Assembly (NCBI GenBank): GCA_022825235.1
Contig: JAJDYI010000038.1
Location: 1-43,925 of the forward strand
Source: Alphaproteobacteria bacterium
Lineage (GTDB): Bacteria; Pseudomonadota; Alphaproteobacteria; TMED109
Direction: 5' to 3'
Length of the DNA stretch: 43,925 nucleotides
Shown: positions 1 through 43,925 of the stretch, one piece after another
Layout of the letters: every line of letters starts with the position of its first letter
How positions within the stretch are numbered: the first letter of the stretch is position 1
Made by a program: the position numbers and the translations under genes
The notes under the pieces: model-generated
What the model saw: only the letters and a program-made list of their open reading frames with translations
The model's database searches: none
Told to the model about the DNA's origin: nothing

Positions 1-1749
1 CTCTTCCGAGTAGTGCGTGGCCGTCTGCGCAATCACGAGCTGCGCCCCGACCGGCAATTCGTAACCCTCCACTACGCAGGTATTCATCACCGTGCGCATC
101 GACATGGGCACGATCGGCGACATCCGCAGAGCCTCCATCAGCACTCGGTGGGTCACGTCGATCCGGTCCGGACTGAAGTCATCCTTGCTGGGGTCGCCCT
201 CGGCCCACAACGCATCCGCTTCAGCCGTGACTCGCTCGTACAACTCGGGATTTTGCAGCAGCCAGTAAAGGGCGAAGCCAATCTGATCGCCCATGTACAT
301 GGCGGTCATCAAGATCGCCCCAAGCGGCAGCGACAGGTCCGATTCGGGCAGGAATTGGGGATCGGACGCGTGCAGGGCCAGATACGCGTCCACCACGTCC
401 TCATGCTTCCCGACCCGCTGCGCGGCCGTATGCGTCCTTTGCATGCGGTCCACGATCCGTTGCATGGCCTTCGCCCGGCGGCGCATCGACGGGGTCTTGA
501 GCATGAATCGCGGCATCATCTTGATGATGCCTACATTGAGCACCCGTACCTTGTATTCGAGCGCTTCGACAATCTCGGCCTGGGTGTCAATGTTTGCCAG
601 GAGCGGCGATGTCTGCGCATTCACAAATGGCCGCAGCATCACCTGCACCGGCATCGTGGTGCCGACGTCCCAACTCGCCATGTGCGTGCGAGCTAAGTGA
701 TAGACCTCGTCCAGACGCTTGGTCAAAGTCTTGCGAGAGTAGGCGGTATTCAGCGACTTGCGAAAGCGAAAGTGGTCGGCACCGTCAATCGAGTGCATTG
801 AGCGCGACACGCCATACGCCTTGTCGACGCCCTCGAAGTACTCCTTCGACCGCAAGTACACCCGCCCCTTGCGATGGGCCCATTCATTCGTCTTCAACCC
901 TGCCAGGACAATCAGGTTCTGGCGGAACGGGAGCCGAAGCTCGAACACCGGACCGTACTTGTCGGCCAGATTGGCGAACCCTGCCGGCAGCCTTCCCTCT
1001 CGCAGTTCGCGATTGAACACCAGATCACGCAGGGACACGGTTGGAATCGGCTTGGTCAGCGAGGGCCGGCGAAGCGAGGGCGCGAGGATGCTCTGGCTCA
1101 CCGCTGCCGCAATCGCCTGGCCGATCAGGTCCATCTGGCTGACGAACCGAATCCGTTCTTCCGCCTCCTCGTCGATCTGATACATCAAGTGGAACACATG
1201 GCAGGCATTGACGAGGCCGGTGATGATCACGTCGCGCGGACTCGGGATCTCGTCCGTGAAGATGATCCTGGTCAGCTGGTCCTTCACGAACTCGCCCGAT
1301 AGGTGGTCTTCTCCTGACGGCGTTTCGCCCGACCGCTGGCGCCTGGCAAAGGTGTAGAAACCGCCCGGGTCGACGTTGAGAATCTGCCGCCGGACGAGCC
1401 CGTCCAGCGCTTCGGAGATCACCGACTCGGACTGTGGGGCAAGCCGCTCAATCCAGTAGCGGGCATCGTGCCGTTCCGTTTCGGTCGCGATCTCCCGCAA
1501 GATCGGGTCGAGCAGCGGCCGACCCGTGTCGGTCGCATCCAACAGGGTCAGCGACTCCAGATCGGTGTCGATGCGACCCAGCAGCGACAGTTCACCCAGC
1601 GCGGCGCCGACCATCGCGCAGTTCAGGTTCCAGCCGGGTACCTGACGAAAATAACCTCTCTCTTCGTCCAGCAGCGCCAGCAGCAGCTCTTCCGGCAGAC
1701 TCAGCGCGGACGCCCCCTGGCCCGCTCCAACCGCTGTTTCGTGAGTCAC
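1..1749 (-). CDS. GPP34 (GOLPH3-like) domain fused to cytochrome P450, C-terminus beyond window
   Basis: One open frame runs from GTG at 1749 to the left edge (583 codons, no stop). Residues about 16-220 match the GPP34/GOLPH3 family: LPEELLLALLDEERGY near residue 18, then GAALGELSLLGRIDTD, and an IPSPRDV segment at 168-174. From about residue 225 the protein is a cytochrome P450: C-helix H326-x3-R330, an I-helix with G487-D488-Q489 where A/G-x-D/E-T-T is usual, and the K-helix E539-x2-R542. The heme-cysteine loop lies off the window. P450s are heme monooxygenases; eukaryotic GPP34 proteins bind phosphoinositide at Golgi membranes, and bacterial ones are poorly understood. The fusion suggests a membrane-directed monooxygenase, which is inference. 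A Rieske oxygenase lies upstream on the same strand. The GTG start is the only good in-frame one near the domain; a purine-rich GGAAGGA lies about 14 nt upstream. Confidence 0.85.
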   Translation of the reverse strand, partial: MTHETAVGAGQGASALSLPEELLLALLDEERGYFRQVPGWNLNCAMVGAALGELSLLGRIDTDLESLTLLDATDTGRPLLDPILREIATETERHDARYWIERLAPQSESVISEALDGLVRRQILNVDPGGFYTFARRQRSGETPSGEDHLSGEFVKDQLTRIIFTDEIPSPRDVIITGLVNACHVFHLMYQIDEEAEERIRFVSQMDLIGQAIAAAVSQSILAPSLRRPSLTKPIPTVSLRDLVFNRELREGRLPAGFANLADKYGPVFELRLPFRQNLIVLAGLKTNEWAHRKGRVYLRSKEYFEGVDKAYGVSRSMHSIDGADHFRFRKSLNTAYSRKTLTKRLDEVYHLARTHMASWDVGTTMPVQVMLRPFVNAQTSPLLANIDTQAEIVEALEYKVRVLNVGIIKMMPRFMLKTPSMRRRAKAMQRIVDRMQRTHTAAQRVGKHEDVVDAYLALHASDPQFLPESDLSLPLGAILMTAMYMGDQIGFALYWLLQNPELYERVTAEADALWAEGDPSKDDFSPDRIDVTHRVLMEALRMSPIVPMSMRTVMNTCVVEGYELPVGAQLVIAQTATHYSEE

Positions 1750-1800
1750 CAATGGACCAACTGTCCTTCCCCCCGCCAGATTGCGAGGATTCTGGACACA

Positions 1801-1848
1801 ATTATAGACATAGCGATGCTATCGATTATAGACACGACGATGCTATCG
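1801..1848 (-). promoter_or_regulatory. Two tandem 24-bp repeats, each with a perfect TATAAT, upstream of the GPP34-P450 gene
   Basis: Positions 1801-1824 and 1825-1848 are direct repeats matching at 21 of 24 bases. On the minus strand each contains TATAAT (plus-strand 1801-1806 and 1825-1830) and the short palindrome CGAT-AGC-ATCG. No TTGACA-like -35 box lies 17 nt upstream of either. The unit sits 50-100 nt before the GTG at 1749, so a tandem -10/operator arrangement needing an activator is plausible. Confidence 0.5.
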
Positions 1849-2105
1849 ATGCTCTTGCAAAATTCCTTGATGATTCGGCTGGGTTGACGATGCGCCCGGA
1901 TGCCCAATCGGCGAGCGGACGGTCGCCAGACAGCCGGGTGCCGATTACCCGTTCAGCGACCCCGCCACAGGGCGGTCGTTCAACTACTACGGAAGCATCC
2001 TGGACGGATCGCGCTTCCGGCGAACGTAGCCGTTGACGGGTCCCGCCGCTCGCTGCTCCGCATGGCGGGCAACCGGCACCGGCCTCCCGGCGACCATGCG
2101 TGCCG

Positions 2106-3134
2106 CTAGCCTTTCTCGCCGACGGAGTCGTCGGGGTAAAACTGCCTGCAATAGCGTCGATATCTGCCGATGTCGCCGTCGGAACGAGACAGCCGGGGAT
2201 TCGGTCGGTGCTGCCGTCGTTGCCAGATGACGACATCCTGCTGCACATCCTGCATTTGCGCGGAAACCACCAGCCTGTTCATGACCCTGGTGCGGAACCT
2301 GGGTGGCAGGAAGCCGAGACCAACGATCAGCCGCTTGGGCCTTCGTATTTCCCGAATCTGACTGGCCAGCGACAGATCAACCAACGTGCCGTCGACGGGT
2401 GTGGCGAGGACCCACAAGCGGAGATCCATGCCAATGGAATGCTCCTGGACATCGACGAACGAGTAACCCAGCCCGTGGACGTGGGCTGCGGCCGAAATGC
2501 GATAGACGCTGTCGATGAAACCCGCGATGGGGCGGTGGCGGACGAAATCGAAACGGGCGAGAAGATAGGAACCGTCAACCGTCGTGGAACCGACAGGCTG
2601 CACGTTGTCGTAGCCGTGCACATGTCGCAGGTGGGCCAGGTCCACGGAGTTCTCCGCGATTTCCTGCACGTGGCCGGGAAACCGGACGGTCCGGATTTCC
2701 AAGTCGCACCATGCCTCTTCGACCGGCGGCGCTTCCGGCAAGTGCCATTGCGGCGGGCGGCCAGCGGCACTCCACCAGGCAAAGACGAGGCCTTGAATGA
2801 CCCGCGTATCATAGACGTTGAGCCGCACGGATCGCGGCGGCGGTGCATAGGGGGTTGCGACACAGTTGCCGGCGATATCGTACGTGAAGCCGTGAAAGGG
2901 GCAGACGAGACAGCCTTTGCGCACACGGCCGCCGACGGCCGGGCCCAGGGCGGAACCCATGTGCGGGCATACCGATTCGGCCACGCAGACGCCTCCGTCG
3001 TCGTCGCTCCACGCGACGATGTTTTGCCCAAGCCATTGCCGTTCAAGCAATTCCCCCTTGGCCAAGGCGTGCTGACTCGCTACGAAGTACCACCCCTCGG
3101 GAAATGGGAAGAGCGCAGCCGTCCCGTCACCCAC
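2106..3134 (-). CDS. Rieske [2Fe-2S] ring-hydroxylating oxygenase, KshA/Neverland-like
   Basis: A 342-residue protein. The N-terminal Rieske domain has C56-P-H58 and C78-P-F-H81-G, which hold the [2Fe-2S] cluster. The C-terminal catalytic domain has N162-x2-D165-x2-H168-x4-H173, the bridging Asp and the two His ligands of the mononuclear iron; an Asp in DVQQD near the C-terminus fits the third ligand. Length and layout match single-component Rieske oxygenases of the sterol/steroid type (KshA, DAF-36/Neverland), which take electrons from a separate reductase not seen here. The P450 fusion follows about 350 bp downstream on the same strand, so the two may act on the same hydrophobic substrate; the substrate is not determinable from sequence. 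A weak similarity to cholesterol desaturases is family-level knowledge, not proof. Confidence 0.88.
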   Translation of the reverse strand: MGDGTAALFPFPEGWYFVASQHALAKGELLERQWLGQNIVAWSDDDGGVCVAESVCPHMGSALGPAVGGRVRKGCLVCPFHGFTYDIAGNCVATPYAPPPRSVRLNVYDTRVIQGLVFAWWSAAGRPPQWHLPEAPPVEEAWCDLEIRTVRFPGHVQEIAENSVDLAHLRHVHGYDNVQPVGSTTVDGSYLLARFDFVRHRPIAGFIDSVYRISAAAHVHGLGYSFVDVQEHSIGMDLRLWVLATPVDGTLVDLSLASQIREIRRPKRLIVGLGFLPPRFRTRVMNRLVVSAQMQDVQQDVVIWQRRQHRPNPRLSRSDGDIGRYRRYCRQFYPDDSVGEKG

Positions 3135-3914
3135 GCTGTGCTCGCCGTTTCTGTCTTGACATGTTCCTGGCTAGGTTGACGCCATGATCGCCCACGACCG
3201 GTCAGAGCGAAGCAGGCGATCGCTCCCGTCCCTGACGCGCTGGCATTCTATCACCGCCGTGTCAATCCAAGTTGAGGGCGTGCTCCCCCGCCGGTGAACC
3301 CGACTTCCGGTCATCGGGTTGGCCCGTTGCTGTTCACACGACTCCAAATAGCACCGACACGGCATGACAACAACCAAACAATGACCAGAGAGGGGCAACT
3401 TCCAAGCGGCGGTCGGAGCCGGGTACGGGCCGCCAGTTCAGCAGCACATGATCCATCGGGGAACCCGCCGACGTCCAGTTCGTTGACAGTGCCAACGGTT
3501 GTGGCGGCACCCCGGGGAATCCTCTTTATATGTTCATCTCCGGAACGGAAACCCGCTGACATCCCGCTGCGTCTGGCGGAGGCACGGAACCCCGGCTCGC
3601 TTGCGAACAGACGGCCGCCGCACCGACAACCGGTCCCGGAACGCCCGGCATGCACCTGGGCCGCCACCCGACAGCCCCTCTCGACCGCACTGGAGCGCAC
3701 ACCCGCCGCTCGCGTCCCTCGCGCGCAGTCCAAGCCGATTCGAACCCCAAGTACGCGCCGTTCACGACACATGGTCGCCCTCAGCGTCTGAGCTACGCCC
3801 CTTGCGAACGTTTCTTGGCGATATGCTTTCTGTAAAGGCTGCACGCGGTCGTTCGTGGCAGGGCTGTGGGCAAGATGCTATACCTGAAACTCGCTCCCGG
3901 GCCAGCATCCGGTC
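3135..3914. other. Gene-poor divergent intergenic region
   Basis: About 780 bp between the minus-strand Rieske gene and the plus-strand transporter. Several open frames exist on both strands, but none has recognisable domains or a convincing ribosome site. It should hold the divergent promoters of the two neighbouring genes; no clear -35/-10 pair stood out. Confidence 0.5.
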
Positions 3915-6242
3915 ATGACACTAGATTCCTGCATTGCGCTCGTCGTCGGTCGCCGGTGGCTGACCATCGTGCTCTCCTTAGTTGCAATGCTGGCCCTTGC
4001 CGCGGGCGCCCAATACATCACGGTCGTTGACGTCGACGTTCGGAATCACTTCAGCAAAGACGATCCGCACATCGTCGCGCTCGACCAGTTGGAAGCCACC
4101 TACTCGCTCTCCGACGCCGCGTTGATCGTCGTGGCGCCGCAAAGCGGTACCGCCTTCACGCCGGAAGCACTCGTCGCCATCGAAGAGCTCACCGACCGGT
4201 TATGGCGGACGCCCTACGTCACGCGCGTTGACTCGATCACCAACTATTCGCACAGCGAAGGTCTCGAGGACGAGCTGATCGTCGCACCCCTGATCGACGA
4301 CGCCAATTCCCTCAGCGACAGCGATATCGAACGAATCCGGGAAATTGCACTCGGTACCGAAGAAGTCGCAGGGCGCTTCGTCTCCCGGGACGGTCGCGTC
4401 GCCGGGTTGGTCGTCAGCGTGGCGCTTCCCGAGGACCGACAGCTGGGAAGATTCGAGGTCACCGACTTCCTCCACGGCACCGCCGCCGAGGCGAGAGAGC
4501 AGTATCCGACCATCGACTACCACCTGACCGGCGAACTCATCCTCAACCGCGCCATGAAACAGGCGATCGACGATGACATGGGTGTCCTCGCGCCCATCAC
4601 GCTCGGCACCATGCTGCTCGTCGCCATCGTCCTGCTGCGCTCGCTGTGGGGAATGGTGGCGATTCTCGTGATGCTGATCGCGGTCATGCTGTCCGCGCTG
4701 GGCTTCACCGGCTGGGTCGGCCTGAAGCTGTACGGCGAGAGCGGCGCGGCGCTGTTCGTGTTGATGGCGGTCACCGTCGCGCATTCGGTGCACATCATCG
4801 AGGGGATGCGGGCGGGGCTGCGCCAGAGCATGGACCGTCCGCAGGCGGCGGTTCATTCCCTGCAGGCCAATGTGTGGCCAGTTCTCCTGACGTCGGTGAC
4901 GACCGCAATCGGCTTCCTCAGCCTCAATTTCGCGGAGATGCCGCCTTTCCGGGTGATGGGCAACATGGTGGCGTTCGGCGCGATGGCCGCCTTCGTCTTT
5001 TCGGTCACGCTTCTGCCCGCGTTTCTGACCGTCGTGCCAATGCGTGGCGGGTCCGCACCTCCGGGAAAGGCAGACCTCTTCGATCGCCTGGCGCGGTTCG
5101 TGATTTCCTACCGCACGATCCTGCTTTGGTCCGTCGCCGCCGTGATGGTCGTGCTCATCGCCGGAATCTCGCGGATTGAGCTGCAGGAGAACTGGCTGGA
5201 GCTGCTCGACGAGAGCTACGAGTTCCGGCGCTCCACGGATTTCGTGAGCGAGAATTTTACGGGCGTGGAAACGTATGAGTACTCGCTCAACTCCGGGCGG
5301 GAGGGCGGCATCACGGATGTTGAATACCTCCGGCAGGTGGATGCTTTTGCGGAGTGGAGTCGGTCACAGCCGGAGGTTGCCCACGTCTTCGCCATCTCCG
5401 ACATCATGAAGCGCCTGAACAAGAATCTGCATGGTGACGATCCCGACTTCTACGTGCTCCCGGACGACTCCGACCTCGCTGCGCAGTACCTGCTGCTCTA
5501 CGAGTTCTCCCTGCCGGTCGGTCGCGACCTGAACAACCTCATCGATGTGGAACGGTCGTCGACGCGCGTGTCGGTCGTGCTCAAGAGCCTCACCACCCGA
5601 GAAAAGGTCGACCTTGACAATCGCACGCAAGCCTGGTTCCGGCAGAACGCGCCTGATCTGGAAACCCAGGCTACCGGCGTTTCCGTGGTCGGGGCCCATT
5701 CAATCCAACGGAACATCGAGGGCATGCTGCGGGGCACGATCGCGGCAATGGCCATCGTGTCCCTGCTCCTGCTCTTTGTCTTCCGAAGCATACGTCTCGG
5801 CCTGATCAGCCTGGTCCCAAATTTCGCGCCAGCTGCCATGGCGATGGGCCTTTGGGGATATCTGGTGGGAGAAGTCGGCGTTGCAGCGTCAGTCGTCACC
5901 GCAATCGCGTTCGGCATCATCGTGGACGACACGATCCACTTCATGACCAAGTATGTCGGCGCCAGGAAACGCGGGCTGTTGCCCTCCGAGTCCGTCCAGT
6001 CCGCCTTTGGCGCGGTCGGCAAGGCACTGACGGCGACGACGGTCGTGTTCGCACTGGGATTCATGGTGTTCGCAGCGTCGGGACTGGTGACCAACCAAGC
6101 GCTCGGCCTGCTCGTGGGGATCACCGTCATCATTGCGCTGCTGGCGGACTTCCTGTTCCTCCCGCCGCTACTGATGGCGCTCGATGCGACGAAGGAAACG
6201 ACTGCACAGATCAGGGAACGCCTGAGCCGATCGACCGGATAG
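3915..6242 (+). CDS. MMPL/RND-family (HpnN/Patched-like) transporter
   Basis: A 775-residue inner-membrane protein of the RND superfamily, MMPL branch. A first membrane helix lies at residues about 14-34, followed by a periplasmic loop of roughly 200 residues. A block of closely spaced helices spans about 220-380 (sterol-sensing-domain-like, with a GAALFVLMAVTVAHSVH segment). A second periplasmic loop follows, then a second helix block at about 610-760 with GIIVDDTIHFMTKY, the acidic proton-relay-type segment of TM4/TM10 in this superfamily. Such proteins move hydrophobic molecules (hopanoids, lipids, sterols) out of the inner membrane by proton motive force. The next gene encodes a LolA-like periplasmic protein, a frequent partner of this subfamily. 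The cargo is not shown by the sequence. Confidence 0.88.
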   Translation: MTLDSCIALVVGRRWLTIVLSLVAMLALAAGAQYITVVDVDVRNHFSKDDPHIVALDQLEATYSLSDAALIVVAPQSGTAFTPEALVAIEELTDRLWRTPYVTRVDSITNYSHSEGLEDELIVAPLIDDANSLSDSDIERIREIALGTEEVAGRFVSRDGRVAGLVVSVALPEDRQLGRFEVTDFLHGTAAEAREQYPTIDYHLTGELILNRAMKQAIDDDMGVLAPITLGTMLLVAIVLLRSLWGMVAILVMLIAVMLSALGFTGWVGLKLYGESGAALFVLMAVTVAHSVHIIEGMRAGLRQSMDRPQAAVHSLQANVWPVLLTSVTTAIGFLSLNFAEMPPFRVMGNMVAFGAMAAFVFSVTLLPAFLTVVPMRGGSAPPGKADLFDRLARFVISYRTILLWSVAAVMVVLIAGISRIELQENWLELLDESYEFRRSTDFVSENFTGVETYEYSLNSGREGGITDVEYLRQVDAFAEWSRSQPEVAHVFAISDIMKRLNKNLHGDDPDFYVLPDDSDLAAQYLLLYEFSLPVGRDLNNLIDVERSSTRVSVVLKSLTTREKVDLDNRTQAWFRQNAPDLETQATGVSVVGAHSIQRNIEGMLRGTIAAMAIVSLLLLFVFRSIRLGLISLVPNFAPAAMAMGLWGYLVGEVGVAASVVTAIAFGIIVDDTIHFMTKYVGARKRGLLPSESVQSAFGAVGKALTATTVVFALGFMVFAASGLVTNQALGLLVGITVIIALLADFLFLPPLLMALDATKETTAQIRERLSRSTG

Positions 6243-6440
6243 GATCGGAACGCTGTCGCGCCAGTCGCAATCCGCCTGCAGATGCCGTGCCCGCAGGCGG
6301 GATCAGGCGCCTGCGGCAGCGGCCGGCTGGTGTTCCGGGCTACCGCCCCGCCAGCCCACCTCGGTATCCGAGCAGACCCACTTCCTGCTTGACACGTTCG
6401 GCTGTCCCGGGGCGGGCAGCCGGGCACATGGCAGAAATCG

Positions 6441-6449
6441 TGCTACCAT
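6441..6449 (+). promoter_or_regulatory. Possible extended -10 element upstream of the LolA-like gene
   Basis: TGCTACCAT fits an extended -10 (TGn plus a TATAAT-like hexamer) about 110 nt before the proposed start at 6557. There is no properly spaced -35, so this is weak. The gene may instead be transcribed from the transporter promoter. Confidence 0.2.
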
Positions 6450-6556
6450 GCTCATACAGGCGCAGGAGTCGATGTGATCCGCTCGCTGCTCGGGCTGTTC
6501 CGTCGAGTTCCTACGTTCCGTGGTGTGGCCACGGCGGTCGACAGGAGGCAACGGTC

Positions 6557-7372
6557 ATTCGCGCTTCTCTTCCCCACTCGGTCCTGGCGTCTGCTGGGAT
6601 CCTGGTTGCCATCTTCGCCTGGACGGTCGGGCCTCCGGTCGGGCAGGCGGAAACTGCCGAAGAAGCCGGTCTCCGGATCGCAACCGAAGCCCGTGACCGG
6701 CAAAAGGGTTTCGGCAACTTCACTTCCAACATGACCATGACCCTGCGCACAAAGCGGGGACAGGAAAGCAATCGCGAAATGCGCCTCAAGGTCATGGAGG
6801 TCGAAGACGACGGGGATCGCAGCGTGTTCGTGTTCGACCGCCCGCGCGACGTCAAGGGTACGGCATTTCTCGTGCACGCCCACAAGGACGGGCCGGACGA
6901 TCAGTGGCTCTATCTTCCCGCCCTGAAACGGGTCAAGCGCATCAGCTCCGCCAATCAATCCGGCTCATTCATGGGGAGCGAGTTCTCGTACGAGGATCTC
7001 GGTGCCGCGGAAGTCGAGAAATACACGCATCGCTACCTGCAGGACGAGCCTTGCGGCGAACTCCAGTGCTTTGTTCTCGAGCGAATCCCGGTGAGCGAGG
7101 ATTCAGGGTACTCCCGTCAGCTGGTTTGGCTTGACAAGGACGAGCTGCGCTCCATGCAGGTCCAGTACTTCGACCGCAGGAACGAGCATTTCAAGACGAT
7201 GGCCATCGAAGACTACGCGCAATACCTGGATCGTTTCTGGCGGAGCAGCAGGATCACGATGACCAACCATCTCACGGGCAAGAGCACCGTGCTGGTCTGG
7301 TCGGACTACGAGTTCGGGACTGACCTTGATGCTCGCGATTTCACCCGGACGGCGCTCCAGCGCGTGCGATAG
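6557..7372 (+). CDS. Outer-membrane lipoprotein-sorting (LolA-like) protein, probable ATT start
   Basis: A protein of about 271 residues with a signal peptide (hydrophobic stretch VLASAGILVAIFAWTVG, cleavage near VGQA-ETAEE) and a LolA-like fold seen in many MMPL-linked proteins. The pattern DQWLYLPALKRVKRIS followed by SGSFMGSEFSYEDL is characteristic of the LolA_like family (PF17131). It is expected to carry lipid or lipoprotein across the periplasm for the upstream MMPL pump. The start is unusual: no ATG, GTG or TTG lies in frame between the upstream region and the signal peptide. However, AGGAGG at 6543-6548 sits exactly 8 nt before ATT at 6557, which gives an ideal signal peptide beginning M-R-A-S. 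ATT starts are rare but known (infC). Longer in-frame readings reach into non-coding sequence. Confidence 0.8.
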   Translation: MRASLPHSVLASAGILVAIFAWTVGPPVGQAETAEEAGLRIATEARDRQKGFGNFTSNMTMTLRTKRGQESNREMRLKVMEVEDDGDRSVFVFDRPRDVKGTAFLVHAHKDGPDDQWLYLPALKRVKRISSANQSGSFMGSEFSYEDLGAAEVEKYTHRYLQDEPCGELQCFVLERIPVSEDSGYSRQLVWLDKDELRSMQVQYFDRRNEHFKTMAIEDYAQYLDRFWRSSRITMTNHLTGKSTVLVWSDYEFGTDLDARDFTRTALQRVR

Positions 7373-7757
7373 CGCCTGAGCGACGAACGGCATCGTCGCC
7401 GGCCCGCTTCGTCGAGTGGCTATGGGCCCGGGCGGACGTCGCGGTACTCGCTTCCGGGCGGCAAGACCCCAATAGACCTCAGCGGAGAAACCTCCACCCG
7501 TTCGCCGTTGGGGTTGAGTGCGAGCCCTGTACGGTGCTCGGCGGCGGCGTTGGTTGGCTTTGTCTCGCGCCGCGTCAGGCGGCGCGGACGACCTCAGCCC
7601 GTCTTCGTCCGTGTGCGCCTGCCGGGGCTCGTGGATGGGAGAGTTCGAGCACGCCGTCTTCGATCGGCGTACGTTTCACGATCTTCCTGTCTGCCAGGTA
7701 GTCCTGCGTGTTGCGCCAGGGAATCCGATCTCCCTGTTTCGGAAACAGGAGACGGCG
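7373..7757. other. Gap without a recognisable gene
   Basis: About 385 bp downstream of the LolA-like gene. Short frames on both strands have no recognisable motif. The last bases may be the eroded 5' part of the PIN pseudogene that follows. Confidence 0.4.
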
Positions 7758-7907
7758 ATGTCTCTGGCGGATAGCTACGGATAGGGTTTCCACAATTCGC
7801 TGATCATTGCCGTGGCTCTGGAAGCTGGTGGTGGCACGCTGCTCACCGAGGATCTCCGGACAGGACCCCGGATCGGACGGCTGTTCGTCGCGAACGCGTT
7901 GATCTAA
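7758..7907 (+). pseudogene. C-terminal remnant of a VapC-type PIN toxin with an in-frame TAG
   Basis: The plus frame reads ATG-S-L-A-D-S-Y-G, then TAG at 7782-7784, then GFHNSLIIAVALEAGGGTLL followed by TEDLRTG and ends at TAA 7905-7907. This matches the C-terminal third of VapC PIN proteins (LA-x-YG-x2-x2-D-x-LIIAAALEAG, then a SED/TED segment). The stop falls where a Tyr codon is usual, and the Asp before LI is changed to Asn. The N-terminal half with the first catalytic Asp cannot be found, so this is a dead fragment. No antitoxin gene is adjacent. Confidence 0.65.
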
Positions 7908-7978
7908 GGAAGCAGAGGACGGAAACGGCCGACGGGATTCCGGTCAACCTGGGCACATCAGTCGGAGCCGGTAGCGAC

Positions 7979-8392
7979 TCAGCATTGCCTGCCAATCACG
8001 GGAACTCCGACGGCCCCTGCCGCCCCTGAGAGCCGCTGGTCGAGCGTGGCCAACGGCAGTCCGCGTCGGCTCGCAACTTCCAGGTAGGCGGCGTCGTAGA
8101 CGCTCAGAGCATGTTCACGCGCAAGCCCCAGAACCAGAGCCTCATCGTGGCCATGGTCAGTCGCGATGCCAAGGGCCGCGCAGTCTGCAAGCGTCTCCGC
8201 AACCTGCTGTGCGGTGATCCGTCCGCGACGTTCGTTCGTCAGCAACGCATTGCGCAGTTCATACCACCAAATCACGGGCGCCACGCCACCGTCGCTGACG
8301 ACACGGCGCATGGCCTCAGTTGCGACCGGCTCATCCTCATCGGCCAGAGACCAAGCCAGGAACACCGAGCAGTCCACCACGACGGACATCAA
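7979..8392 (-). CDS. VapC-family PIN-domain toxin
   Basis: A 137-residue PIN-domain protein with the acidic active-site set D7, E45, D100 and D118, as in VapC endoribonucleases, which cleave tRNA or rRNA when freed from their antitoxin. Its ATG overlaps the stop of the upstream Phd-type antitoxin by 4 bp (ATGA), the normal translational coupling of such pairs. The frame is complete and undamaged. Expression is probably controlled from the palindromic operator at 8651-8669. Confidence 0.85.
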   Translation of the reverse strand: MMSVVVDCSVFLAWSLADEDEPVATEAMRRVVSDGGVAPVIWWYELRNALLTNERRGRITAQQVAETLADCAALGIATDHGHDEALVLGLAREHALSVYDAAYLEVASRRGLPLATLDQRLSGAAGAVGVPVIGRQC

Positions 8393-8631
8393 TAGCGGTG
8401 TCCCTCATGGACCGATGTGACGAGATCGGCCAGTGGTACACCCCGCAGGTGTCGACGGCGTTCCTCGATCCGTGCTGCCGCCTGTTGCGCCAATGCCCGG
8501 CTTCCGGCCACCGGGACAAGGCGGGCGACCGGCTTGCCATGACGCGTGATGGTCAGGCTCTCACCGCGTGCCACCCGATCAAGCAAGCTCGGAAGGTGGG
8601 TCTTGGCCTCGTATGCGCCGATCTTCTCCAT
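8389..8631 (-). CDS. Phd/YefM-family antitoxin
   Basis: About 80 residues. The N-terminal part (MEKIGAYEAKTHLPSLLDRV) is the DNA-binding Phd/YefM fold, with the family hallmark ITRHGKPVARLVPV. The C-terminal tail should wrap the VapC partner. ATG at 8631 is preferred: AGGG lies 8 nt upstream, whereas the longer frame from GTG 8652 starts inside the operator. The gene is coupled to the downstream VapC by a 4-bp overlap. The pair is expected to autoregulate. Confidence 0.82.
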   Translation of the reverse strand: MEKIGAYEAKTHLPSLLDRVARGESLTITRHGKPVARLVPVAGSRALAQQAAARIEERRRHLRGVPLADLVTSVHEGHRY

Positions 8632-8650
8632 GCGTTTCGCCCTGTTTCCC

Positions 8651-8669
8651 ACTAGTCTGATCGACTAGT
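8651..8669. promoter_or_regulatory. Palindromic operator of the Phd-VapC pair
   Basis: A perfect inverted repeat ACTAGTC-tgatc-GACTAGT lies about 20 nt upstream of the antitoxin ATG. Just upstream on the minus strand is TATATT (plus-strand 8672-8677), a fair -10 box. Phd antitoxins bind such palindromes to repress their own operon. Confidence 0.65.
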
Positions 8670-8799
8670 CTAATATATGGAGAGGGTTCAAGATTTTTTC
8701 AACGTCTGGGGCTCACATACCCGATTACCCAACAGCCCGGCGGCTCTCGTGCGATCCGGCACACTGTTCCACTGCAGGCAAGCTCAGGATGCTCGCGCG

Positions 8800-10233
8800 C
8801 TAGCGTTTCCCGCCGAAGCCGGCGCTCAGATCGTCGCGTCGCAGCACGCCACCCATGCCTTCGTGGGCCGGACCAAAGAACGCGCCCGTCACCGTGCCGG
8901 CGTCGCCACCGGTCTGCACGAAAGTGTTGCCCTGCACCTCGATGACGTAGCGCAGATCGCCGTCGTTCCAGACGGTGCCGGTGCCAAGCGCGCCCGGCGC
9001 CGCATCGGCCGCCCACTGCTCCAGCCCTGTGAAGACAGCCGTACCGAGCATCGACGTCAAATCGACTGACAGATCGGCGGCGCCGGCGACGGCCTCCACC
9101 CCGGGCGTGAAGCCGACCAGCCGGCCGGACCAGTTGACGCTGCCCGAGAGTGCGGTGTTGTCCTTGATAGCGGTGCCGGGTGTCGGTCCGGTCGCCCAGG
9201 GCTGCGACAGGCCGTTCCTGAGCGCGGCGCCAAATGCGATCTCGCCACCTTCCGAGCCGAGCGCGCCGCGCACGTGCAGGGAGGTGTCGGCCCAGTTCTC
9301 CAGGTCCTCAGCAATGCCGTTTTGCGTGGTTTTCGGCTTGAGGTGGCCGTACGCTGCCAGCAGGGCTTCGCGATCGAGCGGGTGCAGGATGTGTTCCGTC
9401 AGTTCCTCGCTGCCTCCACCCACCATGATCGTCTCCGGGAAGCGGGCGGGGTCCACATGGTTGCGGCCCAGCAAGTGAATGAGCTCGTGCGCGATGACGC
9501 CCAGCCTCTTGAGCCCCGAGGTTCGGGTGTGGTCCACCAGGACCCGGCCGGCCACATATTCGAATCTGACGGGCACCGCCGGATCCCCGGTCGGCACCGC
9601 CGAAATGACCGGTTCCGCCAAGCCGATGTCCTCGCCGTTCGACGGCATGGCATTCACCGGCCAGTCCTCCTGCGGTGCGAACGTGACATGTATCCAGCCA
9701 TCTGCAGGTTGAAGCGCGCCGGCGGGTGCAGGGACCGGGCTGAACTGCAATTGCCAGTTCGGGGGCAGGGCCGCGTTGATCGCCTGGACCACGCGAACCG
9801 TCTCGTCGACCAGCGCCGGCGGGGTGCCATCAGCCACGTAGACAGTCGGTGGCTCGGGGCGGAAACGCAGGAGCGGGACCTCGAGAATCGTATCGACGGG
9901 CATGCCCTCCTCTTCCCTGGTCGGGGGCAGGGAGGAATCCGCTTCCAGGTAGGCGATCAGCTCGGCGGCTCCGACGCCATCCTGCACCGAGCCGTGAGAG
10001 ATCCTGACGTCGCCGTGACGGGCAGCCTGCGCCAACGCGCCGGCCGGTGGCCCGACGTCGGCCCCCACGTGCAGCGAGCTCTCCAGCGGCACGACCGGCG
10101 CCTGGCCCGCCTGGAGCGGCGTTTGGAGCGGCAGCTCGGGACTGCCCGAAACGGATGCATCTTCCATCCGTTCGGCGCAGGCGGCCAGAGAGACGACAAC
10201 ACTCAGGCCGAGGTACGTCAGCAAGTTCCTAAT
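8800..10233 (-). CDS. Surface lipoprotein: metzincin-like metalloprotease domain plus TbpB-like beta-barrel
   Basis: The N-terminus has a lipoprotein signal peptide (LGLSVVVSLAAC; lipid Cys 16 counted from TTG 10224). Counted the same way, residues 246-256 read HELIHLLGRNH, an exact HExxHxxGxxH metzincin zinc site, followed by ETIM as a possible Met-turn. The last ~165 residues are a TbpB-type eight-stranded barrel ending GAFFGPAHEGMGG and FGGKR, as in transferrin-binding-protein B-like lipoproteins exported by Slam. The protein is thus likely a surface-displayed protease; substrate unknown. The start may be TTG 10224 or, better for the signal peptide (M-R-N-L-L-T), ATT 10233 with AAAGG 9 nt upstream. 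A Slam gene is present at 40847-42241 but not adjacent. Confidence 0.8.
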   Translation of the reverse strand: MRNLLTYLGLSVVVSLAACAERMEDASVSGSPELPLQTPLQAGQAPVVPLESSLHVGADVGPPAGALAQAARHGDVRISHGSVQDGVGAAELIAYLEADSSLPPTREEEGMPVDTILEVPLLRFRPEPPTVYVADGTPPALVDETVRVVQAINAALPPNWQLQFSPVPAPAGALQPADGWIHVTFAPQEDWPVNAMPSNGEDIGLAEPVISAVPTGDPAVPVRFEYVAGRVLVDHTRTSGLKRLGVIAHELIHLLGRNHVDPARFPETIMVGGGSEELTEHILHPLDREALLAAYGHLKPKTTQNGIAEDLENWADTSLHVRGALGSEGGEIAFGAALRNGLSQPWATGPTPGTAIKDNTALSGSVNWSGRLVGFTPGVEAVAGAADLSVDLTSMLGTAVFTGLEQWAADAAPGALGTGTVWNDGDLRYVIEVQGNTFVQTGGDAGTVTGAFFGPAHEGMGGVLRRDDLSAGFGGKR

Positions 10234-10409
10234 GGCACGGCACCTTTGCGAGTACGGGCACGAAACGGCAGAGCCTTCCGGCTACGAAATGACTTGCCGA
10301 ACGCAAATTCTGGACTTCGACTTCCCCGGTTATCGATGCCAGCTGAAGTTGGTCGCGGGTTCCCGGCGGTGGCACACAGCCCCCGCCGGCAAGGGGCGCA
10401 CGTCACCCG

Positions 10410-11735
10410 CTAGGGAAATGGGTCGCTCCGTCCCACCGCGACCCAGACCATGGCGTCCTCGATGAGGAGACGCCGGGCCACGCGGCGGACCTCCTCGACC
10501 GTGACGCCTTCTACCAGTCCGTTACGGCGCTCGAGGTAGTCGATACCCAAATCGTTCGTCTGCATCGCCACGAGGAAACCGGCGATCTCGGACGTGCTGT
10601 CGAGCGCCAGCGGAAACGAGCCTGTGATGTAGCGCTTGGCATCGGCAAGCTCCTCGGCGGTCAGGCCCTCCGTCGCCGTTCGCCGGATCACGTCCCGCAC
10701 CACCGCAACCGTCTCCCCGGCGCTCTGATCACGCGTCGAGGTGGCGCCAATCAAGAGGGGGGCGCGCTTCGCGTCGGCCAAGTACGTGTAGATGCTGTAG
10801 GCGAGACCGCGTTTTCCCCTGACTTCGCGTTCTAGCCGCGTCTCCGGCATGCTGCCGCCCAAGACTGCATTCAGCACGAAGGCCGGGAAGAAATCCGCGT
10901 CGTTGCGGGCGATCCCGGAGAGTCCAAACACGAGCTCCGTCTGCGGGATGTCCATCGGGACGTACACGCTCTGCCCCTCGAAGCTCCCGGGTTCTGGCAT
11001 GTCCTCCGGCAGACCACCGACTGCAAGATCGCCGAAGGCGAGATCGAGCACCTGAGCCAATGCCGCCGCGTCAATGTCGCCCGCAACACCGACGGTCAGC
11101 CGCCCGCGGACCAGGCGCTCCTCCGCCGCCGCGCGCAGATCTTCCACGCCGATTTCCGCAAGACTCGCCTGCGTCCCGTCGGTCGGGCGACCGTACGGCC
11201 CGTCACCGAACACCAGGGAAAACCAGCGGGCACGCCCGAGGCTCCCGGGACGGGTTTCGTTCTGGGCGCGGACGGCCTCGAGCTGGCTGCGGATGCGGGC
11301 GACCGGTTCGTGGTCAAAACGCGGCCGCGCCAGCGCGTGCCCGAGCAACTCCGCGGCCTCCATGACGTTCTCGCTCAGCGTGTGCAGGGTACCGTACAAG
11401 CTGTCGCGTCCCGCCGAGACGGATAGCCCGATCGCCCGATCGTCCAGGCGCTCGCGAAACGCGACCGAGTCGTAGGGACCGGCGCCCTCGTCGAGCAGCG
11501 CGGTCATGAACTGTGACAGTCCCTCCTGGCCGGGCGCGTCGAGAGCCGCGCCGCCGGCAAAGCGAAACGCCAGGGAAACGATCGGGAGCGACGAATCCCG
11601 GCGCAGCCAGGCCTCGGTCCCCAGCGGCGATACCACCACCTCGTTCGGGGCGGAATCGGCCGCCACGCCTGCGCACGGAAAGGCGAGGCTTCCCGCGAGC
11701 ACGACCGCAGCGAGGGTTTGCCCGCGGCGCATCAC
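10410..11735 (-). CDS. M16 peptidase-like protein, inactive-subunit type
   Basis: A 441-residue periplasmic M16 (pitrilysin/insulinase) family protein with an N-terminal signal peptide (LAAVVLAGSLAFPCAGVAA). The zinc motif HxxEH is missing: the corresponding segment reads GLSQFMTALLDEG. The C-terminal M16 domain with LEREVRGKRGLAYSI is well kept. It therefore looks like the non-catalytic partner of the upstream active subunit, a common two-gene arrangement in proteobacteria. Its ATG overlaps the stop of the active subunit by 4 bp, implying co-translation. Together they should form a peptide-degrading clamshell in the periplasm. Confidence 0.88.
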   Translation of the reverse strand: MMRRGQTLAAVVLAGSLAFPCAGVAADSAPNEVVVSPLGTEAWLRRDSSLPIVSLAFRFAGGAALDAPGQEGLSQFMTALLDEGAGPYDSVAFRERLDDRAIGLSVSAGRDSLYGTLHTLSENVMEAAELLGHALARPRFDHEPVARIRSQLEAVRAQNETRPGSLGRARWFSLVFGDGPYGRPTDGTQASLAEIGVEDLRAAAEERLVRGRLTVGVAGDIDAAALAQVLDLAFGDLAVGGLPEDMPEPGSFEGQSVYVPMDIPQTELVFGLSGIARNDADFFPAFVLNAVLGGSMPETRLEREVRGKRGLAYSIYTYLADAKRAPLLIGATSTRDQSAGETVAVVRDVIRRTATEGLTAEELADAKRYITGSFPLALDSTSEIAGFLVAMQTNDLGIDYLERRNGLVEGVTVEEVRRVARRLLIEDAMVWVAVGRSDPFP

Positions 11736-13150
11736 TCGGCACGCTCCGGCCTGAGAATGCCCGTCACCGTTACCGGATCGTCCAGGAGGTTGCGGGCGGC
11801 GTCGGCCACCTCGGCGACCGTGATCGAGCGAACCAGATCAATGTAGCCGTCGATGTCCTCCAGCGTGCCACCCTTGATGAGGGTTCTCCCGACGAAATCG
11901 GCGGTGCCGGAGACATCGTCGCGGGCGTAGATCTCCCCGGCGGCAAACCGGTAGGCGGCGCGCTCGACCTCCCGTTGCGCCACGCCCGCCTCGGCCACCC
12001 GCTCGAGCTCGGCGTTCACCGCGGCCTCGAGGTCCGCGAGGTCCGTACCGTCCGTGGGCATCGCGTACACGAGGAAAAACCCTCCGTCCCGGTTGTCGCC
12101 GCCAAAGTAGGCGCCGGCCGACAGGGCGATCTTGCGGTCGACGACGAGCGCCCGGCGAAGGCGGCCGGAAGCCCCGCCAAGCACCGCCGCGAGGACGTCG
12201 AGGGTGGCCGCCTCGCGTTCGGCACCCGCGAAGTAGCCCTTCGCCTGATACTGCCGCGACCACCGGGGGCGGACGATCCGTGGGTCTTCCATCTCGACGG
12301 TCACGCGAGCCCGATGCGGGGGTTCCGCCGGCCTCGACGGCACCGGCTCACCGCCCGCCGGCACGGCGCCGAACGTCCGTTCGGCAAGCGGGCGCAGCGA
12401 CTCCGCGTCGATGTCGCCCGCAACGACCAGCAGGGCGTTGGCCGGTCCGTAGTGGCGGCGATAGTACGTCTCCACCTGTTCCTGGGTGAGGGCTTCGATC
12501 TCGTGGCGCCAGCCGATGAGTGGGCGGCCGTAGGGATGGGCCTGCCACGACGCTGCGCGGAGCTGCTCCCGAAACAGGCCCGACGGCGAGTTTTCGGTCC
12601 GTTGCAGGCGCTCCTCGAGGACGACCTGCCGTTCGGCCTCGAAGTTCTCCGTCTCGAACACCACCCCGGTCATGCGATCGGCCTCGAGGCGCATCACGGT
12701 CTCCAGGCGGTCACGCGCGATGGTGGCGTAATAGGCGGTGACGTCGGCCGCCGTGTAGGCATTCGTGCTGCCTCCGTTCCGGCCAATGATCCGCTTGTAC
12801 TCCCCCTCCTCGGTGCTGGACGTGCCATTGAACATCAGATGTTCGATGAAGTGCGCCATGCCTGATTGCCCAGGCGGGTCGTCGGCCGCGCCAAACGCGT
12901 AGTACACCGCGTGGTGCACCACGCCGGGCCGTTCCATAGGCACGGCCACCACCCGCATACCGTTGGCCAGCACGAACGATTCGGCACCGAGGCCATCGGC
13001 GGCGGGCGCCCCTGGCAACCCGAGCCACACCCCGAGAATGACGGCGGCCCGCAGGCGTGGGCGCCATCGCGTCCGCGACGTTCCCGGGCCGGATGTCGGC
13101 GGCGCGGGGACGGCACGGCATCTCTGACCGGCATAAGGATCGGTGATCAC
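11732..13150 (-). CDS. M16 zinc metallopeptidase, active subunit
   Basis: A 472-residue M16 family zinc protease. The inverted zinc motif is H100-F-I-E103-H104, with the distal Glu in ERQVVLEE at residues 173-180. The RNGGSTNAYTAADVTAY segment is typical of the family. A signal peptide lies unusually far in (hydrophobic AAVILGVWLGLPGAPA at about 35-50). The true start may be later than 13150, but no alternative in-frame start was found, so the N-terminus is uncertain. It is translationally coupled to the inactive subunit downstream. Confidence 0.88.
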   Translation of the reverse strand: MITDPYAGQRCRAVPAPPTSGPGTSRTRWRPRLRAAVILGVWLGLPGAPAADGLGAESFVLANGMRVVAVPMERPGVVHHAVYYAFGAADDPPGQSGMAHFIEHLMFNGTSSTEEGEYKRIIGRNGGSTNAYTAADVTAYYATIARDRLETVMRLEADRMTGVVFETENFEAERQVVLEERLQRTENSPSGLFREQLRAASWQAHPYGRPLIGWRHEIEALTQEQVETYYRRHYGPANALLVVAGDIDAESLRPLAERTFGAVPAGGEPVPSRPAEPPHRARVTVEMEDPRIVRPRWSRQYQAKGYFAGAEREAATLDVLAAVLGGASGRLRRALVVDRKIALSAGAYFGGDNRDGGFFLVYAMPTDGTDLADLEAAVNAELERVAEAGVAQREVERAAYRFAAGEIYARDDVSGTADFVGRTLIKGGTLEDIDGYIDLVRSITVAEVADAARNLLDDPVTVTGILRPERAE

Positions 13151-13309
13151 CGCGGCTGTTCTCCCTGGCGTTGCTTCGGCTGAGAAGAGGGACGATAGAC
13201 CACCCGGTCGCGGGACGGGCGCGGCTCGACCGCAACCTGCGCCAGCCCGCTTTCCCCGCCTGCCATGCGGCGCCGCAAAACTGCCGTGCCCTGACCCTGA
13301 CGACCGGCA

Positions 13310-13576
13310 GGATCACACCCCTGCCCCACCGCGCGTAGCTCTCTGCAGCCCGTTTGGCCACCGTCAGCGACACGCTCACGACTTCCAGGGCCAGACCATC
13401 GATCAACCCAGCCGTTTCGCTGCCACGACCCCGCCGTTCCGCAACCACCAGTGCCTCGGCAACCGTCACCACCGACAGGACGAGCTGGCTTCCGCAGCCA
13501 ATGCTTCAGCACAGATGGCAGTCTCCGGCTCATTCAGTGGGACGGCCATCAAGGCTGACATTTCGGTTGCGATCAC
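13310..13576 (-). pseudogene. Frameshifted VapC-type PIN toxin
   Basis: The GTG at 13576 overlaps the antitoxin stop (GTGA), as in a normal phd-vapC pair. The first frame reads V-I-A-T-E-M-SALMAVPLNEPE, which matches a VapC N-terminus except that I-D-T-S has become T-E-M-S, losing the first catalytic Asp. A frameshift near 13490 moves the reading to VTVAEALVVAERRGRGSETA and ESYARWGRG, the PIN middle region. After that the homology breaks up. The toxin is dead while its antitoxin is intact. Confidence 0.7.
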
Positions 13577-13830
13577 CTCGGCAGGCCGTCATCGTCGTAA
13601 AGGAAGTCCTGGCTGCGAGCCGCATCGGCACCTTCGGTACGTTTCTCCTCGGCCGCAGCCTGCATAGCCGCAATTGCCGCGCGCCGAACCTTCGCGTGGG
13701 GAGGCGACTGTACCGGAACCAGCCTGACCGCCGGCTTGCCATGGCGGGTAAGCACCACCTTGTCGCCCGCCTCGGCACGGCGGACCAAGGCAGTCAGTCG
13801 TGCTTTCGCTTCGCTAACCGAGACCCGCAC
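13573..13830 (-). CDS. Phd-family antitoxin with a dead partner
   Basis: About 85 residues beginning M-R-V-S-V-S-EAKARLTALV, with the Phd/YefM hallmark LTRHGKPAVRLVPV. GTG at 13830 is preferred because GGGGG lies about 6 nt upstream; a longer frame from ATG 13866 adds 12 residues unlike the family. The downstream VapC is frameshifted, so this is an orphan antitoxin. It could still repress its own promoter or neutralise a related toxin, as several other VapC proteins are encoded nearby. Confidence 0.78.
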   Translation of the reverse strand: MRVSVSEAKARLTALVRRAEAGDKVVLTRHGKPAVRLVPVQSPPHAKVRRAAIAAMQAAAEEKRTEGADAARSQDFLYDDDGLPR

Positions 13831-13846
13831 TGGTTTGCCCCCGCAA

Positions 13847-14790
13847 GTACCCGAGGAATCGATCATACGGACTAAGGATCAGGGCACCCATGGGCACTAC
13901 TGGTACTCCTGCCAGCGAATCGGGAACCGCGTTGTCGACCGCTACATCGGCCGGGACACACCTGAACTCCGCACGCGTATCGAGGCCGCCGAAACACAGC
14001 GCGAACATCAAAAGGCACTCGCTAAGCGATGTGCCAGCTTGGTCGCGCAACTACGTGCTGCAGCCCTCCCGGCCCTGGATCGCCAAACCGGAAAGGTCCT
14101 GCACGCCATGGCACGAGTCGGCACGTTTCGTCTGGGCGGCACGCTAGTTGGAACCCACGCATTTCGCCTCTGCAGCGCAGAGCTTGGCGTGAGCCTGGCC
14201 GAAGCACTGGCCGTCACTGAGGATGTCGACGTCCCCGCTCTTGAAGGACTCAAACTCGTCATTCATGACCAGGTCAATCCATCGCTCGCGGATACCTTCA
14301 GGGATCTCAAGCTCTCACCGGCTCCGAGCCTCGACCGCAGGAACAGACCGACGTGGTGGGCGATGGAGGGGGGCGGTACCATGGTGGAATTTCTCGCGCC
14401 AAAAAAGCGTGAAACCGACGACATCCTCATGCTGGAACCCCTTGGGGTCTATGCACAGGCACTCTCCTTCCTGAATTTTCTGATTGCCGAACCCATCTCC
14501 GCGGTCAGCCTCTATCGAAACGGCGTTCTCGTTCAAATTCCACGACCGGAACGTTATGCCGTCCACAAGCTGATCGTCGCCCAACACCGGCCCATCGGCT
14601 CAGAAGCGAAGGCCAAAAAGACGTTGCTCAGGCAGAACTGCTGGTCAAGGCCCTAGCCGAAGATCGCCCGTTCGCGCTTGACGAAGCCTTCCAACTCGCC
14701 ATGGCCGCAGGCCCCAAACGGCGGGATTCGATCAAGAAATCGCTCAAACAAAAGCCGCTTATGGCGAAACTGATTCAGCACCCGCCGTAA
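13847..14790 (+). pseudogene. GSU2403-type nucleotidyltransferase (NTP_transf_8), 5'-truncated and frameshifted
   Basis: The frame opens without a good start and reads GTHGHYWYSCQRIGNRVVDR, then YIGRDTPELRTRIEAAE, matching the N-terminal part of the NTP_transf_8 family after its first ~40 residues. A nucleotidyltransferase core follows with VTEDVDVPALEGL (acidic D-x-D-type site) and MVEFLAPKKRE. The frame ends early at 14656. Dropping one base position at the AAAAA run near 14622 restores KDVAQAELLVKALAEDRPFA and the normal C-terminus, ending at TAA 14788-14790. The 5' end is cut where the antitoxin gene begins on the other strand. It is probably nonfunctional unless the A-run is a sequencing error or a slippage site. 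Confidence 0.72.
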
Positions 14791-14958
14791 TGGCGAAGCG
14801 GTGAACCACGAGAACTTGGCCCGAGGGACAGACGAGCCGCACGTACGCTCCGCTGCTCGATCGGGTCCGGAGGCGTCTCGGGTCGGCGGGCACGGCACCG
14901 AACGCGCCCAGGATGCGCGTTCACGAGGCTTCCGGAAGGACGCTGCCCAGACCTCGCT

Positions 14959-15300
14959 CTACCGTCGACTGGAAGCCGGCTTGGCATTATCGTCCTCGAG
15001 GAACGATGCGGCTTCATCGCGATCCGGCACCGGGTGGTCAGGGTCCTGCAATTCGTCTTTCAACCGGAGCATTCGGTCCCACATGCCCGCCCATCGATAG
15101 ACCTTCGCCATAGCCGCTTGCGGCAACAGCGGCTTCGACTTGGTCGGCGTGCCCGCGAACACCTCGAAGATAATTTCCGCTTCTTCGACCGTCTGTGCCG
15201 ACATGATTAATTGCTTCGTGGCCTCGCCGTCGCCATTAGCATTTCGGGCTCTGCGGCGCGCGCTCTGCCGCCGCCAGGGTGTGACAAAAATGGAGGCCAC
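14959..15300 (-). CDS. Hypothetical protein, possibly a remnant
   Basis: A 113-residue frame. The middle (MSAQTVEEAEIIFEVFAGTP, KPLLPQAAMAKVYRW, MWDRMLRLKDEL) has a protein-like, helix-rich composition, but I recognise no family. It lies between the nucleotidyltransferase pseudogene and the ATPase gene, on the opposite strand. The conserved-looking part would start at MSAQT, near 15200. It may be a fragment of a larger lost gene. Confidence 0.3.
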   Translation of the reverse strand: MASIFVTPWRRQSARRRARNANGDGEATKQLIMSAQTVEEAEIIFEVFAGTPTKSKPLLPQAAMAKVYRWAGMWDRMLRLKDELQDPDHPVPDRDEAASFLEDDNAKPASSRR

Positions 15301-15554
15301 GCGAACATCACCTGAGCAATTCGGAAAAACGAAGGCGCGAGTTTAGTGGGAGAAACCTGACTGTCATCCAACGCTGTCCGCGCACAAGGGGTCAAAGACA
15401 TCTGAAACTCACCAACGCCAACCCATCTACTTCACGACACAGGCTGATGTGAAAGGCGGATATTCCGGCGGGCACGCATCCCGGACGGGGCCTTCACCCA
15501 GCGATATTTCGCCAGGATATAACCAGCCTGCCCCTGCATCTATCCTTGCATTAT

Positions 15555-15564
15555 TGTCATGACA
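15555..15564. promoter_or_regulatory. Short palindrome upstream of the ATPase gene
   Basis: TGTCATGACA is a perfect 10-bp palindrome 16 nt before the ATPase ATG. TGTCA/TGACA palindromes also occur just upstream of two other AAA/DUF4143 genes here (23321-23355, 26758-26770). It may be an operator. Confidence 0.3.
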
Positions 15565-15580
15565 TGCCATATATACGAGG

Positions 15581-16744
15581 ATGATACCGCGTCAGAAATC
15601 GCAACTCGTTTGCGCTCGGCTGGATCAGTTCCCGGCCGTAGCTCTCCTCGGCCCGCGCCAAACAGGCAAGACCACGCTGGCCGGGCTTGTCGCCGAAGAG
15701 CGAGCGAGCACCTATCTCGACCTTGAGAACACAGCGGACCGCGAGAAGCTGAGCGATGCCGCATTTTACCTGTCCGGGCACGAAGAGGAACTGGTGGTCC
15801 TCGACGAGGTGCAGCGGGTGCCGGAACTGTTCCAGACTCTTCGCGGCCTAATTGACAAGGGGCGCCGCCGCAACATCCGCGCGGGCCGGTTTCTGCTTCT
15901 CGGTTCGGCCTCAATCGACCTGCTCAAGCAATCGGGAGAATCCCTTGCTGGCCGTATCGCCTATATCGAGCTGGGGCCGTTCAATGTTCTCGAAGTCGAC
16001 GCCGCTGCGCACGAGAAGCTCTGGGTCCGAGGCGGTTTCCCGGACAGCTTTCTCGCCAAAAGCGACGAAGCCAGCGTAGTCTGGCGGTCGAATTTCGTCC
16101 GCACGTACCTGGAGCGCGACATTCCGCAGCTGGGGCCGCGCGTGCCGGCGGAAACGCTGCGCCGCTTCTGGACCATGCTGGCCCATATGCAGGGCGGCTT
16201 GCTCAACGCGGCCCAGCTCGCACGTGGGCTTGCCGTCGATGGCAAGACGGTCGCCCGCTATCTCGACCTGCTTGTCGATCTCCTGCTGGTACGACGCCTG
16301 CAACCCTTCCACGTCAATGTCGGCAAGCGCCTGGTGAAATCCCCGAAGGTCTACGTACGCGACAGCGGTATCGTCCACACGCTGCTCGGCCTCGATGACC
16401 GGGATGCCGTACTGGGGCACCCGGTCGCTGGTGGGAGTTGGGAGGGGTTTGTGCTGGAAAACCTCCTTAGCGTAGCCCCGGAGCGTGTAAAGCCATGGTT
16501 CTACCGAACCGCTGCCGGCGCCGAAATCGACCTAGTGCTCCAGATGCCTGGCGGCGACCTGTGGGCGGTGGAAATCAAGCGCGGTCTCGCCCCGAGGCTC
16601 GACAAGGGGTTTCACCACGCGCGGCAGGACCTCAATCCGAAGCGCTCCTTCGTCGTGTATTCGGGCGTCGAGCGATACCCCAAAGGCGAGGACGTCGAAG
16701 TGATCGGTCTAGGGGAGCTGGCGTCCCTCCTCGCTACGGTTTGA
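15581..16744 (+). CDS. AAA ATPase with DUF4143 (AAA_14 family), intact
   Basis: A 387-residue protein. Walker A is G24-PRQTGK-TT; Walker B is LVVLDE (D75, E76). Then comes the AAA_14 core, a winged-helix segment (LARGLAVDGKTVARYLDLLVD), and the C-terminal DUF4143 domain with GSWEGFVLENLL and AGAEIDLVLQ plus VEIKRG, a PD-(D/E)xK-like E-I-D..E-I-K arrangement. The family is widespread and common among TA genes and mobile DNA; its function is not established. The pseudogene at 36386-37190 is a close relative. The frame is complete. The bases just before ATG 15581 are TACGAGG, so the purine-rich site is unusually close to the start. Confidence 0.88.
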   Translation: MIPRQKSQLVCARLDQFPAVALLGPRQTGKTTLAGLVAEERASTYLDLENTADREKLSDAAFYLSGHEEELVVLDEVQRVPELFQTLRGLIDKGRRRNIRAGRFLLLGSASIDLLKQSGESLAGRIAYIELGPFNVLEVDAAAHEKLWVRGGFPDSFLAKSDEASVVWRSNFVRTYLERDIPQLGPRVPAETLRRFWTMLAHMQGGLLNAAQLARGLAVDGKTVARYLDLLVDLLLVRRLQPFHVNVGKRLVKSPKVYVRDSGIVHTLLGLDDRDAVLGHPVAGGSWEGFVLENLLSVAPERVKPWFYRTAAGAEIDLVLQMPGGDLWAVEIKRGLAPRLDKGFHHARQDLNPKRSFVVYSGVERYPKGEDVEVIGLGELASLLATV

Positions 16745-17080
16745 GCTGTCGAGCAATCCGGCATGCCGTTCTGCGTCCTCCCCGCCGCAGCAGCTACTCG
16801 TCGAAGCGGATTACCCCCGGATGCACCGGGACGAATCGGTGTCGTTTCCGAAACCGGTCCGACACTGCTCCCGGCGGTCCGGCTCCTGTTGCTGAGGAGC
16901 GTTGCAGCCCTGCCGCCGCTAGGTTGGCCGACTTATGTCGAATAGCTGACAGCCCGCGCTGCCAGCTTCCGATCCGTTTCGCGGATCACGGGAGTCGGCC
17001 GACCTGAACACTCCCTTCGAAGACGATGATGCGGTGGATGTCGACCATCTGAATTCCCGCCAAGAGGTTCCGACTCGGCC
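16745..17080 (+). pseudogene. Probable HigB (RelE-like) toxin remnant
   Basis: Across about 16890-17056, pieces in different frames resemble a HigB C-terminal half: AARLADLCRI (compare the LADL segment of HigB), and [12 protein letters not shown] at about 17011-17046 (compare FRFEDGDAxDVEIVDYH). It sits directly upstream of a HigA remnant, in the usual higB-higA order. No continuous frame remains. The stretch from 16745 to 16890 shows nothing clear. Confidence 0.45.
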
Positions 17081-17364
17081 ATGCGCAACCCGGTGCACCC
17101 CGGCGCGATTGTGCGCGAGGACTGCCTGAAGCCCTTGGGCTTGTCTGTGACCCAAGGAGCGCGGCACCTAGGTGTGTCGGTCGACAGACACTGTCCGATC
17201 TTGTGAACGAGAAGGCTGCCATTTCCATCGAAATGGCCTATCGCCTGTCCAAGGCGTTTGGGTCCACTCCCGAAACCTGGCTGAGAATGCAGCTGGCCTT
17301 CGAGCTGGCGCAATCGCGCCACCTTGAGGAGGCCATCCAGTTTGAACAAGTCGCGGCTACCTAG
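17081..17364 (+). pseudogene. Frameshifted HigA-type antitoxin
   Basis: ATG 17081 begins [24 protein letters not shown], a typical HigA start. The frame stops after [12 protein letters not shown] one-base shift near 17188 gives [20 protein letters not shown] and RLSKAFGSTPETWLRMQ, the HTH core and C-terminus, ending TAG 17362-17364. The gene is therefore broken in the middle of the Cro/C1-type HTH. An intact HigBA pair from the same family is at 39013-39594. Confidence 0.75.
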
Positions 17365-17421
17365 GAGTTCAGATCAGCCGTGGCCCAATGTTCAACGAGG
17401 CGGTCACTTGCGCCCTGACCG

Positions 17422-19161
17422 TCACGCTTTGGCAGACCCCCGAGCGCGGCGCTCCTTTCGGGTGCGTACGCGGTCCGGCCGACGGTCGGAGTCCAGAACC
17501 ACGCCGTAGTCCGCCCGCGCCCGCTCGACCGACACAAAGCCGTCCCGCACATCCTTGGCTACCCGCTCCGGCTCGCGCTGCAGAGGATCGCCCAGTCCGC
17601 CCCCACCCGGCATCTCGAGCACCAGGCGCTCGCCCCGCGGGATGGTCTGGCGCCCTTTGCCCCTGAACTCCGCCGCTCCCGACTTGAGGTAGACGCGCCC
17701 CACCCGGCCGGGTCCGCCGCCGTTTCGGCCTCGCGGCGGATGCACCACCCGATCGAACATCGTGTTGATCGCGAATGCGCGATCGCCGGCGTAGCCAACC
17801 TCCATGACCTGTCCCGTGCCGCCGCGGAACGTGCCGGCGCCGCCGGAGTCCTCGCGGTACTCCTTGCGCCAGAAGACGAGCGGCGCAATCGTCTCGTTCA
17901 CCTCGATCGGCGTGTTGCGCACCCCGGAGGGGAACGCGGTGGCATCAAGGCCGTCCTTCCCCGGGCGTGCTCCGGTCCCGCCGGCGTGAAACGAGTTCAT
18001 GGCAAAGATCGGGCCACTCTGCAGGTCGTCCCCGGTCATGCCGTGTCCGCCGAGAAAGACCGGGTTCCACAGACAGGACGTACCTTCCGCCGGGACCTGG
18101 TCCGGAATCACCTGGCCGAGGCATCCGAGCATCACGTCGGGGAGCATTTGACCGATGACGTGGCGCGCGGTCACCGCGCAAGGCGGCGGTGCGTTGAGGA
18201 TGGTTCCCAGCGGAGCGGTCACCCGGATCGCCGCAAGGGATCCGGCGTTGTTCGGAACGCGCGAGCCAATCACGCAGCGCACGCCGAAGCTCGCATAGGC
18301 CTCGGTGTAGGTGACCGGCACGTTGATACCGTAGCTCGATACCGGCGACGTGCCGTCGAAGCTGACCGACAGGCCGGTGTCGTCGATGGTGACGGCGCCG
18401 ACCAGATCCAGCTCCCGCTCGTAGCCGTCGATCCGCATCGAGTTGCGGTAGGTGCCGTGGGGGAGCGCGCGGATTTCAGCCAGCATCCCCTCGTGCGACG
18501 TGTCGATGATGTAGCGGGACAGGTCTTCCAGATCGGCGAGCCCAAACTCGTTCATCATGCCGACGAGGCGTCGTCCCCCAACCTCGTTGCAGGCTGCGAG
18601 CGAATAGAGGTCGCCTTCCACCTCGATCGGGTTGCGGACGTTCGCCCGCACGATCTCAAGCACGAGAGCGTTGAACTCTCCCCGCTTGGCCAGTGGCAGG
18701 ATCGGGATGTTGAGCCCCTCTTCATAGACCTGGCGCCCGTCGGGCCCGAAGCCGCGTCCACCGATGTCGGCCACGTGGGTGGTGGCGGCGAACAGGGCGA
18801 CGATGCGGCCTTCGCGGAACGTCGGGGTCACCGCCGTGAAATCGTTGAGGTGGCCGGTGCCGAGCCAGGGATCGTTGGTGAGAAAGACGTCGCCTTCCTC
18901 CATGGTGGCGATCGGATACTTCGCGAGGAAGCTCTTCACCGACGCGGCCATCGCATTCACGTGCCCCGGGGTGCCGGTGACGGCTTGGGCGAGCATGCGC
19001 CCGGACGTGTCGAACACTCCGGCCGAGATGTCGCCGGCTTCCCGCGCGGACGTGCTGAACGCGGTCCGGACCAGCGCCTGGGCCTGCTCCTCCACCACCG
19101 ACAGCAGCCGGTTCCACTGGATCTGCATCCGGATCCGGTCAAGCGCGGTCCCGTTGCCCAT
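17422..19161 (-). CDS. hyuB: Hydantoinase B / 5-oxoprolinase-type subunit (HyuB)
   Basis: A 579-residue protein of the HyuB/acetone carboxylase alpha-like family. It begins MGNGTALDRIRMQIQWNRLL and carries family blocks AREAGDISAGVFD, GDVFLTNDPWLGTGHLNDF, ATTHVADIGGRG and the C-terminal GGGLGDPLQREPERVAKDV. ATG 19161 is chosen because GGAGG lies 6-7 nt upstream; an upstream extension to 19299 is not family-like. Together with HyuA it should open cyclic amides such as hydantoins or 5-oxoproline with ATP; the exact substrate is not predictable. hyuA lies upstream on the same strand but 9.6 kb away. Confidence 0.9.
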   Translation of the reverse strand: MGNGTALDRIRMQIQWNRLLSVVEEQAQALVRTAFSTSAREAGDISAGVFDTSGRMLAQAVTGTPGHVNAMAASVKSFLAKYPIATMEEGDVFLTNDPWLGTGHLNDFTAVTPTFREGRIVALFAATTHVADIGGRGFGPDGRQVYEEGLNIPILPLAKRGEFNALVLEIVRANVRNPIEVEGDLYSLAACNEVGGRRLVGMMNEFGLADLEDLSRYIIDTSHEGMLAEIRALPHGTYRNSMRIDGYERELDLVGAVTIDDTGLSVSFDGTSPVSSYGINVPVTYTEAYASFGVRCVIGSRVPNNAGSLAAIRVTAPLGTILNAPPPCAVTARHVIGQMLPDVMLGCLGQVIPDQVPAEGTSCLWNPVFLGGHGMTGDDLQSGPIFAMNSFHAGGTGARPGKDGLDATAFPSGVRNTPIEVNETIAPLVFWRKEYREDSGGAGTFRGGTGQVMEVGYAGDRAFAINTMFDRVVHPPRGRNGGGPGRVGRVYLKSGAAEFRGKGRQTIPRGERLVLEMPGGGGLGDPLQREPERVAKDVRDGFVSVERARADYGVVLDSDRRPDRVRTRKERRARGSAKA

Positions 19162-19299
19162 GCTCGCTCCTCCAGTCGTGGACGTTCGGCGCCCGTTGGC
19201 TCGCTCGATTGGCGGGGTGCCGTCAGGGTACCGGATTCCGTCCCCTGGAAGGGATTGGTCGCGCCCGGTTCGGGCCGGGTGCGGCGGCGGGCGCGCCAT

Positions 19300-19989
19300 C
19301 GGCTTGCCTGCCGTCGATCGCTAGGCGGCTGCATCCCGGTGTCCGAAAACCAGATGGCGACGACGACAAGCGCTGGGTCGGCACACAAGGAAGGACCTTG
19401 CCCGACTGCCTGCTCGGCGCCGATTGGGCGAAACGGGGAAGGCGCCCGGCTCCAGCCGCAGCCGCGACATCGGACAAGGATGCGAAGGCGCGGATCCTGC
19501 TGTGTTCAAGGCATGCGGAATGGCGCGGTAGACGGTGCGAGACCTCAGCGGGGAGACCGCGGGCGCGCTCCAGCGGCGGGACGCCTTCAGCGGCGCCTTG
19601 CGGAGGCCGAACGTTCAGGCAAGGAGGGCGCGGGTGATTCGTCGGGCTAAGGGACAGCGTCTCACAGCAAAGCGGAGCGCGGCATACCCCAATTGAAGGA
19701 TTGTGCGGTCGAATCCTCCTACTACGTTTGGGCTACTGCAATTGGGGTTGAGGACGAGCGATGCTGCATCGCAATTTAGATCCGAGGCCCTTCGGTTCCG
19801 GCACCGGGTGGCGCCGCTGCCGTGGGGTCGTACAGGCGCCGGGGGCGGCATCGTTGTAGAACCGGACGGGGCCGATCAACAAGATGGCGATACCGATAGT
19901 TTGGGGACTTACATCCCTGGATTGATGACACGTGCCCATTTGTTCTACATATGAATCATTAAAGAACGTTAACAGTACGCATTACGGTT
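19300..19989. other. Gene-free stretch at the hyuB-side edge of the island
   Basis: Between hyuB and the TnpB fragment. Frames on both strands lack family signatures. It holds the nested inverted repeats at 19687-19747 listed separately, and an AT-richer segment at about 19900-19990 before the TnpB remnant. Confidence 0.45.
19687..19747. repeat. Nested inverted repeats, a potential structured element
   Basis: CCCCAATTG (19687-19695) pairs perfectly with CAATTGGGG (19739-19747). Inside lies a second stem AGGATT (19697-19702) with AATCCT about 9 nt further on. The interior contains a TCGAATCC string resembling a tRNA T-arm, but the flanks do not pair as a tRNA. It may be a transposon end, an attachment-site scar or a structured RNA. 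Confidence 0.45.
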
Positions 19990-20190
19990 GTGTCAGGAAC
20001 TCCAGCGATACCACCGGCACGTGACCGCGTCCTCCTGCACCGCACGTTCGTCTGCCGTGCCCGCATCACGCCGGCCGGCCACCGCCGCCTCGGCGAGGTG
20101 CTCGCGCTCACGCGGCAGCTCTACAACGCCGCCCTCGAGGCGCGCGTCGAGGCTTGGCGCCGCCGGTATGAGCGGCCGCGCTCAGCGGAT
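19990..20190 (+). pseudogene. tnpB: N-terminal fragment of TnpB (IS200/IS605-type OrfB)
   Basis: The frame from GTG 19990 reads HRTFVCRARITPAGHRRLGE followed by LTRQLYNAALEARVEAWRRR. This is the N-terminal helix-turn-helix/OrfB start of IS605-type TnpB proteins (xTFxxRxxPTxxQ..L....xxxYNAALEERxxA). The match ends at about residue 65, where the sequence runs into the DUF5615 gene on the opposite strand. The catalytic RuvC domain and zinc ribbon are absent, so the element is dead. Confidence 0.7.
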
Positions 20191-20508
20191 TTCGACCAGA
20201 GTCTCTCCCGCTGCAAGCGCGGCGGCCACGGTTTCCAGACGCGGGGCCAGCTGCTCCCGGAGCGCGGCGTTGGTCGTGTTGCCAAGGCGTATCCATACGA
20301 CCTGGAGCCCCGGTGTCAAACGTGCGCGCTGAGCAAAATCCACGTCCTTCGACCAGATAACAGCCCGCAGTCGGCGCGCCTCGGCCTCGATCCGGGTATC
20401 CGTGGCCGGGCCGATGCCGAGGTCGTTCACATGGTCGGACGGATAGCCCTCGGCGGTAAGCCAGCGGGCGAGGCCCGGCGGCAATTGCGCATCGATGAGG
20501 AAGCGCAA
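20182..20508 (-). CDS. DUF5615 PIN-like protein, probable toxin
   Basis: A 108-residue protein, MRFLIDAQLPPGLARWLTAE at the start, with DHVNDLG, VIWSKDVDFAQRA and VVWIRLGN. These are the hallmarks of DUF5615, a PIN-like nuclease fold paired with DUF433 antitoxins in many bacteria. Acidic positions D6 and the D-x-D of KDVDF are kept. It starts 3 bp after the stop of the DUF433 fusion gene, so the two form one operon. Toxin activity is inferred from family and context. Confidence 0.82.
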   Translation of the reverse strand: MRFLIDAQLPPGLARWLTAEGYPSDHVNDLGIGPATDTRIEAEARRLRAVIWSKDVDFAQRARLTPGLQVVWIRLGNTTNAALREQLAPRLETVAAALAAGETLVEIR

Positions 20509-20511
20509 GGC

Positions 20512-21225
20512 TCAGGCGGCGTGGACGATTCGGTGTTCGCTGGCGGCCGCCCCCCAGGAGAGTGCCGCGCGAAGATCGGCCTCCTCCAGATAAGGGTAGT
20601 CGGCGAGAATTTCCGGGGGCGAAACCCCGGCCGCCATGAGCTGCAGGATGTCGGAAACCCGCACCCTGGTTCCCCGGACATGCGGCCGCCCCCCGCAAAT
20701 CTCCGGGTCCACCCGTATACGCCCGTGAGCCTCCGGCGCCTCGTCCAACTCTTCGAGAACCTCCCTCAGAACGCATATGCGAGCGTCCCGCTTCGGTCCC
20801 GAATGGCCATGCGCCTCCATGAATCGTTGCAGCGCAGCGGCCAGTTCGCTGCCGCGGCGGCTGTCGGCCGATACGACATGGAACCAGTCCGCAAGGACGC
20901 GCTCGGTCTTCCGGCCGTCCCTCTCGCCCGACTCCGACAGATAGGCGGCGGCAGTGTTCTGCGAATAGCCGACATATTTGGAGGGGGCAAAAAGCCACGA
21001 GCCGTCTCCGGAGCGAGCCGCATACCAGGCATTCACGCGCTTCATCCGCCTCTTGAGTTCGGTCCCGAAGAGAGCATCCTCGATTTCGCTCTGATACCGC
21101 GCAATGTTTTCAACGGCTTTTTCCGGGCTGCTGACAAGCCGAGCGGGGGCGGTGTCGCTTTCGGCGGGAAAGTAGGACGCTCTTTCCTGGAGGCTGTGGC
21201 GGTCTGACGGAGCGTTGCCAGCCAT
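20512..21225 (-). CDS. DUF433 antitoxin domain with a long N-terminal extension
   Basis: A 237-residue protein. Residues about 168-228 are a standard DUF433 domain (RVDPEICGGRPHVRGTRV, then LMAAGVSPPEILADYPYLEE), normally a ~75-residue stand-alone antitoxin. The first ~150 residues form a separate region with WLFAPSKYVGYSQNTAAAYL at 77-96 and DGRKTERVLADWF at 103-115. This resembles, from memory, a module seen in some restriction-type proteins; I cannot assign it firmly. ATG 21225 has AGGGAG 8 nt upstream, so the extension is translated. Upstream TTGACT about 45 nt before the start gives a plausible -35. DUF5615 follows 3 bp later. The extension may be a sensor that controls the toxin; that is inference. 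Confidence 0.75.
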   Translation of the reverse strand: MAGNAPSDRHSLQERASYFPAESDTAPARLVSSPEKAVENIARYQSEIEDALFGTELKRRMKRVNAWYAARSGDGSWLFAPSKYVGYSQNTAAAYLSESGERDGRKTERVLADWFHVVSADSRRGSELAAALQRFMEAHGHSGPKRDARICVLREVLEELDEAPEAHGRIRVDPEICGGRPHVRGTRVRVSDILQLMAAGVSPPEILADYPYLEEADLRAALSWGAAASEHRIVHAA

Positions 21226-21323
21226 CGGAATTCTCCCTATTGAGTTATCACCTCATTTACCCGCATTCATAACAGGAGTCAAGCTATGCCGCGAACGGGT
21301 TGCCCGACAACGGGCGACAGCGC

Positions 21324-21688
21324 TCACACCACCACCTTGCCGGGGTTCATCAGGCCGTCGGGGGCGAGGGCGCGCTTAACCGCCTGCATCATCTCGATCT
21401 CGGGGCCGGGCTTGTAGTGGGTGATCTCCTCCACCTTGAGCCGTCCGACGCCGTGCTCGGCCGAAACCGAGCCGTCGAGCGGCCTGCGCGATGTCGTGGA
21501 CGGCGGTGGTCAGCTCTTCCCGGCGTGCGAGACAGGCCTGCGTGTCGGCACCGGGGGGCTGCGAGACATTGTAGTGGATGTTGCCGTCGCCGACATGGCC
21601 GAACGGGCACGGTCGGGCGCCCGGAACGGTGCGCTCGACTGCCCTGTCCGCCGCCTTGATGAAGTCCGCGACCCGGCTCACCGAACCC
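21324..21688 (-). pseudogene. C-terminal fragment of a GlcD-type FAD-linked oxidase
   Basis: The minus strand encodes GARPCPFGHVGDGNIHYNVS and, after a one-base shift near 21480, VSAEHGVGRLKVEEITHYKP and LAPDGLMNPGKVV, ending TGA 21324-21326. These are the C-terminal motifs of FAD-linked oxidases such as D-lactate dehydrogenase or glycolate oxidase GlcD (HxGDGNxH and EHGxG metal-binding motifs). The FAD-binding N-terminal half is missing, replaced by an IS630 fragment in the same reading frame. Confidence 0.8.
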
Positions 21689-21900
21689 GCCGGCCCTTCC
21701 GCGTTGAAGCGCGGCACCCAGTCCCGCACGATCTGCAGCCCCGCCCCCGCAAAGCGCGCCGCGTCCGAACGGCGATGACCGTCATAGATCATCGCATGCA
21801 CCAGAAAACGGCGGCTCTGCGCCCCGTCCCGGCCCCGCTTCGCAAGACGACGCCAGTCGGCCGCATCGCAATCCCCACGCAAGCGGATCGCCGCTCCCAT
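21689..21900 (-). pseudogene. N-terminal fragment of an IS630-family transposase
   Basis: MGAAIRLRGDCDAADWRRLA, then DGAQSRRFLVHAMIYDGHRR and LQIVRDWVPRFNAEGPAG form the N-terminal HTH region of an IS630-family transposase. The frame then passes without a stop into FAD-oxidase sequence at about 21685. No DDE catalytic domain is present. The element therefore inserted into the oxidase gene, and the rest has been lost. Confidence 0.75.
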
Positions 21901-22096
21901 CACCAACCTCGAATTCAAGACCTCGACCTTGAATCAGAAATCCGACCGTCTGGGAATCCCCGTCATGAGTCAGGAACCAGCGCCGCTGGTATCGGTTCGC
22001 TGACAGGATTTCGTCACCCGTCAGCTTCCGAGGTCCGTCCCCGCCGGACAACCTGTCGAGAGATCACGGCTGGTCGCAGGGGCCGACGCGCGCCCT

Positions 22097-23292
22097 TCAA
22101 CCGCCGATGAACCAGGGCAGGACCCGAACGCCCTTGAAGTCGAGACTCCGGTCGCCGCCGTGCGCGAGCACGCCGCCCCGGTTGGGATTCCCGGGCAGCG
22201 AGGTCCACCAGTTGATGGTGTCGCATACCGTGGCGGCGACCGTGCTGCCGGACTTTGCTTCCACCGGAATCAGGCGATCGCCGGTGTCGATCAGCACGTC
22301 AATCTCGTGGCCGGTGGCGTCGCGCCAGTGATACGGCGGCGCGTCGCGGAGCACGGTGGTGAGGTGCTTGACGAGGTCCGAGACCACGAACGACCGAAGA
22401 TGCTGCCGCGCAGCGCATACCGCTCCAGCGTCGTCGCGTCGCGGACCCCGAGCAGGTAGCAGGCGAGACCGGTGTCCATGAAGTGCGGCCGGGGACGCTT
22501 GCGGACGCGCTTGCGGTAGCTCGCGAAGTGCGCCGGAAGCGTGGTGACGAGAAAGCCCACCTGAAGGGCGTCGAGCCAACGACGTACCGTCTGCTGCGTG
22601 ACACCTACGTCGTTGGCCAGCGCCGAGAGGTTCAGCCCCTGCCCGGTGCGGGCGGCCGCCAGACGGACGAAGTTCTCGAACATGGGCAGGTCCGATACCC
22701 GCTCCACCTCGCGCAGGTCGCGTTCGACGTAGGTCCGGAAGTAGCCGGCGAGCCAGTCGCCGGCATCGACCCGACGGTCGTGGATGCAGGGATAGAAGCC
22801 CGTCACAAGGGTCTCCCATAGGCAGCCGGCCGGTGCCTCCCAGCCGGCAGTATCGATCCGGTCCAAGTTCGCGGCATCGATGTTCTGCTTGCCGCGAAGC
22901 TCCGCGAGCAAGAGCGGGTGCAGGGTCAGCACCGCGGTGCGTCCGGCCAGGGTCTCGGCCACGGACTTCATCAGCAGCAGGTTGTGCGAGCCGGTGACGA
23001 TGAAGCGCCTCGCGCGCCGGTCTTCGTCCACCAGAACTTGGATGTACGACAGCAGGGCGGGTGCCCGCTGGATCTCGTCGATCACCATGCGGTCCGACTG
23101 CGCCAGCAAGCTGCGAGGGTCCTCCAGAGCCTGCAACCGCAGGTCGGGTGCCTCCAGGGAAACGTACAGATGGTCGCCGAATTCCGCGCGAACCAGCGTG
23201 GTCTTGCCGGACTGCCGGGGACCGGTGAGCGTCACGACCGGATAGGACGCGGCGGCTTTGCGCAGCGCAGGTGTCAGGTGTCGTGCGAGCAT
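22097..23292 (-). pseudogene. AAA/DUF4143 ATPase with one frameshift
   Basis: The frame from 23292 begins MLARHLTPALRKAAASYPVV, with Walker A GPRQSGKTT and Walker B MVIDEIQRAP. It continues through the winged-helix segment (LANDVGVTQQTVRRWLDALQ) to RGSIFG, near 22392. One base appears to be missing there. The next frame continues SFVVSDLVKHL, PYHWRDATGHEIDVLIDTGD and PVEAKSGSTVA to a stop at 22097. All parts of the ~395-residue protein are present, so damage is recent or the shift is a sequencing error. A 35-bp palindrome lies upstream. Confidence 0.8.
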
Positions 23293-23320
23293 GCGATGAT
23301 GCTCGATGAATGGACGGTCT

Positions 23321-23355
23321 TTGTCAGCTTGATGATGCCATCATCAATCTGACAA
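23321..23355. repeat. 35-bp near-perfect palindrome upstream of the ATPase pseudogene
   Basis: The core TTGATGATG-c-CATCATCAA (23329-23347) is perfect. The outer arms TTGTCAG (23321-23327) and CTGACAA (23349-23355) also pair, leaving one mismatch. It lies 29-63 nt before the ATPase start at 23292. It could be an operator, or a hairpin terminator for either strand, although no T-run follows. Confidence 0.6.
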
Positions 23356-24076
23356 CTTTGTTTTGCGTCCGGCATGGAGGCCGGTGGCGAGGAGCGGCTC
23401 GAATCCGTCGTCGCGTTCGAGGTCGAGCGAAGGGGCTTCGTCGCGGATCGATCGTCCTCGCCTTTCGAGGGGGCGAGGCGCGGGCGCGTAGCCGGCGCCG
23501 GAGTTCGGGCCGGGGCGGGGCGGAGGCCGTTCGAAAGCCGCTCGTTCCGCGCGGAACCAGTCAACGGCAATGTCCCGCAGGCGCTTGCGGCCCTCCCTCC
23601 CGGCCACGCGAAAGTGTGCAGTTTTCGGTTGTCATTGACAGGCGGGGCGAGAAATGTGCGCGGCTGCGGGAGTTGACGGACGCACACCGGGCGGCGCCGA
23701 CTCGTAGAAGTCAGGACTTGATCGGACAGCGTTGCCGTGACGGCTTGGCGGGCGTCGGTCATGAGGCAGCTGCCGCCGGAAGACGCTCCCGGGGACATTC
23801 TGTGTCGACTCCAGATCGGACGATGCTGGTCCAGTACATGACACGATCATGCTTCCTCTATCGCTGCCCCATTCTTGCAACAGATCCAATAGCGACCTCG
23901 ACGCCAATTGCGTCATTTGCGCGACAAAGCTCGTCGCGTCTGCACATCCTGCGGTGCCTCGCCGCGAGTTCCGGCGCCATTGCAGATTCCCGCACCTGCG
24001 CAAAGTCGGGGAGACCGGTTCCTTCGCTACTTCGCTCCGCCATTTCGAAGACTGCGGAATTGTGTTTGGGTCGCAC
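23356..24076. other. Gene-free stretch between the ATPase and a TA operon
   Basis: About 720 bp with frames on both strands but no family signature. At 23611-23640 a sequence matching GAAAACTGC(A/G)CAC on the minus strand also appears at 42734-42749, perhaps an old insertion-sequence end. Nothing else stands out. Confidence 0.4.
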
Positions 24077-24122
24077 TTGACAAACGAGCTGATTTTTTCA
24101 AATATCCGGTAACGTTACCGGA
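24077..24122 (+). promoter_or_regulatory. Promoter and palindromic operator of an antitoxin-VapC operon
   Basis: TTGACA (24077-24082), a 17-nt spacer and AAATAT (24100-24105) form a good -35/-10 pair. The perfect 18-bp palindrome TCCGGTAACGTTACCGGA (24105-24122) starts at the last base of the -10 and covers the expected start site. That is the classic geometry for autorepression by an antitoxin. Translation begins 15 nt later. Confidence 0.75.
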
Positions 24123-24136
24123 CTGGATCAGCTGCC

Positions 24137-24457
24137 GTGAACCCCTCAGATCGGAACGCTCAACAGGGGTCCCGCGTTTCCCGTCACCGCAAGAGGATGG
24201 CTACTGCCGGCGCCAAGCGCGTCGAAGTCACAGTACCCCTCCAAGATGCACCCCTCGTCAAGGCAATTGCTAGCGCCCTTCGCTCCGGCGACGAGGACGC
24301 CGAGCTGATCCGTCGAACCCTGCAACCCAGGCTGACCGCCCCAAGGGCAAAGACAGGCGCCGAGTTGGTCGCCTTCTTCCGTGCTTCGCCGCTAACCGAC
24401 GCTGAGCTCAAGATTGAGCGCGACCGCTCCACGGGCCGATCTGCCGATCTCGCCTGA
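24137..24457 (+). CDS. Putative antitoxin of a VapBC-type pair
   Basis: 106 residues from GTG 24137; an ATG at 24197 in the same frame (M-A-T-A-G-A-K-R-VEVTVPLQDAPLV) may be the true start, but AAGAGG is directly adjacent to it, which is too close. Sequence such as VPLQDAPLVKAIASALRSGD resembles small VapB-like antitoxins paired with this class of PIN toxin; the assignment rests partly on position. Its stop overlaps the toxin ATG (TGATG). A palindromic operator lies just upstream. Confidence 0.68.
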   Translation: MNPSDRNAQQGSRVSRHRKRMATAGAKRVEVTVPLQDAPLVKAIASALRSGDEDAELIRRTLQPRLTAPRAKTGAELVAFFRASPLTDAELKIERDRSTGRSADLA

Positions 24458-24876
24458 TGGCCTTTCTCCTGGACACCAATGTGATCAGCGAAACCGTCAA
24501 ACCAAGACCTGACAAAACCGTGCTCAATTGGATTGAATCACAGATCCCAAGAGACCTTTTCCTAGCGGCACAAACGATTGGGGAGCTCGTCAGAGGCGCG
24601 CGGAAGGTAAGAGAACGAGCCCGTCGTGAACGATTTGAGAGATGGATAGAACAAGATCTCACCCGGCAATTCGACGGGCGCATCTTGCCGTTTGACGCGT
24701 CTACCGCGGCAATCTGGGGGCGACTCATGGGAGACGGGGATCGTACCGGCCGTCGCCCTTCCGCAGCCGATGCGCAGATCGCGGCCGCTGCCCTTCAGCA
24801 TGACTTGACCCTTGTCACCCGTAATGTGAAGGACTTTCGAAGCTTCGATATTCGGTTGCTCGATCCCTGGCAGTAA
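24457..24876 (+). CDS. VapC-family PIN toxin
   Basis: A 139-residue PIN-domain protein of the FitB/VapC type: MAFLLDTNVISE at the start, active-site acids D6, E43, D105 and D126, and the typical ending LVTRNVKDF with LDPW. It is translationally coupled to the upstream antitoxin by a 1-nt overlap. It is complete and expected to be an endoribonuclease. Confidence 0.86.
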   Translation: MAFLLDTNVISETVKPRPDKTVLNWIESQIPRDLFLAAQTIGELVRGARKVRERARRERFERWIEQDLTRQFDGRILPFDASTAAIWGRLMGDGDRTGRRPSAADAQIAAAALQHDLTLVTRNVKDFRSFDIRLLDPWQ

Positions 24877-25027
24877 CTCGAAGACAGCCAATAGGTCTCG
24901 GATCAATTCAGATGACCTGCCCCCCGGAAGTCGGATCGATACGCCGGTCATGGTCAACGGCCGGGCATACCTTCGCATGGGAGTCCCCGCGTGTCTCGCC
25001 AAGAGCTTCCCAACGTTCGTCACATGG

Positions 25028-25894
25028 GTCGAGACGGAACCTCTCCGCCTCGCCGCAATTGATTTGGCTGATTTTACGGATGGAAGGAAGGGGTTATCCG
25101 CGCGAGGGACCTGGAACCCATCATTGACGCGCCGGGGCGTTGCTGACAATACGCCGTCATAGTTCGTCGAAAAATGATGGCGACATGGCGGAGGCAACAT
25201 ACCCCGGCTGACACGGCAGCCCCGGCAGAGCTTCTTCCTCCTCCTCGCCCGCGGGGTCGGCAAGAGCACCTGGGCACGGGCGCAGTTTCCCGATGCGCCG
25301 CGCATCGATTTGCTCGACGAGTCTCGCTACCAAGACTACCTCGCCGATCCATCGCTCTTCGCTGCGGAACTCCGGACCGCCCCGCCGGGGAGCTGGGTGG
25401 TGGTCGACGAAATCCAGCGTTTCCCCAAACCTCCTCAACGAAGTGCACCGCCTCATTGAGGATCGGAATCTCAACTTCGCACCGCTCGGATCGAGCGCGC
25501 AAGAGCTGAAGGCAGCAAGCGTCAACCTCCTCGCCGACCGGGCACTGCACAGGACCATGCATCCCCCGACCCCAGGCGAACTTGGCAACAACTTCGACCT
25601 CGAAACCGCCCTTGATACGGGAACCGTCCCCCCGGTCTGGGTCGCGTGCGAGCGGCGCCAGGCGCTCGAGAGCTATGTCCAGTTCTATCTCCGCGAGGAG
25701 GTTCGGGCGGAGGGGTTGGTCCGAAACCTTCCGGGATTTGCGCGCTTCCTGCCGATTGCCGCCCTCCACGACGGCCAGGTGGTCAACATCTCCGGCATCG
25801 CGCGCGACTGCGGCATTGCGTGTACCACGGTGCAAGGCTACCTGGTCATTCTTGAGGACACCCTGCTCGCGATCCGTCTGCCCGCTTTCCGACC
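25028..25894 (+). repeat. 867-bp direct repeat, copy 1
   Basis: This segment is highly similar to 26642-27508 in the same orientation, with the same overall length. It covers about 155 bp of upstream DNA plus the 5' two-thirds of the ATPase gene. Similarity stops abruptly at 25894, where a VapBC module begins. Copy 1 is the decayed one. Confidence 0.8.
25185..25894 (+). pseudogene. Truncated, frameshifted AAA/DUF4143 ATPase (repeat copy 1)
   Basis: Homologous to the intact ATPase at 26799. One C is missing near 25203 (CCCC in copy 2) and one base is gained near 25430, so the original frame is lost and later restored. The first Walker A Gly is replaced: LLARGVGKST against LGVRGVGKST in copy 2. 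Walker B VVVDEIQ remains. The gene stops matching after LAIRLPAFRP, so the C-terminal DUF4143 nuclease-like half is absent. It is dead, displaced by the adjoining VapBC segment. Confidence 0.82.
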
Positions 25895-26003
25895 CGGCGC
25901 ACTCCGCGGAGGCCAGACCAAGCGCGGGACCGCCGAGACAGGAAACTTGACGGGATACGGCCCACGGCTTGGGTTCGGTCGATCGTTGGTGTATTTGATG
26001 CAC

Positions 26004-26207
26004 ATGGGACGCACCAACGTCGACATTGACGACGAGGCCTGCGCCGAGGTCATGCGTCGCTACCAGCTCTCAACAAAACGCGAAGCGGTCAATTTCGCGT
26101 TGCGCATGGTGGCGGCGGAGCCTCTCGGGCCCGACGAAGCCAGGGGACTCCGGGGATCGGGTTGGGAGGGCGACCTCAACGAGATGCGTTCCGGACGCGC
26201 GAAGTGA
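26004..26207 (+). CDS. vapB: VapB-type antitoxin
   Basis: 67 residues: MGRTNVDIDDEACAEVMRRY, then STKREAVNFALR, the DUF2191/VapB ribbon-helix-helix pattern (xTNVxIDxxLxxxxxxxxxxxTKREAVxxAL). An ATG at 25998 in the same frame is an alternative start. Its stop overlaps the toxin GTG by 4 bp (GTGA). It lies immediately after the truncated ATPase copy, between the two 867-bp repeats. Confidence 0.85.
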   Translation: MGRTNVDIDDEACAEVMRRYQLSTKREAVNFALRMVAAEPLGPDEARGLRGSGWEGDLNEMRSGRAK

Positions 26208-26596
26208 TCCTGGTCGACACGTCGGCATGGATCGAATTCCTCCGCGACACGGGCTCCAGCGTCTGCAATCGGGTCGAGGAATTGATCGAAAGCGAGATTG
26301 CCGTCTGTGATCCGGTCCGCATGGAGGTGCTCGCCGGCGCCAAGAATGAACGCCACCTGCGGGACCTCCGCGGTTTGCTCGCGCGGGCGATTCTCCTACC
26401 GATCACCCCCGGCGACTTCGACGAGGCGGCCGCCCTGTATCGTACCTGCCGCGGCGAAGGAGAGACCGTCCGGAAGCTGATCGACTGCCTGATCGGCTCA
26501 ATCGCCATCCGCGCCGGCGCGACAATGCTTCACAACGACAACGATTTCGATGTCCTGGCGCGGCACACGAGGCTGCGCATCGACGCCCTCGAGTAA
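26204..26596 (+). CDS. vapC: VapC-family PIN toxin
   Basis: 130 residues from GTG 26204: V-I-L-V-D-T-S-AWIEFLRDT, with D5, E41, D94 and D112/D114 as the PIN acidic set. The longer upstream frame from ATG 26162 overlaps VapB and is not family-like. The pair is complete and looks functional. It is bounded by the direct-repeat copies, so it was either trapped by the duplication or caused it. Confidence 0.87.
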   Translation: MILVDTSAWIEFLRDTGSSVCNRVEELIESEIAVCDPVRMEVLAGAKNERHLRDLRGLLARAILLPITPGDFDEAAALYRTCRGEGETVRKLIDCLIGSIAIRAGATMLHNDNDFDVLARHTRLRIDALE

Positions 26597-26641
26597 ACGG
26601 CTGGTCCCGCTCTCCCTCCGGAGTTCGCCATCGCCGTCCGG

Positions 26642-27508
26642 GTCGGGACGAAATCTCTCCGCTTCACCGCAATCGACTTGGTTGATTTTACGGATGGGAG
26701 GAAGGGGTTGTCGGTGCGAGGTGGCTGGGTCCCGTCATTGACGCGCCGCAGTTGTACTGACAGTATGTCATCATATTTCTTCGAAAACTGATGGCGACAT
26801 GGCGGCGACAACGTATCCCCGGCTGACGCGGCAGCCCCGGCAGAGCTTCTTCCTCCTCGGCGTCCGCGGGGTCGGCAAGAGCACCTGGGCGCGGGCACAG
26901 TTTCCCGATGCGCTGTGCATCGATCTGCTCGACGAGGCCCGCTACCAGGACTACCTCGCCGATCCATCGCTCTTCGCCGCGGATCTCCAGACCGCCCCGC
27001 CGGGGGGCTGGGTGATGGTGGACGAAATCCAGCGTCTTCCCAACCTCCTCAACGAAGTGCACCGCCACATCGAGGATCGGCACCTCAACTTCGCACTGCT
27101 CGGATCGAGCGCGCGAAAGCTGAAGGCAGCAGGCGTCAACCTCCTTGCCGGCCGGGCACTGCACAAGACCATGCATCCCCTGACCCCGGGCGAACTTGGC
27201 GACGACTTCGACCTTGAAGCCGCCCTGGATACGGGAACCATCCCCCTGGTCTGGGTCGCGGGCGAACGGCGCCAGGCGCTCGAGAGCTATGTCCGGCTCT
27301 ATCTCCGCGAGGAGGTTCGAGCGGAGGGGTTGGTCCGAAACCTTCCGGGATTTGCGCGCTTCCTGCCGATTGCCGCCCTCCATCACGGCCAGGTGGTCAA
27401 CATCTCCGGCATCGCACGCGACTGCGGCGTCGCACGTACCACGGTGCAGGGCTATCTGGATATTCTTGAGGACACCCTGCTCTCGATCCGTCTGCCCGCA
27501 TTCCAACC
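26642..27508 (+). repeat. 867-bp direct repeat, copy 2
   Basis: The partner of 25028-25894. It includes the upstream region of the intact ATPase and its first ~237 codons. The conserved upstream part suggests the ATPase promoter was duplicated too. Confidence 0.8.
26758..26770. promoter_or_regulatory. Palindrome upstream of the intact ATPase
   Basis: TGACA-GTA-TGTCA is a perfect inverted repeat 28 nt before ATG 26799. In repeat copy 1 the matching site is degraded. It may be an operator of this ATPase class. Confidence 0.35.
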
Positions 27509-27959
27509 GCGGCTACGGGTGCGGGAACGACGCCATCCGAAGCTCTACTGGGTCGATCCGGGCCTGGTCCGTGCGGTGAAGAAGCTACACGGACCGATCG
27601 CGCCCGAGGAACGCGGCGCGCTACTTGAAGGCTGGATCCTGCACCTCCTGCGGGCACATGGCGGTGAGGGTGGGCTGTATGACGAACTACATTACTGGGC
27701 CCCGCATCCGGCCAACCGCACCGAGGTCGACTTCCTGCTGCGCCGGGGAGGCGAGCTGGCGGCAATCGAGGTCAAGTCGCAGCCGCGATATCACACCGGC
27801 ATGCTGCAGGGGCTGCGCGTAATCGGGGAGCTCCCGGGAATGGCGCGACGCGTGCTGGTCTACGGGGGCCGGCGGTCCTTCCAAACCGGCGACGGCATCG
27901 ACGTGTGGTCCACCGACCGGCTGCAACAGGCACTCACCGAGAACGCTCTGTGGCCTTAG
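26799..27959 (+). CDS. AAA ATPase with DUF4143, intact
   Basis: 386 residues. Walker A is G21-VRGVGK-ST, Walker B WVMVDE (D75, E76). A GSSARKLKAAGVNLLAGRAL sensor-like segment follows, then a winged-helix segment (SGIARDCGVARTTVQGYLDI). The C-terminal DUF4143 part has NRTEVDFLLRRGGELAAIEV plus KSQPRYHTG, the E-V-D..E-V-K nuclease-like motif. It belongs to a different subgroup from the ATPases at 15581 and 22097. It is complete; a decayed partial duplicate precedes it. The biochemical role of the family is not established. Confidence 0.88.
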   Translation: MAATTYPRLTRQPRQSFFLLGVRGVGKSTWARAQFPDALCIDLLDEARYQDYLADPSLFAADLQTAPPGGWVMVDEIQRLPNLLNEVHRHIEDRHLNFALLGSSARKLKAAGVNLLAGRALHKTMHPLTPGELGDDFDLEAALDTGTIPLVWVAGERRQALESYVRLYLREEVRAEGLVRNLPGFARFLPIAALHHGQVVNISGIARDCGVARTTVQGYLDILEDTLLSIRLPAFQPRLRVRERRHPKLYWVDPGLVRAVKKLHGPIAPEERGALLEGWILHLLRAHGGEGGLYDELHYWAPHPANRTEVDFLLRRGGELAAIEVKSQPRYHTGMLQGLRVIGELPGMARRVLVYGGRRSFQTGDGIDVWSTDRLQQALTENALWP

Positions 27960-27995
27960 GTTGGGCCGGTGCGAAGGCGATTGTGTCAACCGCAG

Positions 27996-28238
27996 TCACG
28001 GCTGATCGGTCACATCGTGGAGCGCGTCCCGATCGCTGATATCGACATTGGGCGGTCGATCCCCCTTGACGGACTTCAGCCGCATGCGGAACGGCGCCTT
28101 ACCGTCACGCATCACCTCAATCCGTGCACGCAGAGCGTCTTCGACGAGTCTCGTCAGCGTGATCCCTTCTCGGGCCGCCAGAGCCTTGGCCCGGCGCAGA
28201 ACCTGATCGTTCAGATTGAGGGTCGTTTTCGTCACCAT
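27996..28238 (-). CDS. Orphan VapB-like antitoxin
   Basis: 80 residues: MVTKTTLNLNDQVLRRAKAL, then EGITLTRLVEDALRARIEVM. This is a ribbon-helix-helix antitoxin of the type that precedes PIN toxins. ATG 28238 is chosen because the family begins here; ATG 28270 would lie inside the palindrome at 28254-28270. No toxin follows: the next DNA downstream is the end of the convergent ATPase gene. A vapC has probably been lost. Confidence 0.78.
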   Translation of the reverse strand: MVTKTTLNLNDQVLRRAKALAAREGITLTRLVEDALRARIEVMRDGKAPFRMRLKSVKGDRPPNVDISDRDALHDVTDQP

Positions 28239-28253
28239 CCCGCCGTCGCATAC

Positions 28254-28270
28254 ATATGGCTCAGCCATAT
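28254..28270. promoter_or_regulatory. Perfect palindrome upstream of the orphan antitoxin
   Basis: ATATGGCT-C-AGCCATAT, 17 bp, ends about 15 nt before the antitoxin ATG 28238. It is a likely operator kept together with the antitoxin after toxin loss. Confidence 0.6.
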
Positions 28271-28801
28271 CATCGTACAAGAGGTACTGGCAGCGGTTTC
28301 CACGACAACGAAACGCAGCAGACCGAGTTGACACGCGAACGCGGTCCCAGCGCAATTGCACCGCCGTCCGCAACCAACACCACGGCGGTCGGGACACGTC
28401 AATTCCCGGCAACGACCGCACCAAAGACGAAAGCTACCGATTGCGTTCGGGGGCGTTCTGGAGGCTTCTCGGGGCACTCCTCGCCACCATCGAACCTCAG
28501 GAATGCCAGAACTACATGCGCAACTCTGGCGTTGGTTCCACCTATAGCGGAAGTGCTCGAGTCGTCCCGCGCCTTTCTCCCCGCTGAACGTCCGACGGCT
28601 CATGCCAGGCTGCCAGCAACTGCGCCCGGCACAATCCGGTGGCGGGCCGTCGTGAACGCCCTTACCAGAAACTGCCGGCCAGCATCGAATCAGGCACCCA
28701 AAAACGCGCCAACCCCGCCGGGGCACGGGTTCCCTTGAAGGAGCCTTTCATCAGGAGCATCTGGTTTGGAAGCGGACCATTTGCAGCTCCCAGCCCTTCC
28801 G
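28271..28801. other. Gene-free stretch downstream of hyuA
   Basis: About 530 bp. No frame shows a family match, and no clear terminator hairpin with a T-run follows the hyuA stop. It may be eroded mobile DNA at the island edge. Confidence 0.4.
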
Positions 28802-30964
28802 TCACCGACCGTCAACCGGCTTATCCCGTCGTTCGAGCACCAGGTAGCCCAAGTGATTGACCACGACCCGGAACCCGTCCGGCACCACGGTCGTGGTCTG
28901 GTCCTCGACGATGACGGCCGGGCCAACCACCGCAACGCCCCGGGCCAGCTCCCGGCGCCGGTACGCCGCCGCCGTCACGTAGTCGGCGCGCATCGCGTCG
29001 AAGAGCCGTCGGCGTGCGGCCGGCGCCGCTCGGGGGCCTTCCCCGGGCTGAAGTTCGGTCGATCCGCCGCCGCCTACCGACGAGGATGAGACCGCACCCC
29101 CTTCTGCGGAAGGAACGGCAGGCTCCCTTCGCGCTGTCACGGTGAGCGTCCAGCTCAGGATTTCGCGTTCCTGGTCAGGAAGGGTCCGGCTGAAGAGGCG
29201 CGCGTACTCGGCATCGAAGGAGCCGGCCAGGATCTCACGGTCCGGGGCCTCCAGGGCACGGACCGGGAGCGGCACTACGATCTCGTGCCCCTGGCCCACA
29301 TAGCGCATGTGAGCGTGCCGGGTTTCCCCGAGTGCTGCATCGTCTCCGGCCCCGGCCCGCACAACCGCCCGCGCCTCCGCTCGCATCTCCGCCAGCAGCG
29401 CATTCGCGGCCCCCGAATCAAACTCGGTCAGACGCATGTAGCGGCTTCGCACAACCTCGTACGACACCGCCGCCCGGAGCATTCCGATCGCGGAGCCGAC
29501 CCCGGCCCCGGTCGGCACGATCACCCGGCTGACATCGAGTTTCTCGGCAAGGCACGCCGCGTGCAGCGGCGCGGCGCCGCCAAACGCGATCATCGTCCGG
29601 ACGGAGATGTCCTTCCCCCACTCGATGGCATGCACGCGAGCGGCATTCGCCATGTTCTCGTCCACGACCTCGGAAATGGCAAGCGCCGCCTCCGGATCGG
29701 CGAGCTCAAGCGGCCGCCCCACCGCACGGTTGATCGACTCTGCCGCACGATCCGGGGCCAGCGGCAACGAACCACCTGCGAAATCCGCCGGATCGATGCG
29801 TCCCAGTACCACGTCCGCGTCGGTCACTGTCGGCCGCATGCCGCCTCGGCCGTAGCAGGCCGGGCCCGGGTCGGCGCCGGCGCTCGCCGGGCCCACGTGG
29901 AGGCGGCCCATCGCGTCGACGTCGGCAATCGAGCCGCCGCCGGCACCGATCTCGACCATTTCGATGGCGGGAACGCGGACCGGCAAGCCGCTCCCCTTGA
30001 GGTTGCGATAGGCGCGGGCGACCTCGAACGTGCGGGTCGCCTGCGGCTGGAACGCATCGATCAGGGCGAGCTTGGCGGTCGTTCCCCCCATGTCGAAGGA
30101 GAGCGCGTTCTCGCAGTCGCACTCGCGGGCGATCTCCGCAGCCAGGATCGCGCCGCCGGCAGGGCCCGATTCGACCAGGCGAATGGGAAATCGGGTCGCG
30201 ATCTCGAGCGTGGTGAGCCCGCCGCCCGAGGTCATGAGAAGCAGCGGGCAGCCGAATCCGAGATCGCGGAGCGCCGCGGCGAGGCGCGCCAGGTACCCCG
30301 ACATCCGCGGCTGGACATAGGCGTTGGCGCAGGCCGTGGACTGGCGCTCGTACTCCCGGATCTCGGGGCACACTTCGCTCGACAGCGTAACGGGAAGGTC
30401 CGGCAGGGCGTCCCGGAGAATCTCGCCGACGCGATGTTCGTGGGCGGGGTTCGCGTAGGCATGGAGCAGGCCGACCGCCACCGCCTTGATCTCGTGCTGC
30501 TCGAAACGCGGCAGGAGGGCACGAACGGTGTCCTCGTCGAGGGGAACCAGGACGCGGCCGGCATAGTTCATGCGCTCGGTCACCGGCCAGCGCAGGTACC
30601 GGGGCACGAGCGGCGCCGGCCGGTCGATCGAGATGTCGTACTGCTCGAAACGGTTCTCGAGCGCCATCTCGACCGAATCCCGGAAGCCCTCGGTGACGAT
30701 GAGCGCCGTCCTCGCGCCGGTGCGCTCGATCAGGGCGTTGGTGGCAAGGGTGGTGCCATGGATGATCAGGCCGACGGTGGCCGGCTCGACGCCTGCCTCG
30801 CGGACCGCCTGGCCGACGGCCGCGACCACCGCCTCCTCGGGCGCGGACGGCGTGGTCAGCACCTTGGCGGTGACCACCCGGCCGTCATCGAGCTCGAGCG
30901 CGACGTCGGTGAAGGTCCCGCCGACGTCCACGGCGATCCGGCGATTCGGTTGGTTGTCAGTCAC
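28802..30964 (-). CDS. hyuA: Hydantoinase A / 5-oxoprolinase-type subunit (HyuA)
   Basis: 720 residues, starting at GTG 30964. The N-terminal nucleotide-binding motif is RIAVDVGGTFTDVALE (about 9-24). The HGTTLATNALIERTGA block follows, then ALSFDMGGTTAKLALID and VEIGAGGGSIADVDAMGRLH, and a C-terminal segment around GPAVIVEDQTTTVVPDGF, all typical of HyuA. It partners with HyuB to hydrolyse cyclic amides with ATP. An insertion of low-complexity Ser/Gly sequence (SSSSVGGGGS) lies near residue 640. hyuB, normally next downstream, is 9.6 kb away. Confidence 0.92.
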   Translation of the reverse strand: MTDNQPNRRIAVDVGGTFTDVALELDDGRVVTAKVLTTPSAPEEAVVAAVGQAVREAGVEPATVGLIIHGTTLATNALIERTGARTALIVTEGFRDSVEMALENRFEQYDISIDRPAPLVPRYLRWPVTERMNYAGRVLVPLDEDTVRALLPRFEQHEIKAVAVGLLHAYANPAHEHRVGEILRDALPDLPVTLSSEVCPEIREYERQSTACANAYVQPRMSGYLARLAAALRDLGFGCPLLLMTSGGGLTTLEIATRFPIRLVESGPAGGAILAAEIARECDCENALSFDMGGTTAKLALIDAFQPQATRTFEVARAYRNLKGSGLPVRVPAIEMVEIGAGGGSIADVDAMGRLHVGPASAGADPGPACYGRGGMRPTVTDADVVLGRIDPADFAGGSLPLAPDRAAESINRAVGRPLELADPEAALAISEVVDENMANAARVHAIEWGKDISVRTMIAFGGAAPLHAACLAEKLDVSRVIVPTGAGVGSAIGMLRAAVSYEVVRSRYMRLTEFDSGAANALLAEMRAEARAVVRAGAGDDAALGETRHAHMRYVGQGHEIVVPLPVRALEAPDREILAGSFDAEYARLFSRTLPDQEREILSWTLTVTARREPAVPSAEGGAVSSSSVGGGGSTELQPGEGPRAAPAARRRLFDAMRADYVTAAAYRRRELARGVAVVGPAVIVEDQTTTVVPDGFRVVVNHLGYLVLERRDKPVDGR

Positions 30965-31099
30965 GCACCTGCCACCGATCGGTTTCCGCGCTCTCGGACA
31001 CCCGGGTGCTCAGCTCACGCCGGCCGCTCGACAGGCCAGCCGAGAGGGTAGGCGGCCGGCGCGGCGCGGCGGCGACCGCCGCGCCATACGGGCGCCATC

Positions 31100-31328
31100 C
31101 CCGAAACCATCCGCCAGTCCTCGAGCCGTGGCACTCCGCGCGTCTCCGTGGGCAGTGGCAAACTCGGTCGAGGTCAGGCAGCGTCGCCGCTTCCCGGAGC
31201 GAAATCTCCGATACCACGCATGGAGCCCCGGGATCGCCCATTCGGGAGCCTGCCGCTGGCCGGGGCGACAGCCGGGGCCGATCACTGGACCATTTGATCA
31301 GTGCGTCGGTATTCGGCAAAGCCCTCAC
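31100..31328 (-). pseudogene. VapC-type PIN toxin remnant
   Basis: GTG 31328 overlaps the upstream antitoxin stop. The frame reads V-R-A-L-P-N-T-D-ALIKWSSDRPRLS, then CVVSEISLREAATLPDLDRV, matching VapC (LLDTxALIWW..DDPRLS and VSxISxWEIAxL). The first catalytic Asp of LDT is Asn here. A frameshift near 31160 loses the rest; LPLPTETRGVPRL is readable in the next frame. The toxin is dead. Confidence 0.65.
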
Positions 31329-31564
31329 GGCGTGGCCGCTTCCCACTCCTCTGCAGCCAGCGCAGGCTCCACGATGTCTCCGACCACGGTAACTGAACGC
31401 TCCAGCCCCGCCTGCGGATACCGGACAGCAACGCTGCGTACCGGACCGAGTTCGGCCACCGGCCGACCGCGCTTCGGGATGACCACGCGCTCTCCGGTAG
31501 CAGAGACGTGATCGAGGATGGCCAGGCAACGCGCCCTGAAGTCCGAGGCATTGATGGTTTCCAT
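31325..31564 (-). CDS. Phd/YefM-family antitoxin with a dead partner
   Basis: 79 residues, METINASDFRARCLAILDHV at the start and VVIPKRGRPVAELGPV as the Phd hallmark. ATG 31564 matches the family start; upstream in-frame sequence belongs to the preceding VapC remnant. Its coupled VapC is decayed, so it is an orphan antitoxin. It lies directly downstream of a second antitoxin/dead-toxin pair on the same strand. Confidence 0.8.
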   Translation of the reverse strand: METINASDFRARCLAILDHVSATGERVVIPKRGRPVAELGPVRSVAVRYPQAGLERSVTVVGDIVEPALAAEEWEAATP

Positions 31565-31640
31565 GTGACCAGTACTGGTGACCCGTCGTTTGCTGTCAAG
31601 CTGGACACCGCCGCCTTGGCCGTGCCGGCCCTGAGGCGGA

Positions 31641-31778
31641 TCAGCCGCGATTTTCTCCCTGCAGGCGGTTCGACGCCAGAGGCAAGCTCGCAAGCGCGTT
31701 CGTTTCGAATTTCGCTCGCGGTGCCTGGTGACCTTCGTTGATGAGATTGATGCATGTGTCCGTGTCAAGCATGAACAT
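31641..31778 (-). pseudogene. Truncated VapC: N-terminal 45 residues only
   Basis: The frame reads MFMLDTDTCINLINEGHQAP, then RAKFETNALASLPL, matching the N-terminus of VapC proteins coupled to AbrB-type VapB (MxMLDTDTCIYLIN). The first catalytic Asp is kept. The frame ends at 31641, before the other catalytic acids, and no continuation was found in other frames. The ATG overlaps the antitoxin stop (TGATG). Confidence 0.7.
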
Positions 31779-32041
31779 CAGCCGACCTTATCGCGCTCCT
31801 CAAGGGGCGGCTGTTGGCGCTGCGGCAACGATCCACGAGATTCGGAATCAAAGTAGGCCGCCCAACTCCTGCCGCGCGGGCGCAGTGTGACTCGGTCCCC
31901 TTGCTTGATCACTTCGACCTCGGAAGTCGCGAAACGGCACGCAGCCGGAAGGCGAACCGCCTGGCTGTGACCGCTCCAGAACACTTTGGCAATTCCGTGA
32001 TAATCGGGCGTGCCGGTCAGGACGACCTCCCCGCGTTGCAC
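31778..32041 (-). CDS. AbrB/MazE-type antitoxin (VapB-like) with a truncated partner
   Basis: The core is IAKVFWSGHSQAVRLPAACR, the SpoVT-AbrB swapped-hairpin DNA-binding pattern of VapB/MazE antitoxins, followed by VEVIKQGDRVTLRP. The frame opens at GTG 32041, but GGGGAGG lies 5 nt before an in-frame CTG. Family starts are close to AKVFWSG, so the exact start is open. It is intact, while the following VapC is truncated. Confidence 0.72.
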   Translation of the reverse strand: MQRGEVVLTGTPDYHGIAKVFWSGHSQAVRLPAACRFATSEVEVIKQGDRVTLRPRGRSWAAYFDSESRGSLPQRQQPPLEERDKVG

Positions 32042-32382
32042 TATCTCACGATATCTCGCTGCCGGGTGAGCTCAAGCGGAAAGAGACGCGGCATGGCGAG
32101 CGCAGACGCAAGTGTAAGTGCAGCCACCGCCTTCGGTTGCCCGGCGAAGGGCTGCTGGCCCCATGCCCCCAGCGCCGGGAACACCTGGCGGCCATCTGCG
32201 CGCTTGCGAGCGCTGCGCCGCAGCGGTCCACGTTCCAGCGCCATCCAGCCCGAGCCCTTCCGCAGGTCGGAGAGATGGCGGAACTCCATCTGGGGGACTG
32301 AGGCGCTCAATGGAGCGACGACTTTACCGATAGGTATCCTAAGCACCCTCGATTCCAACCCGCTGTTCAGGACTGGCCCGAG

Positions 32383-33348
32383 ATGATCAAGCGTCTTTTC
32401 CCCGTACTCGCCCTGGCATTGTGCGCCTGCCTGGGACTCGCCGGTTGCAACAGCCAATCGTCACCGGTGGCCGCGGATGAGGATCTGGGAGCGATCGAAT
32501 TCGGCCGGAACAGCTCGTTTGCAGGCGGTCACCTGGCAGTCTTCCTCGTCCTCGAAACCGGGGAGTTCCGCACGGTCCATTCCCTGACCGACGTCTACGC
32601 CCAGAGGCCGTTCGAGACGCCAATTCCGGGCCACGAAGGGACGGCCCTGACATTCCTGAAGGTCGACGAGAGCGGAACCAGCGTGGCCCATGCCGCGCTG
32701 AGCTGGGATCCGGAGGATCCGGGGGACTACCTGATGGCCGGCTGGTGGGCCGAATTCCCCGGGCAGCATCCGTCCGAGCTGTCGTTCGCCAACTCCGAGC
32801 AATACGCCCTCGTGGACGGCCCGGAGATGACCCCGTTGTCCCGGTCGCAGTTTCCTGCCGGCGGCAGCGCGTCCTACGTCGGCCCCGCCGGTGGCCTGTA
32901 TCGGTACAGCGCCGAAGACAGCGTGATCGACGAATACGAGGGGATGATCAACCTGCAGGTCGATTTCGCGGACCAGACGATCGAAGGCTGCATCGGGTGC
33001 CTGGGCGACCTGGTGACCAGGCGGGCGCATTTCAGCGAGTTTCTCGGGGAAGAGATCATCGATACGGAATCCCTGGTCCTGGACCATGAGATCCACCTCG
33101 GAGCCCTCGAATTCGACGAGCTGACCGGCCAGTTCTCCGGGGACGGGGCAACGGTGGTCCATCCCGACCTGGAGATTGTCGAATCGGATGGGGACTGGGG
33201 CGGACAGTTCTCCGAACGGCCGGACGTGGCCGGGCTGCCCCGGCTGGCGGCGGGCTTCAGCTCCGCGGGGTTCCAGGACGAAAACGGCGTCGAAGGGGTC
33301 TTCGTTGGAACCTTCGTGGCGTTGAGCCCGGACCTGCGCGAAGAGTAG
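32383..33348 (+). CDS. TbpB-like beta-barrel surface lipoprotein
   Basis: 321 residues. The N-terminus is a lipoprotein signal peptide: MIKRLFPVLALALCACLGLA, then G-C with the lipid Cys at position 22. The C-terminal half reads as alternating strands typical of a TbpB-like barrel lipoprotein: GGLYRYSAED, EYEGMINLQVDFADQTIEGC, LTGQFSGDGAT, and the final VEGVFVGTFVAL. The usual GxFxGP ending is not exact, so it is a divergent member. It is a candidate cargo of the Slam exporter at 40847-42241. The ligand is unknown. Confidence 0.65.
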   Translation: MIKRLFPVLALALCACLGLAGCNSQSSPVAADEDLGAIEFGRNSSFAGGHLAVFLVLETGEFRTVHSLTDVYAQRPFETPIPGHEGTALTFLKVDESGTSVAHAALSWDPEDPGDYLMAGWWAEFPGQHPSELSFANSEQYALVDGPEMTPLSRSQFPAGGSASYVGPAGGLYRYSAEDSVIDEYEGMINLQVDFADQTIEGCIGCLGDLVTRRAHFSEFLGEEIIDTESLVLDHEIHLGALEFDELTGQFSGDGATVVHPDLEIVESDGDWGGQFSERPDVAGLPRLAAGFSSAGFQDENGVEGVFVGTFVALSPDLREE

Positions 33349-34446
33349 TCGTTGCGAAGCGGCAACCGGGCGAGCGGGTGCAGGTGTCCGCTGCCACACC
33401 GTGATCTGTGTTCAATTGCGCCAACTGCAGAAACCCAGGATGCTGGTTGGCAAGTCGCCAGCAACTTGATTCAGGGAGTGCTGACAACAAAGGCGGTCGA
33501 CGGCTCCCGCCCGGAAATCCGGCGGTCACCCGATCTGACATTTCGAACGATCGTTCCGAAAATTGCCCTCTCACGAGCTGGCACAAGGCCCGCGAGGGGT
33601 AGAGCCGCCGACCGCGACCAAAGCCCCTTCTCGTCCAGACGCCGCTGACCGTAGGTTGCCCGGAGCAGATCGGGAGGAAAACCTGCAGCCGATGCGTTAC
33701 GAGTCGGCTCCCGAGAAGGGTGGGTGGTCGTCTCGACAGAGACTAGATGTCCATTGGAGGTCGCTCCAGCACGCTAATGGTGTGGTCGCGTGCGCTATAT
33801 CATGTGCAATTTCCATTTAACACTACCGGATATAGAACGTCAAGACATTTGTACGCGTTGCGAACGTGTCATGTTCATGCCTCCCGAACGGAAGAAAACA
33901 CGGTCGGAAAAGCAGGGGAAACCCACGTAGGCGGGAGGTCGAGCGGTGTCGTCACCTGTGGTGACGGCGCGGCCACGTGCGGTGCGCGCGCTAAGCGGAT
34001 CGCCAGCTCACTGTCAACGAACGGGTCCGCACGTGCGTCAGACGTTGGCGTTCCTCTGCCGACGCGACGACAGGAGCGCACTGCCTGAGGCGGTCGAAGA
34101 GGACGCTTCCTTCCACACACAGCAAACAACTACGATGCAGGCGGCCCGACGATGGACGAGTCTGGTGGCACCAGCAAAGCCGTCGGCGGCAGCCGCGCGA
34201 CGGTCTCCGTGTCCGTCCCTGACTTACGGAACACCACGGCGACCCCCGACCGCATGCGCTGGACGGTGTACGGCTCGGGTCAGCCATCCACTCGCCCTGT
34301 CGGCCGCCAAGCCCGTAGTCGAACCAGCGTATCCGCGAGGGGTGTGCGCGAACGGCACACCCGAACTATTCGTCAGCTTCCAGCGAGCGCCCTCAAGCAG
34401 GCAGTTGATCTTGACTTGTCGCGCGCAATGGCTTCGTTCCTGCGGT
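33349..34446. other. 1.1-kb stretch without a recognisable gene
   Basis: Open frames on both strands lack family motifs. An AT-richer zone at about 33780-33860 looks promoter-like but leads into no recognisable gene. It is probably eroded accessory DNA. Confidence 0.4.
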
Positions 34447-34872
34447 TCATGCCGCTGTCCAGGGGTTGACGACGTTGACACCCGTGTCGCCAAAGTCTCG
34501 GACATTGCGCGTCGCCACCGTCATACGCCGCGAACGGGCGATCGCGGCGATCTGGCAGTCGACCGGTGCGACAGGCCGGCCGGCGGACCGGCGCCCCGCC
34601 GCGATGTCCGCGTACTCGCACGCCGCCTCTCTATCGAATGGCAGCACACGATCCCCGAAAGCGTCGCGCAGCATCCCTTCGATGTTCGCCAGCAGCGCCC
34701 GCCGGCGGCGGCCCGGCGGTAGAATCGCTGCGCCATAACGCAGCTCCGCCTCGCCCACCGCCGAAAAAAACAGATCTTCCAGGGGCCAGCCGGCTACCCA
34801 GGTCGCGACGGCAGGATCGCGCGCCTTGCGGATCAGCTCGGATACTACGTTGCTGTCCAACAGTATTGACAC
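34447..34872 (-). CDS. fitB: FitB/VapC-type PIN toxin
   Basis: 141 residues: MSILLDSNVVSELIRKARDP, with D6, E43, D105 and D126, and the ending ATRNVRDFGDTGVNVVNPW. This is the FitB subgroup of PIN endoribonucleases. It follows a FitA-type antitoxin by 10 nt. The frame is complete. Confidence 0.87.
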   Translation of the reverse strand: MSILLDSNVVSELIRKARDPAVATWVAGWPLEDLFFSAVGEAELRYGAAILPPGRRRRALLANIEGMLRDAFGDRVLPFDREAACEYADIAAGRRSAGRPVAPVDCQIAAIARSRRMTVATRNVRDFGDTGVNVVNPWTAA

Positions 34873-34882
34873 AGCTTAGGGC

Positions 34883-35125
34883 TCAATCGAAAGACGGGGG
34901 TTCTCGTCCCGGCCCGCGCGATGGCAACTCCAGGTCGACGCCGTTGTCCGGCCCAAAATAGGCTCGGGTTATCTCCGCAAGATTGCGGGAACTCGGCTTA
35001 CGCCCCACAGCCTCGCGCAAGATCACCCGCGCTTCCTCTTCCATGGACCGATGGTGCTCGGCCGCGCGCATCCTCAGGCGAGTTTTCACCTCGTCATCGA
35101 GATTGCGGATCGTGATGCTCGCCAT
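34883..35125 (-). CDS. fitA: FitA-type ribbon-helix-helix antitoxin
   Basis: 80 residues: MASITIRNLDDEVKTRLRMR, then HHRSMEEEARVILREAV, the classic FitA/Arc-like RHH pattern. ATG 35125 is the family start; the frame continues upstream only into TnpB debris. It should repress its own promoter, probably at the 15-bp palindrome 35169-35183, and neutralise the downstream FitB. Confidence 0.88.
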   Translation of the reverse strand: MASITIRNLDDEVKTRLRMRAAEHHRSMEEEARVILREAVGRKPSSRNLAEITRAYFGPDNGVDLELPSRGPGREPPSFD

Positions 35126-35168
35126 GATCCATGCCGTTCGAATCGTTTGGACACCGAAGCTACGTGTC

Positions 35169-35183
35169 GATTGCAATGCAATC
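35169..35183. promoter_or_regulatory. Probable FitA operator
   Basis: GATTGCA-A-TGCAATC is a perfect 15-bp palindrome about 45 nt upstream of the fitA ATG. It is the best candidate binding site for the FitA dimer. Confidence 0.55.
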
Positions 35184-35319
35184 ATTCTGCTGCAGACCTG
35201 CTCGCAGGTCAATGAGACGGAACTCATACATTTGATTATCCGACGGCTCGATGGCCGTCGCGCGCTCCGGCGTTCCGTGCCGCGTCCTGCTCCACGACCG
35301 CGACGACGCATCGGTGCGC

Positions 35320-35600
35320 AATACCCCCGGGAATCGCCGGAGCGTTGCGGTGCAGTCTCCGAAACCAATCCGATTCCCCGCCTGGCAACCGCGCTTTCGC
35401 GGTTGAGGACCTTCACCGCCGCATTGGTGTCACGGTCCCTCGTGTGACCACAGGCCCCGCGGCGACACTCCCGGACAGGCGGCATGGATTGCGCGTTGCC
35501 GCGACCCGAGCATGCTGTGCTGGCGCGTTTTGGATCGACCCAAACGACTACCCCACTGGCGCTCTCGGGCTTGCAGCAGTCCGAGCAATGAACCGGCCGC
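35320..35600 (-). pseudogene. tnpB: C-terminal remnant of TnpB (IS605-type), with damaged zinc ribbon
   Basis: The minus strand reads VVWVDPKRASTACSGRGNAQ and CRRGACGHTRDRDTNAAVKV, then LNRES. This is the TnpB C-terminus: VxVxPxxTSxxCSxCG, and CxxCGxxxDRDxNAAxNIL with the final catalytic Asp. The second Cys of the first knuckle is Arg (C-S-G-R), and the sequence upstream (LLQARERQWG) is one frame off. It is therefore dead. Only the C-terminal ~90 residues remain, wedged between FitAB and VapBC. Confidence 0.75.
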
Positions 35601-36007
35601 TAACGCACTCGATCCAGCAAATCGAAATCTGAGTCGGCTGTTTCCAAGGCGACACCATGGCGTCTGGCACAGCCGGCAATCACCAGGTCGGTAGTTGGAA
35701 CCGTGACGCCGTGTGAGCGCGCGCGGCGCGCCAGATCGAACGCCGACGACCACACCTCCTGGTCAATCGGGAGTTCCGGCAGGACTTCGGCGAAATGCCG
35801 GAGAACGTTCTGCTCGTGGCGCCCTCGTGCTCCGTTCCAGAGTTCCAGTTGCACAAGCGGACACCAGCACGCCTGGCCGCTTGCCAGCGCGGCCTCTACA
35901 CGAGCCCGTATGGCTGGATCGCCGCTACTCCGGAGCATGTGAATCCAGGACGAAGTATCAACCAGGATCAACGGTTCCGCCCTGGCGACGGCTGGACTGG
36001 AGTTCAT
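35600..36007 (-). CDS. vapC: VapC-family PIN toxin
   Basis: 135 residues from ATG 36007, or about 122 if TTG 35971 is used. LILVDTSSWIHMLRSSGD holds D17; E55, D107 and D125/D127 complete the PIN acidic set. It overlaps the upstream vapB. TTG 35971 starts at the end of vapB and gives the usual V-D-T-S N-terminus, so the shorter form is likely. The gene is complete. Confidence 0.85.
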   Translation of the reverse strand: MNSSPAVARAEPLILVDTSSWIHMLRSSGDPAIRARVEAALASGQACWCPLVQLELWNGARGRHEQNVLRHFAEVLPELPIDQEVWSSAFDLARRARSHGVTVPTTDLVIAGCARRHGVALETADSDFDLLDRVR

Positions 36008-36179
36008 CCGGCGTGGTCAACTCGGTACACGTGCCGGCGTATTTGATGAGTTCAGCCAACCGCATGCGTCGATTGAAGTCGGCGATGGCGCCAACCACGG
36101 CTTCCCGCTTGGTCTTCGCTCCAGTGAACCGGATGGCATCCTCAAGCTCGCTATCTGGAATATCAACTGTTGTTTTCAT
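35958..36179 (-). CDS. vapB: VapB antitoxin (DUF2191)
   Basis: 73 residues: MKTTVDIPDSELEDAIRFTG, then KTKREAVVGAIADFNRRMRL, the standard VapB RHH pattern with the TKREAV box. A promoter lies directly upstream and the message would be nearly leaderless. It is coupled to vapC by overlapping frames. Confidence 0.87.
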   Translation of the reverse strand: MKTTVDIPDSELEDAIRFTGAKTKREAVVGAIADFNRRMRLAELIKYAGTCTELTTPDELQSSRRQGGTVDPG

Positions 36180-36185
36180 GCTTCT

Positions 36186-36214
36186 AGCTTAGGTTATTCT
36201 TGAAGGGAGATCAA
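36186..36214 (-). promoter_or_regulatory. vapBC promoter
   Basis: On the minus strand TTGATC (plus 36209-36214), a 17-nt spacer and TAAGCT (plus 36186-36191). The -10 ends 6 nt before the vapB ATG, so transcription would start at or very near the start codon. Confidence 0.55.
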
Positions 36215-36385
36215 TCTATATCAATTCCTGATCACCTATGTCTATATGCTATTCCACGGCTATACGGCATCTCCCCGGCCTCGGCGCGACCGGCGGCGTC
36301 GGACCACACGTTGCAGTGCCCCTCGCATGTCGACCGCGGGCACGACGACATTGCTCCGCCCGCTGATGCGTCCCCCGGACGGTGA

Positions 36386-37190
36386 TCAGGCGAGCGCATC
36401 GAGCCGCTCCATCAGGTCCGTCAGCGGGATCGCAGTCGTGGTCCCGGATAGTGGAAACGGCTAGCGGCCGGGATGGACCGCAAACCGCTCCGCCGCCCCG
36501 AGATCGGAGGCGGCGAGTTCAAGCCCCTGGCCGCCCTGGGCGCCGTGCTTCGCTTGATCTCGATTGCCCACAGCTGGCGGTCCGGCAGTTGCAGCAGCAG
36601 GTCAATCTCCGCCCCGGCCCGCGTGCGATAGAACCAGGTGTCCGTCCCGAAAAACGCGGCGGCGATCAGGTTCTCGATCACGAACCCTTCCCAACTCGTT
36701 CCCGCCACCGGATGCGAGAGCACGTCTCTAGGGCGCCGAGGCCCAGCAGCGAGTGCAGGAGACCCCACTGTCGCGGATGTAAACCTTGGGGCTCTTGACG
36801 AGGCGCTTTCCAACGTTGACGAAGTACGCGGGCAGACGGCGCACCAGCATCAGGTCCGACAGCAGATCCACGTAGCGCGTCACCGCGGGCACCGAGACGC
36901 CCAGACTGCGGGCAAGCTCCGAGGCGTTCAGCAGCCCGCCCTGATGGCGGGCCAACATGGTCCAGAAACGCCGCAGGGTCTGGGCCGGGACCCGCACCCC
37001 GGACTGCGGGATGTCGCGCTCGAGGTACGTGCGAGTGAAGTTGAATCGCCAGCGCGAGCTGGCCGCGTCACTCCGGGCCGTGAAAGCGTCGGGGTAGCGG
37101 CCGCGAAGCCAAAGGGCATCGAGTTCGCGAAGCTCCTCGTAGACGAACCGCCCAGCCAGCGTGTGCATGGTTGCGTGGAGCACCGAAAGC
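36386..37190 (-). pseudogene. AAA/DUF4143 ATPase, N-terminally truncated and frameshifted
   Basis: The readable part starts near 37165 with LAGRFVYEELRELDALWLRG, after the missing Walker A and B region. It continues FNFTRTYLERDIPQSGVRVP and KRLVKSPKVYIRDSG. A shift near 36740 leads to HPVAGTSWEGFVIENLIAAA and GAEIDLLLQLPDRQLWAIEI. Another shift near 36490 gives the true end, TAIPLTDLMERLDALA, with TGA at 36386-36388. The order and wording follow the intact ATPase at 15581. Without the ATP-binding half it cannot work. Confidence 0.8.
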
Positions 37191-37794
37191 GTCCGGTCCC
37201 GAGACATCGGATCTGCGACAGGCGGGCTACCCGAGACTTGGGCCACCATCTGGGGGTGCCCGGCGCTGCTGCGTCGATCCTTCGCCGGGCTGGAACCGTG
37301 CGCCCGAGGGCAGGCGCTCCGACACCGGGACGCAACCAAACCCTTCAATGCCGCAACTGCATGGCGGTCTTGTCGAAACAGTTACCTTCGGTCTAGTGCG
37401 TGACCACTGGATTTCAGCGCACTGGCAATTGGAAGCCAAACAGCCGAAATCCCGGACTTCGCAAGTCCGGATCGCACGGGTTCAGGAAGGGACTTACGTG
37501 CGCAAGTACCGTCAGTTCAGGCGGCATCCGATACCGGCTGACGGGACTGCGGCGTGGCCGGCGCCAGCGCTTCTTGCCGTCCCGTTGCCCCGTCCCCGGC
37601 GCCGTCGTCGCTGCCTGTCTCCAAGCCTGCCGCTCCCCCGCACAACCGTGTCCCGGAGAGCGGATTTGTCGCAGCGATTCGGGCTTGTCAGACCCCCGAG
37701 CACAGTGATTTCCAAAGTAAAATCGTACCGTTGGTCCCTGCTGGCCGCTCCAGGGGACACATGCGCTCTCTGGAGGGTGATCGAAGAAATTCCG
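37191..37794. other. Gene-free stretch
   Basis: About 600 bp between the ATPase pseudogene and a VapC gene. Frames on both strands have no recognisable motif. The missing N-terminal half of the ATPase is not found here. Confidence 0.4.
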
Positions 37795-38223
37795 TCATCG
37801 TGTCCTAGCGTAGTCGGCCAGCGCCAGGACGGCCTTGCCATGCTCGGTCGGGGCCATGGCGTTCGCGAAACGGAGGTCCGCCGTCAGCATCACCGCACCG
37901 ATGCGATGCGCGAGCGCAAGATAAACGCAATCGTAAATCGGGTGGTCGAGCACTAATGCCAGCCGCGCTGCATCGGCGGAGAGAGTCTCGTCGGCGCCCC
38001 AGTGCACGGGCATGTCACGCACGCTGGCCAGCAGAATGCCCGCAGCACCGCGCCCAATCTCACCCAGCCGCGCCTTGCGCCACAGCGCATTGGCGACTTC
38101 GGAAGCCATCAGGCGTGGCGCGTGCAACTCCTGGCCGCTCGTCGCCAGTTCTTGCGCAACGTCCGCATCTTCCTCGACGACCAGCCAATTGACCGCCACG
38201 CCCGCATCGACAACGTAGCGCAT
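37795..38223 (-). CDS. VapC-family PIN toxin
   Basis: 142 residues: MRYVVDAGVAVNWLVVEEDA, with D6, E42, D98 and D116, the subgroup with YDCVYLALA and LTADLRFANA. The ATG overlaps the stop of the upstream FitA-like antitoxin by one base (TGATG). It is complete. Confidence 0.86.
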   Translation of the reverse strand: MRYVVDAGVAVNWLVVEEDADVAQELATSGQELHAPRLMASEVANALWRKARLGEIGRGAAGILLASVRDMPVHWGADETLSADAARLALVLDHPIYDCVYLALAHRIGAVMLTADLRFANAMAPTEHGKAVLALADYARTR

Positions 38224-38483
38224 CAGTAGTTGTCGCGATGACCCTTGTCGCGGTCCTCCCTGATCAGCACTTCCGCCGGCGTGTGCTTGCGACCTTCGGT
38301 CAACGGGCGCAGCCGTTCCATGGCGTCCAGGAACGTGGCGCGCTTTGCCGCCATGTTGTCGTCGGCCGCGCATTGCAGAATGTGGCGCGCCTCGCCCTCC
38401 AGAGAGCGGTTGTTCAGCGAGGCGCGCCGCTTGAGGCGGTCCACCACGTCCTTATCGAGCCTGCGCACATTGATCGTCACCAT
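38223..38483 (-). CDS. FitA-like antitoxin
   Basis: 86 residues from ATG 38483: MVTINVRRLDKDVVDRLKRR, then NNRSLEGEARHILQ, the FitA-type RHH pattern. GAGGA lies 7 nt upstream, supporting this start over the much longer upstream frame. It is coupled to the VapC that follows. A palindromic operator lies at 38503-38521. Confidence 0.85.
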   Translation of the reverse strand: MVTINVRRLDKDVVDRLKRRASLNNRSLEGEARHILQCAADDNMAAKRATFLDAMERLRPLTEGRKHTPAEVLIREDRDKGHRDNY

Positions 38484-38502
38484 TGGCCAGTCCTCAAGCA
38501 TC

Positions 38503-38521
38503 TGATAGCATATTGTTATCA
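38503..38521. promoter_or_regulatory. Operator of the FitA-like/VapC pair
   Basis: TGATAGCA-TAT-TGTTATCA is an inverted repeat with one mismatch, 20 nt upstream of the antitoxin ATG. It lies in a short AT-rich island suited to a promoter. Confidence 0.55.
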
Positions 38522-38571
38522 AACCGCCAATTCGAGCGCAAGCTTCGCCGGTGGTCCAGGCGCTGCGATGA

Positions 38572-38922
38572 CCCGGGCCCGATGCCGCCCGCGACCCAAG
38601 GGTCTTCGCGACCCTGCGGCGCCACTTGGCCGACGCGGCAAGGCGCGACCTGTCCCGGGACGGGCGGGACCTTCCCGGCTGGGCGCTGCCGCTCGCGCGC
38701 GACTTCGCGGCCGAACGGCCCCCGGGCGGCATGTCGGCGGACGCCTTTGCATCCTCTCCCGCCCTGCCGGGATAGGAACACCCCGACGTGTTCGCCGCCG
38801 CGGCCCGCCGCCGTGACACCGTGCCCGGCTACATCGAGAAGGATTTCAGGGCCTCTTTGGTCCTCAATGCGCTCTTCAACGGGCTGCCCATTGGCCACCC
38901 GAAGCTGCTCTTCAACCGCTGA
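38572..38922 (+). pseudogene. AbiEii-type nucleotidyltransferase toxin, N-terminal fragment with nonsense mutation
   Basis: One frame reads VFATLRRHLADAARRDLSRD, then GGMSADAFASSPALPG, a TAG at 38773-38775, then EHPDVFAAAARRRDTVPGYI and EKDF, followed by LVLNALFNGLPIGHPKLLF, ending TGA 38920-38922. The second half matches AbiEii toxins (FxxAAxxxGxxxxxIEKDFWVCxxLxxLF, then LLFKGGTS). The match stops just before GGTS, the catalytic nucleotidyltransferase motif. The TAG is one base from CAG. The gene is dead and truncated. Confidence 0.6.
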
Positions 38923-39012
38923 ACGTCAGCGACACTGGTTAGCGTGAGGAGAATGGAGGAGATCGTCTCGGCGGACAGCAGCGCGACCTGGCCACGCCGG
39001 CGCTTCGCAGGA

Positions 39013-39303
39013 TCAGGCCGCTGGCGACACCCGCTCGATCTTGATCTCATCAGCACGCTTCATCGCTTGCGCCAGGTCGTAGGCGGTCTGGAGCCGCAGC
39101 CACGTGTGGGCACCGCCCCCGAATGCCTTGTCGAGCCGAATGGCCATTGCAGGTGAAATGCCCGCGCGACCGTTCACAATGTCGGAAAGCTGCTTACGGC
39201 TGATGCCCAGGCGCCTAGCGGCTTCGGTGACATTCAGCCCCAGAGGCTCCAGGCAGTCGTGCCGCACCGAAAGGCCTGGATGCGGTGAGTTCTTCATCGG
39301 CAT
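39013..39303 (-). CDS. higA: HigA antitoxin
   Basis: 96 residues: [20 protein letters not shown], then [20 protein letters not shown] and [20 protein letters not shown], the standard HigA (Cro/C1-type HTH) layout. It follows higB by 12 nt, in the reversed toxin-first order typical of HigBA. It should repress the operon. Confidence 0.9.
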
Positions 39304-39315
39304 AGCTCGTTCCCT

Positions 39316-39594
39316 CTAATGATAGTCGACCAGATCAATACTGCTGGCGTGACTACCCTCGAAGCGGAAGATGACGCGCCAGTTGCCGGACACAGCGACC
39401 GACCAGAAATCTTCGAGTGGGCCCTCGAGGCGGTGCAACCGAAAGCCGGATAGGTCCATGTCGCCCGCCTCCGACGCTTCTTCGAGACGTGCGAGAATAC
39501 GCACGATCTTGTCCGCGTAGTCGGCTGGTACCTTCCGCCGGTCGTCCCTCTCGAACAGCAGCTTGACGCCCTTATGGCGGAAGCCTTGTATCAT
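39316..39594 (-). CDS. higB: HigB toxin (RelE superfamily)
   Basis: 92 residues: MIQGFRHKGVKLLFERDDRR, then LHRLEGPLEDFWSVAVSGNW and RVIFRFEGSHASSIDLVDYH, with the family's C-terminal DYH. HigB cleaves mRNA at the ribosome. The promoter at 39601-39629 would give a leaderless or nearly leaderless mRNA. The frame is complete. Confidence 0.9.
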   Translation of the reverse strand: MIQGFRHKGVKLLFERDDRRKVPADYADKIVRILARLEEASEAGDMDLSGFRLHRLEGPLEDFWSVAVSGNWRVIFRFEGSHASSIDLVDYH

Positions 39595-39600
39595 GTGTAA

Positions 39601-39629
39601 AGTGTAACCACCCGCTTATCATCTTGCAA
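39601..39629 (-). promoter_or_regulatory. higBA promoter
   Basis: On the minus strand TTGCAA (plus 39624-39629), a 17-nt spacer and TACACT (plus 39601-39606). The -10 ends 6 nt before the higB ATG. The overlapping TTACAC/TTTACAC half-sites are direct repeats that could bind HigA. Confidence 0.55.
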
Positions 39630-40019
39630 GAAACCGCCGGCGCTGCCTTTCCCTGAGCTGACTCTTCCGGCGGGAAACCGATCGTGCCTCTCGACCAGCG
39701 GGACCGGCCCTACGGTCACCGGCTGAATCCGCAGGAAATGTCTCCGGATCGGTTGACGTGTTCAGGCCCGATGGAAGCCATCCTCGGTGCCGTCCAGTCG
39801 GAGCCTCGACCGAGCGCTTGAGCCGCATCGTGGCGGCGGACGGGCGCCGGATTGGCAAATGCGGTCCCGCGCGTGAAGATCGAGGTCGGAACCCGCTCGG
39901 CGCTGGAGCCTGGCGTCACCTGCGCCTTTTAGGTGCGGCGGCGGGCCGCGCAGGCTTGCCGCTGCTACACCACGCCGAGGGGCACAACCCATGGGCCGTC
40001 GCCGCGCCCGCTTGCCGAT
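39630..40019. other. Gene-free stretch
   Basis: About 390 bp between HigBA and ParDE, which are divergent. Frames lack family motifs and no repeats stand out. Confidence 0.4.
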
Positions 40020-40046
40020 GCATTCGATATTGTGCATATTGAATGC
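40020..40046 (+). promoter_or_regulatory. ParDE operator and promoter region
   Basis: Arms GCATTCGATAT (40020-40030) and ATATTGAATGC (40036-40046) form an inverted repeat with one mismatch and a 5-nt spacer. TTGCCG (40013-40018) and CATATT (40035-40040) can serve as -35 and -10 with a 16-nt spacer. It lies 24 nt before parD. Confidence 0.55.
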
Positions 40047-40069
40047 GTTGGCGGCAAGGAGAATCGGCC

Positions 40070-40336
40070 ATGCGGCGCACGACCACAATGACCGTCCGTG
40101 TCAGCGGCGGGCTCAGCGACTTCGTGTCGGCCAACGTCGGAGACACCGGGTCCTACGAGAACGTCAGCGAATACATCCGCGATCTGATTCGTCGCGACAA
40201 GGAGCGTTCCGAGCGTGAGGCGTTCGAGCGCCTCAAGGCCGAACTGACGCGTGCCTTCGCAGCTCCGGACAGTTCGTACCATCCGCTCTCGGCTTCCGAC
40301 GTCATCGGGAGGAACAGGGTGCTGCCCGGCACATGA
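40070..40336 (+). CDS. parD: ParD-family antitoxin
   Basis: 88 residues: MRRTTTMTVRVSGGLSDFVS, then GSYENVSEYIRDLIRRDKER, the CopG/ParD RHH and dimer pattern. AAGGAGAA lies about 10 nt before ATG 40070 (line reads GGCAAGGAGAATCGGCC-ATG). Its stop overlaps parE by 4 bp (ATGA). It likely autoregulates through the inverted repeat upstream. Confidence 0.88.
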   Translation: MRRTTTMTVRVSGGLSDFVSANVGDTGSYENVSEYIRDLIRRDKERSEREAFERLKAELTRAFAAPDSSYHPLSASDVIGRNRVLPGT

Positions 40337-40656
40337 CGGCGGTCCGCGTTCAGGAAGCGGCCGCGCTGCGTATCGACGAAATCTATCGCTATTCCCGGGA
40401 CCGTTGGGGGGAGGCCAAGACGAATGCCTACGTCACAGGCCTGTTCGAGGCGTTCGAGAGCCTCGCGGCCGGCGGCATTGCCTCGCGGCCGGTTCCGGCG
40501 GAATTCGGCGTGGACGGCTGCGTCTTCCGCTACGAGAAGCATTACGTCTACTGGAAGAGGCTGGACAATGGTGATATCGGTATCGTCACTGTGCTGCACG
40601 AGCGCATGCACCAGATCGGCAGATTTCGGGAAGATCATGAGCAGGATGAGGCATGA
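40333..40656 (+). CDS. parE: ParE-family toxin (RelE superfamily)
   Basis: 107 residues: AALRIDEIYRYSRDRWGEAK, then VFRYEKHYVYWKRLDNGDIG and VTVLHERMHQIGRF, the ParE fold, which poisons DNA gyrase in characterised members. It is translationally coupled to parD and complete. Confidence 0.9.
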   Translation: MTAVRVQEAAALRIDEIYRYSRDRWGEAKTNAYVTGLFEAFESLAAGGIASRPVPAEFGVDGCVFRYEKHYVYWKRLDNGDIGIVTVLHERMHQIGRFREDHEQDEA

Positions 40657-40846
40657 CACAAGCCGTACCACACAGGTACGGTGCTCTTGTCAGGTAATGC
40701 CGCAGTCAACTCTGAGGCGCGTTCATTTCAGTTCCGGGAGCTGTTCGGAATCAACGAGAACCCGGATGCTCCGTGCCAGCCCCGCGATCACCGTCTCACC
40801 CTGATTGACGCGCTGCATTGGTCGGACCCGACCCATCAGGGGACCG

Positions 40847-42241
40847 TCAGAATACCCGCACGAAGCTGAGTTCGCCGCCGGTACGCCGGTAGTCGTAGAG
40901 CTGCGCGTTGGTGTCGCGTACTTCGTGCACCAGCGACAGGCGCGGGCTGAAGCCCCTCCACGCGAAGGCCCGGTTGAAGACAGAGAGGCGGAGAGAACGG
41001 GTCCGGTCCTCGCGCGGCTCCCCGGCGGTATGCGGGAACCAGTTCCCCTCGTAGTCCGTCCAGCGCATCTCGGCGCTGCCACCTACGGTGAACCCCCGGG
41101 GCAGCGCCATCGACAATCCCAGCCGCAGCCACTTCCGTTCGTGGCGCCACCGCTCCAGCTCCGTGCGCTCCTTTCCCCAGCCGAGCGCCGCATCGGCCCG
41201 GACCGTCGCACTCACAATCCAGATGCCACCCAGCATGACGTCCGCAACCGGGCCGTCGAGGAAGGTTTGCGTGCGGTAGCTTCGCTCGTGAAACGACGCC
41301 CGGGCGTTCGTCGTGACCCGGCGGCTCACTCTGCGTGCGCCCTCGAGCCGGGCGCCGAGTGCATCGTACAGCTGGTCGCCGGCCATCCAGCGCCGTTGCA
41401 CGCTGGCCAGCACGCTCGCCTCGGCATTCGCACCGACAAGCCAGCGCGGCCCACCGTGCACTGAAACGAACGTCTGGTCGAAGCGACTCCCCGCGTAATC
41501 GCGCCGGGAGATGTCTGCGCCAGTCCGAAGGCGGCGGCGCTCACCCAACGGGTACTGGTATTCGCCACTCAGCCACGCGGAGAGACCAATTCCCGACGTC
41601 GACAGTTCCTGCGCATCTCGCTCGAATGGCAGGCCAGCGATATAGATGATGCGCTCTTCCGACGTGGCGCCGATGTTGGTGTCGGGCGCCAGGGAGAAAC
41701 CCCCGCGCAGGGTCCAGCGCCGCCGGGCCTGGATCTGCGCGAGGAACCGCCGGACGTTGGCCACGACCGGCGCAGGCGGATTCCCGGCGAGCACGCGCTC
41801 GAATTGCTCGCGCGACAGGTCGTCTTCCCCCTTCAGGAAGAACGCCCGGGCGAGTTCCAGGCGCACGCGCACGAGTTCCGGATGGTTGATCAGCATGAAG
41901 CGGAACGCTGCGATCGCCTCTTCCAGCAGGGCCTCACGCCCGGCTTCTCCCACGCCCGGGTGTTGTGAGAGCTCAGTTGCCGCAAGGCCGATAAGAAATA
42001 CGACGCCCGCATCCATTTCCTGGCCCTGCGCCAGGGGCCGCAGCAAGTCGAGTGCCTCGGCAAACCGGCCTTCCTGCAGCAGCGCCTGGGCTTCCTCGAC
42101 AGCGGCGACAGGATCCGAAGTCCCCTGCGAGGGTACCGCCACGGAGGCGTCGCCCCCTTCCTCTCCAAAGGCACCGAGCGGGGCCGTCAGCACGATGGCG
42201 ACAGCGGCGAACATTACGCATCGCACGGAGTTCATGACCAT
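40847..42241 (-). CDS. Slam: surface lipoprotein assembly modifier (TPR plus DUF560 barrel)
   Basis: 464 residues. A signal peptide (CVMFAAVAIVLTAPLGAFG) is followed by a TPR region (about 45-170, with ALLQEGRFAEALDLLRPLAQ). A C-terminal DUF560 outer-membrane barrel begins at GGFSLAPDTNIGATSEE and ends FVRVF with the terminal Phe of barrel proteins. Inner motifs WTDYEGNWFPHTAGE and VSVHGGPRWL are typical of Slam. Slam flips lipoproteins such as TbpB to the cell surface. Three TbpB-like lipoproteins in this window (8800, 32383, 43033) are candidate cargos; the nearest lies 0.8 kb upstream on the same strand and is broken. ATG 42241 or ATG 42235 could be the start; no clear ribosome site was seen. 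Confidence 0.9.
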   Translation of the reverse strand: MVMNSVRCVMFAAVAIVLTAPLGAFGEEGGDASVAVPSQGTSDPVAAVEEAQALLQEGRFAEALDLLRPLAQGQEMDAGVVFLIGLAATELSQHPGVGEAGREALLEEAIAAFRFMLINHPELVRVRLELARAFFLKGEDDLSREQFERVLAGNPPAPVVANVRRFLAQIQARRRWTLRGGFSLAPDTNIGATSEERIIYIAGLPFERDAQELSTSGIGLSAWLSGEYQYPLGERRRLRTGADISRRDYAGSRFDQTFVSVHGGPRWLVGANAEASVLASVQRRWMAGDQLYDALGARLEGARRVSRRVTTNARASFHERSYRTQTFLDGPVADVMLGGIWIVSATVRADAALGWGKERTELERWRHERKWLRLGLSMALPRGFTVGGSAEMRWTDYEGNWFPHTAGEPREDRTRSLRLSVFNRAFAWRGFSPRLSLVHEVRDTNAQLYDYRRTGGELSFVRVF

Positions 42242-43032
42242 GGTTTCGGATCCATCGTGCAGTCCCGTTCAGAAGAAAGAAGATGTGAACGTCGTTGGCT
42301 CGGGACCGTATCGCCCCTGAATTCCCGCCCTGAGCGCTGACCATTCGAAAGCCAGGACAAGCCGAGAGCTACAACTATGGCGGCCCTCACGCCGTTGCCA
42401 TGACGCCATGCGCGAAACGGGCAGCAGAGGCCGCCCGAGGACCCGGGAACACGAACATGCGGCGCCCTCTCTGTCTGTCCTGTCGAAGTTCCGATGCTGC
42501 CGCGATTCAGCAATCCGCACGCGCCCAGACCCGGACCCTCAGCATACCAGTCGGACCGGTCACGGGCATGCGCAGGATGAGGTGCTCGCTTCGTACTCCG
42601 CATTGCGACGACACACTTGCGCTTCGCCAGTTGTTCGCCGCCAGCAAACCGGACGGAGGGCTTCCACCCCCAAGATGTCGGCTGTGCCAGGCACGATCAG
42701 GATAGGGGCGACCCCGCTGCCCCACCTGTCCATGTCAACTGAAAACTGCGCACTTCGGGGGTACGGGCGAAGGGTTGTGCCGGGTGGCGTCGGGCTGTCG
42801 GGATCGCCGCCGGCGACAGAGTGATGTTCCAGACGCCTTCCGGCGGGTTCATGCGTGGCAGACCCTCGCCCATCCGGTCAGCCAGCTTGTTCGGCAGCGT
42901 GCTGGAATGCGGTCGCTGACCCATTCCGCCGCTAGCTTGCGGTTAATGCCGCCGGGGCGTTTTCCGGCCCCCGTTTGCAGACAAACAAGCCTCGGTTCGT
43001 TCCAAACGGCAGGAGCGGGCGCCAATCCCTCG
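42242..43032. other. 790-bp gene-free gap between Slam and its likely cargo
   Basis: No frame shows a family match. At 42734-42749 the string TGAAAACTGCGCAC resembles the minus-strand sequence near 23611-23640 and may be an old insertion-sequence end. Slam and cargo genes are usually much closer, so material may have been lost or gained here. Confidence 0.4.
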
Positions 43033-43786
43033 CTAGTCGCGCCTCGCACCAAATGCGCCCGAAACCTCGGCACGAACGCCAGCGGCTGCATGGGCGTCCA
43101 GCAAGACTTCCCTGCGACCGAACAGGCCGCCGGCTTCCTCGTGGTTCGGGCCGTAAAACCGCCCGGAAATCCCCTGGCTGGCCGGGTGCCGGCTGATCTC
43201 CGCGGCGTCGGCGCTTACAGGGCTGATTCCGAACGCGCCGGACCGCAACGGCAAATCACGCCAGCGCATGTCTTCGATCCCCGCGCCGGTCGCTTCGTGC
43301 CTGATATTGGTGAACGCGACATCGACCACCAGATCCGCACCCCCCGGCCGGCTCGAGACCGTTACCATCGCGTCACCATGCACAAAGGCGTCCGGCATGG
43401 ACTGGTCGGGGTTGGTCATCAAGAGACCCCGCATCACTCCGGACCACGTCACGGCGCGCTCGCCCGAAAGGTCCGGATCGGTACCCGCGGTGTTTCCTGC
43501 GGAATAGGCCCGGTAGTAGCGATGGTCGGGGGCGGTGCCTCCCGGCGACACCCCTAGACGCGGGGTCTCGATCAGGAAGAAACTGTGGTCCATCCAGCCC
43601 GCGAGGGCTCGGTACGACGGGCGGCCCGTTTCCTGGGCGATCCCCGTCTTTTCGGCCAGCGATACGCCGTTCCGGCGTTCCAGAAAGACGAAGTCTGCGA
43701 CGTCTAGATCCTTTACGGATCCGTAGTGAATGGGGCCGAGCCCGCCCTCGCAGCCAATGATCAGGGCCAGGCAGATTGCGGACTCA
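43033..43786 (-). pseudogene. TbpB-like lipoprotein interrupted by an IS5-type element
   Basis: The open frame begins inside the signal peptide at SAICLALIIGC (lipobox L-I-I-G-C, Cys codon 43750-43752) and has no start codon before a stop within the insertion sequence. The mature part runs LGPIHYGSVKDLDVADFVFL to the barrel end GISGRFYGPNHEEAGG and VSGAFGARRD, the TbpB-like C-terminal signature. The first few codons and the promoter are displaced by the IS beginning at 43787. It is a probable Slam cargo, now silenced unless the IS supplies a promoter. Confidence 0.75.
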
Positions 43787-43925
43787 GAGCCTGTGCGGAA
43801 ACTATTGAGCGGCCCCGATCCTGGCTCCTACGATGTGGTTAGCAGCTACATCGGGAGGATGCCGTGGCTTGGACCAAGACCGCTCGTGCGGAGTATAGGC
43901 GTCGGGGGAAGCGCTTCGAGAGCGA
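43787..43925 (+). mobile_element. Left end of an IS5-family insertion sequence
   Basis: The element seems to start at GAGCCTGTGCGG (43787), a typical terminal sequence for IS5-family (IS427/IS1031-like) elements, and leads into a transposase gene at 43864. The right end is outside the window. The lipoprotein frame breaks exactly here, supporting the boundary. Confidence 0.65.
43864..43925 (+). CDS. IS5-family transposase, N-terminus only
   Basis: From GTG 43864 the frame reads V-A-W-T-K-T-ARAEYRRRGKRFES, matching the start of IS5-family transposases (MAWTxxTRxxYxRxGLRYASD). GGAGG (43854-43858) lies 5 nt upstream, which decides this start over ATG 43859 in another frame. It continues past the window. 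Confidence 0.75.
   Translation, partial: MAWTKTARAEYRRRGKRFES

Follow-up and report, generated by a model that had tools for sequence, protein, structure and literature searches.

A GPP34-cytochrome P450 fusion as a probable membrane-docked sterol oxidase in horizontally moving bacterial gene clusters

Why would a bacterium join a GPP34 domain, homologous to that of eukaryotic GOLPH3 and Vps74, to a cytochrome P450, and on which substrate would such an enzyme act? The window analyzed here (43,925 nucleotides, one whole contig, C75 of genome G000) raises this question at its left edge, which is the contig end. As a sequence-only reading had noticed, a single unbroken minus-strand frame with both domains runs from a GTG at 1749 to this edge. 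The GTG was taken as the start because conservation among relatives begins there, and, since the gene is cut at the contig end, the haem-cysteine loop is absent from the window. The features of the gene and its neighbours are as follows.

1 to 1749, minus strand: GPP34-cytochrome P450 fusion gene, start GTG at 1749; the window covers 583 of some 677 residues, 3' end beyond the contig end
1096 to 1698, minus strand: GPP34 (GOLPH3/Vps74-like) domain (PF05719, E 2e-27; profile matches to 3kn1 and 2zii)
1030 to 1110, minus strand: junction, about residues 214-240, with the last GPP34 helix, a linker of about 10 residues (222-231) and the P450 start
4 to 984, minus strand: cytochrome P450 domain, ending before the haem-Cys loop (PF00067, E 4.5e-16)
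760 to 774, minus strand: C-helix H326-F-R-F-R330, from the sequence; invariant in relatives
286 to 300, minus strand: I-helix M484-Y485-M-G487-D488, Met-Tyr in place of the acid-alcohol pair, then invariant Gly-Asp
124 to 135, minus strand: K-helix E539-x-x-R542, invariant in relatives
2106 to 3134, minus strand: Rieske oxygenase with KshA_C domain, SdmA/KshA-like (PF00355, PF19298; NCBIfam SdmA-type model weak, E 1.4e-10)
3915 to 6242, plus strand: MMPL/RND transporter (PF03176, E 2.6e-35; sterol-sensing domain PF12349, 2.3e-4, below cut-off)
6482 to 7372, plus strand: LolA-like outer-membrane lipoprotein-sorting protein (PF17131, E 1.1e-61)

Elsewhere in the window, a PIN-type toxin-like frame (7979-8392) and two adjoining M16 peptidase-like genes (10410-13150, with an HxxEH-type motif in the upstream one) were recognized by eye.

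Both domains, and not just one of them, stand well above their Pfam cut-offs: GPP34 covers residues 19-219 (97 bits against 29.1; profile positions 1-199 of 201) and the P450 covers residues 257-583 (59.1 bits against 22.8). At the junction, AlphaFold predicted a helix at 208-222 and a low-confidence stretch at 222-231, followed by the P450; this model, with a mean pLDDT of 64.6 and a poor P450 middle, served only for the junction and for the fold match of the P450 half. The same fusion was found in dozens of genomes, with 48 loci from one scan of public genomes, and 27 complete relatives align over the full length with both domains. The C-helix H-x3-R (H326/R330) and the E-x2-R (E539/R542), which had been pointed out from the letters alone, are invariant in all 27, and the haem cysteine is kept in 26, the exception being L090, where it is replaced by Arg (at about 9800) in an otherwise intact fusion. 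Between the window copy and six relatives, dN/dS is 0.10-0.38 in the GPP34 and P450 halves alike; by this measure, both halves are under purifying selection. The two domain scores, these ratios and the recurrence in dozens of genomes together mean that the fusion is not due to chance, and it is confirmed as real. An assembly or annotation artefact, which the cut of the window gene by the contig end might suggest, has virtually no chance of being the explanation and was ruled out, because dozens of independent intact copies carry a matching junction.

Genome G000 possesses four GPP34-P450 fusions, namely the window copy and those on contigs C14 (89% identical to the window copy; 5' end cut, haem loop GLGTHSCLG present), C55 (41%) and C11 (32%). 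Relatives occur in Alphaproteobacteria, Gammaproteobacteria, Gemmatimonadota, Acidobacteriota, Latescibacterota, Rhodothermota and Chloroflexota; the Chloroflexota counts are taken from frame lengths, and part of these frames was also read completely. Two candidates by frame length, in G707 (L203) and on contig C33 of G799 (L201), proved on reading not to be P450 fusions. Judging from bin names, we take most carriers to be, probably, sponge symbionts; the titles of the records do not state such an origin.

GPP34 was also seen in other company. In L012:5729-6673 (contig C34 of G000), it is joined to a Rieske ferredoxin-type domain (PF00355, E 3.5e-18), and the gene after it is of a PepSY-type membrane kind. 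In L014:3021-4355, L015:5713-7020 and L016:1969-3171, it is joined to a His-containing multi-pass membrane region with a weak cytochrome b561-like Pfam match, and in the latter two a multihaem c-type cytochrome gene lies next to it. L203:7289-9292 carries, by eye, GPP34 fused to an MFS-transporter-like region.

The earlier statement that no GPP34-P450 fusion has been described is in line with the open-access literature, which was searched in full text; relative to that literature, the gene is a novel fusion form of families that are already known. That literature treats GPP34 mostly in insecticidal proteins or in the Golgi, and no description of the function of bacterial GPP34 domains was found in it.

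The second half belongs to the P450 superfamily, with PF00067 over its cut-off, ExxR in the window and the cysteine loop in the C14 paralogue and nearly all complete relatives; the acid-alcohol pair is common among P450s but not universal and, hence, not strictly defining. The sequence-only reading had this pair altered and read G-D-Q in its place. The alteration stands, while the register was rejected: when the protein is aligned without gaps to CYP51 6mi0 and the C11 paralogue, Met484-Tyr485 falls at the pair position, and Gly487-Asp488-Gln sits just past it. Every member checked of this group, here type A, shows a hydrophobic residue at the acid site, Tyr at the alcohol site, one residue and then the invariant Gly-Asp, while the canonical Asp-Thr is retained in type B, a second and deeper group that includes, among others, C11, L126, L192 and L194. 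Because the pair is absent, non-monooxygenase chemistry (isomerization, desaturation or a peroxide-dependent reaction) can be proposed for type A, and the uniformity of its pattern would fit. Nevertheless, P450s devoid of the pair, such as P450eryF, can still hydroxylate, and the type B paralogues retain it, so we regard such chemistry as somewhat unlikely.

The PDB entries nearest to the P450 half of a complete relative are CYP51, and in structure comparison the P450 half of the model aligns with CYP51, CYP170 and CYP184 entries (Z about 22). The best sequence match and a near-best fold match are to the Methylococcus capsulatus CYP51, which is fused to a ferredoxin (6mi0, 7snm); there, too, a sterol P450 of a bacterium has an additional domain joined to it and a sterol-gene context. 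However, the extra domain here is an N-terminal GPP34 and not a ferredoxin, and the CYP51 signatures FGxGVx[YF]D and G[QHE]HT[ST] were found in 0 of 42 sequences. A CYP51 orthologue was ruled out on this ground, and, with these signatures absent, the reaction is not readable from the sequence.

As for the first half, the GPP34 profile matches GOLPH3 (3kn1, E 1.5e-16) as well as Vps74 (2zii), and the hydrophobic hairpin motif of these homologues is also kept in the fusion. R90, R171 and R174 belong to the PI4P pocket of GOLPH3 (PMC4414131). In the alignment to human GOLPH3, they correspond to Val, Glu and Ile of the window protein, so phosphoinositide binding, which had been carried over from the eukaryotic proteins, is not supported. 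Unlike GOLPH3 and Vps74, the GPP34 of the fusion is without the pocket arginines and is joined to an enzyme. In the hydropathy profile, no stretch stood out clearly as a transmembrane segment (the highest 19-residue mean was 1.4-1.8). Given the sterol-type context, the retained hairpin motif and the lack of a detected anchor, it is plausible that the fusion sits at the membrane surface, where it may dock to the membrane or to another GPP34. Alternatively, GPP34 might be merely an oligomerization or regulatory domain of a cytosolic enzyme. The loss of the PI4P arginines would suit this, as would the GOLPH3 beta-hairpin, which forms part of the monomer interface (PMC4414131), and the stand-alone GPP34 gene that is also present in 22 of the 23 fusion-bearing Chloroflexota genomes. 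On the other hand, the substrate class is hydrophobic, and genome G000 also has GPP34 fused to membrane proteins, which makes a cytosolic enzyme not very likely in our estimation.

The view that the locus modifies and moves lipids is borne out by its relatives, since sterol genes occur throughout their neighbourhoods. Type A fusions lie in two recurrent clusters. Cluster I comprises the Rieske oxygenase, the fusion, an SdmB-like dehydrogenase and a steroid 5-alpha-reductase, together with MMPL/LolA-like or RND pumps; the order fusion, SdmB-like hydroxysteroid dehydrogenase (HSD), 5-alpha-reductase (PF02544, E 3e-52) is conserved, with short gaps in most loci, and the MMPL and LolA-like pair also adjoins the fusion in L049, L068 and L082. 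Cluster II, found in Chloroflexota and two alphaproteobacteria, comprises the fusion, a sterol methyltransferase (PF08498), MMPL, Rieske and an FAD oxidase. Among 57 loci, a set in which some records are truncated and others duplicates, the dehydrogenase is near the fusion in 30, the Rieske gene in 22, the reductase in 21 and MMPL in 15. No recognized sterol gene was present within the stretch read around the type B fusions L192 and L194. Immediately upstream of the fusion in L051 (6576-7916), transposase-like frames of integrase type were seen by eye.

The Rieske oxygenase and the SdmB-like dehydrogenase beside the fusion resemble the SdmA/SdmB system of C-4 sterol demethylation (PMC10202945). 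However, the neighbours here fall below both curated cut-offs of 600 (Rieske, 40.6 bits with the SdmA model; dehydrogenase, 210.7 bits, E 4.5e-62, with the SdmB model), and the set is enlarged by a P450 together with a steroid 5-alpha-reductase.

Cyclase and squalene epoxidase genes adjoin some copies. The C55 fusion lies beside a squalene-epoxidase/oxidosqualene-cyclase (SE-OSC) fusion gene (TIGR03463, 727 bits, below the cut-off of 851; DCTAE motif), and the C11 fusion has a squalene-hopene cyclase on one side and a squalene epoxidase on the other. In L051 and L055, a single stretch holds the fusion together with the dehydrogenase, the reductase, the methyltransferase and SE-OSC. The SE-OSC frame in L010:10167-13577 joins both enzymes in 1136 residues and has full-length matches in several other sampled genomes. 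Among 385 sampled Alphaproteobacteria, GPP34-P450 is present in 4 of the 7 genomes with SE-OSC and in 2 of the 378 without it (Fisher p 6e-7, kinship ignored), and among 400 sampled Chloroflexota it is enriched in the three with SE-OSC (p 2e-4, kinship ignored). SE-OSC was not found in 20 of the 23 fusion-bearing Chloroflexota, which may, therefore, act on sterols from outside. A search for ERG24 gave no match, yet the control search likewise matched nothing anywhere.

These neighbours also bear on the substrate. A hopanoid, another non-sterol triterpenoid or a membrane isoprenoid is quite unlikely: the cyclase next to the C11 copy has the DxDDTA motif, the dehydrogenase beside the fusion has equal scores for hopanoid-associated HpnA and for SdmB, and many carriers are without SE-OSC, but the 5-alpha-reductase and sterol methyltransferase are of sterol type and the Rieske is of KshA/SdmA type. 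That the cluster serves steroid catabolism, i.e., growth on host sterols, instead of synthesis or remodelling, is very doubtful. The Rieske neighbour does carry a KshA_C domain, and steroid catabolism with divergent KshA clusters was reported from sponge metagenomes (PMC5790920). Nevertheless, the 2,3-dihydroxybiphenyl dioxygenase model, a stand-in for HsaC, gave at most 45 bits against a cut-off of 366 in this genome and genus, no ring-cleavage genes were recognized adjoining the fusion, and the neighbouring reductase, methyltransferase and cyclase genes speak for synthesis.

With a record labelled Gammaproteobacteria, the window copy shares 97% identity in the P450 half, and its synonymous divergence from records labelled Gemmatimonadota or Acidobacteriota is only about 0.24-0.28; such low divergence across phyla argues for recent transfer. 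Many carriers lie on contigs of 60-400 kb, and misbinning of metagenome-assembled genomes could inflate the apparent phylum range. Plasmids and viruses were rejected as vehicles, with no plasmid record covering 80% of the fusion and no match in IMG/VR. The two halves have, moreover, been exchanged as modules, as their sequence comparison demonstrates: Latescibacterota and some Rhodospirillales share 83-91% identity with the window group in the P450 half but only 51-57% in GPP34, while the pair L090 and L092 of a single bin agrees at 96% in GPP34 and at 61% in the P450. A shared history of the two halves was rejected when a P450 clade was forced onto the GPP34 tree (AU test, p 6.5e-7; clade chosen from the P450 tree, row L202 left out). 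The breakpoint of this exchange among relatives is the domain junction (about residues 214-240).

A real fusion, recurring in many phyla and set in sterol-gene clusters, is probably a membrane-docked sterol oxidase passing between species as part of a horizontally moving sterol-modification cluster, a reading to which we give reasonable though not high confidence and in which we infer the sterol substrate and the docking. The fusion would then be a haem monooxygenase-type enzyme, the P450 half of which oxidizes a sterol or closely related triterpenoid, after which the Rieske oxygenase, the SdmB-like dehydrogenase and the steroid 5-alpha-reductase (or sterol methyltransferase) may do further steps and the MMPL/LolA-like or RND pumps may move the product. 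The N-terminal GPP34 would replace the membrane anchor of eukaryotic sterol P450s and keep a soluble enzyme at the substrate-bearing membrane, via a face of GPP34 or as a pair with a second GPP34 protein. The cassette is presumed to move between phyla, with the recipient swapping or homogenizing the GPP34 half. In a bolder, speculative extension that we hold to be improbable, GPP34 is a general plug-in docking module, and the tagged P450, Rieske ferredoxin and b-type-cytochrome-like membrane protein would form, with the stand-alone GPP34, a triterpenoid membrane redox complex via GPP34-GPP34 contacts, the GPP34 part being matched to each host genome by recombination.

Kelly et al. reported transferred steroid clusters of about ten bacterial phyla from Ircinia sponge symbionts (PMC9531527). 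In the part of that report covered here, the likeness lies in sterol genes across phyla, evidence of transfer and dehydrogenase and methyltransferase neighbours; in contrast, the core of those clusters is ERG24-CYP51-LSS and GPP34 was not seen in that part, where the CYP51 alignment of 1698 nt is too short for a GPP34-P450 fusion. Brown et al. described bacterial sterol methyltransferases in sponge metagenomes (PMC10070321), and the word GPP34 is absent from their text. The fusion offers a testable role for bacterial GPP34 domains and suggests a bacterial route by which a soluble P450 can reach a substrate in the membrane. Should the carriers prove to be sponge symbionts, this oxidase, the 5-alpha-reductase and a methyltransferase-linked cluster would join the debate on the makers and modifiers of sponge sterols, which serve as molecular fossils, and that debate would then include bacteria in which the search for this type of cyclase gave no match.

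Follow-up and report, generated by a model that had tools for sequence, protein, structure and literature searches.

Whether the Slam (type XI) secretion route carries enzymes to the bacterial surface as well as binding proteins is the question raised by the locus described here. To our knowledge, Slam cargo has so far consisted of ligand binders, with metals, heme, factor H, and glycans as the ligands. The window (the whole 43,925-nucleotide stretch of DNA, from an uncultured alphaproteobacterium, that was analyzed) contains an open reading frame at 8800-10233 on the reverse strand, and translation of this frame gives a 477-amino acid lipoprotein, referred to below as P0001. An earlier note on this DNA had described a lipobox, an HExxHxxGxxH motif, a later Met, and a C-terminal barrel in the same frame, and all four are present in the following arrangement.

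10177-10233, reverse strand: type II signal peptide IRNLLTYLGLSVVVSLAAC with lipobox (from the translation and family lipoboxes)
9853-10176, reverse strand: N-terminal region of ~108 amino acids, from the lipidated Cys to the protease domain (from the alignment and dN/dS)
9349-9852, reverse strand: matrixin-like metzincin catalytic domain, residues 128-295, as assigned by profile comparisons
9457-9489, reverse strand: zinc-binding/catalytic motif HELIHLLGRNH (HExxHxxGxxH; from the sequence and family alignment)
9424-9426, reverse strand: presumed Met-turn Met270, 11 residues past the third His (from the sequence and family column)
8803-9294, reverse strand: C-terminal TbpB-type beta-barrel, residues 314-477, ending GGVLRRDDLSAGFGGKR, as assigned by hhalign and single-sequence Pfam/NCBIfam comparisons

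The frame at 8800-10233 was accepted as a real gene because orthologues are full length or close to it and both the protease domain and the barrel of P0001 have a dN/dS of 0.21-0.37, a range indicative of purifying selection. Orthologues and relatives were 61-87% identical over the full or nearly the full length, and the N-terminal region was the least constrained part of the protein (dN/dS 0.38-0.62). The lipobox SLAAC (LAAC) marks a type II signal with the lipidated Cys at codon 19 (10179-10177), and nearly all members of the family have a lipobox. Position 10233, where the earlier note had ended the gene, is an ATT codon, and the first usual start codon is a TTG at 10224. ATT at codon 1 is shared with two orthologues (three species in all, including that of the window), three more distant orthologues have ATG at this position, and codon 4 is ATG in one orthologue and TTG in the window. 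Based upon this comparison, translation starts at either ATT 10233 or TTG 10224; a purine-rich AAAGG is located nine bases ahead of the ATT.

The protease domain was compared to known families both as a single sequence and as a family profile. Pfam Peptidase_M10 (cut-off 24 bits) gave no match to P0001, and no scanned family member reached the cut-off, with weak matches in 5 of 14 relatives (best E 0.0023) and 18.1 bits for the best scanned member. Searched alone against the PDB using phmmer, the P0001 sequence gave no matches. When a profile of 12 family protease domains was searched against the PDB, metzincins were found throughout the at least 60 matches listed, led by ADAMTS-5 (5e-4) and MMP-11 (9e-4, aligned positions 50-166) and including MMP-14, snapalysin, fragilysin, astacin, and karilysin. 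Using hhalign, the family protease profile aligned end to end with 16 matrixin domains from other Alphaproteobacteria (picked by Pfam M10) at E 2.3e-10, and the alignment took in the strands, the Met-turn, and the terminal LxxxDxxALxxxY helix. After the eleven zinc-motif columns were masked, the alignment was still collinear and scored 24.6, above every one of 150 column-shuffled controls, the highest of which scored 17.0. Within the zinc motif, H, E, H, and G did not vary among 14 diverse family members; family-wide, the zinc ligands and the Glu were invariant or nearly so, with the Glu kept in every member that retains the motif. The Met-turn column held Met in 16 of 23 family members, and both this Met and its distance to the third His varied among paralogues.

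Given the profile matches, the masked control, and the invariant H/E/H/G, the domain is, on profile evidence, a matrixin-like metzincin, and the metzincin fold that the earlier note had proposed for the HExxH region agrees with the PDB, matrixin, and masked comparisons alike. Structure prediction, which the same note had suggested, did not confirm the fold: AlphaFold2 models reached a pLDDT of 33 for mature P0001 (from a shallow alignment of 5 sequences) and 40 for the protease domain alone, and both were unusable. Foldseek/VIA-align searches with the pLDDT-40 protease model returned low-confidence matches to acetyltransferases and further unrelated folds and no metzincins, a result that is uninformative at such model quality. 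The family shares HExxHxxGxxH, the Met-turn, the LxxxDxxALxxxY helix, and the end-to-end profile alignment with matrixins (MEROPS M10A) and other metzincins, but differs from matrixins in scoring under the Pfam M10 cut-off, in being lipidated and fused to a TbpB-type barrel, and in having HExxHxxGxxxH in some paralogues. This last variant, with an extra residue before the third His, defines a subfamily (L019, L020, L032, L127, L215, and L012) that was found across several organism families.

The C-terminal domain of P0001 scored 16.2 bits as a single sequence against Pfam TbpB_B_D (under the cut-off of 26) and 21.2 bits (E 2.8e-4) against NCBIfam NF041636 slam_lipo (under the cut-off of 80). 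A ten-member family barrel profile matched ten TbpB_B_D barrels from other Alphaproteobacteria, all above the Pfam cut-off, with an hhalign E of 4.3e-7 and a probability of 92.7 over the last 111 columns; in a control, the protease profile gave nothing against the same ten-barrel profile. The best PDB matches to the family barrel profile were three entries for NHBA (E 0.02-0.04), and NHBA (GNA2132) of Neisseria is thus the nearest PDB barrel, although at E 0.022 the match is weak. Based on these profiles, the C-terminus of P0001, whose last residues are GFGGKR, is a TbpB-type barrel, presumably with eight strands, and the likeness to TbpB asserted beforehand holds.

P0001 belongs to a large family, with about 25 distinct relatives that have an intact HExxH and a barrel and are distributed over four alphaproteobacterial families with up to five per genome. 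Protease and barrel relatives were found in five of the six other genomes of the genus, plus one genome each in f66, f80, and f81. In a search of 398 genomes of the phylum, a strong score was obtained only in the genome of the window, with two weak partial matches elsewhere. The architecture is therefore expanded in number of paralogues yet narrow in distribution.

At least four further members accompany P0001 in its own genome. One is an 1130-residue lipoprotein (C29:71.5-74.9 kb; L042:2514-5906, G000:C29) in which protease-type domains and TbpB-type barrels each occur twice, in the order second-type metzincin (HEIGHVLGAWYG with SSIMAYC), barrel, degenerate first-type copy, and second barrel. 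An 1155-residue lipoprotein from another genome (L045:2753-6220, G025:C108) follows the same two-protease, two-barrel plan, and in both proteins HExxH has been lost from the second of the protease domains. The remaining members in the genome are a 606-residue protein that is one of four clustered barrel proteins (C29:43-50 kb), one at C28:3053, and a paralogue at C7:14187 (L046:5558-6892) in which a TAG interrupts the frame between protease and barrel. Among nineteen additional large barrel proteins from the class, Pfam detected FecR domains and no enzymatic ones. Single proteins that join a FecR domain to a TbpB- or fHbp-type barrel (L108, L109, L111, L112, and L113) occur in several alphaproteobacterial families.

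The earlier note had further proposed that the barrel acts as a Slam export handle. A candidate transporter and a second barrel frame are located near the end of the window.

40847-42241, reverse strand: Slam with a TPR domain and a SlipAM/DUF560 barrel, candidate transporter (PF04575 E 1.1e-25, 288 of 288 positions)
43033-43827, reverse strand: TbpB-type barrel reading frame adjoining Slam (PF01298 25 bits; family barrel profile E 4e-26)

The adjoining barrel frame has no ATG, GTG, or TTG until 43593; a broken 5' end, an unusual start, or a misassembly close to the end of the contig may account for this. This Slam is 31 kb from the P0001 gene and is one of two in the genome, the second being on C63. 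In the class sample, Slam was detected in 43 of 385 genomes and in all six carriers of a full-length protease-barrel protein (Fisher P 1.4e-6, uncorrected for shared ancestry); the six carriers span four families, with three in one genus. In the f66 genus, two genomes that lack Slam retained only short barrel remnants. A protease-barrel gene and a Slam gene were found on one contig in the window, in G027 (~10 kb apart), and in G026 (~35 kb apart). In G022 an orthologue was present, and Slam was not found in its 92%-complete assembly. G026 had seven Slam matches, with a single 30-kb contig accounting for three, and no PF04575 Slam match was found in G370, which encodes at least ten TbpB-type barrel matches, mostly in proteins of 1700-3200 residues (e.g., L095-L099).

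The closest association was observed at L189 (G312:C99), where four genes are arranged in a row on the forward strand: a barrel lipoprotein (1-1305), Slam (1363-2811), a second barrel lipoprotein (2872-4449), and a metzincin-two-barrel protein (4610-7408), separated by gaps of 57, 60, and 160 bases. This last gene encodes a 932-residue lipoprotein whose barrel scored 43.1 bits against Pfam, above the cut-off as a single sequence, and whose protease domain matched matrixin at E 0.018. Because it has the second type of metzincin domain, this protein is an architectural relative of P0001 and not an orthologue, and L189 was the only locus at which a metzincin-barrel gene adjoined Slam.

The overall plan of P0001 is one already described for Slam cargo, namely a lipobox followed by a C-terminal barrel (PMC12282271, PMC5449769). 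The targeting signal has been placed, as a prediction, in the C-terminal barrel or the C-terminus (PMC5449769, PMC9090332, PMC12282271). P0001 resembles the Slam-dependent (type XI/T11SS) proteins TbpB, LbpB, HpuA, and fHbp in having a lipobox, a variable N-terminal effector, a C-terminal TbpB-type barrel, and a Slam in the genome; unlike theirs, which is a binding handle, its effector is a predicted metzincin protease domain. A 2025 survey of T11SS cargo listed about ten architectures, none described as an enzyme (PMC12282271), and in the open-access literature no enzyme cargo was found in the 2017, 2021, and 2025 Slam/T11SS surveys, the 2022 reconstitution paper, or a 2020 review. Because these surveys describe no cargo enzyme and the plan is otherwise the same, P0001 appears to combine a known delivery plan with a new payload. 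The claim that a protease would be a new use of the pathway agrees with these papers, but the unit to which it applies is a family of many paralogues and not one protein. Proteases that are surface lipoproteins are already known from Gram-negative bacteria by other routes. NalP travels by the autotransporter (type V) route, is a serine protease, and is without a Slam-type barrel. This lipidated autotransporter protease of Neisseria is mentioned in PMC5449769.

We consider it fairly likely, from domain content and genomic association, that P0001 is a surface-displayed metalloprotease lipoprotein and cargo of the Slam (type XI) pathway. Sec would export it, lipidation would follow at Cys19, as the lipobox suggests, and the Lol system would then carry it to the outer membrane. 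There, Slam would recognize the TbpB-type barrel and move the polypeptide across the outer membrane, a step suggested by the domain match, the co-occurrence, and the Slam-linked relative. Once outside, the barrel would fold and the N-terminal metzincin would bind zinc and cleave nearby peptides or proteins, as expected from the conserved HExxHxxGxxH. The most likely substrates are proteins of the host or of the extracellular surroundings, or other proteins on the cell surface.

The main doubt concerns Slam dependence, since NHBA and fHbp were displayed on E. coli without Slam1 and the display of NHBA was unaffected by Slam1 (PMC5500766). NHBA is nevertheless listed as Slam-dependent in a review (PMC7857515), and it differs from P0001 in having no protease domain as well as in this disputed dependence. 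P0001 could accordingly be a surface protease that reaches the outer leaflet by another or an intrinsic route, with the barrel serving as a structural or binding module. The E. coli results fit such a route, as do the position of NHBA as the nearest solved barrel and the G022 genome with its protease-barrel protein and no detected Slam. The co-occurrence of barrel, protease-barrel, and Slam across families and the metzincin-barrel protein within the L189 Slam row argue against it, and we regard this explanation as unlikely. The proposed export handle is thus favored by the genomic evidence (the window Slam, its presence in all six carriers, and the L189 row) and weakened by the Slam1-independent display of NHBA.

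A different orientation would make P0001 an outer-membrane lipoprotein that faces the periplasm and acts on envelope peptides or proteins, perhaps together with two M16 peptidases whose genes are located 177 bases upstream on the same strand. The periplasm is a frequent orientation of lipobox proteins. However, the M16 pair is ~4 kb away in a close relative (L208), was not found in the L209 stretch examined or beside more distant orthologues, and the C-terminal TbpB-type barrel is one common to predicted Slam cargo, which leaves this orientation distinctly unlikely. The metzincin domain may alternatively be a metal- or ligand-binding module without protease activity, in line with ligand-binding cargo. 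Loss of HExxH in the second-half domain of the 1130-residue paralogue, and several paralogues with an extra residue before the third His or without the Met, are consistent with such a module; P0001 and its close orthologues, by contrast, keep a canonical and complete motif, the catalytic Glu is invariant wherever the motif is kept, and the protease domain is constrained (dN/dS 0.21-0.37), and an inactive domain was judged unlikely. Coincidental occurrence of the motif, or wrong domain assignments, in a spurious frame, which the single-sequence Pfam scores of both domains (under the cut-offs) and the many long false frames of high-GC DNA might suggest, is already refuted by the orthologues, the codon-level purifying selection, and the profile-profile matches. 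HExxHxx[GP] was also present in 26 of 96 distinct barrel frames versus 0.17 expected in shuffled sequences, in a set that is biased because many of its loci were retrieved using P0001.

An operon of the P0001 gene with the M16 pair was considered and rejected, as the arrangement is not conserved in relatives, and the neighbors of the P0001 gene are not conserved beyond three close species. An MMPL-type transporter and a LolA-like protein (PF17131) are encoded at 3915-7372 on the forward strand, a pair that has stayed adjacent to the protease in two close relatives. A PIN toxin (VapC-like) and Phd/YefM antitoxin pair (7979-8652, reverse strand) immediately follows the P0001 gene on its downstream side, and another antitoxin-like frame is located at 13573-13866. 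A literature search on the habitat of the host organism gave nothing specific.

Returning to P0001 as Slam cargo, the Slam route probably displays enzymes besides binding proteins, because the family joins a predicted zinc-protease domain to a Slam-type barrel. A broader proposal, which we hold tentatively and at slightly less than even confidence, is that Slam is a general enzyme display system in some Alphaproteobacteria, in which expanded barrel-fused metzincins (of at least two domain types) and multiple Slams would provide a proteolytic coat on the cell surface. A barrel-fused enzyme would separate address label (the barrel) from payload in nature, would make the handle hypothesis directly testable, and would give a natural precedent for enzyme display by Slam. 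It also suggests a new means by which uncultured Alphaproteobacteria may act on extracellular proteins.
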